Part shown: positions 1 to 58,844 of the stretch, piece by piece
How the letters are laid out: every line of letters begins with the position of its first letter
How positions within the stretch are numbered: the stretch's first letter is position 1
The notes under the pieces: model-generated
Told to the model about the DNA's origin: nothing
The model's input: the letters and a program-made list of their open reading frames with translations, nothing else
Database searches by the model: none
Origin: Bacillota bacterium
GTDB taxonomy: Bacteria; Bacillota; Sulfobacillia; Sulfobacillales; Sulfobacillaceae
Assembly (NCBI GenBank): GCA_021806205.1
Contig: JAJZXX010000053.1
Location: 1 to 58,844, forward strand
Reading direction: 5' to 3'
Length of the DNA stretch: 58,844 nt
Position numbers and translations under genes: made by a program

Positions 1-201
1 AAAATCCCCGATGTGGGGCACATCGAGTGGGTCGGTTGCATGATACCGCAACCGTCCGGCAACCTTTGCCTGCACCCGCTTGACGGTATCAGAACTCTGA
101 GCCATTATCACGTGAAAGAATGCCCCGTAGTCGGCAACCACCCGCCCGGGACAATCCTCACGGGAGGCTTGACACCACGGCTCGAGAACCTGTTGGTCCA
201 T
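1..201 (-). CDS. rsgA: RsgA ribosome-assembly GTPase, N-terminal part (runs off window)
   Basis: This is the first 67 codons of a minus-strand gene cut by the window edge. The readable protein contains GRVVADYGAFFHV, then VAGRLRYHATDPLDVPHIGDF, which matches the N-terminal OB-fold of the circularly permuted GTPase RsgA (YjeQ). RsgA acts late in 30S subunit maturation. The GTPase domain lies outside the window and cannot be checked. The ATG at 201 follows a G-rich stretch so closely that a TTG a few codons upstream in the same frame (near position 228) is a possible alternative start. The family call rests on the VVADYGAFF and ATDPLDVPHIGDF segments and is fairly but not fully secure. Confidence 0.7.
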   Translation of the reverse strand, partial: MDQQVLEPWCQASREDCPGRVVADYGAFFHVIMAQSSDTVKRVQAKVAGRLRYHATDPLDVPHIGDF

Positions 202-566
202 CCCCCAAGAAATGAGGCTTACCAAAAACCCTTGAGATTCGATGATGATTCCCCTCCCTGTCGCAGTCCTTGGTCCCCTTTGGCGGCGAGCCCGGACTTT
301 CGGGACATCAAAAAAGTCCGAGGCATTTGACCCCGGACCTACGACAGAAAGCGCCCCTAGGGCGTTGTCAGAAGGTGCGGAGTCATTGCACGCACAATAA
401 TCGCCGCCATACTCCTCACCTCCAATCCACCAGAATAGATAGTCAACTATGTGAGACAGCATACGCTGACAAAGTAAAAAAAGCAATGTGTGCATCCGGC
501 GTGCGGGGCGCCACGCACAGCACCCAGACTCGCTACAAATATATAGCACACCACTCAAGCACGCGT
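202..566. other. Intergenic region between rsgA and the Mpo1-like gene
   Basis: No convincing gene is seen on either strand. It holds a GGACTTT/AAAGTCC inverted repeat at about 294-320, a near-palindrome GCGCCCCTAGGGCG at about 350-363, and the terminator-like hairpin listed separately at 476-519. Open frames crossing it lack ribosome binding sites and familiar motifs. Confidence 0.5.
476..519 (-). terminator. Probable intrinsic terminator of the Mpo1-like gene
   Basis: On the minus strand, TGTGC and GGCG arms pair with CGCC and GCACA arms around a GC-rich loop. A seven-T run (A476-A482 on the plus strand) follows seven nucleotides after the stem. It lies 48 bp past the stop of the minus-strand gene ending at 567, where a terminator is expected. 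The stem is interrupted, so strength is uncertain. Confidence 0.55.
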
Positions 567-893
567 TTATAGCAGCTTGAAATTGTTGATACCCTCCGTT
601 AGTCCACGCGTTAACATGAGCCGAAACAGCAACAAGTCCGCTCGCATTGACCACACGGGGTGGCGAAACGTCACCGGTCGATTGCGCTCGACCACAAAGT
701 GACCCATCCAAGAACATCCATAAGATACGATAATAGCGGTCACCAGGTAGATCCAATTCCACGCGATAAGGGCTAGCATTACAGAAATCAGGCCCGCGCT
801 GGTTCCGACAAAGTGCCAAAGGCGGGTGGCCAAAAGCTCATGCTCCTTCAGGTATTCCAGCCAAAACGTGTAAAATCCGTTGGCGCTGGTCAT
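567..893 (-). CDS. Mpo1-like (DUF962) small membrane protein
   Basis: A 108-residue protein with the DUF962/Mpo1 layout. There is an N-terminal FYTFWLEYLKEHE segment, LWHFVGT, two hydrophobic stretches at about residues 29-62, a central GHFVVERNRPVTFRHPVWS, and a short C-terminal helix. The yeast member Mpo1 is an iron-dependent dioxygenase acting on 2-hydroxy fatty acids. The histidines of LWHFVGT, GHFVVE and FRHPVWS are present here and fit that role. Bacterial members are mostly uncharacterised, so the substrate is not known. The start is supported by GGGAGGGG a few bases upstream of ATG 893. The gene stands alone, with a terminator-like hairpin downstream. Confidence 0.75.
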   Translation of the reverse strand: MTSANGFYTFWLEYLKEHELLATRLWHFVGTSAGLISVMLALIAWNWIYLVTAIIVSYGCSWMGHFVVERNRPVTFRHPVWSMRADLLLFRLMLTRGLTEGINNFKLL

Positions 894-1294
894 AAGTTTT
901 CCCCTCCCGCCTAGGTAATTCGCGAAAAATTTATCATTTCCTGCTGCGTGGCAGTATACCCCAGCTAACTACGCTGAGTGCTCCCCAAATAATGTACATG
1001 CTATCCCGACTTCCGTATATTACCTGCCGTTCTTAAGGGGAATCAGGCTATGGCAAGGTCGAATCGCCCTAGCTTGTAAAATTTGCATCCCCGCTCTACG
1101 GATACGATGTACGTTGAACCCGAGGTATACGCAATACTCCGAATCCCGACGGGTTTTTTCCCTGCATATGCTTCACTCTCCAACAACGCGCAACCATAGC
1201 GAAACGTCAAGAAAACGACTTAGAGCCTCTATACTCGCTGCCTCCAATACGGCATGATGGAAAAAATAAAACTTTATCACGAGAGGCGTTAATC
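894..1294. other. Intergenic region, no gene recognised
   Basis: This 400-bp divergent gap lies between the Mpo1-like gene (minus) and the flavin-fold gene (plus). A very short CCC-GAC-GGG hairpin followed by six T residues occurs at 1145-1159. It is too weak to call with confidence as a plus-strand terminator, and no plus-strand gene ends just before it. Promoters for both flanking genes presumably lie here, but none could be fixed. Confidence 0.4.
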
Positions 1295-2029
1295 ATGGAC
1301 CGATCGCTGGACATAAGACAAGTGCGAAGGCATCCCGAACGGGGGCACTATGATCGTGCAACCATCGATTCCATCATTGACGAAGCCTACTTTTGCCACG
1401 TCAGCACAATCCAAGACGGCGTGCCAATTACCATGCCCACACTACATGTCCGGGTACAGGACCAATTATATATTCACGGGGCTGTGGCCGCTGGGCTTTT
1501 TTCGGCATTGGAACAAAATACCGTAATATCAGTGACCATCACCTTGATGGATGGGCTGGTTTTAGCCCGATCGTGGTACAACCACTCGGCCAACTATCGC
1601 TCCGTCGTCGTGATTGGCGTTCCCGCCGAGGCAACCCGCCCTCGTGACAAATTAATCGTTTTAAAAGCATTGGCCGACAAAATTGCACCAGGACGCTGGG
1701 AGGATGCCCGCCAACCGAATCCGACTGAATTAAAACGCACCCGAATCTTTGGGGTTTCTCTTGCGACAACTGTAGCCAAAGTTCGTAGTGGACCACCGAC
1801 CGACGATCCTTCGGATCTTAACCTGCCCACTTGGGCAGGCATTGTCCCCCTGACCATTGCCAAGGGCACGCCGGTGGGCGATCCTAATGACTCGCCACCT
1901 AAGCCCCTCCCAGACTATCTGAAGCATGTACAGCATCCGAATCATCCAGGGAGTGGGCAGGAATCGCTACTATCCCAACAGCGTGACGTTCAGCGTTTGT
2001 TGGCCAGGCCGAACCGCCTAAAAGACTAA
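1295..2029 (+). CDS. Pyridoxamine 5'-phosphate oxidase-related flavin split-barrel protein
   Basis: A 244-residue protein of the Pyridox_ox_2 type. The N-terminal half has the split-barrel pattern: HVSTIQDGVPITMPTLHVRV, LYIHGAVAAGLFSAL, VSVTITLMDGLVLARS, then HSANYRSVVVIG. Relatives bind FMN, haem or F420. True PdxH activity is unlikely because this branch lacks the classical PdxH signature. The C-terminal half is richer in proline and asparagine and ends in a polar tail. Start ATG 1295 follows GAGAGGCG about 7 bp upstream. The gene is monocistronic and converges with the GtrA gene. The precise cofactor and substrate are not visible. Confidence 0.75.
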   Translation: MDRSLDIRQVRRHPERGHYDRATIDSIIDEAYFCHVSTIQDGVPITMPTLHVRVQDQLYIHGAVAAGLFSALEQNTVISVTITLMDGLVLARSWYNHSANYRSVVVIGVPAEATRPRDKLIVLKALADKIAPGRWEDARQPNPTELKRTRIFGVSLATTVAKVRSGPPTDDPSDLNLPTWAGIVPLTIAKGTPVGDPNDSPPKPLPDYLKHVQHPNHPGSGQESLLSQQRDVQRLLARPNRLKD

Positions 2030-2081
2030 TGCCATGCAAGAGGGATTACGGTAAGCCGAAATGAAAATTCTCGGGCAGTCG

Positions 2082-2507
2082 TTAAACAAACACAACGAGT
2101 TTCATCATCAAAAAGCTGGTGAGGGACGCCAAGAACATGGCAAGAAGTTTAGCCAGGTTATTCGCGATGAAATGGTCGACGGCGTGAGTCTCAACAATCA
2201 ATGGCGCGATAAAACCAAGAATGAGGTCATTGACCACGATGTTGATGAACGACTGAGTCAAAAATAATAGCCGCTGGCGCATCGCCCCAGGCCCGCGGCT
2301 GCGATGCTGTTGGCGAAATGTCCACCGACTATTCCAAATGTAACTATTGAGTATGGCTGATCCAACTGCGAGCGTATTGTAGAGGACTAATCTCTTGACA
2401 TCATGCGTAGGAGCAATGAAATAGAGTCCATTAAAAACACCCAAATCAATAATGGCATTGCCAAAACCCACAAAAACAAACTTAAGCAGTTGAAGGAGTC
2501 GCTTCAT
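2082..2507 (-). CDS. GtrA-family membrane protein
   Basis: A 141-residue integral membrane protein of the GtrA/DPMS family, with four hydrophobic segments. It starts with LLKFVFVGFGNAIIDLGVF and contains the typical NSYIWNSRWTF motif between helices 2 and 3. GtrA-like proteins are thought to flip or anchor polyprenyl-linked sugars for cell-wall or exopolysaccharide glycosylation. Its start codon overlaps the stop of the upstream glycosyltransferase gene by 4 bp (ATGA). The pair is therefore translationally coupled, which supports a joint role in modifying surface glycans or lipids. Confidence 0.85.
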   Translation of the reverse strand: MKRLLQLLKFVFVGFGNAIIDLGVFNGLYFIAPTHDVKRLVLYNTLAVGSAILNSYIWNSRWTFRQQHRSRGPGAMRQRLLFLTQSFINIVVNDLILGFIAPLIVETHAVDHFIANNLAKLLAMFLASLTSFLMMKLVVFV

Positions 2508-3634
2508 GCGGTAGAGCCCCGTTGCTCTCCTAGCACCTCATGGTACCAGTCCACCAACTCTGTCGTGGGTACTCGCCAACCCCATCGTTCTGCTTCGTGC
2601 CGAGCGCGACGCGACAGTTCGCTGCGCCGAGCCGAATGCATTAACTCGCTCACACGCTGACCAATCGTTTCAGGATGGTCAACGTGAAAAAGCAGCCCGG
2701 CTCCACTTTGGTCGGTCAACTCATGTGTAGGCCGGCTTTCGGCCGCAATAATCGGAAGACCCGAGGCCATCGCTTCCAAAAGAACTAGCCCCAACGTATC
2801 CGTTGTCGACGGAAACACAAATACGTCCGCTGAAGCATACGCTGCCGCTAATTCTTCCCCATGAATCGTTCCCAAAAAACTTGTCGCCGTTCCACTAAAG
2901 ATTTGCTGCAATTCCTTTTTAGCCGGCCCATCCCCCACAAAAGCCAAGTGCAAATCGGGATTGGACGAAAATAAACCGGTAAGACGGTCGAGCCCCTTTT
3001 CCAGAGCAACACGTCCCACGGAGAGCGCAATCAGGCGATCCGGATGCCCGTCGGTCAGTCGTCTACGCATTGCCTCCGATCGGTGACTCGGGTGAAATAG
3101 CTGCAAATCAACGCCGCGCGCCCATACCCGCACATTTTTTATACCCTGCCCGATAATCTCCTGCTGCACCGTCTCCGATGTTGCCAAATTCAAGTCGGCC
3201 CGATTATGTAAGGCCCTTAAGCACGCCCAAATAGCCGGCTTAGTAAATCCCAGGTGGTAAAAATCGGCGTATTGGGCGATATTCGTGTGATAAGACGCAA
3301 CCAAAGGCCTAGCTTGCGAAACCGCTGATAGCACGCCACCCCAGCCAATGACAAAAGGGTTGACCACATGAACCAGGTCGGGATTGAACTCACGAATGAA
3401 ATGGCCGATGCGGGGCAACGGCATACCCCAAGGCTTTCCCCCGTAAATGAACCCGACACTCACATTCGGCACATCACGAACCGGGATGCCTTCGAAGGTC
3501 GGATCACCACCTCGGGGCGCGATCACTAAAAGATCATGTCCCATCTTTTTGAGTTCACGCAATGTGGCGGTCAGCCGCGTCACGACCCCGTCCGTCGACG
3601 GCCACCAGGTCTCGGTTACAAACGCAATTCGCAT
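2504..3634 (-). CDS. GT4-family glycosyltransferase
   Basis: A 376-residue GT-B glycosyltransferase. The N-terminal acceptor domain opens MRIAFVTETWWPSTDGVVTR and includes DLVHVVNPFVIGWGG and SYHTNIAQYADFY. The C-terminal nucleotide-sugar domain has LSVGRVALEKGLDRL, LAFVGDGPAKKEL and the E-x7-E region FPSTTDTLGLVLLEAMASGLP. This resembles the GT4 group of mannosyl- or glucosyltransferases acting on lipids such as diacylglycerol or polyprenyl phosphate. The donor cannot be read from sequence. It is the first gene of an operon with the GtrA protein, and a promoter candidate lies at 3698-3726. Confidence 0.88.
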   Translation of the reverse strand: MRIAFVTETWWPSTDGVVTRLTATLRELKKMGHDLLVIAPRGGDPTFEGIPVRDVPNVSVGFIYGGKPWGMPLPRIGHFIREFNPDLVHVVNPFVIGWGGVLSAVSQARPLVASYHTNIAQYADFYHLGFTKPAIWACLRALHNRADLNLATSETVQQEIIGQGIKNVRVWARGVDLQLFHPSHRSEAMRRRLTDGHPDRLIALSVGRVALEKGLDRLTGLFSSNPDLHLAFVGDGPAKKELQQIFSGTATSFLGTIHGEELAAAYASADVFVFPSTTDTLGLVLLEAMASGLPIIAAESRPTHELTDQSGAGLLFHVDHPETIGQRVSELMHSARRSELSRRARHEAERWGWRVPTTELVDWYHEVLGEQRGSTA

Positions 3635-3697
3635 CGGAATACCTGTCCCCCATCATCGTTGACGAAAGTACTCTAAGCGTATAAAAGAAACCAATCT

Positions 3698-3726
3698 AGT
3701 ATAACATAGGCGAAAACACCTCTCCA
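3698..3726 (-). promoter_or_regulatory. Promoter candidate for the glycosyltransferase-gtrA operon
   Basis: On the minus strand, TGGAGA (a partial match to the -35 box) is followed after 17 bp by TATACT (-10). It lies 64 bp upstream of the glycosyltransferase start, pointing the right way. Confidence 0.45.
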
Positions 3727-3833
3727 CCGTCGCAACCCGGTTCTACTAGACAGTTTATACGAAACGCGCCCAGTCCCGAACTTTTCACAAATTACCCTTC
3801 CAACCTTTGGAAGATACTTTCCTCAAAACCCAA

Positions 3834-3846
3834 ATTGTGTCACAAT
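3834..3846 (+). promoter_or_regulatory. 13-bp palindrome ATTGTG-T-CACAAT upstream of the ytxH-like gene
   Basis: A perfect inverted repeat with 6-bp arms and one central base, 31 bp before the ytxH-like ATG. The sequence also offers a -10-like CACAAT. It could be an operator, or simply part of a promoter. No cognate regulator is known. Confidence 0.35.
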
Positions 3847-3877
3847 AGACGAACGACACATTGAAGGAGGCGACACG

Positions 3878-4156
3878 ATGGATGACCGCTCTTGGGACCG
3901 ACTTAGTGGCATCATCATGGGGGCTGCACTAGGTTTTGTAGCCGGTATTCTTTTGGCCCCATCAACTGGGTCGGAAACACGCGAAACCATAAAGAAGAAA
4001 ACGCAGGGTACGCTCGATCAAGTGAGTGGCAGCGTCCGCGACATTCGCGACAATCTCGCCAAGCGAGGCCAAGATCTGTGGAAGCACGGCGTCACGGAAA
4101 TCTCGCTCGATGAATCTGAGGAACTCCCCAGTGACAACGAGGGACATCGCACATGA
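3878..4156 (+). CDS. YtxH domain-containing protein
   Basis: A 92-residue small protein with the YtxH pattern. A glycine-rich N-terminal membrane segment (GIIMGAALGFVAGILLAPSTG) is followed by SETRETIKKKTQGTLDQ and an amphipathic, charged, helical tail. In Bacillus, ytxH is part of a general-stress operon. The protein is probably anchored in the inner membrane with a cytoplasmic tail. The start follows an excellent GAAGGAGG box. The stop overlaps the start of the next gene by 4 bp, so the two are coupled, as YtxH and DUF948 partners often are. Confidence 0.85.
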   Translation: MDDRSWDRLSGIIMGAALGFVAGILLAPSTGSETRETIKKKTQGTLDQVSGSVRDIRDNLAKRGQDLWKHGVTEISLDESEELPSDNEGHRT

Positions 4157-4608
4157 GTTCTGCGACCGCTCTCACCATCATCGCCATTGCAGTAGCTGTC
4201 TTGGCTATTTTAGCCCTGGTGGCTGTGATTTTTTTGATGCGCTTGGTACTGCACCTTATCGCGTTTGAACGCACGTTGACCGCCGAGCTAGCCGAACTCC
4301 GCCAGCTTGCGTCGCATTTGCGAGAAACTACCGAGCGGGTCGGCCATACCGTCCACGATGTCCAAGTGGCGGCGCGCCGCGTGGGTGGTGTGGTGGGAAC
4401 GGTCGCCTCTTTACTTATCGCATTCGGACGTCCCAACGCCGAAGAACGGGTCGGTCGACTCAGACCATGGCTCACCGGGGCCTCGATTGGTTTGAGCTTA
4501 ATTCGCCGTCGTCAACAACGTAAAACCAAAAAGCAGAACACGGGCAAGAAGAAGAAAAACAAAAAGACCAAACCACCGCTTCCTCCAAGCTCCTCGCTGA
4601 CCCTCTAA
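4153..4608 (+). CDS. DUF948-like membrane protein with basic tail
   Basis: A 151-residue protein. One long N-terminal transmembrane helix (residues about 5-33) is followed by a coiled-coil-prone region (TLTAELAELRQLASHLRETTERVGHTVHDVQ) and a strongly basic C-terminus from about residue 118 (RRRQQRKTKK then lysine-rich). The layout matches DUF948 proteins that accompany YtxH. A general-stress or envelope role is inferred from that pairing only. It starts inside the end of the ytxH-like gene. Confidence 0.65.
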   Translation: MSSATALTIIAIAVAVLAILALVAVIFLMRLVLHLIAFERTLTAELAELRQLASHLRETTERVGHTVHDVQVAARRVGGVVGTVASLLIAFGRPNAEERVGRLRPWLTGASIGLSLIRRRQQRKTKKQNTGKKKKNKKTKPPLPPSSSLTL

Positions 4609-4671
4609 CGTCGTTACCGCCACCGATAATTTTCATTGTCCCTCCTGGGATCGCGTTAAGGCATTTACGAG

Positions 4672-5028
4672 TTAAGTCAACTGCGACACGTCAGAGGGGG
4701 GAACCGATCCGTAGAGATTCGTGTCGGGGTCGCCGGGCAGCACGTCGAAAATGAATAACACAATCGTACCGGCCAGAGGAATTAACAAGATCAGCAACCA
4801 CCAGGCCGAGCGACTGACGTCGTGCAAACGCCGTACTTGCACCGCGAGTGTAGGGATCCAAATAGCCAGAGAATACAAGGCTAGGACAAAATTTAGACCA
4901 AGAAGGCTGAGTAAGATCCCGCCCAATCCAAAAAGAAAGTTAATCAAGACAAACATCCAGTATTCCATCCGGCTGGCACGACCGGAAAAGACCGCATATT
5001 GCTTGATCACTCGGATATACCATTGCAT
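4672..5028 (-). CDS. DUF805 membrane protein
   Basis: A 118-residue protein of the DUF805 family. It opens MQWYIRVIKQYAVFSGRASR then MEYWMFVLINFLFGLGG, followed by hydrophobic helices. The conserved VRRLHDVSRSAWWLLILLIP segment lies before the last helix. Function is unknown; the family is found next to stress and toxin-like genes in many bacteria. The frame is open up to 5082, but ATG 5028 is chosen because GAGGGG sits 9 bp before it and the family usually begins with M-x-W-Y. The gene ends about 60 bp from the preceding convergent gene and lies beside the IS200/IS605 left end. Confidence 0.8.
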   Translation of the reverse strand: MQWYIRVIKQYAVFSGRASRMEYWMFVLINFLFGLGGILLSLLGLNFVLALYSLAIWIPTLAVQVRRLHDVSRSAWWLLILLIPLAGTIVLFIFDVLPGDPDTNLYGSVPPSDVSQLT

Positions 5029-5117
5029 TTGTTGCCACCCCTCATTAATCATCCTTTGCCCTCTAGTATATGCGCCTAGCACATATTATGAAAAGTTTAT
5101 CAGGATGCGCCGTAAAA

Positions 5118-5137
5118 CCCCGTCGTTCAGGGCGGGG
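5118..5137 (+). repeat. Left-end hairpin of the IS200/IS605 element
   Basis: CCCCG and CGGGG arms flank a TTCA-containing loop. The 3' half (TTCAGGGCGGGG) is identical to the right-end hairpin. Family knowledge says TnpA (Y1 HUH) binds such hairpins in single-stranded DNA. Confidence 0.65.
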
Positions 5138-5161
5138 ATATAAGGCGCTACCACGAAGCGG

Positions 5162-5582
5162 TTACTCCGGAGTCTCTTGTTGCTCAATATATTGTCGAAT
5201 GATGGAGAGTGGGGCACCTCCTGCCGAGCCCGCAAAATAACTCGGAGACCAAAGACTACCACCCCACAGTGCTCGCTCGATGGGGGGGGGGCAGTGTTTC
5301 TTGCGGATGAGGCGGGACGAGACGCCTTTCAGACTATTCACCAGCCGGGAAATCGCGACTTTTGGCGGGTAGGTGATCAGCAAATGCACAGGATCCCGCT
5401 CCCCGTCAAATTCCTGCATCGTGGCCTCGAAATCTTGGCACACGGCGGAAAAGATCGTCCGCAAGTCTTCCAAGATCTCCCTTCGTAAAGACCAACCGCC
5501 GATACTTCGCCACAAAGACGCCGTGCACGTGCAGGGCGAAAGCACAATGCCTACCGGTTCTCTAATCGCTGATACTGGCCAA
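5162..5582 (-). pseudogene. tnpA: IS200/IS605 TnpA (Y1 HUH transposase), broken
   Basis: The protein can be rebuilt from two frames. The start would be TTG 5582 (MASISD), followed by a TAG stop at 5562-5564 and then RTGRHCAFALHVHGVFVAKYRR. A shift at the GGG run 5479-5481 is needed to continue into EILEDLRTIFSAV, EFDGERDPVHLLITYPPK and the C-terminal LWSPSYFAGSAGG. The HVH segment corresponds to the HUH metal site. The catalytic Tyr would lie in the LWSPSYFAGSAGG/IRQYIEQQ region. A run of ten C residues (plus-strand G10, 5282-5291) encodes a non-family CPPP. Two independent lesions argue for decay, although the GGG and G10 runs could partly be sequencing errors. Confidence 0.8.
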
Positions 5583-5632
5583 AGACCAAGTGTATAATGG
5601 AAACAACCGTTCGTCAATAAAGGGGGTGCTCC

Positions 5633-6904
5633 ATGCAAGAGACGACTGTCTTCACCTATCATGTTTCCCTTTCCCAGACGGAATGGGAAAAAGCGTCTGA
5701 AGCGCGCCGAGCCACTGGCGACCTATGGACGCGTTTGGGCAAGATTCGCCGTTTCTGTCGTCGGCGGCATCGGCCGTGGCCGACCGAAACCCAACTGAAA
5801 GCCCATTTGAAACGGCGGCTTCCGCTCCACTCCCAGACCGTCCAAGCGCTTATCGAGAAGTTCTGTGCCACCATCGACGGGGTCCACACGAAGCGAAAGA
5901 ATGGGGACAAACGAGCGCGGTACCCCTATCGGTTCCGTCGATACTTTAACCCCATTTTTAGGGCCAAGCTCTCAAGATTCGAGGCCAGCATCTGCGCTTA
6001 CCCCGCGGCCGGGGGCGTGAACCCATTCGGGTGCATCTTCCGGAGGCGATGCCCCCCGGACGGGTGGTGCAAGCGGAGTGGGGCTTTGGTGAACTCTACT
6101 TGACCATCACACAAGAACTTGCTGAACCCGTTTTGCCTGAATCCGGTAGAGCCGGAGGGATGGATATCGGAGTGATTCATCTTGGCATGGTCTCTGACGG
6201 CGACGAGGCGGTAGCGGAGTTGGGTCGGGGCCTGCGGTCCGTGAAGCAGGGTCGGGCCAAGGCCCAAGCCAAACTGCGCAAGAAAAGGGCCCGCACGAAA
6301 CCCGAGTCACGACGACGCAAGCGTCTGAACCGAGCCCGATACCGAACCAGCCAGAAAGTGGAACGGGTCATCCGCAATGCCCTGCATCATGCGGCGAATC
6401 AGATCGTCGCGTTTTGTCTCGCCGACGGAATCACCATCCTTTACGCGGGCGATCTCGGCACCCTCAACTACAAAAAACGGCATCGCCGGTCCCGGCCGAC
6501 CCATCAAGATGTCGGGGCCTTGGAATTTGGGTGTTTCGAACAGTACTTAGAATATAAGCTCCGTCGTCACGGCATCCAACTGATCAAGATCAGTGAAGCG
6601 TACACGTCCCAAACGTGTCCGCACTGTGGCCATCTCAACAAGGTGGCGGGCCGAACCGACCATTGTCGCGCCTGTGACTATCGGGCGCACCGGGATGGGT
6701 GTCGGCGCGGTAAACATCCTCAACAAAGGGATGCATTCAGGGGCGATTCGCCCCGGGGAGCTGTTAGTACCCCAACGGATCACGTATCACCGTCCCGTTC
6801 CCCTCCGGGGAGCGTTAAGGCGTAGTCTGGCTGAAACCCGGGAAATTGCTGGTGGGATAAACGGTGGCGTGCCAGCCTTACGACCCGCGACGCAGCCACG
6901 GTGA
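5633..6904 (+). pseudogene. tnpB: TnpB RNA-guided nuclease of the IS200/IS605 element, frameshifted
   Basis: Start ATG 5633 has AAAGGGGGTG in front. The frame breaks at about 5965-5975, where one G seems missing in an AAGGCTCTC-like stretch. It continues through RVHLPEAMPPGRVVQAEWGFGELYLT, the RuvC-I strand GGMDIGVIHLG (Asp present), KKRARTKPESRRRKRLNRAR, GITILYAGDLGTLNYKK, and a zinc ribbon CPHC...CRAC. It breaks again at the GGG 6697-6699, after which RuvC-III continues as HRDGVGAVNILNKG. The usual RuvC-II glutamate is not at its place (AGD rather than x-ED). TnpB is known as an omega-RNA-guided nuclease that promotes element retention. This copy should not give a full-length protein. Confidence 0.82.
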
Positions 6905-6916
6905 TTCCCCCAGAAT

Positions 6917-6936
6917 CCCCACCCTTCAGGGCGGGG
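6917..6936 (+). repeat. Right-end hairpin of the IS200/IS605 element
   Basis: CCCC-A-CCC pairs with GGG-C-GGGG around TTCA. It shares TTCAGGGCGGGG with the left end in the same orientation. In related elements this region also forms the 3' scaffold of the TnpB guide RNA, with the guide taken from the flank beyond about 6944. Confidence 0.65.
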
Positions 6937-7142
6937 AGGTTCAATTAAGAAGGCCATGGTTCATAACACCCTGGCGGCGGGTTGGATCCCTCTTCGATCA
7001 AGTCAAGGCAGTAGAATTGTCGGGGTAATTCCAGGGTGGGCAGGCTACATCCTCATACGGTTAGGAAAAGCTAATCTAGTACTGATTCGAAAGAGTTCCA
7101 CTCATATCGTATCATTGTTGGGCGCGGGGTCTGCCGCTCCAC

Positions 7143-7406
7143 TCACCAGGGGGGTTCCTTCCGTACGATTTGCTCGACCCTACGACTAAATTCGTCAAGC
7201 GAAATCAGGCCCCTCGTATATTGATCCTGCAACTGGGCTATCGAATCCGGTGGGTCCAACGAACTAGAGGCCTCTCCGAGCGCATGTCGCTGCGACATCT
7301 CGTGCCTTAGGGCTGTCAAAACTCCTAACATAATCACTATGCCCGTAATCCCCATCACAGGGACAATCCATGGGGACATCCCCATCATCGACATCATTCC
7401 CGGCAC
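7143..7406 (-). CDS. Small membrane protein with SHOCT domain
   Basis: An 87-residue protein: a methionine-rich N-terminus, one transmembrane helix (about residues 12-34, WIVPVMGITGIVIMLGVL), a polar linker, and a C-terminal SHOCT motif (IAQLQDQYTRGLISLDEFSR). SHOCT is a short oligomerisation-like domain often found at the end of small membrane proteins. GTG 7406 is preferred as start because AGAGG lies 8 bp upstream. The frame stays open to 7583, but that part looks non-coding. Function is unknown. Confidence 0.65.
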   Translation of the reverse strand: MPGMMSMMGMSPWIVPVMGITGIVIMLGVLTALRHEMSQRHALGEASSSLDPPDSIAQLQDQYTRGLISLDEFSRRVEQIVRKEPPW

Positions 7407-7784
7407 ACGGCTCACCTCTTTCACTTGAGTATAGACACCATTGGGGCTTACTTCAAACACTCTATATAGTGTTAGGTCCCACGTTATTTGACCGCAACGC
7501 GTAGGATTCGTCTCGATTTCCGTGGCCGAGGGCCCTGGGGGCGATCTCACAGGGCTAGACTTCCAGAGCTTTTGTTCGATCATCCAGGATATAGAACAGC
7601 CCCAGTCAACGCCTCGGGGAGATCGGCATAAGATACCCGGTACTTAACTGTTCGGTGCAGCGGTCGGAGAATCTTCAAAAGGTGACCGCGCAAGCTTCCC
7701 CCTCAACCTGGGTCTGATTGGTGTCAGCGAGTACTTCACATGCGGCGTGCGGAACACCCCCCGCACATCCCTCAGTAAAGTTTA

Positions 7785-8564
7785 TCAATCGAATTGATAG
7801 GCCGTGTTGGTCATGACGTCCCACATCCAGCTTTCATGTAAGACGCGGACGGCCTCGGGCGACCCGCAAGCTCCCATGGCATAAAACAGAGGCGCCATAT
7901 GTTCCGTGCCTTGGAGAGGTACGGCCAGGTCCGCGTTCGGCGCCTGGGTGCGATAGTCAAACAATGCCTCCAAATCCCAGGCCACCAGGCGGGCTTGAAG
8001 CCATTCCTCAAACGCGTGGACCTTCTCTTTCAGTGCAACATCGTGTGCGTGCGACAATAACTGGAAGTTATGCACGGTTACCCCGCTCCCCAAAACCAGC
8101 ACATCCTCGTCGGTAAGGCCCGCGAGGGCTTGACCCACACGAAATTGTTCGCGCGGCGATATCCTCGCATTAACCGACATTTCGACGACCGGCATATCAG
8201 CTTCGGGGTAAAGCCGCTTAAGCAGAGTCCATGCCCCATGGTCCAGTCCGCGCATACGTTCGACGGTCGACGGCACACCAGCCTCCCCTAACACGCCGTG
8301 AATTTTTAAGGCAAGATTCCCATTGCCTGGCGCCGGATAGCGAAGAGCATACAATTCATCCGGAAATCCCCCAAAATCATGGATAGTGTCGTATTGTTCC
8401 ACCGCACTGACCATCTGCACGGCACTTTCCCAATGTGCCGAAAAAACCACGAGAGACCGAACTTTTGGCCAGGTTCTGGGCAGCCCATCCAAAAAGTCTC
8501 CGTAGTCGCTCTTTTCCAGGGCAATCATTGGTGACCCGTGGGACAAAAAAGCTGCAGGAGCCAT
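7785..8564 (-). CDS. LigB-type extradiol dioxygenase, DODA-like
   Basis: A 259-residue protein of the class III extradiol (4,5-DOPA dioxygenase-like, YgiD) family. Metal-ligand motifs are visible: AAFLSHGSPMIAL near the N-terminus, RGLDHGAWTLLKRLYPEADMPVVEMS mid-protein, and LGSGVTVHNFQ. In E. coli YgiD such enzymes use zinc or iron to open catechol rings. The natural substrate here is unknown. ATG 8564 has GAGGTG 6 bp upstream; a longer reading that runs into the Nudix gene has no comparable site. It lies 47 bp downstream of the Nudix gene on the same strand, probably one operon. Confidence 0.85.
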   Translation of the reverse strand: MAPAAFLSHGSPMIALEKSDYGDFLDGLPRTWPKVRSLVVFSAHWESAVQMVSAVEQYDTIHDFGGFPDELYALRYPAPGNGNLALKIHGVLGEAGVPSTVERMRGLDHGAWTLLKRLYPEADMPVVEMSVNARISPREQFRVGQALAGLTDEDVLVLGSGVTVHNFQLLSHAHDVALKEKVHAFEEWLQARLVAWDLEALFDYRTQAPNADLAVPLQGTEHMAPLFYAMGACGSPEAVRVLHESWMWDVMTNTAYQFD

Positions 8565-8611
8565 GATCAACACCTCTATCGCTATTTTTACACACTCGCA
8601 CCGACCAACCC

Positions 8612-9166
8612 CTAGGGCAACTCCTGGTTGAGGTTGCCACGGAACCGTTCCAGCGCATCCTGGTGGGTGCTGAACGCCAATCGTGGGGTTTGGCCCACCA
8701 TAAACCACCGAGCTTCAACAGCATCGGTTCCAGCTTCAAGCTGCCCGCCCACAGGGTGCGATCGATAGAACGTAATAATGGTCTCATAGTTGGGTGTGGA
8801 CCAGGTGCCCAATTGACTATCCACCACAATAATGAGGCCGGTCTCTTCCCGAGCCTCCCGGATCGCCGCGTCAATGGATGACTCACCCGCCTCGATCCCC
8901 CCACCGGGAAGAGTCCACTCCCCTTGTTCGGGAGGGTATCGCCGCTTGACTAAGACCACCTGATCTGCCGCGTCAGGATGGGAAATTACAGCCGCCACTG
9001 CCGGTAGTGGCCGCTCCCAATAGACAAAGCCGCAGTGAGGACAATAGCGCCGACTCACCCCGTCCCAGATTTGGTCGACTAATCCGGTTTGACAGGTAGG
9101 ACAATAAAGCCATCGATTGGCTGGCGGGTGCCGCCATTGTACTGGGCCACTCAGTTTGTCGGACAT
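8612..9166 (-). CDS. Nudix hydrolase with N-terminal zinc ribbon
   Basis: A 184-residue protein. Residues about 22-46 form a zinc ribbon (CPTC...CPHCG) like that of NADH pyrophosphatase or archaeal-type Nudix proteins. The Nudix box follows as GGGIEAGESSIDAAIREAREETG, with all conserved Gly, Glu and Arg residues. It cleaves some nucleoside diphosphate-X compound, but the substrate is not readable. It is the first gene of a probable two-gene operon with the extradiol dioxygenase. Confidence 0.87.
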   Translation of the reverse strand: MSDKLSGPVQWRHPPANRWLYCPTCQTGLVDQIWDGVSRRYCPHCGFVYWERPLPAVAAVISHPDAADQVVLVKRRYPPEQGEWTLPGGGIEAGESSIDAAIREAREETGLIIVVDSQLGTWSTPNYETIITFYRSHPVGGQLEAGTDAVEARWFMVGQTPRLAFSTHQDALERFRGNLNQELP

Positions 9167-9214
9167 AAAAATCGCCCCCGTGCTTTAAGAGTAACGCACA
9201 AAGGACCGTTTGGT

Positions 9215-9705
9215 TTACGCGTCCCGATAAATCCGGCAAATGGCGGGGCGTTTAATGCGAAGACTCAGGGCTTCCATCGCCCGGAAGATGTAATTCATGT
9301 GGGTCGATTCCACAAAAGCCATTTGCAGATCTAGTCCCATGGCCAAATCCATATTTTCAGCTCCCGCTGCAATCACCAAGATCGTGTCATCGGTGATGAG
9401 GGCCGATTGATACACCCCCCACCGGCTACCTTTTGAATTTGCTCGACTTCCAGCACGCCGCTATTTCCGTATAAACGGTGCCATTGTGCATAGAGGCTGA
9501 CTCCGATCACCACTGGGTGAGGCGGCATAAAACCTGCCGAGGTTAAATGACTAACAACCCGAGTCACGTCATGAAAACCGTTGCCGGGTTTGTCCCATTC
9601 TGGGCCGGCAGAATGTGACGTCCATCTACCGTCAATAGTCCCGGTACACTCTCTTCGGATCGGCCGTGGAAAATGGGGTGCGTTGGCGGTTGTCTCCCGC
9701 AATCG
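9215..9705 (-). pseudogene. Family 1 encapsulin shell protein, truncated and frameshifted
   Basis: Three frames join into the C-terminal two thirds of an encapsulin (Linocin M18-like, HK97 fold). First comes IFHGRSEESVPGLLTVDGRH; then, after a shift at about 9605-9615, EWDKPGNGFHDVTRVVSHL, PPHPVVIGVSLYAQWHRLYG and NSGVLEVEQIQKVAGG. After a shift in the six-C run 9415-9420, VYQSALITDDTILVIAAGAE, DLAMGLDLQMAFVE and SLRIKRPAICRI follow. The cargo-contacting N-terminal helix and the start of the P-domain are missing. Family 1 encapsulins form protein nanocompartments that store iron or house peroxidases. A ferritin-like remnant lies just upstream on the same strand. Identity is based on remembered family sequence and is strong for the LYAQ-HRLYGN and DDTILVIAAGAENMDLA blocks. 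Confidence 0.8.
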
Positions 9706-9740
9706 TGGGAGACATAAAATGTCTCGCGTCGTCAAGACCA

Positions 9741-9760
9741 GACGTTAACAGACGTTAACA
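9741..9760 (+). repeat. Tandem 10-bp repeat GACGTTAACA x2 at the deletion junction
   Basis: Two perfect adjacent copies of GACGTTAACA (each containing GTTAAC) lie exactly between the ferritin-like and encapsulin remnants. The repeat probably marks the junction where the end of one gene and the start of the next were lost. Confidence 0.7.
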
Positions 9761-9921
9761 GGATTCGGCGAACGATTTAACGTGGTGCATCTCGTCACGG
9801 ACAATCGCCTTGATACACTACCTCCAAATTCATGGACCACCGTCCACGCGTGCGTCAAATAGTGGACTATCGCCCGATGCTCTCCCGTAAGATCATGGTT
9901 TAATAACAAAACCTGTTCCAT
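9755..9921 (-). pseudogene. Ferritin-like (probable encapsulin cargo) N-terminal remnant
   Basis: ATG 9921 follows GAGGG. The reading gives MEQVLLLNHDLTGEHRAIVH then YLTHAWTVVHEFGGSV. After a one-base shift near 9810-9820 it gives KAIVRDEMHHVKSFAES, ending at TAA 9755. The two helices carry a diiron-type pattern: Glu in GEHRAIVHY, and E-x-x-H in RDEMHHVK. This is typical of ferritin-like/bacterioferritin-like proteins, including encapsulated ones. Only the first two of four helices remain and no targeting tail is left. Its place directly upstream of an encapsulin remnant suggests it was the cargo gene. Confidence 0.65.
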
Positions 9922-9981
9922 TGAATCCCTCGTCCCCTTCTGATGATCCTCCTGGCGTAGTATGCCAAAAGGACCGGGGTG

Positions 9982-10551
9982 CTAAGCAGAAGGCCCTTCG
10001 GACGACATGCGATCCTTAATATGGGCAAGCTCACGTCCCATATTCTGCATTTCACTTTCGGCCATGGTCAAAAACTTCTCCAGCTCCTGATGGCGCTCTT
10101 GATCGATTTCCATCAGTTGGCGCACCTCATTATACAAATCCAGGGTGCGATCGAGCTCGACCCTAAGACTTTGCATTCGCTCTGTCATAACCAATTTCTC
10201 TTGACGGTCGCGTTCTGGGGCCAACAGGGGGTTCAGCATTTGACGGACCAGGGGATCATCCGACGATACCCGCACCGCAATTTCCCCACCCATTCCTCGA
10301 GCCGCTTGAATCCAAGTAAGCGCGTCGGGCACAGGAACATCCCTGATGTAACCCTGCCAGGGCGCCATAGGCAACTCAATACGCCGATGGACCGATAGGG
10401 CCATGGCTAATTGTCGGTTATGGTCTAACGAGTCGACGAACCGTACTCGCGAAGGATCAGCCATCAGGTAGCCGACGATCACTTGAAGGACTGGCACTTG
10501 GCCAGTCAGGCGTCCTAAATATATGAGAAGCTTGTCAATTTGTTCGCGCAT
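9982..10551 (-). CDS. Uncharacterised protein with C-terminal coiled coil
   Basis: A 189-residue protein that I do not recognise. Residues 1-95 are a mixed alpha/beta region containing ALSVHRRIELPMAPWQGYIR and WIQAARGMGGEIAVRVSSDD. From about residue 110 to 185 it is a continuous amphipathic, Glu/Arg/Leu-rich helix (ERDRQEKLVMTERMQSLRVE, LYNEVRQLMEIDQERHQELE), very likely a coiled coil. No signal peptide or membrane segment is seen. ATG 10551 is 12 bp after GAGGGG; an in-frame TTG at 10557 has better spacing and may be the true start. It stands alone downstream of an untranslated-looking 380-bp gap. Confidence 0.6.
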   Translation of the reverse strand: MREQIDKLLIYLGRLTGQVPVLQVIVGYLMADPSRVRFVDSLDHNRQLAMALSVHRRIELPMAPWQGYIRDVPVPDALTWIQAARGMGGEIAVRVSSDDPLVRQMLNPLLAPERDRQEKLVMTERMQSLRVELDRTLDLYNEVRQLMEIDQERHQELEKFLTMAESEMQNMGRELAHIKDRMSSEGPSA

Positions 10552-10581
10552 AGTCAAACCATACCCCTCGAGTCCCCGCAT

Positions 10582-10960
10582 TGCAACCGGTAGTCACCGA
10601 TGGAAGATCTCGGCCACTGTCCCACTATTTCTATGCCAAGGTGGGGATTCCCGTGCTTTTCGGGGCAAATTTGTACTAACATGGGAGTATGAGGTCCTGG
10701 TCGCCTAAAGATTCTTGAGAATGGATGAGAATGGCTTAGGAGCCAGGGGCTGGGCATAATATGGCGTGTAAGGGCTCTGCATCATTCAATGCCTTATCGG
10801 GTTTTTTCGGATTTGGCGGAAGGAAAACCGAAGCAAAACGCGAATTATATGATACGGCTGACAACTGCTCTCACAACCATGGCGGCATCCCATATCATAA
10901 GAAGTAGCCACACAAGCCGTAGACCACGAACCACGTGACCCGGGAAAGGAGCGGACGGCC
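10582..10960. other. Divergent intergenic region, no gene recognised
   Basis: This 379-bp gap lies between the coiled-coil gene (minus) and the SirB1-like gene (plus). AT-rich patches such as AATTATATGATACG (about 10840-10853) could serve as a -10 region for the plus-strand gene. No well-spaced -35 box or clear operator was found. Confidence 0.4.
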
Positions 10961-11809
10961 ATGAAGTCACTCACCGACGGAGAAATTCGGGCACTCATCC
11001 ACCTTTTGGGCGACGACGACATCAAGACCGCCCAAATTGCGCGCAAAACCCTGATTGAAGCGCGTAGCCAAGCCGAATCGTATCTTGAAGAGGCGCGCAC
11101 CAGTAGCGACCCGCACGTACGCACCCGGGTTTACAGCATTCTTGAGCGGCTGCGCCTGGATGAACTCGGCAAGCGGTTTGAGCGGTTCTGTGAAATGCCT
11201 TCGGCTTGGATCGATTTGGAAGAAGGGGCTTTCTTGATCGCAGAAGCTGGCTATCCCAGTCTTAATCGGGCGCACTACCGCGGCATGCTCGATGACATGG
11301 CCCATGACTTTAAGCGCAACAATGAGCGTCTCGGACGCGGGCGCGAACTCATTGAGGCATTTAACCAGTACTTTTTTGAGGACTTGGGGTTCGCGGGCAA
11401 TCAAGATGGTTATTACGATCCCGACAACAGCTTTATTAATCAGGTCTTAGACCGCCGTTTGGGAATCCCTATCAGCCTTTCCGCCGTCTACCTGTTAATT
11501 GCGCGGCGCCTGAGAATTCCTGTCGTCGGTATTGGCATGCCTGGCCATTTCCTCCTGCAATATAACGACAGTCTATTTATTGACCCGTTTCACAAGGGGC
11601 GTCTTTTAAATCGGGGTGAGTGTGTCCAATTCTTGATGAATAATGGGTTTGGGTTTCATCCGGCGTATTTGAGCCCCACTCCCACCCGATTTATGCTGGT
11701 GCGAATGCTCACCAATCTCATTCAGATTTATAGTACGCAGGATCCTGACAGGGCCGATTCGCTCACATCGTTTCGCGACATGCTCACCCATTCCTACGCT
11801 CGGGTGTGA
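10961..11809 (+). CDS. SirB1-family transglutaminase-like protein
   Basis: A 282-residue protein. The N-terminal 80 residues are HEAT-like helical (IHLLGDDDIKTAQIARKTLI, SSDPHVRTRVYSILERL). The central region carries the SirB1/Transglut_core2 core: DNSFINQVLDRRLGIPISLS, IARRLRIPVVGIGMPGHFLL, FIDPFHKGRLL. The usual transglutaminase Cys is replaced by Ser in PISLSAVY, while GMPGHFL (His) and DPF (Asp) remain, as is common in SirB1 proteins. Enzymatic activity is therefore doubtful. The family's role is unclear. The start is supported by AAAGGAG about 10 bp upstream. It converges with the HAD gene. Confidence 0.85.
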   Translation: MKSLTDGEIRALIHLLGDDDIKTAQIARKTLIEARSQAESYLEEARTSSDPHVRTRVYSILERLRLDELGKRFERFCEMPSAWIDLEEGAFLIAEAGYPSLNRAHYRGMLDDMAHDFKRNNERLGRGRELIEAFNQYFFEDLGFAGNQDGYYDPDNSFINQVLDRRLGIPISLSAVYLLIARRLRIPVVGIGMPGHFLLQYNDSLFIDPFHKGRLLNRGECVQFLMNNGFGFHPAYLSPTPTRFMLVRMLTNLIQIYSTQDPDRADSLTSFRDMLTHSYARV

Positions 11810-11825
11810 GGCACCGCCCTCGCCT

Positions 11826-12545
11826 TTATCTATGGGTGTGGGACGAAAGCCAAGGGATGACGCGGGCCATAGAGCCATGCTCTGCCCCGGTCGGTAGCCT
11901 GGCTATCTCTTGAGGCGTCAAAAGGGCCTGAGCCCACCACACAGCCATGCCCGCCGTATGGGCTGGAATAATGTCTTCAATCAGATTATTACCGACCATC
12001 AACCATTCGCTTGGATCGGAGTGCATCATTTCTGCCGCTTCGCGATAATAATCGGGCTGGGGCTTGGTTGTGTGCACCGTTTCCAAGGACGTACGCCAGT
12101 CAAACGAAAAACCTTCGAGCCCAGCCCATTCGAGCCGCCAATCAATGGCTTTCTTGGGAAACAAAGCCGAGGTTAACAGAGCTACCCGATATCCTTTGGC
12201 GCGCAATGTCGCTAATAGCCCGGTTACGCCAAACACAGGCGAAGACAGTCGCCTTAGCGTGGCAAATGGCTTGGCGTAAAATTCCTGTAAAGGGCGCTCA
12301 ATGTCATTGCGCGACAATCCCGTATCCTCTTCAAACCCGCGATAAAAGAAGTCCTCAAGCCACTCGTTGTCGCACGGCTTTTGCATCATGCGCGTGCTGA
12401 TGTTTAAAAACGCATCAGCCAAGGGTGCCTTATCGGGAAATTCTTCATCCATATACGTAGACAAGGTCTTCATATATGTTGGGATGAAATCGGAAGAGAG
12501 TTGGAGCAGCGTGTCATCCAGATCAAATCCGATCACGTGAACCAC
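11826..12545 (-). CDS. HAD-superfamily hydrolase
   Basis: A 239-residue haloacid dehalogenase-like phosphatase. Motif I is GFDLDDTLL near the N-terminus, with the nucleophile Asp and second Asp. Motif II is in VALLTSALF, motif III is the Lys of TTKPQPDYY, and motif IV is MVGNNLIEDIIPAHTAG. In motif IV an Asn-Asn pair replaces the more usual GD, but the later Glu-Asp keeps the acidic side. The helical cap at about residues 15-95 marks subclass I. The substrate is unknown. It diverges from the molybdenum cofactor operon. Confidence 0.85.
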   Translation of the reverse strand: MVHVIGFDLDDTLLQLSSDFIPTYMKTLSTYMDEEFPDKAPLADAFLNISTRMMQKPCDNEWLEDFFYRGFEEDTGLSRNDIERPLQEFYAKPFATLRRLSSPVFGVTGLLATLRAKGYRVALLTSALFPKKAIDWRLEWAGLEGFSFDWRTSLETVHTTKPQPDYYREAAEMMHSDPSEWLMVGNNLIEDIIPAHTAGMAVWWAQALLTPQEIARLPTGAEHGSMARVIPWLSSHTHR

Positions 12546-12661
12546 TGGGCATTACTCACCTCAAACCAGAATCCAGCGCCACCTTTCCGGAAGGGGTGGG
12601 TCGGCGCCACGACTTTAGTGTACCATTAGAGGCGATAAGACGACGAGGAGGCCAGCGTTTG

Positions 12662-13243
12662 ATGTTGCCTATCCAGGGGGTCATCTTGGCGGGAGGTCAA
12701 TCCCGGCGAATGGGGCAATGCAAAAACGACCTCCTCATCGATCCGGGGGGACCAACCCTCTTAAAGCGCGCCCGTCGAACACTTCATAGCATTTGCGTTA
12801 CCGTATGGGTGTCAAGACCCTTTGGTTACCCATCCCCCACCCCCGAGGACCTCGTGGACGAGCGCCCCCAGTTAGGCCCTCTGATGGGGATTGCCATGGC
12901 GCTAGCCCAGCACCGCCAAGACTTGACTTGCGTGCTGGCGGTAGACCTTCCGGGTGTGCCGGCCTCGCTATTTGATACGCTGTACCAGCATTGGATGGAC
13001 GACCCCACCCTGGAGGTCGTATATCCCGGGGATGGGGACGGCCACATCCAACCCTTAGCGGGCCTATGGCATGCTAAGGCCCTGTCAGCAATCCAGTCGT
13101 TCTTAGGTTCAGGCCAACCGCCTCGGGTGCAGGGCGTCATGCGTCAGCTCCCATCCAAACAAGTCATTGTACCCCAAGAGTATCTCGTCAACCTGAACAC
13201 ACCCGAAGACTGGGCCCGCTTCCAAGCGGCATCAGCGCGATGA
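12662..13243 (+). CDS. mobA: MobA molybdenum cofactor guanylyltransferase
   Basis: A 193-residue protein. The GTP-binding N-terminus VILAGGQSRRMGQCKNDLL fits LAGGxSxRMGxxK, and VLAVDLPGVPASLFDTL corresponds to the metal-binding xxDxP segment (Val in place of the frequent Cys). MobA attaches GMP to molybdopterin-Mo to make the guanine dinucleotide cofactor used by DMSO-reductase-family enzymes such as formate dehydrogenase and nitrate reductase. ATG 12662 has GAGGAGG about 10 bp upstream; a longer open frame upstream is not family-like. The stop overlaps the mobB start by 4 bp. Confidence 0.87.
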   Translation: MLPIQGVILAGGQSRRMGQCKNDLLIDPGGPTLLKRARRTLHSICVTVWVSRPFGYPSPTPEDLVDERPQLGPLMGIAMALAQHRQDLTCVLAVDLPGVPASLFDTLYQHWMDDPTLEVVYPGDGDGHIQPLAGLWHAKALSAIQSFLGSGQPPRVQGVMRQLPSKQVIVPQEYLVNLNTPEDWARFQAASAR

Positions 13244-13734
13244 AGGTCCTCCATGTGGCGGGACCCTCCGGGGCCGGAAAAACCCGTCTGATCGAGGCGC
13301 TGTTGCCATCGCTGCCGGTAGCCTGGGTTATCAAATGGACGCATCACCCCATCGGCCAAGACAAGCCGGGCTCCGATACAGATCGGCTGTCATTAGGAGG
13401 CACGCCCACCATCCTCGCCGGGCCAGACGGACTGGTGGCTCGCTGGGCACTTGGCAATCGGTCTCTTTTATACGAATACATGGCCAGGATGTTACCCGAC
13501 GACGCGTTAGTCGTGATCGAAGGGCACCATGCCGACTCTCATCCAAAAGTTTGGATTGGAAGCGATCCGCCCCCATCATCAGCCCTGGTAATCGGTCCCG
13601 CGGCTCAAGGGGACTCTCACTGGTTGACGGCTGCGCTGCCGTTAACAGACAAAGACATCATCAACGCATCTGATTTTTTACGGCATCACTATCAACGCTA
13701 CTTGTACACCATCGGGAGGGATGCCCATGAGTGA
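13240..13734 (+). CDS. mobB: MobB molybdopterin-guanine dinucleotide biosynthesis adaptor
   Basis: A 164-residue P-loop GTPase-like protein. Walker A is GPSGAGKTRLIEAL at the N-terminus, followed by WVIKWTHHPIGQDKPGSDTD, which matches the conserved KH..H...D..GKDS region of MobB. ALVVIEGHHADSHPKVWI resembles the family's EGFK region, altered. MobB binds GTP and helps MobA. It overlaps mobA by 4 bp and moeA by 8 bp, a tightly coupled operon. Confidence 0.85.
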   Translation: MKVLHVAGPSGAGKTRLIEALLPSLPVAWVIKWTHHPIGQDKPGSDTDRLSLGGTPTILAGPDGLVARWALGNRSLLYEYMARMLPDDALVVIEGHHADSHPKVWIGSDPPPSSALVIGPAAQGDSHWLTAALPLTDKDIINASDFLRHHYQRYLYTIGRDAHE

Positions 13735-14935
13735 GTATATTGCTGCAGCCGACGCCCTTTCTTTAATTTTAGACCAAATCCGGCCGACTTGCCGCCAGGA
13801 ATCCGTTCCCTTGGATCAGACCGTGGGACGCATCCTGGCCGAGTCCATCGACGCGCAACGGGACGCGCCACCGTTTCGTCGGGCGGCCATGGACGGATAC
13901 GCCTTTCGATCCCAGGATACTCCCGGAACCCTTAATGTCGTCGGAACCATCGTCGCCGGAACCATCTGGTCTAAGCCCCTGAATCCGGGCGATGCCGTCA
14001 GAATTATGACGGGCGCCTTCGTACCGACCGAATGCGACACCGTGCTGGAGCAAGAGGCGGTCCAGGGTGGCCGAACCATTGCCGTTGTGAAAACCATCAA
14101 GTCAGACCGCAACATTATGCAGCAGGGACATGAATACCTTAAGGGCACCCGGATCTTTGAGGCCGGCACACCGATCGGCCCGATTGCCCTAGGACAGATG
14201 GCAGGGCTCGGGCTCGCGACCATCCCGGTACTGATAAAGCCCCGGGTACTCGTCTTGGTGACTGGCAATGAAGTCGTGCGGGGAGGGACAGTGTTGCCCG
14301 CCGGCCACATCTATGATGCAACGGGGCCGTTGTTGAAGGCGCTGATAGACGAATTGGGCGCCACCGCCACGGTGCGATATGGCCGCGATGATAAACGCTC
14401 CCTTTACCAATCCTTGGCACGGGCCGGACACACTTACGACTTAGTAATTACGACTGGCGGGGTCTCGGTCGGCATCCGCGATTATCTGCCCGAGGTTTTG
14501 TCCCAACATTTTCAGCGGCTCTTTTGGCGGGTCGACATGCATCCAGGCAAGGCGATGGCGGCGGGGCTCATTCGACCTGGTCTGCCCGTCCTGTCCCTAT
14601 CAGGCAACCCCGGTGCCACCCTGACCGCTTGGTACTTAATCGTAGCCCCGGTCGTGGCCAAACTATTGGGTCAGCCCTATCAACTCAAGTCCATAACCGG
14701 CCACCTGATCCACGAGTACCCCAAAGCCACGCGGGAGACGCGGTACTTGAAGGCCCACTTTATTAAGCATGCTGACGGCTATGGGTTTGATGTCTCGGTC
14801 AACCAATCGTCCGATGCCATCCGATCGTTCCAAGACGCCGACGGCCTGGTGGTCATCCCTCACAAGAGTCCGCCTCAACAAGAGGGCGCGGTCGTTCAGG
14901 GCCTTTTTCTACCCGGACGATCTTTGGGACAATAA
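13727..14935 (+). CDS. moeA: MoeA molybdopterin molybdenumtransferase
   Basis: A 402-residue enzyme that inserts molybdate into adenylated molybdopterin. Landmarks are RAAMDGYAFR (residues about 45-55), IMTGAFVPTECDTVLEQE, and the MoCF-binding domain with VLVLVTGNEVVRGG, LVITTGGVSVGIRDYLPEVL and LSLSGNPGATLTAWYL, followed by the C-terminal beta-barrel domain. ATG 13727 is preferred over ATG 13721 because GGGAGGG is 6 bp before it. The 3' end overlaps the convergent ArsC-like gene by 27 bp. Confidence 0.92.
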   Translation: MSEYIAAADALSLILDQIRPTCRQESVPLDQTVGRILAESIDAQRDAPPFRRAAMDGYAFRSQDTPGTLNVVGTIVAGTIWSKPLNPGDAVRIMTGAFVPTECDTVLEQEAVQGGRTIAVVKTIKSDRNIMQQGHEYLKGTRIFEAGTPIGPIALGQMAGLGLATIPVLIKPRVLVLVTGNEVVRGGTVLPAGHIYDATGPLLKALIDELGATATVRYGRDDKRSLYQSLARAGHTYDLVITTGGVSVGIRDYLPEVLSQHFQRLFWRVDMHPGKAMAAGLIRPGLPVLSLSGNPGATLTAWYLIVAPVVAKLLGQPYQLKSITGHLIHEYPKATRETRYLKAHFIKHADGYGFDVSVNQSSDAIRSFQDADGLVVIPHKSPPQQEGAVVQGLFLPGRSLGQ

Positions 14936-15265
14936 ATCACTCCACTGGTCGGGATTAAACCCGACGGCTAACTTGCCTTGATGTTCAAGCAGAGGGCGTT
15001 TAATGAGGCGCGGCTCGCGGCTCATCCAATGCACCCATTCATCATCGGAATGCACTCGATCGCGATACTGCCCATATTTAGGACTTTTGGTGGACAGTAT
15101 CTGGCGGATGCCGGCAGCCAATCCGGCTAACCGCCGGATTTCCTCATCCGTCAGCGGCTGACGAATCAAGTCGCGACTTTCGTTTACGGAGAACCCTTCC
15201 TGCACCAGCCACGCTCGCGCACGATTGGACGTCGTTCAGCCCTGGTAGCCATAAAAGATTGTCAC
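14909..15265 (-). CDS. ArsC/Spx-family thioredoxin-fold protein with in-frame TGA at the catalytic Cys (candidate selenoprotein)
   Basis: Read from GTG 15265, the frame gives VTIFYGYQG, then TGA (15238-15236), then TTSNRARAWLVQEGFSVNES. It continues as LTDEEIRRLAGLAAG and SREPRLIKRPLLEHQGKLAVGF to a stop at 14909. In ArsC/Spx proteins the position after YxxPx is the redox-active Cys (Y-H-N-P-x-C-G-T-S-R in E. coli ArsC). Here that exact codon is TGA. The conserved LIxRP motif and C-terminal region are intact, and about 89 codons follow the TGA without another stop. GTG 15265 directly abuts the TAA of the upstream Fur-family gene, indicating translational coupling. A hairpin fitting the bacterial SECIS layout starts 8 nt after the TGA. 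It is either a selenocysteine enzyme or a Cys-to-stop mutant; the sequence alone cannot decide. Confidence 0.7.
15205..15228 (-). promoter_or_regulatory. Candidate bacterial SECIS hairpin behind the in-frame TGA
   Basis: In the minus-strand mRNA, CCAAUCGUGC pairs with GCGUGGCUGG around the tetraloop GCGA. That is nine pairs in ten positions, with three G-U pairs and one A-C mismatch. The loop begins 17 nt after the UGA and its first base is G, as the published bSECIS model requires. GC-rich coding DNA can form such hairpins by chance, so the weight is moderate. Confidence 0.45.
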
Positions 15266-15721
15266 TTAGATTTTTCCCCCCTGCTTTCGATCACACGGGC
15301 CACACACACCATAAAACTTAAGCTCGTGATCCTGAACACGAAAGCCCTGCTCGTGAAATAGGCGTTGCTCGACCGGGGCTAACACATCCTCTTGAAATTC
15401 CTCTAAACGTCCGCATCGCATACACACCATGTGGTGATGACGATGCATGGTCGTCATCTCGACATTAATTTCATAACGCGCTCGCCCGTCGCGAACATGA
15501 ACCTTTTTGAGTACCTCTAATTGGGTCAACAATTCCAAGGTTCTGTATACCGTCGCCATGCCAATGTCACGAAAGTCACGCCGCACCATCTGCGAGACTT
15601 CCTCCGCTGACAATGGTTGGCCGGGTTGGTCCAAAAAAAGCTTGATAATAAGCTCACGTTGGGGCGTGAGCCGTTTGGCACCCTCTTCGAGGCGCCGGTA
15701 AACCTGGGAAAGTTGTGCCAT
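15266..15721 (-). CDS. Fur-family transcriptional regulator
   Basis: A 151-residue Fur/PerR/Zur-type repressor. The N-terminal winged helix contains LTPQRELIIKLFLD and IGMATVYRTLELLTQLEVL. The dimerisation domain has HRHHHMVCMRCGRLEEF and a second CxxC (CGPC) near the C-terminus, together the structural zinc site. The regulatory site uses the HHH cluster. Iron, peroxide or zinc sensing cannot be told apart from the sequence. It is followed without a gap (TAA then GTG) by the ArsC/Spx-like gene, which suggests the regulated output is redox or metal stress. A promoter is seen at 15805-15833. Confidence 0.9.
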   Translation of the reverse strand: MAQLSQVYRRLEEGAKRLTPQRELIIKLFLDQPGQPLSAEEVSQMVRRDFRDIGMATVYRTLELLTQLEVLKKVHVRDGRARYEINVEMTTMHRHHHMVCMRCGRLEEFQEDVLAPVEQRLFHEQGFRVQDHELKFYGVCGPCDRKQGGKI

Positions 15722-16100
15722 GCCAAACCACCTTTAACAATTGCGGAGGGAATTTGAACGCCCTCTTGGTCACTACGCCTGACCCTGGGAAAACTATGGC
15801 TCCTATTCTACTGGATCTTAGGCGATGTCCCAAGAACCAACGGTCACATCCAAAGAACATTTTGTAGATGTCGACGTGTCTACTGAATCGACCCGTTCCA
15901 CGATGTTTCATGGGGTTTGCCAAAATGGGTATCGCGCGGATTAGCTCTCTAATGGCATAGTCGGCATTTAGGTCCCGTAGGACTGGAAGCCCAGCCAGAA
16001 CTCATAAGACAATGGGCTGGCGCATTCGGCAAGTTGCCTAGACAGAGACTGGCTGAACAGCTTAGGAAGATTTTACGCACGGCCATGGACTCCCATCCCA
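15722..16100. other. Intergenic region upstream of the Fur-family gene
   Basis: It contains the promoter at 15805-15833. The 84 bp between that promoter and the ATG form a leader, with no clear Fur-box palindrome recognised. The distal part (15834-16100) holds only open frames without ribosome binding sites or family motifs. Confidence 0.4.
15805..15833 (-). promoter_or_regulatory. Promoter candidate for the fur-arsC-like operon
   Basis: Minus-strand TTGGGA (four of six bases of the -35 consensus) is followed after 17 bp by TAGAAT (-10). It lies 84 bp upstream of the Fur-family ATG. Confidence 0.55.
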
Positions 16101-16367
16101 TTACGCGAATGGATCGTCTAATTCCCGGTACAATACCCATTCGCCAGGGCGCCGGGCGTAGAGTTCGAAGTACCGGTTTTCGGTCGTGCGCACAATGAGT
16201 CGTCTTCCGTGGCGTCTTAGCCACCAACGGGATCCAAAGTCTACATGGCGGTAATCGGATAGAGTTTCTTGCACCTCATAGACAAAACCTTGCCATTCAA
16301 AAGAGCTTGGTGTTCCTTCGGAATTCCGCTTCACTGTAACACGTTCACTGATGAGCTGTGCCATCAT
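16101..16367 (-). CDS. DUF6504-like protein
   Basis: An 88-residue protein resembling DUF6504: ISERVTVKRNSEGTPSSFEW then QGFVYEVQETLSDYR, a WWLRR turn, and RTTENRYFELYARRPGEWVL then YRELDD. Members are small beta-rich proteins often encoded near Y-family DNA polymerases or other repair genes in actinobacteria and Bacillota. No such neighbour is present here. GGGAGG lies 7 bp before the ATG-ATG pair at 16367, supporting this start. Function is unknown. Confidence 0.65.
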   Translation of the reverse strand: MMAQLISERVTVKRNSEGTPSSFEWQGFVYEVQETLSDYRHVDFGSRWWLRRHGRRLIVRTTENRYFELYARRPGEWVLYRELDDPFA

Positions 16368-16420
16368 CCGTAACCTCCCTTTGGCGTCAGCGGCAAGAAA
16401 TGTTTCCCCACCTCAAAAAG

Positions 16421-16672
16421 CTACATGACATCTGAGAACCGGCAGAAGAAACTGGCTACGGCGCGGCGGACATACGAGTGGGCGCCATCCATTGAGGCAA
16501 GACAACTGGGCTTACGGATCGTTCGGTATTTGCCGCCATGATACCAAAACCCATTGCGTGGACCCATCAAATAGTCGAAACTACACATCGTGAGGGATTC
16601 GGAAAGGTGGTAACGGGATAGCGCGCTAGCGCAAGCGTCTTCTATACCAGGTGTGTCAAATAATTCACCCAC
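16421..16672 (-). CDS. Hypothetical protein, 83 residues
   Basis: An unrecognised short frame starting at GTG 16672, with AAAGGGG 6 bp upstream. The protein is mildly aromatic and cysteine-containing (FDYLMGPRNGFWYHGGKYRT), with no signal peptide or membrane helix. It could be a small real gene or a chance frame. The well-placed ribosome binding site is the only support. Confidence 0.3.
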   Translation of the reverse strand: MGELFDTPGIEDACASALSRYHLSESLTMCSFDYLMGPRNGFWYHGGKYRTIRKPSCLASMDGAHSYVRRAVASFFCRFSDVM

Positions 16673-17018
16673 CCAGAACCCCTTTGGAGGTCATCATAGC
16701 ATGTCACCCGGAACCAAGATAACGGAACAATCCGAAACCGCGTCACTCAGTAACACGGTTTGCTTGTTGTCGGGTCTGGCGCCCCGTTAGGGCCGTTTTG
16801 TTCGTTGGCGAGGGATGCCAAGCGCGCGATCCCTTCCGCCGGCACCGGGTATCATGCGCCACCAATGGCCGCCCAACTAATAGCCCTCTCGCGAAAGCGC
16901 GACCCAATGGCTACGCCTGGGGACGGTCAGACCGATCCTCCGACGACGCCATAGCAGCCGTCTTGGCAAACCCCACACAGAATTGGGCCGTATCAGGGTT
17001 GGCCGCGAACAGTCCTGA
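16673..17018. other. Intergenic region, no gene recognised
   Basis: These 346 bp between the 83-residue hypothetical gene and the end of the methyltransferase gene carry overlapping short frames in several phases without ribosome binding sites or motifs. It may contain decayed sequence, but nothing could be matched. Confidence 0.4.
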
Positions 17019-17864
17019 TCAGAGACTAGGCTTCTTTGTCGCCGCCACGATCTCGTAGACGAAGGTCCGCGAGACCGTTCCGGCGTAGTAGGAATCGATG
17101 CACCTTCGCATGTCGTTCAGAAGTCCTTCGCGGTATGGTTCCGACAAGGTCAAGATTAACGAATCGGTCCGCAACAGGCCTATATACTCGTCCATGCTAA
17201 AGCGCCGCGTCTTTCGAATCCGGTGTCGCTTTACCGACGCAAAATCCGGACACTGGTCGATGTCTTGATATACGGCTGAAAGCTCGTGTTCGGACGGCGG
17301 ACGCCATTTGGAATCGGTACTTAACCCCCACTTAAGATAAGCGCGTTGCGAATCGATAAAGAATCCGCCGTCATCACCCAAAACCTGGTGCGGATAGATA
17401 GCGACCAGCATGCCTCCTGGACGGAGAGTCCGAGCCGATTTGGACGCTCTGATTTGTGAATCAATCCAGTGGAACGCGGTCCCTGAAATAACGGTGTCAA
17501 ATGGACGATTTGGCAATGGCCAGTCCTCAAAAGGGAGGACGGCCATCTCAAAACGAACAAAGTGACCCAAGTTTCGCCGAGCTATGGCCGCTAAATCTTG
17601 TCCCAATTCTACCGCCATCACTGACGCACCGCGCTCGAGCAGCGGACGGGTCAATTGCCCCGTCCCAGGCCCTATTTCCAGGATCCGGCTCCCAAGCCCG
17701 ATGTCAGCCATCTTCCCGATCGCGTCCAGGACGTCGGTCGGATATCCCCGGCGATACCGATCGTAAAGATCCGCCACACCATTGAAGGACTCGCGGCTTC
17801 GCATCAACTCGGGTTTATTAGCATCCAGCGTGCTCATCTCATTCCTGGTATTCTGAGCGTACAT
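17019..17864 (-). CDS. Class I SAM-dependent methyltransferase
   Basis: A 281-residue Rossmann-fold methyltransferase. Motif I is SRILEIGPGTGQLTRPLLER, with MAVELGQDLAAIARRNL after it. Motif IV is around FDTVISGTAFHWID, the FHWID form seen in the UbiE/trans-aconitate-like methyltransferase_11 group. The C-terminal third (SKWRPPSEHELSAVYQDIDQ, MDEYIGLLRTDS) is helical and probably binds substrate, which is unknown. ATG 17864 has GGTGG upstream; ATG 17837 is an alternative. It lies 22 bp after the M20 hydrolase gene, in a likely operon with it and arginase. Confidence 0.83.
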   Translation of the reverse strand: MYAQNTRNEMSTLDANKPELMRSRESFNGVADLYDRYRRGYPTDVLDAIGKMADIGLGSRILEIGPGTGQLTRPLLERGASVMAVELGQDLAAIARRNLGHFVRFEMAVLPFEDWPLPNRPFDTVISGTAFHWIDSQIRASKSARTLRPGGMLVAIYPHQVLGDDGGFFIDSQRAYLKWGLSTDSKWRPPSEHELSAVYQDIDQCPDFASVKRHRIRKTRRFSMDEYIGLLRTDSLILTLSEPYREGLLNDMRRCIDSYYAGTVSRTFVYEIVAATKKPSL

Positions 17865-17886
17865 GGGCTTTCCACCATTTCGGCTA

Positions 17887-19005
17887 TTAATCGGCGATTG
17901 CGCGAAACAAGACGTCGACTCCCAAAGCCAGCGCCGCTTCATTCACCATAAAATGCGGCGAATGGTGCGGCGGGGAGTTGCCGCCCTCTAATCCCGACCC
18001 TAAGAACAAAAACGAGCCAGGCTTATGATGAAGATAGTAGGCAAAATCTTCACCTCCCATATGCGGGGTCATGCTAGTCACATTAACCAAGCCACGCAGT
18101 TTTTCCGCCCAACTTAACGCTTGCACCTCGTGATTAATCACCGCGGGATAACCCTTTTCGTAAATCACCTCGGCCGACGCGTCATAGAGCGCGGCGGTCG
18201 TACGGGCGATCCGTTCGATCTCCTTTTGGACGCGGTGTTGGACATCGACCGTAAAGGTTCGCACAGTGCCTGTCACTTCGGCAGTTTCCGCAATAATATT
18301 AAAGTTCTGCCCCGCATGGATCGTGCCACAGGTCACTACAACTGGTTCAAATGCAGCCACCCGTCGTGAGACGATGGTCTGAAGGTTTACCACCGTCTGA
18401 GCCGCAATGAGCACCGCGTCTTTGGTTTGTTGGGGCTGCGAGCCATGTCCCCCAACCCCTGTGATATGGACGGTAAAAATGTCGGCATTCGCCATAAAGG
18501 GTCCGGGTTGAACGGCTACCGTGCCTACGGGCAATTCCGCCCCGACATGCAATCCATAGACCTCATCAACACCTTCTAATGCACCTTGCTCAATCAGTTT
18601 GAGCGCACCACCCGGTGGTTTCTCCTCGGCCGGTTGAAACAGCATGCGCACGGTGCCCGCAAAATTTCGTCCGCGGCTTAAGCGTTCAGCCAATCCCAAG
18701 GCTATGGCCATGTGGGCATCGTGACCGCAGGCGTGCATTACGCCAGGATGCTCGGAACTGAAGGGAAGTCCGGTGGCTTCTGCCAACGGCAGTCCATCCA
18801 TATCTGCCCGCACCGCATACATTTTGCCGGGCGTCCCCGAGTCAATGTCCACCACAATACCCGTGTCACCAACCCGACGGGGCTCCAGCCCCAAGTCCCT
18901 GAGCTTTTGCCATAGATAATCATGCGTCTTATACTCTAAAAATCCCAACTCGGGAATACGGTGCAAGTCTCGCCGGTACCCGATCACCCTGTCCTGCCAC
19001 GTCAT
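17887..19005 (-). CDS. M20-family amidohydrolase (aminoacylase type)
   Basis: A 372-residue di-metal hydrolase. Visible motifs are YRRDLHRIPELGFLE at the N-terminus, YAVRADMDGLPLAEATGLPF, HACGHDAHMAIALG, FQPAEEKPPGGALKLIE and PHMGGEDFAYYL near the C-terminus, with a lid domain inserted between. This matches N-acyl-amino-acid amidohydrolases and N-acetyldiaminopimelate deacetylase relatives; the substrate cannot be told. ATG 19005 follows AGAGGGGGGACAGGG. It is 41 bp downstream of arginase, so a role in recycling acylated amino acids or arginine breakdown is plausible but inferred. Confidence 0.87.
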   Translation of the reverse strand: MTWQDRVIGYRRDLHRIPELGFLEYKTHDYLWQKLRDLGLEPRRVGDTGIVVDIDSGTPGKMYAVRADMDGLPLAEATGLPFSSEHPGVMHACGHDAHMAIALGLAERLSRGRNFAGTVRMLFQPAEEKPPGGALKLIEQGALEGVDEVYGLHVGAELPVGTVAVQPGPFMANADIFTVHITGVGGHGSQPQQTKDAVLIAAQTVVNLQTIVSRRVAAFEPVVVTCGTIHAGQNFNIIAETAEVTGTVRTFTVDVQHRVQKEIERIARTTAALYDASAEVIYEKGYPAVINHEVQALSWAEKLRGLVNVTSMTPHMGGEDFAYYLHHKPGSFLFLGSGLEGGNSPPHHSPHFMVNEAALALGVDVLFRAIAD

Positions 19006-19046
19006 CCCTGTCCCCCCTCTAATCATATGTCGTATCCGCCATCGGC

Positions 19047-19946
19047 TTAGATAATCCGATGGCCTAAGGCCGAAGCAATGAGATTGGCCGCTAGACGGCC
19101 GGTTCGATTATGTTCGTCTAAAATCGGATTAACTTCAACCATTTCCATCGACGTGAGTACGTCGCCTTCCGCCAATAGTTCCAAAGCCAGATGGGCTTCC
19201 CGATCGGTGAGTCCCCCATTGAACGGCGTTCCCGATCCCGGCGCGTACAGGGGATCGAGCGCGTCAATGTCAAAGCTTAGGTGGACCCCATCCGTCCCCT
19301 GGGTCAAAATATCCATAGCCCGGGCCATGACTTCGCGCATGCCATAGCGGTCGACTTCATGCATGGAGAATACGGTGACGCTGCTCTGACGCAAGGCCTC
19401 TGCCTCAGCGGGATCGAGCGTGCGCACGCCCACGTAGACAATCTTGGCTTCATCTACGTAATGCCCCTTAAACGGCACCGCCAAATCGGTCTGATCACGT
19501 CCGCAAGCCACGGCGACAGGCATGCCGTGGACATTGCCGGAAGGTGATGTCTTCTCGGTATTAAAGTCACCATGGGCATCAAACCACAACAAGCCAATCT
19601 TGGACCATACACGCAGTAGACCGGCTATTGTGCCCATGGCGATCGAGTGATCACCGCCGAGCACCAGCGGAAATTGCCCTTCTCCCGCCAATTTTTCGAT
19701 CGTACGAGCCAACACCCGATTCACTTTCACAATTTCATCTAAGTATTTGGCCTGGGGATTGGCCGACTGGCGACTTTCCGGTACCGGAACGGCAATATTC
19801 CCCAGATCGTTTACGGTGTGCCCCGCTTGGCGCAGCTTGTCGTGAAGACCCGCGTAGCGGATGGCACTGGGACCCATGTCTACACCGCGCCGATCGGCAC
19901 CATAGTCTAAGGGCACACCGATTACGCTGATTTGTTTTGGTGTCAT
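19047..19946 (-). CDS. rocF: Arginase
   Basis: A 299-residue manganese enzyme splitting arginine into ornithine and urea. All three ureohydrolase signatures are present: VLGGDHSIAMGT, WFDAHGDFNTEKTSPSGNVH (the N-x-H-G-M loop is typical of true arginase), and SFDIDALDPLYAPGSGTP. Length is normal. AAGGAG precedes ATG 19946. It opens a probable operon with the M20 hydrolase and methyltransferase; a TATAAT box lies 30 bp upstream. Confidence 0.95.
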   Translation of the reverse strand: MTPKQISVIGVPLDYGADRRGVDMGPSAIRYAGLHDKLRQAGHTVNDLGNIAVPVPESRQSANPQAKYLDEIVKVNRVLARTIEKLAGEGQFPLVLGGDHSIAMGTIAGLLRVWSKIGLLWFDAHGDFNTEKTSPSGNVHGMPVAVACGRDQTDLAVPFKGHYVDEAKIVYVGVRTLDPAEAEALRQSSVTVFSMHEVDRYGMREVMARAMDILTQGTDGVHLSFDIDALDPLYAPGSGTPFNGGLTDREAHLALELLAEGDVLTSMEMVEVNPILDEHNRTGRLAANLIASALGHRII

Positions 19947-19975
19947 GGTGATCTCCTTTCAGGTACTTGTCTCAC

Positions 19976-19981
19976 ATTATA
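19976..19981 (-). promoter_or_regulatory. -10 box (TATAAT) for the arginase operon
   Basis: A perfect TATAAT preceded by GG lies 30 bp upstream of the arginase ATG. No good -35 box sits 17 bp farther up (it would overlap the end of the cwlD-like gene), so an activator or an extended -10 element may be used. Confidence 0.4.
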
Positions 19982-20000
19982 CCCTCATCCGCCCTGAGCC

Positions 20001-20753
20001 TCACCGCACCAATAAATCGGTGGGGGGTGGTGCGTCGAGCATTCCGGGCGGCCACCGCCCTTTCACGAGCCATCGTTCCATTCCCACAAAAATGTACCAG
20101 GTCAATTCGTCTTGATAGGCTGACGTCATGAGTAAACGCTCTTCGTGGGGGTTCGTCACGTATCCAATTTCCACATTGATAGCGGGTATATGCGCGTGCT
20201 TAAGAACATACTGGTTAATTCGCTTGACGTCCCGATGACTATGGGTAAAAAACTGCAGCTCCTCCTGGACGTCGTGCGCTAGATGAAAGCTTGCCGATCC
20301 CTCCCAAAAAAAGGTTTGGGGGTTTTTAAATGCCGCCGGTCCAGAATTGCAGTGGATATCGATTAAGACATCCGCGTGTTGCGCGTTAATCCAATGGGAA
20401 CGTTCGTACACGCGATATTTACGAGTGGCTGGAATCGCCCTGGGATGATTCCAAGTCATCAAGACCCGGGCACCAGCCATTTTGAGCCAAGTTCGCAACT
20501 TTAACGCGACTTCTAAATTAATTGTCGCCTCAATAACGTTTTTCCCACGAGCACCCGGATCCCATCCCCCGTGTCCCGGATCGATAATGACGGTACGCCC
20601 GCGCAATAGATCACCCGCTATGGGGGGGAGTTGCGCATTCCTGTTAGAGGACGACTCACTTTGCACCGTAGAAACCAATAGGAAAGACCCGACCAGTAAG
20701 GTTAAGGCCAGGGTCCCCAAGATTTTGGACAAGTGCGCGCGACGGTGGAACAT
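20001..20753 (-). CDS. cwlD: N-acetylmuramoyl-L-alanine amidase, CwlD-like
   Basis: A 250-residue Amidase_3 zinc enzyme. An N-terminal signal anchor (LGTLALTLLVGSFLLVSTVQ, residues about 11-30) is followed by VIIDPGHGGWDPGARG (first zinc His), EATINLEVALKL (zinc Glu), DVLIDIHCNSGP (second His) and INVEIGYVTNPHEERLL (catalytic Glu). CwlD makes muramic-delta-lactam in the spore cortex of endospore formers, and length and layout match it, so a sporulation role is likely. Other amidases share these motifs, which leaves the symbol slightly uncertain. It is divergent from the XRE-TPR regulator gene. Confidence 0.85.
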   Translation of the reverse strand: MFHRRAHLSKILGTLALTLLVGSFLLVSTVQSESSSNRNAQLPPIAGDLLRGRTVIIDPGHGGWDPGARGKNVIEATINLEVALKLRTWLKMAGARVLMTWNHPRAIPATRKYRVYERSHWINAQHADVLIDIHCNSGPAAFKNPQTFFWEGSASFHLAHDVQEELQFFTHSHRDVKRINQYVLKHAHIPAINVEIGYVTNPHEERLLMTSAYQDELTWYIFVGMERWLVKGRWPPGMLDAPPPTDLLVR

Positions 20754-20919
20754 CCTCGTCCCCTCTTTTCCTCTATGAGGGGTATGAATGTAACGCGCGC
20801 TTCATGCAGAGATTTACTAAACGGATCGCGTGTGCGGCCTAAGATCGGTCCCCCTCGGTATCGGTGTCATCATTATGGCGAGTTCCGGTGGCCAGGCTTC
20901 ATGTCCTAACTTCATCCCC

Positions 20920-20936
20920 GTTAAATTTCATTTAAC
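20920..20936 (+). promoter_or_regulatory. Perfect 17-bp palindrome in the XRE regulator promoter region
   Basis: GTTAAAT-TTC-ATTTAAC forms 7-bp arms around a 3-bp centre. It lies 33 bp upstream of the regulator's start, in the expected -35/-10 zone. XRE-family proteins commonly bind such repeats in their own promoters, so autoregulation is inferred. It could also act on the divergent cwlD-like gene. Confidence 0.5.
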
Positions 20937-20968
20937 TTGTGATACAGTGGGTCCACGGAGGTGGAGCC

Positions 20969-22234
20969 GTGGTTGGCAAGAAGATTCGCGACCTGCGTAA
21001 AAGACTTGGCATCACCCAAGAACAATTGGCAGGCCCCGAATTAACCAAGAGTTATGTGAGTCAAGTCGAATTAGGCCGCGTTCGTCCGTCTCGGAAGGCG
21101 CTCGAAATGATGGCCCAAAGGCTCGGCAAACCGCTCGGTTATTTTCTTGATAACGACGACGATATCCGAACCGTCACTGTGCTTTTGCAAGCCTCCGAGG
21201 CGCTATTGATCAGCCGGCGCGTCGACGAAGCCCTGGTGGGTTTGACCGAAGCGCAATATTTGGCGGAACGCATTGGCCGAGATGATATACTCGCTCAAAT
21301 CGACACAACCATGGGGCGCCTCGCTCTGGCCCAATCTAACCCGCTTAAGGCGATTGACCACTTAAAGCATGCCTTAGACCATCTGTCACCCACGGACGAC
21401 GCCGCCCAGATCGTTCGGATCGCCGCTCACATCGGTCGGGCATCCCAAGAAGCCGATCTATTTCACGACGCTGTCACCTACTACCAGATAAGCGTCAAGA
21501 CAGCCCGCACCCAATCCAATCCCGCCCTCAAAGTAGATGCGCTCATGGAATATGGGGACTTTTGCGCACGCGAACATCACTGGCAGTCGGCCTTGATCCT
21601 CTACCAAGAAGCAGAAGCTTTCCTGGACACCAGTGCGGCCGACACGACGGCCCTGTCGGTTCGGATGGCAGTGGCTCAATGTCATCTCGGGAATTTTGAA
21701 AGCGCCCGCCCTGCCGTCATTGAAGGCGTCACGTCTTGGGACAGGCTTCCCCAAGGCTCAGTGGACAAAAAATGCCGATTAGGACGTGATCTGGCAGAAT
21801 GCCTGATTCGCTTAAATGAGCTCCAACAAGCGCAGCGCATACTGGATGAAACGCTCACCCTGGCGCTGTCGCAGTCCACCCGCGACATGTTGCCCGACAT
21901 ATTGCATACCGTCTTAGTATGGTGTCGTGCGTCGTCGGATTCAAAAGCCATCTCCCAGTATTTGGACCTCATTGAGCATAGGCCCGATTCGCCCCGGCTT
22001 GACGCCGTCAAGGCGGATGCCTACGTCCTCTTAGCGGAGCACTGCCCTAATCTGTCTCAACGAGTCGAATACTTGGGTCAGGCGCTGCATTGCATCCCAA
22101 ATGATCCCAATCTGCTTCTTAAACGCGCCGTGGCTCAGGCGCAGGGCCAGGATAAGGCAGCGCTTCGGCACTTATGGACCCTCATGACCGAAAGCCGCAT
22201 GCCCGAAATCGTCCCTCTATCATTTCCCCGATAA
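20969..22234 (+). CDS. XRE-type HTH regulator with TPR repeats
   Basis: A 421-residue protein. Residues about 1-60 form an XRE helix-turn-helix (KKIRDLRKRLGITQEQLAGP then SYVSQVELGRVRPSRKALEM). The remainder is a string of helical TPR-like repeats (ALLISRRVDEALVGLTEAQY, AIDHLKHALDHLSP, AVTYYQISVKTARTQSNPAL). The layout resembles peptide- or metabolite-responsive RRNPP-like and related Bacillota regulators, though no ligand is known. GTG 20969 is chosen over the upstream ATG because GGAGGTGG lies just before it and the HTH then begins at the normal distance. Its stop codon lies within the rpsI terminator. Confidence 0.83.
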   Translation: MVGKKIRDLRKRLGITQEQLAGPELTKSYVSQVELGRVRPSRKALEMMAQRLGKPLGYFLDNDDDIRTVTVLLQASEALLISRRVDEALVGLTEAQYLAERIGRDDILAQIDTTMGRLALAQSNPLKAIDHLKHALDHLSPTDDAAQIVRIAAHIGRASQEADLFHDAVTYYQISVKTARTQSNPALKVDALMEYGDFCAREHHWQSALILYQEAEAFLDTSAADTTALSVRMAVAQCHLGNFESARPAVIEGVTSWDRLPQGSVDKKCRLGRDLAECLIRLNELQQAQRILDETLTLALSQSTRDMLPDILHTVLVWCRASSDSKAISQYLDLIEHRPDSPRLDAVKADAYVLLAEHCPNLSQRVEYLGQALHCIPNDPNLLLKRAVAQAQGQDKAALRHLWTLMTESRMPEIVPLSFPR

Positions 22235-22256
22235 AAAAAGCCCCTGTTTAAGGGGC
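22233..22256 (-). terminator. Intrinsic terminator of the rplM-rpsI operon
   Basis: On the minus strand, GCCCC and GGGGC arms with a 7-nt loop are followed directly by seven T residues. It starts 10 bp after the rpsI stop. The T-run overlaps the stop codon of the converging XRE-TPR gene. Confidence 0.85.
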
Positions 22257-22265
22257 GCGACACCA

Positions 22266-22658
22266 CTAACGCTTAGAAAACTGAGGAGCCTTGCGCGCTT
22301 TTTTAAGACCATACTTGCGGCGTTCTTTAACCCTCGCATCCCGGGTGAGAAAACCGTGTTGCTTTAACCCGCGTCGAAAGTTCGGGTCCACCCCTAAAAG
22401 TGCGCGCGCAATCCCATGGCGCACAGCACCTGCCTGACCCGTCAGGCCTCCGCCTTGAACTCTGACCAACACGTCAAAACGCCCCTCCGCCTCGGAGGTC
22501 TTTAGCGGGCTCACGATGGCCGTACGCAAAGTCAACACCGGAAAATAGTCCTCAAATTCACGACCGTTAATTTTGATGCGTCCGCTACCTGGTACTAGCC
22601 GGACTCGAGCTACCGCATTCTTACGGCGCCCAGTGCCCCAGAACTGCACCACTGCCAT
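22266..22658 (-). CDS. rpsI: 30S ribosomal protein S9
   Basis: A 130-residue S9. [20 protein letters not shown] at the N-terminus and the C-terminal [20 protein letters not shown] are diagnostic. The basic C-terminal tail reaches the P-site tRNA. ATG 22658 overlaps the rplM stop by one base (TAATG), with GGAGG 10 bp upstream, so translation is coupled to L13. Confidence 0.97.
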
Positions 22659-23092
22659 TAACTCATAACCTCCCACTGTTCCGGCTGTTGCGCCGCGTGC
22701 GGGTGCTCCGACCCTCGATACACCTTAAGCTTCTTAAACATGGCTCGACCCAAACGATTATGCGGCAGCATGCCACGTATGGCCTTTTCAACAACAAAAT
22801 CAGGCTTTTTGGCCATGAGTTGCCGATAGATGGTCCGCTTTAAGCCACCCTCATATCCTGAATGATGAAAATAAATCTTTTGGTCAAGTTTTCGACCGGT
22901 TAAGGCCACCTGTTCGGCATTAATGACTATGACATAGTCACCCGTGTCAATATGTGGCGTATAAATGGGCTTATGCTTCCCACGCAACAACGTGGCTGCC
23001 AGGGCCGCCACCCGGCCCAAAGGCTTTCCTTTAGCATCGATGACATACCACTTGCGAGTCACGTCAGCAGGACGAGCCATATACGTGGACAT
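22658..23092 (-). CDS. rplM: 50S ribosomal protein L13
   Basis: A 144-residue L13. Diagnostic segments are [52 protein letters not shown] and [20 protein letters not shown]13 binds 23S rRNA early in assembly. ATG 23092 is preferred because the conserved part begins there and GGAGAGGAAG precedes it. It has its own strong promoter (23153-23181), so rplM-rpsI is a separate transcription unit from the alpha operon. Confidence 0.97.
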
Positions 23093-23152
23093 GCGCGAAC
23101 TTCCTCTCCAGCAAATTGGCGTCGAACATTCTCCCGGCACCCAAACAAAAAT

Positions 23153-23181
23153 ATTCTAGCGGTTCCAAAGAGAGCTGTCAA
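23153..23181 (-). promoter_or_regulatory. Strong sigma-A promoter of rplM-rpsI
   Basis: TTGACA, 17 bp, then TAGAAT on the minus strand, 61 bp upstream of the rplM ATG. The -35 box is perfect and the -10 box differs by one base from TATAAT. An AT-rich stretch follows the -10. Confidence 0.85.
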
Positions 23182-23207
23182 GCAGCGAAATGGACGGCAG
23201 GCGCCCC

Positions 23208-23720
23208 TTAGCTCGCCTTTGGCGGGTCCTCCCAGTGCTCCATTTTAATGTGCCCATAGAAATCTAGCCACCCCATAAACGACTGGGAACAACTGAGGCA
23301 AGTGCGGAACGGCCGCCCTGGAAATTTGTCACGGGCAAACGATTCATCCGCTTCGGACGCCAAGGCACCATTGACCGCAATCCGCAACAAGGCCAGTCCG
23401 CTTTGGTAGAGCGCATCACTATAAACCCGGGCATCAACCACAACAAGCGTGACATAGGATTCACGCTCATCGTATACCTGATAGGCACCGAGATAAGGCG
23501 GGTCGCTCGCGCGACTCCAACCTACGGATAAATGATGGTGAACCATTTCAGCCAGGCTCGGGCTGGTAAGGGTTGCGTCGACAAGATGATTCACCAAGCG
23601 CCGAAGATAATAGGTTCTTAGATGGCTTTGCATAGCGGCTGCCCCCTCGAAATAGAGATCATTAGATAGGTTGTGACTGACCCGGTCTGAACTCTGACCA
23701 CTCACACGGATAAAGGGCAC
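23208..23720 (-). CDS. Uncharacterised protein with C-terminal CxxC...HxxxxH motif
   Basis: A 170-residue protein I cannot name. The first 130 residues are mixed helix/strand (MQSHLRTYYLRRLVNHLVDA, YVTLVVVDARVYSDALYQSG). Near the C-terminus there is CLSCSQSFMGWLDFYGHIKM then EH, which gives C-x2-C-x12-H-x4-H, the spacing of a classical C2H2 zinc finger, rare in bacteria. GTG 23720 has GAGG upstream. It is followed immediately by the rplM promoter and diverges from a methyltransferase gene. Nucleic-acid binding is possible but unproven. Confidence 0.6.
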   Translation of the reverse strand: MPFIRVSGQSSDRVSHNLSNDLYFEGAAAMQSHLRTYYLRRLVNHLVDATLTSPSLAEMVHHHLSVGWSRASDPPYLGAYQVYDERESYVTLVVVDARVYSDALYQSGLALLRIAVNGALASEADESFARDKFPGRPFRTCLSCSQSFMGWLDFYGHIKMEHWEDPPKAS

Positions 23721-23774
23721 ACCCGATCCTCACAAATATTCGACGAAGTGCGGCTCAGCCGTTATGATCGGATC

Positions 23775-24617
23775 ATGGATAATTCGATGTCGTTATCATT
23801 GTTAGACGATTGGCTTATACGCAATTGGAGCGCCTCCCCCGAGGAATATCGCTGGCTCATTTTGCAAACCATGGCCACGGCGGCGTCACGGCGCCAGTGG
23901 ATTCTAAGTTGGCCTGCTATCGCCGATGGGATCCTATTTGACTTGGGGTGTGGACCGGGTATTGTGTCCCAAGAAATTGCCACCTTAAAGTCCACCGCGG
24001 TCGTAGGGTATGATCAGGACCCGCATGCGCTTGAGATCGGTCAGAACATCGACCGACTATGCCGCGGTCCATTCCCTGTAAAATTTCGTCTAGGCAACAT
24101 TTTAGACGACTTTAATCAGGACCCCGGCGATGGTGCCTGTGTCCGTTTTGTGGCACAGTATGCCGAAAATCTCGGCTGGTTTATGGAGTCTGTCAAAAAG
24201 CGCATCAAACCAGGCGGATTTGTGGCTGTCGAAGACATTGACGACGGACTGTTCGTGGAATATCCGGAGCCACCCCAGGCCTGGCAGCACATCGTGGCCG
24301 CCTTTCGTAAGCACCAAAGCGGCCGCTTTGGCGATCGCTATGTGGGCCGTAAACTCTGCCAAGCCGGAATTGACGTCGGATTGAAGGTGCTGGAGATGTC
24401 GGTAAATCCATCGGCCAGCCAAGGCATGACAGAACGCGACGATCTTTCCGTACAGTTTGACATCGATCGGTTAAAACAAGCCTTACCGTCTCTGATTCAG
24501 GCGGGCGCTCTTACCGAAAGAGAGTGGTATGACGGGTTGAGTGAATACCGATCGAGCTTCCCCCGCCGCATTTTTACGTCAAACGCCACGATTCGGGTGT
24601 TATTTGAGGTTCCATGA
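23775..24617 (+). CDS. Class I SAM-dependent methyltransferase
   Basis: A 280-residue methyltransferase. Motif I is GILFDLGCGPGIVSQEIATL, motif II VVGYDQDPHALEIG, and motif VI KKRIKPGGFVAVEDIDDGLF, with a helical C-terminal part. The N-terminal SASPEEYRWLILQTMATAAS is an extra helical cap. The substrate is unknown. The start is uncertain: ATG 23775 (MDNSMS) and ATG 23787 both lack a good ribosome binding site. It converges with, and overlaps by 18 bp, the NAD-binding epimerase-like gene. Confidence 0.78.
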   Translation: MDNSMSLSLLDDWLIRNWSASPEEYRWLILQTMATAASRRQWILSWPAIADGILFDLGCGPGIVSQEIATLKSTAVVGYDQDPHALEIGQNIDRLCRGPFPVKFRLGNILDDFNQDPGDGACVRFVAQYAENLGWFMESVKKRIKPGGFVAVEDIDDGLFVEYPEPPQAWQHIVAAFRKHQSGRFGDRYVGRKLCQAGIDVGLKVLEMSVNPSASQGMTERDDLSVQFDIDRLKQALPSLIQAGALTEREWYDGLSEYRSSFPRRIFTSNATIRVLFEVP

Positions 24618-25466
24618 GGAGAACCGGCGGGGTCGGGCTACCCACTGGTGCCACCGCGTGTCTTCAGTCACATTCGGCTCGGTTAGCATGGCTAATTGGT
24701 CGGGAGTAATGGGCATCGGCAGCACCGCGTTGAGTCCTGCCACGGCTCCTACCAAGGCCAACGGCAAATGGATTTTCGGCGACCTGTGACGACCACTCTT
24801 TTCTGCTACGGCATCAAACAACTGATTGAGCGTAAATCGCTCGGGGCCACCCAACTCCAGAGTGAGTCCCACGGAAGCCTCATCGGTGAGTGCCTGGGCG
24901 ATGAGAGAAGCCATGTCATCCCGCGCGACCGGCTGAAATTGGGTCATGCCGTCGCCAGGCACGGGAATGCGAGGGAGTTTGCTCAGATTCTGCAACATTT
25001 GAAAAAACGGGGGAGTTCCGCCAAAAATAAGCGAGGGACGCACAATGGTGGCCCGAATGGAGGGATGAGCCTTGATTAGCTGTTCGGCCTGCCACTTGGT
25101 TCGGTGATACTGGGACGAAGCGCCATTCCGGGTTCCGAGAGCCGACATATGGACCAGACGCGACACACCGCTGGTCTGCATGGATAGCAGCACCCGCTCG
25201 GTGATGCCCACATGTAAAGCGTGAAAGGTGATGCCGCGCTGCGGGATTTCCTTAATAATGCCAATCAGGTGAACAACCGCGTCGGCCCCTCCAAAAACCT
25301 CATTGAGATCCATGTCGCGGGCGTCCCCTAGGGCCCACCGGACCCCTGGTGGGAAGCCCTTCGGCTGATGTCGGGCGATCCCCGTGACCTGGTGACCCGC
25401 CTTTGTGAGATAAGATAGGACGGCTTCACCGACATAACCGCTGGCACCCGTTACGACGACATTCAT
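24600..25466 (-). CDS. NAD(P)-binding epimerase-like protein (NDUFA9/NmrA-like)
   Basis: A 288-residue atypical short-chain dehydrogenase fold. The dinucleotide site is VVVTGASGYVGEAVLSYL, then DAVVHLIGIIKEI, HMSALGTRNGASSQYHRTKW (the Y-x3-K pair is Y-H-R-T-K) and IVRPSLIFGG. This is the pattern of the complex I NDUFA9-like/NmrA-like subgroup, whose bacterial members often act in quinone or redox metabolism or are sensors. The substrate is unknown. It lies 41 bp downstream of a MarR-type regulator and probably forms an operon with it. Confidence 0.83.
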   Translation of the reverse strand: MNVVVTGASGYVGEAVLSYLTKAGHQVTGIARHQPKGFPPGVRWALGDARDMDLNEVFGGADAVVHLIGIIKEIPQRGITFHALHVGITERVLLSMQTSGVSRLVHMSALGTRNGASSQYHRTKWQAEQLIKAHPSIRATIVRPSLIFGGTPPFFQMLQNLSKLPRIPVPGDGMTQFQPVARDDMASLIAQALTDEASVGLTLELGGPERFTLNQLFDAVAEKSGRHRSPKIHLPLALVGAVAGLNAVLPMPITPDQLAMLTEPNVTEDTRWHQWVARPRRFSSWNLK

Positions 25467-25507
25467 TCCGGACTCCTTTCCAAGGCCACGCCTACCGACG
25501 GCTATAA

Positions 25508-25936
25508 CTATTGATCCGCTTCTGCTCCTTCAGCAATGCGCTCCAAAAGACGCAGCAGAGTTTCAACTTCGTCCGGACTTAACGGCTGCAACAACTGCTG
25601 CATTTGCTGATGGCGATCATCCTTAAGGTGTTCCATGCGCTTTTGCCCATCAGGACTCAGGTCGACCCAGACTACTCGTCGATCTTCCCGAGACCGCGTG
25701 CGTTCGACCACACCCTGAATCACGAGACGGTCAATAATGCCGGTCGCACCTGCCAAGGAAATTCCGAGATGCTCCGCAATGGCTCCCATGGCCAACGGCC
25801 CATCGTGAAACAACATCCGCAGTACCGCAAATTGGCCAAAGGTGAGCGTGTCATCGGGCATGCGGCGCCGCGCCAGTCGGCCAATCCGCGAAAAGATTGC
25901 GTCTAATCGATCCAGGACTTGTTCATCGTCTGCCAT
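25508..25936 (-). CDS. MarR-family transcriptional regulator
   Basis: A 142-residue winged-helix regulator. The recognition region is GPLAMGAIAEHLGISLAGAT then GIIDRLVIQGVVERTRSRED, with the wing DRRVVWVDLSPDGQKR, followed by a C-terminal dimerisation helix. The ligand is unknown. It is encoded between proline dehydrogenase and the epimerase-like gene in the same direction and may control either. Confidence 0.88.
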   Translation of the reverse strand: MADDEQVLDRLDAIFSRIGRLARRRMPDDTLTFGQFAVLRMLFHDGPLAMGAIAEHLGISLAGATGIIDRLVIQGVVERTRSREDRRVVWVDLSPDGQKRMEHLKDDRHQQMQQLLQPLSPDEVETLLRLLERIAEGAEADQ

Positions 25937-26019
25937 TGGGTCTCCTCCCGACCAAACATACTCAAGACCGCCAATTCCTAAGCGTGCCTAATATTACCAC
26001 ACCCAAAGCCACATATCGG

Positions 26020-26934
26020 CTATTTTCCAGCCACCAGCGCCCGGGCAAAGAAGAGGAGATTTGCGGGTCGTTCCGCGACACGCCTGACGTAATAGGCATA
26101 CCAATCTTCCCCATAAGGCACATAAACCCGGGTGCGGTAGCCCTGGTCGGCCAAACTCTTGAGCAAATTAAACCCGACGCCATACAGCATTTGAAACTCG
26201 AAACGATCGCGTGGTACATTGTTCTCGTGAACGAACTTTAAAACCCGCCCAATAAGACGTTCGTCGTGCGTACCGACCGCCGTGTAGTTCCCCAGCTGCA
26301 TAGATTCCTGCACGAGTCTCACATAATTGTCGTCCACATCTGCCTTGGACGGAAAGGCCACAGACACGGGTTCGCGATAGGCTCCCTTGACGATGCGAAA
26401 GTTCTTAGGCGGGTTGGATAGGTATCTTAAGTCATCCACACTACGATATAGATAGGCTTGCAGCACCACTCCGACATTTTCGGGATGCAACGCCTGAACC
26501 TTCTCGTAAAGCCTTAAGGTGACATCCGTATAAGGCGAGTCTTCCATATCGATGCGGACGAAATTCTCGTAAAAGGCGGCCTTTTCGACGATTTCGAGCA
26601 AATGGGTCCATCCCCATTGTTCGTCCAAAGCCAGACCCATCATGGTCAGCTTTAGCGATACGTTGGCGTTAACCCCACTTTGGTGAATGGCCTCGAGCAT
26701 GGCTAGATAACTATCTTTCGCCGCCTGCGCTTCTTTTTCATCGCGAACCGCCTCGCCTAAGTGGTCCAGCGTCACCATCACGCCGCTACCATTAATCTCG
26801 CGTATGACCTCGATAGCTTCGGTAAGCGTACGCCCCGCGACAAATCGCGATGCCCCGAGTTGCATGCCGTAGCGTGTTAAGGTGCCTTTTACCACCGGAT
26901 TGCCTGCTAAACCCAGTACTGCTTCGCGAAACAT
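26020..26934 (-). CDS. putA: Proline dehydrogenase (monofunctional)
   Basis: A 304-residue FAD-dependent (beta-alpha)8 barrel oxidising proline to pyrroline-5-carboxylate. Diagnostic segments are VSLKLTMMGLALDE, RIDMEDSPYTDVTLRLYEKV, FRIVKGAYREPVSVAFPSKA, FEFQMLYGVG and RVYVPYGEDWYAYYVRRVAE then RPAN at the end. Length fits the single-domain form of Bacillus (often called FadM, PutB or PrdH). No pyrroline-5-carboxylate dehydrogenase gene is adjacent. It starts 9 bp after the truA stop, so it is probably cotranscribed with the alpha operon. Confidence 0.92.
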   Translation of the reverse strand: MFREAVLGLAGNPVVKGTLTRYGMQLGASRFVAGRTLTEAIEVIREINGSGVMVTLDHLGEAVRDEKEAQAAKDSYLAMLEAIHQSGVNANVSLKLTMMGLALDEQWGWTHLLEIVEKAAFYENFVRIDMEDSPYTDVTLRLYEKVQALHPENVGVVLQAYLYRSVDDLRYLSNPPKNFRIVKGAYREPVSVAFPSKADVDDNYVRLVQESMQLGNYTAVGTHDERLIGRVLKFVHENNVPRDRFEFQMLYGVGFNLLKSLADQGYRTRVYVPYGEDWYAYYVRRVAERPANLLFFARALVAGK

Positions 26935-26943
26935 GATCCACCC

Positions 26944-27741
26944 CTATCCAAAATTAATCCAGTCCAGTGTGAGTCCTTCAGCGGGTGCCAACCAAGACAC
27001 CTTGCAACCGGGATTCGACAGCCCGGCTTTGAGGACATCTAGCGAGCCATGGGCACCAGCCGCCTGGAGCATTCCGCCGACCATGTGGCGCACCATGCGA
27101 TAGAGGAATCCATCCCCCACCACTTGGTACCGCCATAGACGGCCATCCTCTTCCATACTCCAGCCACTAGAGCGAATGGTCCGAACCGTCGTCTTGACAC
27201 CAGAGCCCTCGGTACGGAACGCTTGGAAATCATGCGTCCCCACAAAAAGCGCAGCTCCCTCGACCAGCTTCGACCATACCAACGGGCCCCTAAAGACATG
27301 AACCATCCGGTACCACGGAAGATCCGGGGGAAGCGCATCGCGCCAAATGCGGTAGCTATACTGTTTGGCAGTAGCCTGGCGCCTGGGATCCCACCCCAAA
27401 GGCACGAAGCCCGCGCCCCGGATTTGAATATCTTTCGGCAGCCGGCCGTTTAGCGCCCGCGCCACCCGGTCGACCGGCATTGGAATCTGCCCATCCCACA
27501 CCACGACTTGTCCCTGGGCATGCACACCAGAATCTGTGCGACTTGCGCCCACAACGCGACCTTTTCCCATCACTTCGACCAGCACCGATTCCAATACGCC
27601 CTGAATGGTCGGTCCCTTTTTTTGCTTTACGAATCCATGATAGTCCGTGCCATCATATTGCACAATGAGACAGAGTTGGCGCGGCCCCTGTGGCAAGGCA
27701 AACACGGCACCCAAAGTGGATGCCGTGAGAGAGTCTCGCAC
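26944..27741 (-). CDS. truA: tRNA pseudouridine(38-40) synthase TruA
   Basis: A 265-residue enzyme modifying the anticodon arm. The catalytic Asp lies in VVGASRTDSGVHAQGQVVVW. LIVQYDGTDYHGFVKQ near the N-terminus and FLYRMVRHMVGGMLQ near the C-terminus are conserved. GTG 27741 lies 8 bp after the rplQ stop. The 20-residue N-terminal extension before the conserved core may mean that a later start is used. The position after rplQ is usual in Bacillota. Confidence 0.93.
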   Translation of the reverse strand: MRDSLTASTLGAVFALPQGPRQLCLIVQYDGTDYHGFVKQKKGPTIQGVLESVLVEVMGKGRVVGASRTDSGVHAQGQVVVWDGQIPMPVDRVARALNGRLPKDIQIRGAGFVPLGWDPRRQATAKQYSYRIWRDALPPDLPWYRMVHVFRGPLVWSKLVEGAALFVGTHDFQAFRTEGSGVKTTVRTIRSSGWSMEEDGRLWRYQVVGDGFLYRMVRHMVGGMLQAAGAHGSLDVLKAGLSNPGCKVSWLAPAEGLTLDWINFG

Positions 27742-27749
27742 GATTTTGG

Positions 27750-28094
27750 CTACACCAATTCCAATATGGCCATGGGAGCCGCATCCCCATGACGATACCC
27801 CGTACGCAAAACCCGGGTGTACCCACCCGTGCGTGCCTCATACCGCGGTGCAAGTGTCGTGAATAATTTCGTCACAACATCCTCATCGAGGATGTACGCC
27901 AGTGCCTGTCGACGCGCAGATAAATCGCCGCGTTTTCCCAAGGTGATCATGTGCTCGGCCACCCGGTTTACCTCGCGAGCCCGTGTGACCGTGGTTTGGA
28001 TCCGTTCCTCGCGTAATAGAGACGTAACCAGATTACGCATCATGGCCCGGCGGTGGCCGCCGTTCCGGCCCAGTTTGCGATGATGTCCCGGCAT
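27750..28094 (-). CDS. rplQ: 50S ribosomal protein L17
   Basis: A 114-residue L17, the short bacterial form. [20 protein letters not shown] then [14 protein letters not shown] at the N-terminus is diagnostic, as is the C-terminal [20 protein letters not shown]. It is the last ribosomal gene of the alpha operon, 39 bp downstream of rpoA. Confidence 0.97.
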
Positions 28095-28133
28095 TGTTTT
28101 ACCCCTTTACCCCTATAGTGTCACGGCCGCCCG

Positions 28134-29081
28134 CTATTCTTCGGACGGTTTCAATGAAAGCCCCAGACTTAAGAGCTTCTCTTTAACCTCTTCCAAGGAT
28201 TTCTTGCCTAAATTGCGCACTTTCATCATATCTTCGTCGGTCTTGTTGGTCAGCTCGCCCACGGTATTAATACCGGCCCGCTTCAAACAGTTGAAGGAGC
28301 GAACCGATAAATCAAGCTCTTCGATGGGCATCTCCAGCAGACGGTCCCGCTTGTCCTCTTCGCGTTCCACGCCAAGCTCCACACCCGGGACGCCGTCGGT
28401 CAGGTTGGCAAACAGGCGCAAATGGTCCGACAGAATTTTCCCACCGCTCGATACCGCTTCTTCCGGCGACATCGAACCATCCGTCCACACCTCCAAGGTG
28501 AGACGGTCGTAGTCGGTGATGTGGCCGACACGGGTGTCTTCGACGCGCCAGTTCGCTTTCAGCACGGGGCTGAAGATAGAGTCGACTGGAATCGCCCCAA
28601 TGGCTTGCTCGGCCCGCTTGTTCTTATCCGCCGGCACATATCCACGCCCTCGCTCAATGGACATTTCCATAGAAAGACGGGAACCTTCGTCCACGTAAGC
28701 AATGTGCTGCGACGGATCGAGTACATCCACATCCGCATCAGCCAAAATGTCTTGCGCCGTGACCTCCGACGGCCCTTGCTTGTCAATGCGCAACATTTTC
28801 GGCCCTTCCGACCAAGACTTCAACGCGAGACGCTTCAGGTTCAGAATGATATCCGCCGTATCTTCCAGGACGCCCGGAATGACCGAAAATTCATGAAGAA
28901 CGCCCTCGATGCGCACAGAGGTTACCGCTGTCCCGGGAAGCGAAGAAAGTAGAATCCTCCTGAGTGAATTGCCTAATGTGATACCGTAACCTCTGTCCAA
29001 CGGCTCCACCACAAACTGCCCATAATTGGGCTCACTGCCATCATCTACCCGGCGAATTTCCGGTTTCTCAATTTCGGTCAT
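28134..29081 (-). CDS. rpoA: RNA polymerase alpha subunit
   Basis: A 315-residue alpha subunit. The N-terminal domain (residues 1 to about 230) includes [20 protein letters not shown] and supports assembly of beta and beta'. The C-terminal domain (about 245-315) carries [20 protein letters not shown] and [16 protein letters not shown], which bind UP elements and activators. ATG 29081 begins the conserved [13 protein letters not shown], but its G-rich box is very close. An upstream in-frame ATG at 29132, 8 bp after the rpsD stop, could be used by coupling. Confidence 0.96.
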
Positions 29082-29139
29082 TCCCCCAGCCCGCGTTAGC
29101 AGGCCTTGCCCCCTTTCCGTAACTCCCAACATTGAGCAA

Positions 29140-29766
29140 CTATCGAGAATACCACTCGACGATTAGCTGCTCTTGCACCGGTGCATCAATTTCATCGCGG
29201 TTGGGCATTCGAAGCACCGTGCCACGCAAGGCCTCCGAGTTCACTTCCAGCCAAGCAGGAACCAGTCGTGATGTGACCTCAGCCATCTGCTTGAACCGGG
29301 GCTTTTGCCGACTCGATTCGCGCACTTCGATAACGTCACCCGGCTTAACAGAGAACGAGGGAATGTTTACCCGCCGTCCATTGACCTGAAAGTGATTGTG
29401 TCGCACCAATTGACGAGCTTCCGGCCGCGAAGCGGCCAGTCCCAGACGATACACCACGTTGTCTAGCCGACGCTCTAACGTCTGGAGCAACACTTCACCG
29501 GTGACGCCCTGCTTTTTTCTCGCAGCCTTATCAAAGTACCGGGCAAATTGGCCCTCCATGACCCCGTAGGTCCGGCGTGCCTTTTGCTTTTCTCGCATCT
29601 GTACCCCGTACTCAGAAAGTTTACGGCGCCCTAGTCCATGCTGGCCCGGCGGTACTGGCCTACGCGTCACGGGACACTTATCGGTAAAGCACTTTTCACC
29701 CTTTAAATAAAGCTTGGTTCCTTCCCGTCGGCACAGCTTGCAAACGGGTCCGGTATAACGTGCCAT
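29140..29766 (-). CDS. rpsD: 30S ribosomal protein S4 (zinc-binding form)
   Basis: A 208-residue S4. The N-terminus has a four-cysteine site ([18 protein letters not shown] then FTDKC), the zinc-containing C+ type. [20 protein letters not shown] then [12 protein letters not shown] is the S4 RNA-binding domain. S4 nucleates 30S assembly and represses the alpha operon in E. coli. GAAGGAGG precedes ATG 29766. Confidence 0.97.
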
Positions 29767-29792
29767 TGTTGCGCCTCCTTCCTTTCTGTGTG

Positions 29793-30185
29793 TTAAACCC
29801 GACGCCGCTTGGGCGGCCGGCATCCGTTGTGCGGTATGGGCGTGACGTCCTTAATCATACTGACTTCAAGACCCGCCGACTGCAAAGACCGTATGGCCGC
29901 TTCCCGACCGGATCCCGGTCCTTTCACCAGCACTTCAACTTCTTTTAACCCATATTCCATGGCGCCTTTGGCAGCGGTTTCCGCAGCTAATTGCGCCGCA
30001 AATGGGGTACTCTTGCGAGAACCCTTGAATCCCGACTGACCCGACGAGGCCCATGACAGGGTGTTGCCCTGAGGGTCCGTAATCGTAACGATGGTGTTGT
30101 TGAACGTCGAGCGAATATGCGCCACTCCCCGATCAACATGCCGCCGATCGCGGCGTTTCGTGCGTGTAGTACGGCGCGCTGGCAT
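29793..30185 (-). CDS. rpsK: 30S ribosomal protein S11
   Basis: A 130-residue S11. Conserved parts are [40 protein letters not shown] and the C-terminal [18 protein letters not shown]. It sits at the platform near the mRNA exit. It lies in the alpha operon between rpsM and rpsD, preceded by an unusual ATATCA-repeat spacer. Confidence 0.97.
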
Positions 30186-30202
30186 AAAGCGATAAACCCC
30201 TC

Positions 30203-30243
30203 CTTTGATATCTTGTGATATCCTTCTGATATTCTTTGATACC
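30203..30243 (-). repeat. Four ATATCA-type repeats in the rpsM-rpsK spacer
   Basis: In the minus-strand reading, TATCAAAGA, ATATCAGAAGG, ATATCACAAG and ATATCAAAGGAGG follow one another with a period of 10-11 bp. The last includes the rpsK ribosome binding site. It looks like serial duplication of a short spacer that contains a weak Shine-Dalgarno core. Confidence 0.6.
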
Positions 30244-30260
30244 TCGTTAGAAATTTCGTG

Positions 30261-30635
30261 CTATCGCTGCTTCTTTTTCGCACCTACTGTGCGACGCGGT
30301 CCCTTTCGGGTGCGTGCGTTGGTCTTGGTGCGCTGACCACGAACCGGCAACCCCCGGCGATGCCTGAGACCTCGGTAAGACCCGATGTCACTAAGTCGCT
30401 TGATGTTCATTTGCACCTCACGACGCAAGTCCCCTTCAACCCGCCACTCGCGGTCGATAATCTCGCGAATGCGTATGACTTCTTCTTCTGTCAGATCGCG
30501 TACACGAGTGTCCGGATCCACTTGGCTTTGGGCTAAAATCTTTCTGGCCCCCGGCCATCCAATTCCATAGATATACGGTAAAGCGGCTTCTACCCGCTTG
30601 TCCCGAGGCAAATCAATACCAGAAATACGAGCCAC
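30261..30635 (-). CDS. rpsM: 30S ribosomal protein S13
   Basis: A 124-residue S13. [20 protein letters not shown] then [13 protein letters not shown] at the start is diagnostic. The helix-two-turn-helix [20 protein letters not shown] and the basic tail [15 protein letters not shown] contact tRNA and the A-site finger bridge. GGAGGATATT precedes the ATG. It is the first S-protein gene of the alpha operon. Confidence 0.97.
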
Positions 30636-30665
30636 TCAATATCCTCCTTACAAGCCGGATGCGGC

Positions 30666-30779
30666 TTATCCTTGAGTTTGCTTATGCTTGGGATTCTCGC
30701 AAATGACCATGACTCGGCCGTGGCGTTTAATCACCTTGCACTTCTCGCAAATCGGCTTCACCGATGCGCGAACCTTCAT
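30666..30779 (-). CDS. rpmJ: 50S ribosomal protein L36
   Basis: A 37-residue L36: [20 protein letters not shown] then [17 protein letters not shown]. The CxxC...C...H pattern is the zinc-binding form. The gene is short, located between infA and rpsM as in most Bacillota, with GAGG a few bases before ATG 30779. Confidence 0.97.
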
Positions 30780-30856
30780 GGGTATCCAACCTCCTCATGT
30801 TCCCATTCACTCCAAGGATTTAGCTCCTAGAGGCGGATAATACTGCGGGCCCCCAA

Positions 30857-31075
30857 TTACTTGAAGCGATAGGTTATGCGGCCGCGCGTCAAATCGTAGG
30901 GCGACAACTGCACCGTCACCTTGTCGCCAGGTAAGATCTTAATAAAGTGCATTCGAATCTTCCCCGACACGTGGGCCAAAACCTTATGACCATTCGATAA
31001 TTCCACGCGGAACATCGCATTGGGCAACGGCTCGACTACAGTGCCCTCGACTTCGATCGCGTCTTCCTTGGCCAA
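30857..31075 (-). CDS. infA: Translation initiation factor IF-1
   Basis: A 72-residue S1-like OB fold: [20 protein letters not shown] then [53 protein letters not shown]-1 blocks the A site during initiation. TTG 31075 is taken as start because it gives the standard 72-residue product and follows a GGGGGGGAAGG box. A longer reading to 31117 adds a non-conserved leader. Confidence 0.96.
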
Positions 31076-31177
31076 ACCTTCCCCCCCTTTACAGCGCAAT
31101 GTTTCCTGCACTGACAATTTTGCCCAAACGACCCCGACAGTATCCTGAGCAGTATCCGATCCATTATACCCGATTTC

Positions 31178-31930
31178 TCAAGAAATTGCAGTGAGAATTT
31201 CCGGGCCATCTTCACCGATGAATACGGTGTGTTCAAAATGACAGGACAGGCTATGATCGCGCGTCGTCACCGTCCATCCATCCTCTCCCAGGTCCACCCG
31301 AAAATCACCGCGATTGACCATAGGTTCTATGGCGATGGCTAGCCCCGGCTTAATTAAGAGACCGCGACCCGGAACTCCGTAATTCGGAACTTGGGGCTCC
31401 TCATGCATCTGGCGTCCAATCCCGTGGCCCACAAAATCACGCACCACGCTAAATCCATGCGCCTCCACGTGTTGCTGGACGGCCGCCGACACATCCCCGA
31501 GCCTCGCGCCAGGTTGCGCCACTTTAATGGCCTGGTACAATGCTTCTTCGGTCACCGACAAGAGTTCATCGGCCACTGCATCCGGTGCGTTCCCCACAAA
31601 CATGCTAAACGCCGCATCACCCACAAACCCGTCCACCGTCGCCCCCAAGTCAATACTCACCAGGTCGCCCTCGCGAATCATTCGGTTTCCGGGAATGCCA
31701 TGCACCACCTCATCGTTGATAGAGACGCACACGCTCGACGGATAGCCTTGATAGCCTTTGAACACCGGTGTACCGCCACGCTTTCGGATCTCGCGATCTG
31801 CCACGACATCAATCTCACGCGTGGCCAGCCCCGCTCGAACGGTATGCCGGAGCACGTCCAAGACTTCGGCCACGACCTGGCCGGCCCGCCGCATCTTATC
31901 CCGCTCCCGGGCGGACTTTAACTCAATCAC
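31178..31930 (-). CDS. map: Methionine aminopeptidase, type I
   Basis: A 250-residue metalloprotease removing N-terminal Met. Metal ligands are visible in LVSIDLGATVDGFVGDAAFS (two Asp), RDFVGHGIGRQMHEEP (His), AIAIEPMVNRG (Glu) and the last Glu near VFIGEDGPEILT. GTG 31930 overlaps the adk stop by 8 bp, so translation is coupled. The secY-adk-map-infA order is standard. Confidence 0.96.
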   Translation of the reverse strand: MIELKSARERDKMRRAGQVVAEVLDVLRHTVRAGLATREIDVVADREIRKRGGTPVFKGYQGYPSSVCVSINDEVVHGIPGNRMIREGDLVSIDLGATVDGFVGDAAFSMFVGNAPDAVADELLSVTEEALYQAIKVAQPGARLGDVSAAVQQHVEAHGFSVVRDFVGHGIGRQMHEEPQVPNYGVPGRGLLIKPGLAIAIEPMVNRGDFRVDLGEDGWTVTTRDHSLSCHFEHTVFIGEDGPEILTAIS

Positions 31931-32576
31931 GAGCCTTCACCAAACGTTCCTCTAGCCGCTCGGTCACGCTGTCTACCGGAAGTTCCGCGTCAATGGTGTG
32001 CAGTAATCCCTGCTTCGTATAAAAGTCGACCAACGGCGCGGTTTCATGGTCGTACACGGCCATGCGCGTCTTAACGGTCGCCTCGCTATCATCCGCTCGC
32101 TGCACCAACGCGCCACCGCAGACATCACAGAGTTCCGACACTTTCGGCGGATGGGTCCGGAGATGATACAGCGCACCACATTGGCTACAGGTGCGGCGAC
32201 CGGTGATGCGGTCCATTACAGTCGCCAGGCTTACTTTGAAGTACAACACGGCCTTCAACCGTCGATCCATCTCGGATAGCATTAGAGTCAGGTGCTGCCC
32301 TTGCGCCAAATTGCGCGGAAAGCCGTCCAACACGAATCCCGCAACCGCATCGGCCTGTTCGAGCCGGTCTTTCACCATCGCTTCCGTCACGTCGTCCGGC
32401 ACCAAAGTCCCTTGGTCCATGTACGTTTTAGCGAGCTGCCCTAGTTCTGTAGACTGGCCGAGATGCATGCGGAACAGATCTCCGGTCGACACATGCGGCA
32501 CATCAAACCGCTGGCACAGCCGCTTGGCTTGAGTACCTTTCCCTGACCCAGGAGGCCCCAGTAGCACCAGTTCCAT
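31923..32576 (-). CDS. adk: Adenylate kinase with zinc-binding LID
   Basis: A 217-residue long-form kinase (2 ADP = ATP + AMP). The P-loop is LGPPGSGKGTQAKRL (residues 6-20), the AMP site includes STGDLFR and DGFPRN, and the LID holds four cysteines at about 130, 133, 150 and 153 (CSQC...CDVC), the structural zinc site of Gram-positive enzymes. It lies directly after secY. Confidence 0.96.
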   Translation of the reverse strand: MELVLLGPPGSGKGTQAKRLCQRFDVPHVSTGDLFRMHLGQSTELGQLAKTYMDQGTLVPDDVTEAMVKDRLEQADAVAGFVLDGFPRNLAQGQHLTLMLSEMDRRLKAVLYFKVSLATVMDRITGRRTCSQCGALYHLRTHPPKVSELCDVCGGALVQRADDSEATVKTRMAVYDHETAPLVDFYTKQGLLHTIDAELPVDSVTERLEERLVKARD

Positions 32577-32589
32577 CCGGGAATCCCCC

Positions 32590-33885
32590 CTATTTCATAA
32601 ATCCCTGGTATTGCCGCATCACCATCTGAGCCTGCATCTGCTTGAGCATATCGAGTGACACGCCCACCACGATCAAAAGCGAAGTGCCGCCAAAATATAG
32701 ATTAATGCTAGGTCCCATGGCAATGCTGACAATACTCGGCAAAATCGCCACCAATCCCAAGAACACGGCTCCGACTGAGGTCAGCCGGCCGCTCACTTTG
32801 GCCAAATAGTCGGCAGTCGGCTTACCCGGGCGAATGCCGGGAATGTGTCCTCCGGCCTTTTTAAGATTGTCGGCCACATCATCCACCTTAAAGACCACCT
32901 GGGTGTAGAAAAACGTAAAGAGGACCACCAGGAAAAACTCGATCACAATGTATAGGGGTGAACGGAAATTAAAATAGTGCGTAAAGACCGTCACCCAATT
33001 GCCATGAAAGAACTGGGAAATTGTAAATGGCAAAATCAGCAACGAAATCGCAAAAATGACCGGGATGACGCCCGCTTGATTGACGCGTATGGGTAGATGA
33101 GTGTTCTGACCCTGATAGATGCGACGTCCTACGACCCTTTTGGGATACTGAACCGGGATCTTCCGCTGGCCCTCATTCACGTACACCACCGCCGCAATAA
33201 TAATGAGGGCGATGACAAGAAAGATAATAAGCTTGGGAACAGTCAAAATTCCCGCCGTAATATACTTCGCCAGGGTCTCGACTCCATACGGCAACCGCGA
33301 CACGATGCCGAACATCACCAACAGCGAGATCCCATTGCCGATGCCCCGCTCCGACAATCGCTCACCAATCCACATCAAAAAGGTCGAGCCGGTCAATAGC
33401 ATGAAAGCCGTAAAAAAGAGCATCCAGACGGTGTGATGGACAAACACCGATTGACCGCTGGCCGAGGTGTAACGGTACAGGTAGTAAGAAATACCCACCG
33501 CTTGCAAGAATCCCAGTCCCAAAGACAGCCAGCGCGTCCAGCGCGTAATTTTCTTTTGACCGTCTTCGCCCTCTTTAGACCATTCCTCCACTTGCGGAAT
33601 AACCACCGTCATTAACTGCATAATAATGCTGGCGTTAATATACGGAATGATGCTGAGGGCAAACACGGACAACGTCGCGGTCGCGCCGCCGCTAAAAAGG
33701 TTGAGCAGCGCGAAGATACTGGCACCCGCCCCACTCTTAAACAACTTCTGGATGACAGCGGCATCCACACCGGGAATGGGTACGTGCACGCCTAGTCGAA
33801 ATACAACGAGCATGGCCAACGTAAACAAAAGGCGCTTGGCCAGCTGCGAATTCCGAAATACGCCTAAGGCCGCATTTTGTGCCAC
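32590..33885 (-). CDS. secY: Preprotein translocase subunit SecY
   Basis: A 431-residue channel subunit with ten membrane helices. Conserved parts are RLGVHVPIPGVDA near the plug, RWTRWLSLGLGFLQA, ERLSERGIGNGISLLVMFGI, and the cytoplasmic KRVVGRRIYQGQNTHLPIRV region that binds SecA and the ribosome. It starts straight after the rplO stop. Gene place and length are usual. Confidence 0.97.
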   Translation of the reverse strand: MAQNAALGVFRNSQLAKRLLFTLAMLVVFRLGVHVPIPGVDAAVIQKLFKSGAGASIFALLNLFSGGATATLSVFALSIIPYINASIIMQLMTVVIPQVEEWSKEGEDGQKKITRWTRWLSLGLGFLQAVGISYYLYRYTSASGQSVFVHHTVWMLFFTAFMLLTGSTFLMWIGERLSERGIGNGISLLVMFGIVSRLPYGVETLAKYITAGILTVPKLIIFLVIALIIIAAVVYVNEGQRKIPVQYPKRVVGRRIYQGQNTHLPIRVNQAGVIPVIFAISLLILPFTISQFFHGNWVTVFTHYFNFRSPLYIVIEFFLVVLFTFFYTQVVFKVDDVADNLKKAGGHIPGIRPGKPTADYLAKVSGRLTSVGAVFLGLVAILPSIVSIAMGPSINLYFGGTSLLIVVGVSLDMLKQMQAQMVMRQYQGFMK

Positions 33886-34323
33886 CTAAACCACCTCAGC
33901 CCGTCCCGAAGCCGCCTCAATCTTGTGTTTGGCCGACTGGGAAAAGGCGTTGGCTTGTACCACCAGGGCTCGGGAGAGATCCCCGGTACCCAGTATCTTT
34001 ACTGGAAGGTTCCGTCTCACCAACCGATGCTTTTTGAGTAGATCAACGGTGACCACCGTGTCGGGGTCAAATCGGTTTAATGCCTCGACATTGACCACTT
34101 CAAATTCGACCCGAAAAGGATTCTTAAATCCTCGCTTGGGCAACCGACGCTGTAATGGCATCTGCCCACCCTCAAATCCGGGGCGAATACTCCCGCCCGC
34201 GCGGGCTTTCTGTCCTTTATGCCCCCGTCCGGCGGTCTTGCCGAGACCCGACCCGAGTCCCCGACCGCGCCGCGTCTTTTTTTGGTGCGAACCCGCTTTG
34301 GGCCTTAACTCGTGCACGCGCAT
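33886..34323 (-). CDS. rplO: 50S ribosomal protein L15
   Basis: A 145-residue L15. The glycine- and arginine-rich N-terminus ([20 protein letters not shown] then [16 protein letters not shown]) and [18 protein letters not shown] are diagnostic. It binds 23S rRNA domain II and is needed late in assembly. Its ATG and the rpmD stop are adjacent. Confidence 0.97.
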
Positions 34324-34527
34324 TTATTCGCTTCCTTCCTCATCGTCGTCAATCGCTTCGACGCGGACCAAGTGACGCACTTTGTGCACCATACCGCGGA
34401 TCGAAGCATTATCGTCATGCTCGACGGTCCGCCACATCTTTCCTAACCCCAACGACTTCACGGTATCTTTTTGATCTTTGGCGTAGCCAATGGGACTTTT
34501 GACCAGGGTAATCCGAATCTTAGCCAT
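34324..34527 (-). CDS. rpmD: 50S ribosomal protein L30
   Basis: A 67-residue L30: [20 protein letters not shown] then [17 protein letters not shown]. An acidic tail (DDDEEGSE) extends slightly beyond the usual 60 residues. It overlaps the rpsE stop by 8 bp. Confidence 0.96.
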
Positions 34528-35053
34528 GATGCGCGCCTCCCAGCACCTCGGCGATCGACAGTCCGCGAAGCTTCGCCACGTGGCGGGCGCTCTTCAATTG
34601 CCGTAGGCCATCCATCGTGGCGGCCACGACATTGTTAGGATTGGCCGTACCCAGCGATTTGGTCAGCACGTCGCGCACCCCCGCGGCTTCCAATACCGCT
34701 CGGACTGGCCCGCCGGCAATCACTCCGGTACCTTCCGCAGCCGGCTTTAACAACACCCGACCGGCCCCAAACCGCCCGATCACTTGATGGGGAATAGTCG
34801 TGCCTAAGCGCGGCACCATCACGAGATGTTTCTTGGCGTCTTCAATACCCTTTCGAATCGCTTCCGGGATTTCAGCGGCCTTTCCCAGGCCGACACCCAC
34901 CTTACCGGCTTCGTCACCCACGACAACCAAAGCGGAAAAGCTGAAGCGACGCCCTCCTTTGACAACTTTGGCCACCCGATTGATAGCCACCACTTTTTCC
35001 TTATACTCTCCCTCGCGCCGATCGGCGCCAGGCTGCGATTGCCCGCGTGCCAT
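34520..35053 (-). CDS. rpsE: 30S ribosomal protein S5
   Basis: A 177-residue S5. It has [20 protein letters not shown] then [18 protein letters not shown] (the loop linked to decoding accuracy), [20 protein letters not shown], and [20 protein letters not shown]. The first 15 residues are a variable leader. It follows rplR in the spc operon. Confidence 0.97.
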
Positions 35054-35068
35054 AATGGCCCCCCTCGT

Positions 35069-35434
35069 TTAAAATTCCAGCCCGGCGTCGCGGGCCGCGT
35101 CGGCAAGTGCCTTGACCCGTCCGTGATACCGGTACCCACCCCGGTCAAATACCACCTGTTTAACCCCTTTTGCCAGGGCCCGCTCCGCCACGAGCCGACC
35201 GACGATGGAGGCTTTGGCTACCGTTAAACGGCCACTTTCCGCCTTTAATGCCGGTTCCAGGGTCGATGCCGCTGCAATGGTATGTCCTTTGGTGTCGTCA
35301 ATAATCTGGGCGTACATGTTCAAATTGGATCGAAAGACATTAAGGCGCGGACGCTCAGGCGTACCGTGCACCTTAGCACGGATCCGATAATGTCGCTTTT
35401 GACGCGCCGCGTTCCTGTCAAATCGCTTGTACAC
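35069..35434 (-). CDS. rplR: 50S ribosomal protein L18
   Basis: A 121-residue L18: [40 protein letters not shown] then [15 protein letters not shown], and the C-terminal [20 protein letters not shown]. It binds 5S rRNA. GTG 35434 is 10 bp after the rplF stop, with AGGGA upstream. A much longer open frame to 35578 lies inside rplF and is not used. Confidence 0.96.
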
Positions 35435-35444
35435 GCCTAATCCC

Positions 35445-35984
35445 TCACTTCTTTCCGGTCTTGCCGACCTTGCGGCGAATGCGTTCGCCTTTGTAATGAA
35501 TACCCTTGCCTTTGTAGGGCTCCGGGGGCCGAACCCCGCGGATCTTCGCGGCCGTTTCTCCCACCGCTTCACGATCATGCCCCTTCACCAACACATTCGT
35601 AGGGTTGGGCACGTCAAACTGAATGCCCGAAGGCGGATCAATGTGGACGGGGTGCGAAAATCCCACGGTGAGCACCAACCGTTCTCCCTGCTTCGAAGCG
35701 CGATACCCCACGCCTGCCAGTTCCAAGTGTTTCTCGAAACCTTTGGAGACCCCTTCCACCATATTGGCAATCAAGGTTCTCGATAATCCCCATTGGGCTT
35801 TAGCCATTCCACTCTCGTTGGCGGGACCCACCCGGATTTCCTTTTCGTCCCGGGTGATGGTCACCTCAGGCCTTAGGGTTCTCTCCAAAGTGCCTTTCCC
35901 GCCCTTGACGCGTACCGTTTGACCATCCACCACGACTTCTACACCGGCTGGAATCGCAATCGGTTGCTTACCTATCCGAGACAT
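35445..35984 (-). CDS. rplF: 50S ribosomal protein L6
   Basis: A 179-residue L6: [20 protein letters not shown] then [35 protein letters not shown], and the C-terminal [20 protein letters not shown] then [11 protein letters not shown]. It sits near the factor-binding site. Length and place are normal. Confidence 0.97.
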
Positions 35985-36011
35985 TTGCCCTTTCCCCCCT
36001 AGCCGCCCATT

Positions 36012-36404
36012 CTACCACACATAGCACAGGACTTCGCCACCAACATGCTCTTGGCGTGCCCGTTTTTCAGTCATAATTCCACGCGAGGTCGACAGCACGG
36101 CCATGCCGAGACCGCCTAGGACCCGGGGTAGCTGATCATGACCCGCATAAACCCTCAGGCCGGGCCGACTTATGCGCTTAAGCCCGCTGATGACGCGCTC
36201 GCGATTGTTGCCATACTTTAAAGAAAGCCGCAAAACCCCTTGCTTGCCGTCTTCCATCCACTCGTAATCCCGAATGTAGCCCTCTTCTTTGAGAATCTCG
36301 GCCAATGCGCGCTTCATCCGGGAGGATGGAATGTCCACCACATCACGGTAGACAATATTCGCGTTACGTATGCGAGTCAACATGTCCGCAATTGGATCTG
36401 TCAC
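36012..36404 (-). CDS. rpsH: 30S ribosomal protein S8
   Basis: A 130-residue S8: [40 protein letters not shown] then [15 protein letters not shown], ending GGEVLCYVW. It binds helix 21 of 16S rRNA and is the spc-operon repressor in E. coli. Normal length. Confidence 0.97.
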
Positions 36405-36422
36405 GACGATCCCCCTTTCTCT

Positions 36423-36608
36423 CTACCAACTAGCTTTTCTCACACCGGGGATAGCCCCTTGGTGTGCCAACTCTCGAAAACATAGCCGACACAACCCGAA
36501 ATCCCTTAAATACCCGTGGGGGCGCCCGCAGAGTTGGCAACGATGATACTTGCGCACGTGATACTTGGGCTTGCGCTTGGCTTTGGCAATCAATGACTTT
36601 TTGGCCAT
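36423..36608 (-). CDS. rpsZ: 30S ribosomal protein S14, type Z
   Basis: A 61-residue zinc-type S14: [20 protein letters not shown] then [20 protein letters not shown] and [15 protein letters not shown]. The CxxC...CxxC pair marks the zinc form typical of Gram-positives and thermophiles. It sits between rplE and rpsH as expected. Confidence 0.97.
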
Positions 36609-36629
36609 AATCGACCTCCTTTCAATGGA

Positions 36630-37184
36630 TTAACGGTGCCGCTGCAAGGGCATGCCCAACATCGTAAGCAGGACTTGGGCTTCTTCATCCGTGTCAGCCG
36701 TCGTAACCAAGGTCACGTCCATGCCACGCATTTTGTCGACCTGGTCATAATCAATCTCAGGAAAAATTAGCTGCTCCTTGATACCCAAGGTGTAGCCGCC
36801 GCGTCCATCAAATCCCCGGGAGGACAGCCCGCGAAAGTCGCGTACACGAGGCAGCGCGACATAAAAAAGCTTCTCCAGGAAATCATACATGCGCTGACCT
36901 CTCAGCGTCACTTTAGCCCCAATCGGCATGCCCTCGCGAATTTTGAAACTCGCAATCGATTTTTTCGCGCGGGTGACCAGCGGCTTTTGGCCGGTAATCG
37001 TCGTGAGATTTCCCACCGCCGCATCTAACGCTTTAGAATTGCCCACCGCATCACCGATGCCCATGTTCACCACAATCTTGGCTACCTTGGGCACCTGCAG
37101 GAGATTCTGGTAATGAAATCGCTCCATCAGCGCCGGAACGACCTCGGTTTGATATCGCTCTTTCAAGGCCGACTCAATTGCCAT
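36630..37184 (-). CDS. rplE: 50S ribosomal protein L5
   Basis: A 184-residue L5: [80 protein letters not shown]. It binds 5S rRNA and contacts P-site tRNA. ATG 37184 is the conserved start; the frame extends to 37205 without homology. Confidence 0.97.
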
Positions 37185-37207
37185 CGTCTTATTGTTCCTT
37201 TCCAATC

Positions 37208-37519
37208 TTAATCAAGCGTCGCGCCGCAGTGCTTACAAGTTCGGACTTTTTTCCCACTGTCCAAAAATTTATGGGCAATGCGGGTGGTCCTTTTGCACGA
37301 GGTGCACACCTTCATCACGTTGGAGACGTGAATAGGTGCCTCCTTGGTAATGATGCCCCCGTCCGGGTTGGCCGCACTGGGGCGTTGATGGCGCTTCACC
37401 AGGTTCACCTTTTCCACCACAACCCGGTTCTCCTTGGGAATCGATAGAATAATGTGGCCCTCTTTGCCTTTGTCGCGACCCGCCATGACCTTGACCAGGT
37501 CACCTTTCCTGACGTGCAC
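37208..37519 (-). CDS. rplX: 50S ribosomal protein L24
   Basis: A 103-residue L24 with an N-terminal KOW motif ([20 protein letters not shown]), [11 protein letters not shown], and [16 protein letters not shown]. The C-terminus has a CTSC...CKHC cysteine set, a zinc-ribbon-like feature seen in several thermophilic L24 proteins. It is an assembly initiator of the 50S subunit. Confidence 0.96.
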
Positions 37520-37536
37520 CGTGTTCCCCCCTTTAT

Positions 37537-37908
37537 CTAAAGAACTTCCGGGGCCAAAGAAACAATCTTCATATAGTCCCGCTCTCGGAGTTCTCGCGCA
37601 ACCGGCCCAAAAATGCGGGTGCCACGCGGTTCCTTCTCTTCTCCCCGTAAAATCACCGCAGCATTTTCATCAAACTTGATGTGGGACCCATCATTGCGAC
37701 GACACCCGGTTTTGGTGCGCACAATGACGGCCTTCACCACATCTCCCTTTTTGACCACGCCCCCGGGCGCAGCCGACTTGACCGATGCGACAATGACATC
37801 GCCGATGTTGCCGTACTTGCGATACGACCCGCCCAACACTCGAATGCACATCAACTCTTTAGCACCGGTATTGTCAGCCACCGCCAAACGCGTCTGCGGT
37901 TGGATCAT
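37537..37908 (-). CDS. rplN: 50S ribosomal protein L14
   Basis: A 123-residue L14: [20 protein letters not shown] then [40 protein letters not shown], and [20 protein letters not shown]. It forms part of the inter-subunit bridge and binds RsfS. Normal length. Confidence 0.97.
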
Positions 37909-37937
37909 GGGTCACCCTCCTCTCTCGTCTCTCTTGG

Positions 37938-38204
37938 TTAACTTTGCTGATGACCCATAATCTCAATGACACGCCAGTTCTTCTCTTTGGAGATCGGCCG
38001 GGTCTCCTCAATCCGCACGCGATCGCCGGTTTTGCACCGATTTTGCTCGTCATGGGCCTTATAACGCTTGGTCCGACGCATTCGACGCCCATAAAGGGGG
38101 TGTTTCACTAAGGACTCCACCGCCACCACCACGGTTTTGTTCATCTTGTCGCTCACCACTACGCCTTCGCGTACCTTTCTTTTACCGCTATTCACGTCGT
38201 TCAT
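37938..38204 (-). CDS. rpsQ: 30S ribosomal protein S17
   Basis: An 88-residue S17: [20 protein letters not shown] then [40 protein letters not shown], ending with NWRVIEIM. An OB fold binding the 5' domain of 16S rRNA. Normal length and place. Confidence 0.96.
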
Positions 38205-38216
38205 CTTCGTCCCCCC

Positions 38217-38420
38217 CTATCGTACGTTCTCTTGGAGCTCCCGCTCGCGCAGGATAGTATGCACCCGGGCAATATCCTTTTTGACTTGACGGATGCGCAT
38301 GGGGTTCTCCAATTGGGCGGTGGCCAATTGGAAGCGAAGACGGAAGAGCTGTTCTTTCAGCGACTTGAGCTGAGCCTGGAGTTCGTCGCCGCTCATCTCT
38401 CGCAGTTCCCTAGGCTTCAT
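38217..38420 (-). CDS. rpmC: 50S ribosomal protein L29
   Basis: A 67-residue two-helix L29: [20 protein letters not shown] then [20 protein letters not shown] and [20 protein letters not shown]. It lies at the exit tunnel, where trigger factor and SRP dock. ATG 38420 has GGAGAGAG upstream and overlaps the rplP end by 11 bp. Confidence 0.96.
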
Positions 38421-38844
38421 GGACACTCTCTCCTGACTGTTCCCGTTTAACAAATCGGGTCTTAATGGGCAGCTTGTGCTGAGCCAGACGCATGGCCTCC
38501 CGGGCCACCTCCTCGGGGACACCGGACAACTCAAACATGATGCGGTCCGGCTTCACCACGGCGACCCAATACTCCACATTGCCTTTTCCAGATCCCTGAC
38601 GCGTTTCCGCCGGCTTTTTGGTCACTGGCTTATCCGGGAATATGGTGATCCACACCTTACCTCCGCGGCGAATGTACCGGGTTAAGGCGACGCGGGCCGC
38701 TTCAATTTGGCGGTCGGTAATCCAGGCGGGTTCCAATGCCTGAAGCCCATACTCCCCAAAACTGAGCGTGTTGCCCCGGTGGGCCCGCCCCTTCATCCGA
38801 CCCCGGTGCATCTTGCGATACTTGGTCCGTTTAGGTTGCAGCAC
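38410..38844 (-). CDS. rplP: 50S ribosomal protein L16
   Basis: A 144-residue L16: [20 protein letters not shown] then [40 protein letters not shown], and [20 protein letters not shown]. It lies near the A-site tRNA elbow. It overlaps rpmC and follows rpsC by one base. Confidence 0.97.
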
Positions 38845-38845
38845 C

Positions 38846-39520
38846 TTAACGTCCTCCTTCCGATCCGGCTAACGGCCGCCCTACCCGGCCCGGCAAAACC
38901 TGACCCTTGTACACCCAGACCTTCACCCCAATGATGCCATAGGTGGTGTGTGCCTCGGCAAACCCGTAATCAATATCCGCTCTCAGCGTGTGCAGAGGAA
39001 TCGAACCTTCCCAGGTCCATTCACGCCGGGCAATTTCAGCACCGCCCAACCGCCCCGACACCATAATTTTGATGCCTTTGGCGTTTTGACGCATGGCCCG
39101 CCCCACTGCCTGCTTCATGGCCCGCTTAAACGCAATCCGCTTTTCAAGCTGACTGGCCACTGATTCAGCCACCAGTTGCGCGTCGGTCTCAGGCGACTTC
39201 ACCTCGACGATGTTGAGGTTTACCTGCTTTTTGGTCAGTCGGTCCAAGTCTTTAGTCAACTGACTGACCCCGGTGCCACCTTTGCCAATAACCATGCCCG
39301 GCTTCCCCGTGTGCACGGTAATCTTCAATTTGTTGGACTGACCCCGTTCAATCTCGATCCGCGAAATCCCGGCGTTGTAATGGCGCTTTTTGACATACCG
39401 GCGAATCGCATAGTCCTCCCCTAATAGCCCCGGGGTTGTCTTTTTGGTACCATACCAACGCGAGTCCCAGGTCTTCACAATACCAAGTCTGAGTCCCTTA
39501 GGATGTATCTTTTGCCCCAT
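38846..39520 (-). CDS. rpsC: 30S ribosomal protein S3
   Basis: A 224-residue S3: [20 protein letters not shown], the KH domain [20 protein letters not shown], then [20 protein letters not shown] and [10 protein letters not shown]. It lines the mRNA entry channel and has helicase activity with S4. Normal length. Confidence 0.97.
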
Positions 39521-39530
39521 ATTCTCCCCC

Positions 39531-39884
39531 CTAACTGCTGTGCCGTGGTCTGAGGACCACGGAAATATGACTGGTGCGCTTCAAAATGGCAAACGCCTGC
39601 CCGCGGCTTCTCGGATGAATTCGTTTCAGAATGGGTCCCCCGTCTACCCAGATCTCCGCGACGTATAAATCTCGGGCATCCAGGTCATGGTTGTTTTGCG
39701 CGTTGGCGGCCGCGCTGTGAATCAGTTTGGCAATGACCTTCGAGGCGCGTTTTGGTGTATGCCGCAAGATGGCCTCGGCATCGCGGATATTTTTGCCACG
39801 CACCAGGTCCACGACAATACGAACCTTGCGGGGGGCAATGCGGACATGGCGCACGTGCGCCTTGGCTTCCGATATTTCTGGCAT
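39531..39884 (-). CDS. rplV: 50S ribosomal protein L22
   Basis: A 117-residue L22: [20 protein letters not shown] then [40 protein letters not shown], and the hairpin tip [20 protein letters not shown]. The hairpin reaches into the exit tunnel; changes there give macrolide resistance elsewhere, and none is obvious here. Confidence 0.97.
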
Positions 39885-39898
39885 GTCGCCTTCCCCCC

Positions 39899-40183
39899 CT
39901 ATCGCATGCCGGTCGAGCGCTCGGATTTGTCTGCGTGTCCCTTAAACGTACGGGTAGGCGCAAACTCACCTAGCTTGTGACCGACCATTTCTTCACTGAT
40001 ATAGATGGGGACGTGTCGTCGCCCATCGTGGACCGCAATCGTGTGTCCGACCATATCGGGTATGACGGTCGACGCCCGAGACCAGGTGCGAATCACTTTC
40101 TTTTCACGCCGCTCGTTTTGCCCCTGAACTTTTTTCAAGAGGCTTTCTTGGACGTAAGGTCCCTTCTTTACTGAACGACCCAT
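39899..40183 (-). CDS. rpsS: 30S ribosomal protein S19
   Basis: A 94-residue S19: [40 protein letters not shown] then [33 protein letters not shown]. It binds the 16S head near S13. ATG 40183 is the conserved start, with GAGG upstream; the frame extends to 40213 inside the rplB end. Confidence 0.97.
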
Positions 40184-40193
40184 AGTTGCCTCC

Positions 40194-41021
40194 TCACGAT
40201 CGCCGTCGGACAATGAGCCGGTCCGAGGCCTTCCGCTTTTTACGCGTTTTCTTCCCTAATGCGGGCTTACCCCACGGCGTGACCGGGTGCTTGCGGCCAA
40301 TCGGCGCTTTACCCTCACCGCCTCCATGGGGGTGATCCACGGGGTTCATCACCGAGCCCCGCACGGTAGGTCGCCGCCCCGCCCAACGATTACGCCCGGC
40401 CTTGCCGATCGTGATGTTTTCATGCTCAATATTGCCAACCTGCCCCACCGTGGCCATGCACTGCACCGGCACCCGTCTGAGTTCGCCCGATGGCAATCGC
40501 AACAAGGCATACCGCCCCTCTTTGGCAGCCAGTTGGGCCGATGTCCCGGCCGAGCGGGCCAATTGAGCTCCACGCCCCGGATGCATTTCTACGGCGTGAA
40601 CCACGGTGCCCACGGGAATATCTTTCAGGGAAAGGGCATTACCGGGCTTTATGTCTGCGGTCGGGCCGGCGACGACGGCATCACCCACCTTCAATCCCAA
40701 TGGCGCCAAAATGTAAACCTTTTGACCGTCTTGATATTCAAGCAAGGCGATTCTCGCCGTCCGAAAAGGGTCGTACTCAATAGCGATGACCTGAGCCGGA
40801 ATGTCCAGCTTCTGCCGTTTAAAGTCAATCACCCGATACACGCGTTTGGTCCCGCCACCCCGATGCCGCACCGTAATGCGCCCGTGATGATTCCGGCCAG
40901 CCTTTCGGTGTATGCCTTCGGTCAAGGATTTTTCGGGACGCTTTTTCGTGATTTCCTCGAATGTCGAGACGGTCATCTGCCGAACTCCGGGGGAGGTCGG
41001 TTTCATTTTGCGTACTGGCAT
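40194..41021 (-). CDS. rplB: 50S ribosomal protein L2
   Basis: A 275-residue L2: [20 protein letters not shown] then [40 protein letters not shown], and [20 protein letters not shown], the segment with the histidine near the peptidyl transferase centre. It is needed for subunit joining. Normal length. Confidence 0.98.
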
Positions 41022-41038
41022 GGCTCCTCCTCCTTCGT

Positions 41039-41323
41039 CTACACGCCTTCAAACAATTCGATAGTTTCTCCCGGCGCCAAAGTCACAATAGCCTTCTTCC
41101 GGTCTGGAGTCTTTCCCACCGAGTACCCGCGCCGTTTGGTCTTGCCGGGCACCCACATGGTGTTCACCCGAGTCACCCGAACCTTGAAGATCTCCTCGAC
41201 CGCCCGTCGTATTTGCACTTTGTTAGCCCGACCATCGACTTCAAAAGTGTACTTGTTGTATGCCATGGCGTCGGTGCTGGCCTCAGTCACAATGGGCCGC
41301 TTTAATACGTCATACGGACTCAT
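41039..41323 (-). CDS. rplW: 50S ribosomal protein L23
   Basis: A 94-residue L23: [59 protein letters not shown]. It forms the main docking site for trigger factor, SRP and SecYEG at the tunnel exit. Its start overlaps the rplD stop by 4 bp. Confidence 0.97.
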
Positions 41324-41946
41324 GCGTTGAACACTCCTTCCAGCGTCTGCACGGCACCTTGGTCCAGCACCAGCCGATGATACTTCAAAAGACTGTAGGC
41401 ATTAAGACTGTCCGCCGTCGTCGCATGAACATCCTTAAAGTTGCGGACCGACAGCTTTAACAGATGCTCGGGTGCTTTCGTGATAAAGAGCACATTGCGC
41501 CCCAGATTGAGGCGGTCCATCGCCTCGGCCATGAGCCGGGTTTTGGCCTGGTTAAGATTCAGACTGTCAATGACCATCAATTCCGCATCGCGCAATTTAG
41601 CCGACAGGGCTTGGCGAATGGCGGCCCGGCGCATCTTCCTCGGAAACTTCACACTAAAATCGCGGGGGTGGGGACCAAACACTACACCGCCATGACGCCA
41701 ATGGGGAGCTCGCGTCGTTCCAGCCCTGGCACGGCCGGTGCCTTTTTGACGCCAAGGTTTTCGGCCGCCACCGCGCACTTCACTGCGGGTCTTGGTCGAT
41801 GCCCGGCCGGCCCGCTGATTGGCCAAATGTGCCACAACCGCTTGATGCAGGAGTGCCTCGTTCAACGGTGCATTAAACACCCGCTCCGATAGTTCGAGTT
41901 CCCCCACCACATCACCGGCCAAGTTATACATATTGACGGTTGGCAT
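41320..41946 (-). CDS. rplD: 50S ribosomal protein L4
   Basis: A 208-residue L4: MPTVNMYNLAGDVVGELELS, GGGRKPWRQKGTGRARAGTT (the tunnel-loop tip), VFGPHPRDFSVKFPRKMRRA. L4 autoregulates the S10 operon in proteobacteria; no such leader is claimed here. One base separates it from rplC. Confidence 0.97.
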   Translation of the reverse strand: MPTVNMYNLAGDVVGELELSERVFNAPLNEALLHQAVVAHLANQRAGRASTKTRSEVRGGGRKPWRQKGTGRARAGTTRAPHWRHGGVVFGPHPRDFSVKFPRKMRRAAIRQALSAKLRDAELMVIDSLNLNQAKTRLMAEAMDRLNLGRNVLFITKAPEHLLKLSVRNFKDVHATTADSLNAYSLLKYHRLVLDQGAVQTLEGVFNA

Positions 41947-42597
41947 TTAAACGGCTCCTTTCCGCTTGCGTATCGATTCTCGCACCATGACCAAGGAGCC
42001 CTTCGGTCCGGGAACCGCGCCCTTAATGAGCAAAAGATTTCGGTCGGCGTCCACCCGCACCACCTTGAGGGACAGCGTCGTCACCCGCTTGTGGCCCATT
42101 CGCCCCGGCAACTTCCGTCCCGGGTGCACCCGACCGCCGCCGCCCGATGTTCTCGACCCCAATGATCCAACCCGTCGGTGATACTTTGAGCCGTGGGTGG
42201 TTGGCCCCCGATGAAATCCCCAGCGTTTAATCACGCCGGCAAAACCCTTGCCTTTGCTGGTGCCGGTTACATCGACCACATCCCCCGGTTCAAAGGCATC
42301 TTCCACCTTGACAAACTGACCCGGTTCCAAGGCCGTCGCCCCCGCTAACCGGAATTCTTTGACGTATCGGGCGGGGTTGACGCCCCGCGCCTTATAGTCT
42401 TGGCGTTGCTGATAGGCGACTTTGCGGTCCTTGATGGCGCCAACCCCCAGTTGAGCGGCTTCATAACCATCGCGGTCTTGCGTGCGGATACGCATTACCT
42501 GGTTGGGCTCCACGTGAAGGACCGTCACCGGCACGGCCCGACCTTCCTCATCAAACACCTGGGTCATCCCCAGCTTGATTCCCATAATCCCCTTCAT
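41947..42597 (-). CDS. rplC: 50S ribosomal protein L3
   Basis: A 216-residue L3: MKGIMGIKLGMTQVFDEEGR then AVPVTVLHVEPNQVM, and the loop FHRGPTTHGSKYHRRVGSLG then SRTSGGGGRVHPGRKLPGRM, which reaches the peptidyl transferase centre. Normal length. Confidence 0.97.
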   Translation of the reverse strand: MKGIMGIKLGMTQVFDEEGRAVPVTVLHVEPNQVMRIRTQDRDGYEAAQLGVGAIKDRKVAYQQRQDYKARGVNPARYVKEFRLAGATALEPGQFVKVEDAFEPGDVVDVTGTSKGKGFAGVIKRWGFHRGPTTHGSKYHRRVGSLGSRTSGGGGRVHPGRKLPGRMGHKRVTTLSLKVVRVDADRNLLLIKGAVPGPKGSLVMVRESIRKRKGAV

Positions 42598-42610
42598 GAT
42601 GTCCCCCTGC

Positions 42611-42919
42611 CTACAGCTTGATCTCGATGTCCACTCCAGCGGGGAGATCCAATCGCATCAGCGCGTTTACGGTTTTTTGGCTCGGATCCATAATGTCGAT
42701 CAGACGCTTATGGATTCGGCGTTCAAACTGCTCGCGAATGTCCTTTTCCCCGTTTGGCGCGGTCAAGATCGTATAGATGGTCTTTTCCGTCGGTAGCGGG
42801 ATCGGCCCGGAGACTGCGGCACCGTTGCGCTTGGCAGTCTCCACGATCCGTACCGCAGATTGATCCAACACCTCGTGATCGTAAGCCTTCAGTCGTATGC
42901 GAATCTTCTGCTGGGCCAC
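42611..42919 (-). CDS. rpsJ: 30S ribosomal protein S10 (NusE)
   Basis: A 102-residue S10: [20 protein letters not shown] then [20 protein letters not shown], and [20 protein letters not shown] then [11 protein letters not shown]. It also acts as NusE in antitermination with NusB and NusG. GTG 42919 gives the standard size and follows GGGGG; the upstream extension of the frame overlaps tuf and is not used. Confidence 0.97.
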
Positions 42920-42941
42920 CCTGTTTTCCCCCTGACTCGAA

Positions 42942-44144
42942 TTAGGCCTTAATGGCCGTGACAACACCGGCGCCGACCGTCCGACCGCCTTCGCGGATAG
43001 CAAACCGGAGGCCTTCTTCCATGGCAATAGGGGAGATTAGCTCCACTTCCATCTGCACGTTGTCGCCGGGAACCACCATCTCTACGCCTTCCGGAAGGTT
43101 GACGACACCAGTCACATCCGTCGTACGGAAATAGAACTGCGGACGATATCCGTTGAAGAACGGGGTATGGCGGCCGCCTTCTTCTTTGGTCAATACATAA
43201 ACCTCGGCGCTGTATTTGGTGTGCGGCTTAATGGATCCGGGCTTGGCCAGGACTTGGCCCCGCTCCACTTCCTCCTTGTCAACTCCCCGGAGCAAGCACC
43301 CAATGTTGTCCCCGGCCACCGCCGTGTCCAATGTCTTGCGGAACATCTCGACCCCCGTGACGACAGATTTTTTGGCGCTCTCGGACAGACCCACAATTTC
43401 AATTTCTTCGCCGACCTTGACTTGGCCCCGCTCCACGCGTCCCGTCACCACGGTGCCACGACCGGTAATGGAGTGTGTGTCCTCAACCGGCATCAGAAAC
43501 GGCTTGTCGGTGTCGCGCTCGGGAGTCGGAATGTATTCGTCCACGGCATCCATCAGTTCCCAAACCTTTCCACACCATTCACAGTCGCGCTTTCCACATC
43601 CGCACTCCAAGGCCTTCAACGCCGAACCTGCCACGATGGGAATCTCGTCACCCGGGAACTCATAGCTGGACAAAAGGTCGCGCACTTCAATTTCCACGAG
43701 CTCCATCAACTCGGCATCGTCCACCATATCAGCTTTGTTGAGGAAGACCACAATGTTGGGCACTCCGACTTGGCGCGCCAAAAGAATGTGTTCACGGGTC
43801 TGAGGCATGGGGCCATCGGCCGCCGATACCACCAAAATCGCGCCATCCATCTGCGCCGCCCCGGTAATCATGTTCTTGACGTAGTCTGCGTGGCCGGGAC
43901 AGTCGACGTGCGCATAGTGCCGCTTTTCCGTCTCGTACTCCACATGGGCAGTGGCAATGGTAATCCCGCGCTCACGCTCTTCAGGAGCCCTGTCAATTTG
44001 GTCGTAGGCGGTGAACTCCGCTTTCCCTTGGGTAGCCAGCACCCGCGTAATTGCGGCCGTCAGCGTAGTCTTGCCGTGGTCAACGTGTCCGATGGTACCC
44101 ACATTAACGTGGGGCTTGGTGCGCTCGTACTTCTTTTTCGCCAT
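42942..44144 (-). CDS. tuf: Elongation factor Tu with four-cysteine insert
   Basis: A 400-residue EF-Tu. The G domain has [20 protein letters not shown] (P-loop), [20 protein letters not shown] (switch I), [27 protein letters not shown] (NKxD) and GSALKALE. Domains 2 and 3 follow in normal form. After residue 180 there is [15 protein letters not shown], with Cys at 181, 183, 188 and 191, where Bacillus and E. coli have a short acidic loop. This looks able to hold a metal. It lies between fusA and rpsJ, so it is the str/S10-linked copy; whether a second tuf exists cannot be seen. Confidence 0.98.
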
Positions 44145-44208
44145 GGTGGTTCATGCCCTCCTCTGAATAACTACTTGGTACCTGGTACCGACGCCATTGC
44201 TGGCGATA

Positions 44209-46284
44209 CTACTGTTTAGCCTTAATCACCTGTTCGGTGACATGTCGCGGTGCCTCTTCATAATGGGAGAACTGCATGGTGTAGGTGCCGCGTCCTTGGG
44301 TGCGCGACCGCAGATCGGTCGCGTAGCCGAACATCTCGGCTAAAGGAACGAACCCCCGAATGGCCTGGACCGATCCGGGCCGGGGTTCCATTCCCTCAAT
44401 GCGTCCCCGACGGGCGTTGAGATCCCCGATAATGTCACCCATATAATCTTCGGGGACGACAACCTCTACCGACATCAAGGGCTCTAAGAGAACGGGGTTG
44501 GCCTTGTGGGCGCCCGCTTTAAATGCCATGGAGCCCGCAATCTTAAACGCCATTTCACTAGAGTCTACTTCGTGGTAGGACCCGTCATAAACTGTGACGC
44601 GAACATCGATGGTGGGATACCCGGCCAAGACGCCCGTTTGCATGGCCTCTTTGACCCCGGATTCCACCGCGGGAATGTATTCCCGCGGCACCACACCACC
44701 GACAATTTTGTTAATAAACTCAAAGCCTTCCCCGGGCTCGCGCGGCTCTAGCTTCAGCCACACATGACCGTACTGGCCGCGACCGCCACTTTGCCGAATG
44801 AACTTGCCTTCGGCTTGCGTCGCCTTCTTGATGGTTTCCTTGTAGGCGACTTGCGGCTTACCCACGTTAGCCTGAACCTTAAACTCACGCAACAGCCGAT
44901 CCACAATAATCTCTAAGTGGAGCTCGCCCATGCCGGAAATAATGGTTTGGGTGGTTTCGGTGTCGGTGTACATGCGAAAGGTGGGATCCTCTTCGGCTAG
45001 TTTGGCTAGCGCTTGACCCATCTTGTCTTGATCCGCTTTGGTCTTCGGTTCGATCGCCACCGAAATGACCGGTTCAGGAAAAATCATGGACTCCAGCAAA
45101 ATCGGATGACTTTGATCCGACAGTGTGTCGCCGGTCCCGGTGTCTTTCAACCCCACTGCGGCCGCGATGTCACCGCTATAGACCGTTTCAATCTCTGAGC
45201 GGTGGTTGGCGTGCATTTGCAGAATCCGGCCAATACGCTCGCGTTTGCCTTTGGTAACGTTATAGACGTACGACCCCGAACTTAACGTGCCGGAGTAGAC
45301 TCGAAAGAAGGCCAGCTTTCCTACAAACGGGTCGGACATAATTTTAAAGGCCAACGCCGAAAATGGCGCCTCGTCCGTGACATCACGACGCGCCTCTTCT
45401 TCGGTTTGCGGGTCAATCCCCCGCGGCGAACCAACATCGAGCGGCGAGGGCAGATAGTCGACGACGGCATCCAATAGCGGTTGCACACCTTTGTTGCGAT
45501 ACGAGGAACCGCAGAGCACCGGAACCAATTGATTCCTTATGGTGCCCTGACGCAAGGCCTTGCGAATCTCTTCCTGAGAGATCTCTTCGCCCTCCAGGTA
45601 CTTTTCCATAATCGCATCGTCCACGTCCGCACAGGCTTCGACCAAGAGTTGCCGACGCTCCTTGGCAAGGCTCTTCAGCTCATCGGGGATAGCCTGATAT
45701 TCTCCGCGGGTTCCCAAGTCGTCCGAATAGAAGTAAGCTTCGTTGCGCACCAAATCCACCAACCCGCGAAAAGTATCCTCTGCGCCCACTGGCCATTGAA
45801 TGGCCACGGGATTGGCTCCCAACCGGTTCCTGATTTGGTCCAAACACATGCTAAAGTCGGCGCCCACGATATCCATTTTATTGATGTAAGCCATGCGCGG
45901 CACCCCATACTTGTCCGCTTGGCGCCACACCGTCTCCGATTGGGGCTCGACGCCGCCTTTGGCATCGAACACCGCAATAGCCCCATCCAAAACTCTTAAC
46001 GACCGTTCCACTTCAACAGTGAAGTCCACGTGGCCGGGCGTGTCGATAATGTTAATGCGATGCTCCCGCCATTGGGCCGTGGTCGCAGCCGACGTAATGG
46101 TGATGCCCCGTTCTTGTTCTTGGGCCATCCAGTCCATCGTGGCGGTGCCTTCATGCACTTCGCCCGGCTTATGCACAATCCCCGTGTAAAACAAAATGCG
46201 CTCGGTGGTTGTGGTCTTGCCGGCATCGATATGCGCCATAATCCCAATATTGCGGGTCCGCTCCAAACTAAATTGACGAGCCAT
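44209..46284 (-). CDS. fusA: Elongation factor G
   Basis: A 691-residue five-domain translocase. GTPase motifs are [57 protein letters not shown] and [12 protein letters not shown]. Domain III/V parts are [20 protein letters not shown] and [20 protein letters not shown]. Domain IV has [20 protein letters not shown]. Place between rpsG and tuf is standard. The 64-bp spacer to tuf contains a CGCCA-GCAA-TGGCG hairpin and a GGTACC direct repeat. Confidence 0.98.
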
Positions 46285-46301
46285 AACCGGCGAACTCCCT
46301 C

Positions 46302-46772
46302 CTACCAGCGGTAATGCGCGAACGCTTTGTTTGCTTCAGCCATACGATGCGTCTCGTCACGCTTCTTCACAGCCCCACCGGCGTTCTGCGCTGCATCCAT
46401 CAGTTCTGACGCCAATCGCTCCTGCATGGAACGCTCGCCACGCTGCCGGGAGTACAGCACCAGCCAACGAACCGCCAATGATGTCCGCCGACTCGGCCGC
46501 ACCTCCATCGGAACCTGGTAGGTCGCGCCGCCCACCCGCCGCGGCCGCACCTCCAGCAACGGGGTGGCGTTCTTCACCGCCGTTTCAAAGACTTCCAGCG
46601 CATCTTTCCCGGTCTTCTCGGACACAATGTCAAAGGCCCCGTATACAATGCGCTCGGCCAAGTTCTTCTTGCCGCTCTGCATAACTTTATTGATAAACTT
46701 GGACACCAACGGACTCTGATAAACGGGGTCCGGGATGATGTCGCGCGCAACGACAGTCCCACGCCTTGGCAT
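46302..46772 (-). CDS. rpsG: 30S ribosomal protein S7
   Basis: A 156-residue S7: [40 protein letters not shown] then [35 protein letters not shown]. It nucleates the 16S 3' domain and is the str-operon repressor in E. coli. Normal length. Confidence 0.97.
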
Positions 46773-46784
46773 GATTTTCCCCCT

Positions 46785-47174
46785 CTATTTCTTCTTCGTT
46801 CCGCCTTGATTCTTCTTCGCACCGTACTTGGAACGGCCCTGCTCCCGCTTTTGAACACCGCCCGTGTCCAGCGTCCCCCGGATGACATGATAGCGGACAC
46901 CCGGCAAATCCCGAACTCGGCCTCCCCGGACCAAGACCACGCTGTGTTCTTGCAAATTATGCCCTACGCCGGGAATATAAGCCGTCACTTCCTCGCCGTT
47001 GGTCAAGCGCACCCGGGCCACCTTGCGCAGTGCGGAATTAGGTTTTTTCGGGGTAACTGTCTTGACGCTGATGCACACCCCGCGTTTTTGCGGATTTTTG
47101 TGCAACGCCGGCGCCGCCGACTTCTTCTTGGCCCGCTTGCGACCACTGCGAATCAATTGATTAATGGTTGGCAA
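46785..47174 (-). CDS. rpsL: 30S ribosomal protein S12
   Basis: A 129-residue S12: [40 protein letters not shown] then [40 protein letters not shown]. The KKPNSALRK stretch has the wild-type lysine linked to streptomycin sensitivity. The C-terminus is lysine-rich and slightly variable. Confidence 0.97.
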
Positions 47175-47189
47175 AAAGCCGCCTCCTTC

Positions 47190-47450
47190 TTAATTTTTCG
47201 TCTCACGGCTCGCGGCCGCGCAGGCGGCGCCGACCTCGATGCCACACAGCTGACCCAGCTGTCGCATGGTGTCGACGTGGTGAATCGGTATCTGATTAGT
47301 ACGGCATTCGCGTTCGATTTCCGATAGGATGGCGCTATCGGCATCCCGGGCCACCCAAACTTCGGCCGCGCGACCCCGTTGAATTTCTCTCACTGTTTCT
47401 CGGCGACCCACGACACGCCGCCGAAAGTCCTTGAGCACCGCGCTATCCAC
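47190..47450 (-). CDS. rplGB: L7Ae/L30e-family RNA-binding protein (YbxF-like)
   Basis: An 86-residue protein of the L7Ae/L30e/S12e fold: ETVREIQRGRAAEVWVARDA, IERECRTNQIPIHHVDTMRQ, LGQLCGIEVGAACAA. The family binds kink-turn RNA. In Bacillus, YbxF lies in this exact place between rpoC and rpsL. It is the first gene after the strong promoter at 47492-47520 and so leads the str operon. Confidence 0.88.
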   Translation of the reverse strand: MDSAVLKDFRRRVVGRRETVREIQRGRAAEVWVARDADSAILSEIERECRTNQIPIHHVDTMRQLGQLCGIEVGAACAAASRETKN

Positions 47451-47491
47451 GGCTTTTCCTCCCGGCCATACTCGTTAAGACACACTCCGGT

Positions 47492-47520
47492 ATTCTATCA
47501 CCGCCATCAAGACGTGTCAA
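47492..47520 (-). promoter_or_regulatory. Strong sigma-A promoter of the str operon
   Basis: TTGACA, 17 bp, TAGAAT on the minus strand, 42 bp upstream of the L7Ae-like ATG. Boxes and spacing are identical in type to the rplM promoter. It gives the str and S10 genes a start site independent of rpoBC. Confidence 0.85.
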
Positions 47521-47572
47521 CGCACCGCATAGGCTTGCGCCGCACGTCCATGATGACCAATAACTGCAACCT

Positions 47573-50500
47573 TTAGCGATACATCTCGGCGTCGCTCGGT
47601 TCTTCCTCCGCAATCACCGAAGCGTTGCGGTATCGGGACATCCCCGTGCCAGCTGGGACCAGCTTTCCGATGATGACATTCTCTTTCAGTCCCAACAACG
47701 GATCCCGTTTACCCTTAATCGACGCCTCGGTTAGCACCCGGGTCGTCTCCTGGAATGAGGCGGCCGACAGGAACGAGTCCGTCGCCAGGGACGCCTTGGT
47801 GATGCCCAATACGACCGGCTTGGCCACAGCCGGAGAACGGCCCAGGGACAACACCTCGGCGTTTTCATCTTCAAATTCGAAGCGATCCACGAGTGACCCC
47901 GGTAATAGCGTGGTGTCCCCGGCCTCGTCTAATTTGATCTTGCGCATCATCTGACGCACCATGACTTCGATGTGTTTGTCATTGATGTCAACGCCCTGCA
48001 CCCGATAGACGCGCTGCACCTCATGCAAAAGATATTCCTGAACACCGCGAGGTCCCAAGACGCGCAATAAGTCGTGCGGATTGACTGATCCCTCTGTCAA
48101 CTCCTGCCCCTCTTTAACGCGATCGCCCTCGTGCACTTTGACCCGGGATCCAAACGGAACGATATAGGAATGGGTATCCGCTTCGATCTCTGAAGTGACC
48201 GTGATTTCTCTGCGCCCACGACTCTCACCCATGTGCACCACACCGGCCGCCTCGGCTATGATCGCCTGACCTTTCGGCTTTCTCGCCTCAAACAGTTCTT
48301 CCACACGGGGCAAGCCCTGGGTAATGTCGTCTCCCGCTACACCACCCATGTGGAAGGTCCGCATGGTTAACTGCGTACCGGGCTCGCCGATGGATTGCGC
48401 GGCGATAATACCCACCGCTTCCCCCACTTCCACAATGCGGCCCGTTGCCAAATTGCGACCGTAGCAGGCAACGCATACCCCATACCGGGACTGACAGGTT
48501 AACACGCTGCGCACAATGGTCTCTTCAATACCGGCCTCAACAATTTCGCGGGCTGAGTCTTCGTCAATGAGATGGTTGGCAGGAACCAGCACCTCGTGGG
48601 TGCTGGGATGCACAATATCTTCCGAAGCAACCCGCCCTATCAGCCGCTCTTCGAACCCTTCAATGACTTGGCCGCCGTCCTTAATCTCGCGGACCACTGT
48701 CCCCTCCGGAGTGCCGCAGTCAATTTCGCGCACAATCACATCCTGGGCTACGTCTACCAGACGCCGGGTGAGATACCCCGAGTCTGCGGTTCTAAGCGCC
48801 GTATCAGCCAGACCTTTGCGTGCACCGTGGGTGGAGGTGAAATACTCGAGCACGGTGAGTCCTTCGCGGAAGTTGGCCCGAATCGGCAACTCGATAATCC
48901 GACCCGACGGATCCGCCATTAATCCCCGCATACCCGCCAACTGGGAGATCTGCTGGACATTTCCACGGGCACCGGACGTGGCCATCATATAGACCGAATT
49001 GGTGGAATCCATATTGTCCATGAGCGCCTGCGTCACCCGTTCTTTGGCCCGAGTCCACACCTCGATCACCCGCTCATAGCGCTCGTCCGCGGTGATGAGG
49101 CCACGGCGGTATTGACGCGCCACGTGTGTCACTTCATCCTCAGCCTCAGCCAAAATCGCCTTTTTCTGGGCAGGAATGTTAATATCCGCCACCGAAATGG
49201 TAATGCCGGCGCGGGTTGCAAAGCTAAATCCCAAAGCCTTCACGCGGTCGAGCACTTCAGCGGTGACTTGATTGCCAAACAGCCGGAACAAGTCGGCCAC
49301 CAACACACCCAGAATCTTCCGGTCCACCACTTTGTCTATAAATCGGAGCTCCTTGGGCAATGCATCGTTGAATAAGAAGCGGCCCAATGTTGACTGGCGA
49401 CGCTCGCCGTCGTACCGCATGGTCACCCGCGCATGAAGATCTAAAACCCCTTCTTGGTAGGCCATTTCTCCTTCTTTGAGATCCGAGAGAAGCATACCGC
49501 TTCCCATGGCCTGATCCTGTTCCATGGTCAGGTAGTACGAACCCAGCACCATGTCCTGGGTAGGCGTGACCACAGGCCGCCCATCCTTGGGATTCAAAAT
49601 GTTTTGCGAAGACAGCATCAATATGCGGGCTTCGGCCTGAGCTTCGGCCGATAAAGGCACATGCACCGCCATCTGATCGCCATCAAAGTCGGCATTGTAG
49701 GCCGTACACACTAAGGGGTGAATCTGAATGGCGCGGCCTTCGACCAGCACCGGCTCAAAGGCCTGGATCCCCAATCGATGCAAAGTCGGCGCCCGGTTTA
49801 GCAATACCGGATGTTCCCGAATCACATCTTCGAGCACATCCCAGACTTCGTCACGCACACGCTCCACCATGCGCTTGGCCGACTTAATGTTGTGGGCATA
49901 ACCCTCGTTCACCAGTTTCTTCATCACAAACGGTTTGAAGAGCTCGAGCGCCATCTCTTTAGGCAGTCCGCACTGATGCATCTTGAGCTTGGGTCCGACC
50001 ACGATGACTGACCGCCCAGAGTAGTCGACCCGCTTGCCCAAAAGGTTTTGCCGAAAACGCCCTTGCTTGCCTTTAAGCATATCGGACAGGGATTTCAAGG
50101 GGCGATTGCCCGGTCCCGTTACCGGTCGTCCGCGGCGGCCGTTGTCGATAAGGGCATCCACCGCTTCTTGCAACATCCGCTTTTCGTTGCGAACAATAAT
50201 GTCTGGAGCACCCAAGTCCAGGAGCCGCTTCAAGCGGTTGTTGCGGTTAATCACCCGCCGGTACAAATCGTTCAAATCCGAAGTCGCGAAACGGCCGCCG
50301 TCCAACTGCACCATCGGACGCAAATCGGGAGGGATGACGGGAATCACGTCAATAATCATCCACTCAGGGCGATTTCCCGAATTACGGAACGCCTCAACCA
50401 CTTCGAGGCGGCGAATGGCCCGTATCCGCCGTTGGCCGGTTGAGGAATTCAGTTCTTCGCGCAGTTCGTCGGAAAGCTGCTCCAAATCCAACTCTAAAAG

Positions 50501-51034
50501 GAGCTCTTTGATCGCCTCGGCTCCCATCAGTGCCCGAAAATGGCTCCCATACTTCTCACGATATTCGCGGTACTCGGTTTCCACCAATAACTGCTTTTTC
50601 ATCAGGGGTGTGGTGCCTGGTTCAATCACGACGTAGGCAGCGAAGTACAACACCTTTTCCAGGGCTCTCGGCGACATGTCCAAAATCAGTCCCATGCGCG
50701 AAGGGATACCTTTAAAGTACCAAATATGCGAGACCGGGGCAGCCAATTCAATATGCCCCATTCGTTCTCGGCGCACTTTGGATCGTGTGACCTCAACGCC
50801 ACAACGATCGCACACCACACCCTTATACCGGACTCGTTTATATTTGCCGCAATGGCACTCCCAGTCCTTGGTGGGCCCAAAGATTTTTTCGCAAAAGAGA
50901 CCTTCGCGCTCGGGCTTGAGCGTCCGGTAGTTAATGGTTTCCGGCTTTTTGACTTCACCTTTCGACCACTCGCGAATCTGCTCCGGTGAGGCGAGCGCGA
51001 TCCGCATGGAATCAAAGTTGTTTACGTCTAGCAT
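47573..51034 (-). CDS. rpoC: RNA polymerase beta' subunit
   Basis: A 1153-residue beta' subunit. The N-terminal zinc site has Cys at 60, 62, 75 and 78 (CHC...CDRC). The catalytic NADFDGDQ loop lies at about 447-454, with its three Asp. The bridge helix and trigger loop region include [20 protein letters not shown] then [13 protein letters not shown] second zinc site has [13 protein letters not shown]. No large lineage insert is seen between the trigger-loop halves, and the length is close to that of Bacillus. It lies 21 bp after rpoB. Confidence 0.98.
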
Positions 51035-51055
51035 GCCGCTAATCCTCCCCCGGAT

Positions 51056-54000
51056 TTAGTACTCGTCCTCTTCATCCTCGTCGGATACTTCCTCATCGGC
51101 CGGAACTCTGTCCCCATGTTTGGATGATTCGGTACCGCGCCGCAAAATCGCATAGGCTGTTTCGGCTTCTTGATCGAAGTCCATTCCGCGACCCGGCTCA
51201 AATCGTTCCTGACCCCCACCGGCTGTATCTTCCATCAGCCGATGAAGCTCCTGACCTTCTTGATCGTCCATGCCATCCGGCAAGAGCTCTAAGCCCTGGG
51301 CTTCGCGCAGCGGCTCGTCATCCAGTTCGCGAATCTCAATTTCCTCATCCAACTCATTGAGAACCTTGACATCCAAACCCAAACTCTGCAGTTCTTTGAT
51401 CAGGACCTTAAAAGATTCGGGCACGCCTGGCTCTGGAACGTTTTCGCCTTTGACGATAGCTTCGTACGTTTTGACACGGCCTACGACATCGTCAGACTTG
51501 ACTGTCAAGAGCTCTTGGAGAGTGTAAGCCGCTCCATAAGCCTCCAAGGCCCAGACCTCCATCTCGCCAAACCGCTGGCCACCAAACTGCGCCTTTCCAC
51601 CCAGCGGCTGCTGCGTCACCAACGAGTACGGACCGGTGGACCGTGCGTGAATCTTATCGTCCACCAAATGGGCCAGCTTCAGCATATACACGACACCCAC
51701 GGTGATTTCGCGATCGAACGCTTCTCCGGTACGGCCATCATAGAGAGCCGTCTTGCCGGACTCCGGCAGGCCTGCCTTCTTGAGCCAGTCTTGGAGGTCA
51801 TTCTCGTGCGCCCCGTCAAACACAGGGGTCGCGACCTTAAGACCCATAGCCCGGGCCGCCCAGCCCAAGTGGGTTTCCAATACCTGGCCAATATTCATCC
51901 GGCTGGGCACCCCTAAGGGGTTCAACACAATTTCTACAGGCGTGCCATCAGGAAGAAAGGGCATATCTTCCTCGGGTAGAATGCGCGAAATCACGCCCTT
52001 GTTGCCGTGCCGCCCGGCCATCTTGTCGCCCTCCGAAATCTTTCTTTTTTGGGCAATATACACTTGCACCAACTCGTTAACGCCGGGAGACAGTTCGTCA
52101 CCTTGCTCGCGGGTAAACACTTTGACGTCCACGACAATCCCGGACTCTCCATGCGGTACGCGTAAAGACGTGTCGCGGACTTCACGCGCCTTTTCGCCAA
52201 AGATGGCTCGCAAGAGGCGTTCTTCCGCCGTTAGCTCGGTTTCTCCTTTCGGAGTCACCTTGCCGACCAGGATGTCGCCCGGCCGCACCTCGGCGCCAAT
52301 GCGAATGATGCCACGGTCATCTAAGTCCCGAAGGACTTCCTCACCCACGTTGGGAATATCTCGGGTGATTTCTTCCGGACCCAATTTGGTGTCTCGGGCA
52401 TCACATTCATATTCTTCAATGTGAATCGAGGTAAATACGTCTTCTTTCACCAGCTTTTCGCTCAAAAGAATGGCATCCTCGTAGTTGTAGCCTTCCCAGG
52501 GCATAAAGGCTACCAAGACATTGCGTCCCAAAGCCAATTCCCCTTGATCGGTCGAAGGACCGTCCGCAATAATCTGACCCACATGCACTGCGTCCCCTTT
52601 ATTCACGATGGGTTTTTGGTTAATGCAGGTGCCCTGGTTCGATCGGGTAAACTTCAACAACTGGTACGTGCTGACCGTTCGGTCCGCATTCTTCACAACG
52701 ATTTGACTCGCCGAGACATGGTCAACAATGCCGTCTTTTTCGCTAATCATGACCACACCCGAATCCCGCGCCGCTTTGGCCTCCATCCCAGTGCCTACCA
52801 CAGGCGCATCCGTCACTAAAAGCGGCACCGCTTGGCGCTGCATGTTGGCGCCCATCAGAGCACGGTTGGCGTCGTCATGCTCCAAAAACGGAATCAGGGC
52901 CGTCGCGATCGACACGACCTGTTTAGGCGAGACATCCATGTAGTCCACTCGTGCCGGAGATTCCTCCAATATTTCATGGCGGGACCGAGCCGTCACCCGT
53001 TCCGCTTCAAAATGACCGTCTTGAGCTAAGGGTTCGTTAGCCTGCGCGATCACGGCGTCATCCTCTTCATCCGCCGTTAAATACACAATCTCGTCCGTCA
53101 CGACCATGGTTTCCTTGTCCACCTTGCGGTACGGTGTTTCGATGAAACCGAATTCGTTAATCCGGGCATAGGTCGACAACGATCCAATCAGCCCAATGTT
53201 AGGACCTTCAGGGGTCTCGATGGGACACATCCGTCCATAGTGAGAGTGATGCACGTCACGAACTTCAAATCCGGCACGCTCTCGCGACAAGCCACCTGGG
53301 CCCAAAGCCGACAACCGCCGTTTATGGGTGAGTTCCGCCAAGGGGTTGGTCTGATCCATAAACTGCGATAGCTGGGACGAGCCAAAAAACTCCTTGACGG
53401 CCGCCACCACTGGGCGAATGTTGATAAGCGCCTGGGGCGTAATGGACTCAATATCCTGAATGGTCATACGCTCTCGCACGACCCGTTCCATGCGGGATAG
53501 GCCAATGCGGAACTGGTTTTGCAACAATTCTCCGACCGAACGCAAACGACGATTGCCCAAATGGTCGATATCGTCCGTGGTCCCAAGACTCTCATGCAGC
53601 GTGGTCATGTAATTCAGACAGGCAACAATATCCTGATGCTTGATGGTCTTGGTCGGGGCATCCGGCTGCCCGTTAGACACCACGAGGACTTCTTGGCCAT
53701 TGGGCAATTCCACCCGAATGCCTAGAACCTGGGCATCATCCAACGCCTGCGCGATCTCGCGATCAATATGATCACCCTCACGCACAATAATTTCGCCGCT
53801 GCCGGGATTAACCACCGTCTCTTTGGCCGTGGTCCCCACAATACGTTTTTTCAAGGCCAGCTTCTTATTAATCTTGTATCGTCCCACTCCAGCCAGATCA
53901 TACCGTTTGGGTTCAAAAAACAGCGAATTCAAAAGACTTTGCGAGCTCTCCACGGTGGGTGGCTCGCCTGGGCGCAGACGCTTATACAGTTCAATCAACG

Positions 54001-54691
54001 CTTCTTCTTGGGTCTTGGACGGATCTTTGGCCAGCGTGTTTTGAACGCGTTCATCGTCTCCTAAAGTCTGTAAAATGGTGGCATCCGTACCGTAGCCTAA
54101 TGCACGCATTAAGACGGTCGCGGGAAGTTTACGGGTGCGATCTACACGCACCGACAAAATGTCATTGGAGTCGGATTCAAATTCCAACCAGGCCCCACGA
54201 TTGGGAATAATCGTCGCAAAAAATAGGTGCTTGCCGGATGCGTCCAACTGCTCCCCAAAGTACACGCCCGGGGAGCGCACTAATTGACTCACAATAACCC
54301 GTTCGGCACCATTAATAATGAAGGTGCCCTTGTCGGTCATCAGCGGGAAGTCTCCCATGAAGACGTCTTGCTCTTTAACCTCACCAGTCTCTTTGTTAAG
54401 CAACCGAACCCGCACATGCAACGGAGCCGAGTACGTCACATCCCGTGCCTTACACTCTTCCACCGAATACTTGGGCTGCTTTAAAGTGTAGTCGACGAAC
54501 TCCAGCACCAGATTGCCGGTGAAGTCTTGGATGGGCGAAATGTCGCGGAACATCTCGCGCAGACCTTCTTGCAAAAACCAACGGTAGGAATTTTGCTGAA
54601 TCTCGATGAGGTTCGGCATGTCGAGCACTTCGTTGATACGTGAAAAGTTATACCGCTCGGCAGGCTCACCAACCGGGAGACGAAGGGCCAT
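51056..54691 (-). CDS. rpoB: RNA polymerase beta subunit
   Basis: A 1211-residue beta subunit. The rifampicin pocket reads [20 protein letters not shown] then [20 protein letters not shown], the sensitive wild-type form. SDEDEEDEY at the C-terminus is an acidic tail, the region where Bacillus delta-like or lineage-specific tails occur. [20 protein letters not shown] and [20 protein letters not shown] are the conserved catalytic-side regions. It has its own promoter (54803-54831) downstream of rplL. Confidence 0.98.
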
Positions 54692-54802
54692 GCAGATTCA
54701 ACTCCTTTTTTGGCGGGTGTTTCAATCCTTACCCACTCCCAAAAGTGGGTGCACATGTGTCGCGGAGGAATGAATTGGGACTATGAAATATCGCAATGTA
54801 AA

Positions 54803-54831
54803 ATAGTATCACAAGCCCACCCCCAGGTCAA
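54803..54831 (-). promoter_or_regulatory. Sigma-A promoter of rpoBC
   Basis: Minus-strand TTGACC, 17 bp, TACTAT, about 112 bp upstream of the rpoB ATG. The leader contains an ACCCAC/GTGGGT hairpin (54731-54750) close to the gene. Confidence 0.75.
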
Positions 54832-54836
54832 GATAA

Positions 54837-54850
54837 CCCTCGGGGGAGGG
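54837..54850 (-). terminator. Weak terminator/attenuator after rplJL
   Basis: CCCTC-CCCC-GAGGG on the minus strand, followed by TTATCTT, 24 bp after the rplL stop and just upstream of the rpoBC -35 box. The short T-run suggests partial termination, which would lower rpoBC relative to L7/L12. Confidence 0.45.
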
Positions 54851-54874
54851 CTCATGATGCGCTAACGCAGGCTA

Positions 54875-55264
54875 CTATTTAATTTCGGCAGAACCGCCGA
54901 CTTCCTCAATCTTTGCTTTCGCCGCCTCTGCGTCCGCTTTCGAAATCTTTTCCTTAACTGGCTTGGGTGCCCCGTCGACAACGGCCTTCGCTTCCGTTAA
55001 GGAAAGACCGGTCAACTCGCGGACTGCTTTGATGACTTGAACCTTCTTGTCGCCCGCTGCCGTCAAGACTACATCAAACTCGGTTTGTTCGACCTCTTCC
55101 GCCCCACCAGACGCGGTGGCGCCGCCTTGAGCCGGTGCCGCCGCCACTGCCACCGGTGCTTGAGCGGTTACGCCAAACTCTTCTTCTAGAGCTTTGACGA
55201 GCTGGGACAGTTCAAGCACATTCAACCCTTTTACGATCTCTATAACTTCTTCGACCTTAGCCAT
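54875..55264 (-). CDS. rplL: 50S ribosomal protein L7/L12
   Basis: A 129-residue stalk protein. The N-terminal dimer domain has [20 protein letters not shown] then ALEEEFGV, followed by the Ala/Gly hinge ([19 protein letters not shown]). The C-terminal factor-binding domain has [20 protein letters not shown] then [20 protein letters not shown]. It is present in multiple copies on the ribosome with L10. ATG 55264 is the family start, with GGAGG upstream. Confidence 0.97.
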
Positions 55265-55329
55265 CAATTTTCCTCCATTTCGATCCTGGCTCATTCTTGG
55301 AAATGAGCCCCTTCATCAAAAGTTCGATC

Positions 55330-55851
55330 CTATCCTTGGGCTTCACGCTGTTGGCGAATCTGGTCTAGAGCGCGCGCTAAATTGCTCATTGGCGCATTGA
55401 GGACCCAAGCCAGTTGTTGGATGGGGGCGTTTAAGGCGCCCACCACTGTTGCCAGCAACACATCCTTGGACGGCAGATCGGCTAGTTCCCGAACTCCTGT
55501 CGCCGAAATCGCCCGCCTATCCAGAATCCCCGCCTTGATCTCCATCTTGCGAAAGTCGCGCGCAGCCTGAGCCAACACTTTGGCTGCCGCCACCGGATCG
55601 GGACTATACGCGACAGCAGTCGGGCCCGTCAGATAAGGCTCGAGGCCTTCAATGCCTACCTGATCGGCTGCACGCTTGATTAGCGTGTTCTTGACGACTT
55701 TTAGGGTCACTCCCGCTTTACTCAGTCGTTCGCGCAAATCTCCAAGCTGCTGAACGGTTAACCCGCGATAGTCTGCGAGAACGGTTCCTTCAGAAGCTTG
55801 TAACGCTTGACGCGTCTCATCGATCACGGCAGCCTTTTGGGCAGTCGGCAT
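55330..55851 (-). CDS. rplJ: 50S ribosomal protein L10
   Basis: A 173-residue L10: LQASEGTVLADYRGLTVQQL then GDLRERLSKAGVTLKVVKNT, and a C-terminal helix (APMSNLARALDQIRQQ) that binds L7/L12 dimers. L10 together with L12 binds its own leader to repress translation, and such a leader is visible upstream. ATG 55851 has GAGGGGGTGA 5-8 bp upstream; a GTG three codons earlier is too close to that box. Confidence 0.97.
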   Translation of the reverse strand: MPTAQKAAVIDETRQALQASEGTVLADYRGLTVQQLGDLRERLSKAGVTLKVVKNTLIKRAADQVGIEGLEPYLTGPTAVAYSPDPVAAAKVLAQAARDFRKMEIKAGILDRRAISATGVRELADLPSKDVLLATVVGALNAPIQQLAWVLNAPMSNLARALDQIRQQREAQG

Positions 55852-56012
55852 TGAGTTCACCCCCTCGTGTCATCTGTCTTGAACTCCTCCAAGACAGTAT
55901 AAAAATAACCTCCACCCACAGGGAGAAGGCACGGTAATAAGCCGCGATCTATAATCTTCTACCTGGACAGGACATTAAGCCACCCGGACCGGCCCCTGTC
56001 GTCTTGGGCTTC
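55852..56012 (-). ncRNA. L10 leader (autoregulatory 5' UTR of rplJL)
   Basis: The region from the promoter to the rplJ start contains, in order on the minus strand, a CGACAGGGGCC stretch, then GGCTTAATGTCCTGTCCAGG, which matches the core of the Bacillota L10 leader (CTTAAT-x-TCCTGCCGAGGT in Bacillus). A CTCC...GGAG hairpin followed by TTATTTTTAT lies about 60-90 nt before the gene and resembles the attenuator. L10(L12)4 binding would stabilise the repressing form. Exact ends are inferred from the promoter and start codon. Confidence 0.75.
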
Positions 56013-56018
56013 GTGAGG

Positions 56019-56047
56019 ATACTAACAGGTGGACCCCATCGTGTCAA
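56019..56047 (-). promoter_or_regulatory. Strong sigma-A promoter of rplJL
   Basis: TTGACA, 17 bp, TAGTAT on the minus strand. It places transcription start at about 56012 and gives a leader of about 160 nt before rplJ. Confidence 0.85.
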
Positions 56048-56454
56048 GAGACGGGCGGACGGACGGATTGACACCGCAGGGTTGCTGAACCACATTTTGG
56101 TGCGCTGCGCCGTGGACAACAATCAACCTGTTTCAGCGCATCTCAAGTTGCGCCAGTCGGCAAATACGGCCCAAGCTGTCACCCAGTTTCAACAGGGCTT
56201 CAATGTCACCGGGGCCACGCTGACCCAGGCGATTCAACTGTGGAATCTCGGTGAGTATCAATATTGGATTGACACCACGCAATCCATGAAAAAACCGGGT
56301 GCAGGTCGACAATTTGGGCGGAATGACAGGGTGGCGCGTGCCATTTGAAACCAATGACTTCTGGTGATGTTAGAGAGTACGGTATTCGGTCGCACATCCG
56401 ACACGAGGAACCAAATTTTCCACGAACACAGTTCCTTAAAACACGATGAGGTAG
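56048..56454. other. Region upstream of the rplJL promoter without a recognisable gene
   Basis: About 400 bp where rplK-rplA would be expected in many relatives. On the minus strand a short segment reads LNRLGQRGPGDIEALLKLGD then SLGRICRLAQLEM before a stop. It looks protein-like but I cannot assign it. A plus-strand frame over the same bases (56004-56348) has no ribosome binding site. It may be the remnant of a lost gene. Confidence 0.4.
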
Positions 56455-57384
56455 CTACACCCGCCAAAACCATCGGCCCGATTGACCGGCTAAACCACGG
56501 TGGCACAAGTCATTCAGATGCGCATCAATCATGTTCAACCCGCGGAAGTCTACGGCTTTTCCCCAACGCTCCGAAATCCGGCTCCATAAGTCCGTCAGGC
56601 TTAGCGATTCTCCATTCAATTCCATCAGCAACGCTTCGTCAAGGCTGTCAAGTTCCGAGCGCCGCTCTTCAATCGCTTTGTAAATGGCCTCGGACCCGTT
56701 CCACGGAGGCAGGTGCGTTGGCAAGATCCGTTCCACGCGCCCAGACCGGACCATCCCGGCGACCCGCTCCAATGTTTTGCGATACAAATCCGGACGAACG
56801 TGACTGTGGAAAAACGGCATGTTGAGACCGGTAAAAGCGTCGCCCATGATCAGTGTCCGCTGATCGTTTACCAACACCCCTACTTCTCCGGGCAGATGCC
56901 CCGACAAATCCACGATTTCCAGCGGCACACTTCCCAGATTCACCTGTTCCCCACCATAAAATCCAACATTCATGGTAGTCCCAGGCCCCATGGTACCGCG
57001 AACACTCGACTGCAGTTCCAGCGAGTCCTGTATAATGTCGGGGTATCCCAAAGTGAACTCGCGGTAGTTTTGGTCGGTGTCTCCAATCCAGCGCGACCCC
57101 CATGCATGTGAGGCAATGAGCACCGGCACCTGACCTCTTACCCAAGAGTTCAACCCAATGTGATCGTGGTGGGCGTGAGTATTAATCACCATGGCAAGCG
57201 GACGCCCCCATTGCTTTACGGCGGCGAGCGCCTCAGCCGCCATTTCCTCGTAGCCAATCATGGCCGTATCGATTATGAGAGAAAAATCATCGCCCGTCAC
57301 AACAAACATTCTGAGCATCACAGGCCCGTCTGCCCCCTCTAACAGGGGGCGCTCAAATACCATTATTCTGTTCTTCAAAATCAT
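56455..57384 (-). CDS. Metallo-beta-lactamase-fold hydrolase
   Basis: A 309-residue protein. The zinc motif THAHHDHIG (residues about 69-77), a later His in LSGHLPGEVGV, the bridging Asp in LIMGDAFTG and a His in PTHLPPW complete a two-metal site. The family includes lactonases, glyoxalase II and hydroxyacyl-thioester hydrolases. The neighbouring enoyl-CoA hydratase and CoA-transferase suggest a thioester or lactone substrate, by inference. Its start overlaps the enoyl-CoA hydratase stop by 4 bp. Confidence 0.85.
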   Translation of the reverse strand: MILKNRIMVFERPLLEGADGPVMLRMFVVTGDDFSLIIDTAMIGYEEMAAEALAAVKQWGRPLAMVINTHAHHDHIGLNSWVRGQVPVLIASHAWGSRWIGDTDQNYREFTLGYPDIIQDSLELQSSVRGTMGPGTTMNVGFYGGEQVNLGSVPLEIVDLSGHLPGEVGVLVNDQRTLIMGDAFTGLNMPFFHSHVRPDLYRKTLERVAGMVRSGRVERILPTHLPPWNGSEAIYKAIEERRSELDSLDEALLMELNGESLSLTDLWSRISERWGKAVDFRGLNMIDAHLNDLCHRGLAGQSGRWFWRV

Positions 57385-58169
57385 CGCCCCTTTTCCTCGG
57401 ATAGTATGTGCGCAGCAAACTGCGGCTGCCGTTTTTCCACAAAAGCGCGGATGCCCTCTTGTCCTTCGGGGGATTGATACAGGGCCACTAAAGCTTGGTG
57501 CTCAACTGCCATGCCAACTTCCAGTAACGTGGTCTCGTTTACCACTTGTTTAATTGTCGCCAGAGTACGGCGCGGCCACTGCATAAACTGTGCAGCCAAA
57601 CTCTTGGCACTCGCAATTGGATCGTCCGCTACTGTGAGAACAATCCCTGCATCAAGTGCGCTGGCAGCATCGAGCATTCCTCCGGTGAAAAGCAACTTTT
57701 TCGCAAGCTGCCTTCCCACGATGCGGGGCAACCGCTGGGTACCTCCTCCTCCTGGAAGCAAGCCAAGCCGTACCTCCGGAAGCCCGAACCGTGCGCTCGG
57801 GCCAGCCACAATGAAGTCACAGGCCAGCGCAATTTCAAACCCGCCCCCCAAAGCAAAGCCATCTACCACCGCAATGATCGGGACCGCGGCACTGGTAATC
57901 GCATTGTTCAACGCGCGGCCTAAGCGTTGAAAATGCACAAATGCATCGAGCCCACCGTCGACGTATCCCTGGATGTCCGCGCCCGCCGAAAAGGCTTTGC
58001 CTACACCTGCCACCACCACGGCCCCAATGTCGGTATCGGCCGACGCCTGAGAAATAGCCTTGGTCATCGAAACGAACATGCCCTCCGTCAAGGAATTAAG
58101 TTTCTCGGGCCGATTCATCAACACCGTGGCAATACCGTTCTCGTGCACAATCTCAATCGGTTCCACCAC
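57381..58169 (-). CDS. Enoyl-CoA hydratase/isomerase (crotonase family)
   Basis: A 262-residue crotonase-fold enzyme. The CoA-binding oxyanion segment is GKAFSAGADIQGYVD. ALGGGFEIALACDFI and ARFGLPEVRLGLLPGGGGTQ carry two glutamates 20 residues apart, as in catalytic Glu144 and Glu164 of rat crotonase, so hydratase activity is likely. GTG 58169 has AAGGAGG 6-7 bp upstream; a reading to 58202 adds a tail that overlaps the CoA-transferase end. It is the middle gene of a CoA-transferase/hydratase/hydrolase operon. Confidence 0.9.
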   Translation of the reverse strand: MVEPIEIVHENGIATVLMNRPEKLNSLTEGMFVSMTKAISQASADTDIGAVVVAGVGKAFSAGADIQGYVDGGLDAFVHFQRLGRALNNAITSAAVPIIAVVDGFALGGGFEIALACDFIVAGPSARFGLPEVRLGLLPGGGGTQRLPRIVGRQLAKKLLFTGGMLDAASALDAGIVLTVADDPIASAKSLAAQFMQWPRRTLATIKQVVNETTLLEVGMAVEHQALVALYQSPEGQEGIRAFVEKRQPQFAAHILSEEKGR

Positions 58170-58170
58170 T

Positions 58171-58667
58171 TTAAACCTCCTTAGATTCGACCACCACGCC
58201 ACGGGCTAAAAGGTCCGTGACATGATTAGGGGGAAATCCGAAGGAATGCAATACATTGCGCGTGTCCTGTCCCGCGGACGGCACGGGCCGACGGTACGGG
58301 TCGGCTGGCGTCCCTTGGTAATGCACCGGATGTCCCATGAGCTTCAACGGTCCGTACTTGGGATGTACGACATCTATGACCATGTCGTTATGAAGCACTT
58401 GGGGATCTCGGAGGGCTTCAGGAAGCGTTTGCACCTTGGCGCACCACACATCCGCTTCAAGCAAGAGGTCGAGAACATCTAACGTGCGTTCATGTAAAAT
58501 CGCTCCCAACTCCAGGGCAGCACTTTCCCGATCAACGAAAGCCCGCACAGTGTCTTGGTGAGTTTCCAACTGCGGGGCCTCAAGTACGCGGGCCAGCACG
58601 GCGAAGTCATTCATCGCCAGGGCAATGTGCCCGTCCTTAACCGCATAGATTCCAAATGGCGCGGCTA
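58171..58667 (-). pseudogene. CaiB/BaiF-type CoA-transferase, 3' part only
   Basis: About 165 residues of a type III CoA-transferase: APFGIYAVKDGHIALAMNDF at the upstream edge, then DRESAALELGAILHERTLDV, AKVQTLPEALRDPQVLHNDM and GPLKLMGHPVHYQGTP. Complete members have about 400 residues with an N-terminal Rossmann part and the catalytic Asp, which are missing here. Just upstream of VAAPFGIYA the frame meets TAG (about 58665-58667), and no family-like sequence is found beyond it. The gene has therefore been cut, probably by the rearrangement or insertion that begins near 58668. Confidence 0.75.
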
Positions 58668-58844
58668 CCTATGGTGATGGACCCGGGTGCTACTCCCGAC
58701 ACCCGCGGGGCATCAGCGCTTTAATGTACTCGCTGCGTTGCACGTGGCCGCCCGGCGCCTCGCGGATGAGGCACGCGCCCTTCAGGACGGCGACCAAACA
58801 GCCTCCCTGCTGGAATGGAAGCTATCACCTAACCCCGCACAGCG
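58668..58844 (+). mobile_element. Possible IS630-like transposase fragment (runs off window)
   Basis: The plus strand reads RVLLPTPAGHQRFNVLAALH then VAARRLADEARALQDGDQTA up to the window edge. PTPxGHQRFNVLxAL resembles the middle of IS630-family DDE transposases, but only this block matches, and a stop lies just upstream. The minus strand also has an open frame of about 43 codons. The call is tentative and rests on the abrupt end of the CoA-transferase gene. Confidence 0.3.

Follow-up and report, generated by a model that had tools for sequence, protein, structure and literature searches.

Two selenoprotein forms of the ArsC type are already catalogued. The available part of a 2026 catalogue of 119 families lists an arsenate reductase with a UxxS motif (TIGR00014) and an arsenate reductase-like protein with a UxxC motif (NF041106) (PMC13188914). 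The same two forms are listed in the available part of PMC9312934. A word search of the main text of PMC13188914 did not find Spx, MgsR, TIGR01617, PF03960 or Sulfobacillus, and the hits given in the accessible part of PMC12013277 include neither ArsC nor Spx. In the open-access literature, searches combining Spx with selenoprotein or selenocysteine (Sec) returned only titles on selenium in plants or on selenium compounds. Nothing was found there that joins selenocysteine with MgsR, and RefSeq may already annotate such proteins; nor was anything found on selenoproteins of the ArsC family in Firmicutes. Sec itself is familiar in Sulfobacillus. Putative Sec formate dehydrogenases occur in all of the genomes studied, according to the part of PMC4378227 available, and the accessible text on S. 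thermotolerans Kr1 reports a Sec peroxiredoxin and no arsC (PMC7409299).

The locus described here lies in a window of 58,844 nucleotides, the whole stretch of DNA analysed, from a member of the Sulfobacillaceae (contig JAJZXX010000053.1). A candidate selenoprotein gene, Spx/MgsR-like and of the ArsC fold, occupies 14909..15265 on the minus strand. Its GTG start (15263-15265) directly follows the TAA (15266-15268) of a Fur-family gene, and the frame runs to a TAG at 14909-14911 with a TGA at 15236-15238 as its sole interruption. Both the joined start and the otherwise open frame had been claimed in the original prediction, and reading of the minus strand bears them out. With the TGA read as Sec (U), the translation has 118 residues with Sec at position 10, in the active-site stretch YGYQG-U-TTSNRARAWL, and matches Pfam ArsC (PF03960) at 5.8e-14. 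The predicted U10 aligns with Cys10 of Spx, in agreement with the earlier placement of the TGA at the redox cysteine of an ArsC/Spx fold. No other ArsC/Spx-type match was found at E ≤ 1e-3 in the window's genome (3.77 Mb in 254 contigs; estimated completeness 86.8%).

Relatives were collected from 42 genomes of the window's order (G000-G041), from 154 genomes of its class (threshold E ≤ 1e-8) and from 398 genomes of its phylum (threshold E ≤ 1e-15). The best NCBIfam model of the window protein is TIGR01617 (Spx/MgsR) with 67.1 bits, below the cut-off of 75.05. This cut-off was passed by 10/10 phylum copies and 5/10 class copies scored; four order copies missed it at 70.2-74.1 bits. Neither catalogued ArsC-type model accommodates this Spx/MgsR-like kind of selenoprotein. 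The window protein reaches 24.2 bits under TIGR00014 (cut-off 106.05; best of 20 relatives 60.9) and 28.9 bits under NF041106, the model for ArsC family (seleno)proteins (cut-off 85), which none of the 79 class members was able to reach (best E 7e-11). Compared with solved structures, the family profile scores 90 bits for Spx, 63.8 for YffB and 35 for the best true ArsC-type structure (1s3d); putative ArsC-family structures (3gkx, 2m46, 2kok and others) score 49-71 bits. By these profiles the predicted protein is nearest to Spx/MgsR and not to arsenate reductases. Of the earlier label "ArsC/Spx-like", the Spx/MgsR side is the one favored.

The likeness to Spx/MgsR (TIGR01617; B. subtilis Spx, PDB ID: 1z3e, 7f75) covers the fold, redox position 10, Gly52, Arg-Pro and an alignment over the full length. 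Gly52 is present in the window protein and in 30/36 order copies. The Arg-Pro-Ile motif reads R90-P91-L92 in the window, with Arg-Pro in 36/36 order copies and Ile in 25/36. Gly52 and Arg-Pro are among the three Spx identifiers named in the available part of a preprint (PMC12822559). Unlike Spx, the window protein has Sec for Cys10 and, within its genus, Ser/Ala for Cys13; it has 118 residues against 131, lies below the TIGR01617 cut-off and adjoins fur. The NF041106 proteins share with it an ArsC-like fold in which Sec takes the first redox position (PMC13188914, Table 1). UXX-star/glutaredoxin-like proteins (NF041212, NF041211) have a similar hairpin and a thioredoxin-like redox motif that begins with Sec, but they are about 80 residues long and have no counterpart of the segment inserted in the ArsC/Spx fold.

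A selenocysteine arsenate reductase (ArsC) would also have the ArsC-family fold. UxxS enzymes of this kind were predicted from the Sargasso Sea (available part of PMC1088965), and the window copy is likewise UxxS. The absence of an identified arsC in S. thermotolerans Kr1 would suit such an enzyme. Against it stand the TIGR00014 scores given above, far from the cut-off, and a conserved neighbor that is Fur. We consider this explanation improbable.

The gene was found in 36/42 order genomes, and all 36 copies have TGA at the redox codon. The genomes without it are G004, G030 and G033 (59-63% complete), G010 and G019 (genus g4), and G035. The original prediction asked whether close relatives have TGA or TGC/TGT here; the answer is TGA in 35/35 other order copies, with the frame otherwise open. 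Second stops seen in some copies are the end of the frame. Because all 36 copies carry it, the TGA reflects more than chance. An ordinary nonsense mutation, which would make the window copy a decaying ArsC/Spx pseudogene, could draw on two peculiarities of that copy: it alone, of 37, has a G.G mismatch in the hairpin stem discussed below, and it has CTG at Leu20 where the 35 others have CTC/CTT. The same TGA is nevertheless shared by copies only 36-54% identical to that of the window, with frames otherwise open and with invariant residues, and we regard decay as the least probable of the explanations weighed here. Nor is the TGA easily read as a real stop followed by a restart, giving a truncated protein, or as a fixed regulatory stop. 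An in-frame GTG behind it (15203-15205) does open a frame of 98 residues in the window copy. However, in-frame start codons after the TGA are scattered among the order copies: none of the first 25 codons is a start in more than 10/36. The residues preceding the TGA are conserved (Tyr7 in 36/36), and at the TGA codon itself relatives have Cys. A genuine stop is very improbable.

The class sample yielded matches in 79 genomes at 82 loci. The active site has TGA at 67/82 loci and Cys in a CxxC motif at 12/82. Three were set aside from the class alignment (79 rows): G050 and G127b, which are another ArsC type, and G122b, which is cut by a TAG. An ArsC/Spx-like Cys copy (CxxC) at L127 (G122:C26:2115-2453) has a TAG soon after the active site, and the same genome has a TGA-type copy. 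One genus holds both forms, TGA in G131 and G132 and Cys in G133, with SelB in all three. In the phylum sample 90 genomes matched. Outside the class all 35 TGA-bearing matches have the TGA at the active site, and the three phylum matches without TGA that were examined have Cys there. With 35 TGA copies outside the class in this sample, Sec-type Spx/ArsC-like genes are not rare and seem to be widespread in the phylum. A scan of named genomes gave one distant relative (L002, 24% identity).

In a tree of 117 rows the 36 order copies form one group with support of 100/99. Changes between Sec and Cys number 11 by parsimony, of which 7 are forced by well-supported branches; the tree rests on few columns, so its deep forks are unsure. 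Genome G023 contains a divergent second TGA-bearing ArsC/Spx-like copy (L157, G023:C7:31648-31983) with the motif UGAC and an end branch of 2.14. This copy has a hairpin of its own, GUGAAAGC-GUG-GCUUUCAC.

The window's genome encodes the means to insert Sec. The four genes whose presence was to be checked were all found by profile matches, Rfam and ARAGORN: selA (5.1e-140), selB (356.7 bits against a cut-off of 242.25; 630 residues), selD (358.4 bits) and selC. The tRNA-Sec scored 72.2 bits with Rfam, at a cut-off also exceeded in 5/14 control genomes, and was confirmed with ARAGORN (anticodon tca). The frame of the selD match (L048, G000:C165:2660-3595) contains one TGA, and SelD may therefore be another selenoprotein of this genome. 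TGA as a general sense codon was ruled out, given the presence of the Sec genes and the use of TGA as the terminal stop of the Spx/MgsR-like frame in G034, G040, G041 and others. The conserved TGA, the Cys forms further out and the Sec genes together support the claim of a selenoprotein. From this evidence the gene is very probably a real selenoprotein gene, almost certainly intact despite its TGA.

Across the order SelA was detected at E < 1e-100 in 36/42 genomes. Gene and SelA occur together in 33 genomes, the gene alone in 3, SelA alone in 3, and neither in 3. The gene-only genomes (G023, G028 and G036) gave no SelA match, and SelB is above its cut-off in all three. SelA alone is found in G004, G033 and G035. 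The genomes with neither are G010, G019 and G030; in G019 the only SelA match (5.8e-4) is barely above the Pfam cut-off. The two genomes of genus g4 (G010 and G019; 96-97% complete) are without the gene, SelA and SelB, and the SelB search returned from them matches of translation-factor level alone (191-195 bits). The complete-looking genome G035 has SelA and SelB and no copy of the gene at the thresholds used, so the use of Sec does not require this gene.

A hairpin with a GCGA loop 17 nt behind the UGA had been put forward as the Sec insertion element (SECIS). It is paired in 67.6% of cells over 37 copies (the 36 order copies and G048), with no double changes and covariation equal to that of shuffles, and it was rejected. 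The conserved hairpin is a different one. It lies at 15202..15220 on the minus strand, with arms at 15213-15220 and 15202-15209 around a GUG loop at 15210-15212. The arms correspond to nt 16-23 and 27-34 behind the UGA. In the same 37 copies 82.1% of cells are paired, and covariation is 0.246 against 0.119 ± 0.015 in shuffles, which ignore relatedness while the structure was drawn from the same sequences. When the stem is slid by 1-3 columns, covariation is at most 0.077. The two outer pairs form in 18/37 copies. A set of 60 class copies is 88.6% paired, with 46 double changes and covariation of 0.310 against 0.157 ± 0.012 in shuffles, relatedness again being ignored. Left out of this set, drawn from the 67 TGA loci, were six with a shifted register (L122, L129, L131, L132, L135 and L154) and L147, which is the same as L146. 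A G in a small apical loop closely behind the UGA is thus present, on a covaried stem. A G in the apical loop is a stated feature of the bacterial SECIS in the available part of PMC1088965.

The codons within the stem tell the same story. Arg17 is written CGA in 25/28 copies with Arg, compared with 31/374 of the other Arg codons in these genes. For Ala18 the codon is GCG in 36/36, compared with 128/344 elsewhere, and Leu20 is CTC/CTT in 35/36 order copies. Codon choice at these three residues follows the stem, and the hairpin is therefore not accounted for by the encoded residues alone. The exception at Leu20 is the CTG of the window copy, which produces the G.G mismatch in its stem. Where class members differ in the residues at positions 18-19, a hairpin is still seen by eye, in some cases in a shifted register.

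Folding energy alone is weak evidence for the hairpin. The window segment has a z of −1.64, and 11/200 shuffles fold as well; z ranges from −2.72 to 0.16 in six other copies (0.16 in L072), and the minimum-energy fold of L060 is a different structure. A covariance model of the hairpin finds the window gene as its best match in the window's genome (45.2 bits). The six TGA loci in shifted register score 16.0-21.8 bits. Among the 12 Cys loci the model matches at the gene in three (L121 with 20.9, L136 with 13.0 and L117 with 12.3 bits). L121 scores as high as some TGA loci, which counts against the specificity of the model.

Two glutaredoxin-like frames elsewhere in the window's genome also have TGA at the redox Cys. 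The first, with the motif UNAC, is at L201:1471-1716 on the plus strand (G000:C23, TGA 18222-18224). Its hairpin is the second-best match of the model in the genome (38.0 bits, E 1.4e-6), and the frame is a probable further selenoprotein gene. The second, with the motif USAC, is at L202:1336-1587 on the minus strand (G000:C213) and matches GlrX_YruB at 8.8e-14. Its hairpin match (26270-26314; 17.6 bits, E 0.34) is too weak to believe on score alone. The fourth match of the model in the genome (L203) has 16.0 bits and E 0.83.

The Fur-family regulator is encoded directly upstream, at 15266..15721 on the minus strand (Pfam FUR 1.8e-32), and its stop abuts the GTG. Its best NCBIfam score is that for Fur of Bacilli (158 bits; cut-off 220), followed by PerR (79.7) and Zur (43.4). 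The proposed pairing with a Fur-type regulator extends well beyond the window. Searching by tblastn with the window's Fur, we located a same-strand Fur upstream of 34/36 order copies, ending 2-154 nt before the match. In many order copies with well-picked ORFs, above all in the window's genus, the Fur ORF abuts the gene or overlaps it. The two copies lacking an upstream Fur, in G015 and G023, are both from genus g9; in G023 the available upstream sequence is just 2.7 kb long. The arrangement was not seen outside the order: Fur was directly upstream at 0/84 loci of the phylum examined. Adjacent same-strand Fur was found at 0/46 other class loci, four of which show a weak Fur match at a distance of 1.5-2.2 kb on the other strand, and adjacent Fur at 0/38 phylum loci, one of which has a Fur about 1 kb upstream. 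A search for other operon partners outside the order showed no Pfam family in more than 4 of 53 same-strand neighbors (ORFs within 100 nt, picked mechanically, < 700 residues).

An alignment of 28 Fur rows has 27 that match Fur models; the remaining one, L065, is a wrongly picked frame. The Fur homologues beside the gene in L069-L071 (G016, G020 and G012) have lost a His-rich metal-binding stretch that is kept in most other members, so the signal they sense may differ. On the other side of the gene, molybdenum cofactor genes do face it as predicted (MobA-like, MobB and MoeA matches). The convergent moeA (13721..14935, plus strand) shares 27 nt with the 3' end of the gene and is judged to be outside the system. 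The molybdenum link was dropped, as the downstream neighbor differs in size and strand among relatives.

The redox motif is UTTS in the window, UxxC in 23/36 order copies and UxxS/UxxA in 13/36. Position 13 is Ser or Ala in all seven copies of the window's genus, where the classical CxxC switch cannot form. In the class the second Cys is absent from 14/67 TGA copies and from 0/12 Cys copies. In the phylum set, judged by eye, it is absent from 13/35 TGA copies and from 2/3 Cys copies (G472 and G493). The idea that its loss is limited to Sec copies was given up on account of these last two.

Taken as a whole, the explanation we favor with high confidence is that the gene encodes a selenoprotein which, within the ArsC-like thioredoxin fold, belongs to the Spx/MgsR branch and is probably expressed on a common transcript with Fur. 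Judging from conservation, covariation and the Sec genes, SelB would deliver Sec-tRNA(Sec) to the UGA under the guidance of the stem-loop, which starts 16 nt downstream. In the redox reaction Sec very likely makes the attack through its selenol: it is predicted at position 10, where relatives have Cys. In the 23/36 order copies with Cys at position 13, that residue could resolve Sec as a selenenylsulfide. With Ser/Ala there, as in the window's genus, a second thiol or another protein would have to do so.

Whether the product acts beyond catalysis is a separate matter. The selenoprotein might be an enzyme only, a glutaredoxin- or YffB-like thiol/selenol reductase that makes no contact with RNA polymerase. 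Redox functions are expected for most uncharacterized selenoproteins, according to the available part of PMC13188914. Furthermore, the window's genus has no CxxC switch, and the copies stop close to where the shared fold stops (118 residues here; 131 in Spx). The higher profile score for Spx than for YffB and the Spx identifiers (Gly52 in most copies, Arg-Pro in all) nevertheless pull the other way, and we lean neither towards nor against an enzyme-only role. More tentatively, and with rather less confidence, we entertain a Sec version of Spx, a redox regulator that would dock on RNA polymerase via a selenol switch and, in one operon with Fur, join iron and redox control. The partner that a Spx-like protein would need, the C-terminal domain of the alpha subunit, is encoded in the window by rpoA (28134..29132, minus strand). 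This domain closely resembles its counterpart in the B. subtilis Spx complex; in the segment SYNCLKRAG it has Phe in place of a Tyr that contacts Spx.

The linkage to fur suggests that redox state and iron control are connected. In S. aureus, when Spx is redox-dead, Fe(II) is depleted and the Fur regulon is induced under disulfide stress, as described in the available part of the preprint PMC12822559. This observation makes a Fur/Spx-like pair plausible and proves nothing here. Annotation that stops at the TGA would miss genes of this kind, and this may be relevant to the absence of arsC in the S. thermotolerans study, as far as its accessible text goes (PMC7409299). If the role of Spx is kept, Sec would have a place in a transcription switch as well as in enzymes, and in the window's genus the Sec-type Spx would be a single-selenol switch without a second Cys. 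The probable operon with fur makes this question of redox and iron directly testable in culturable acidophiles.
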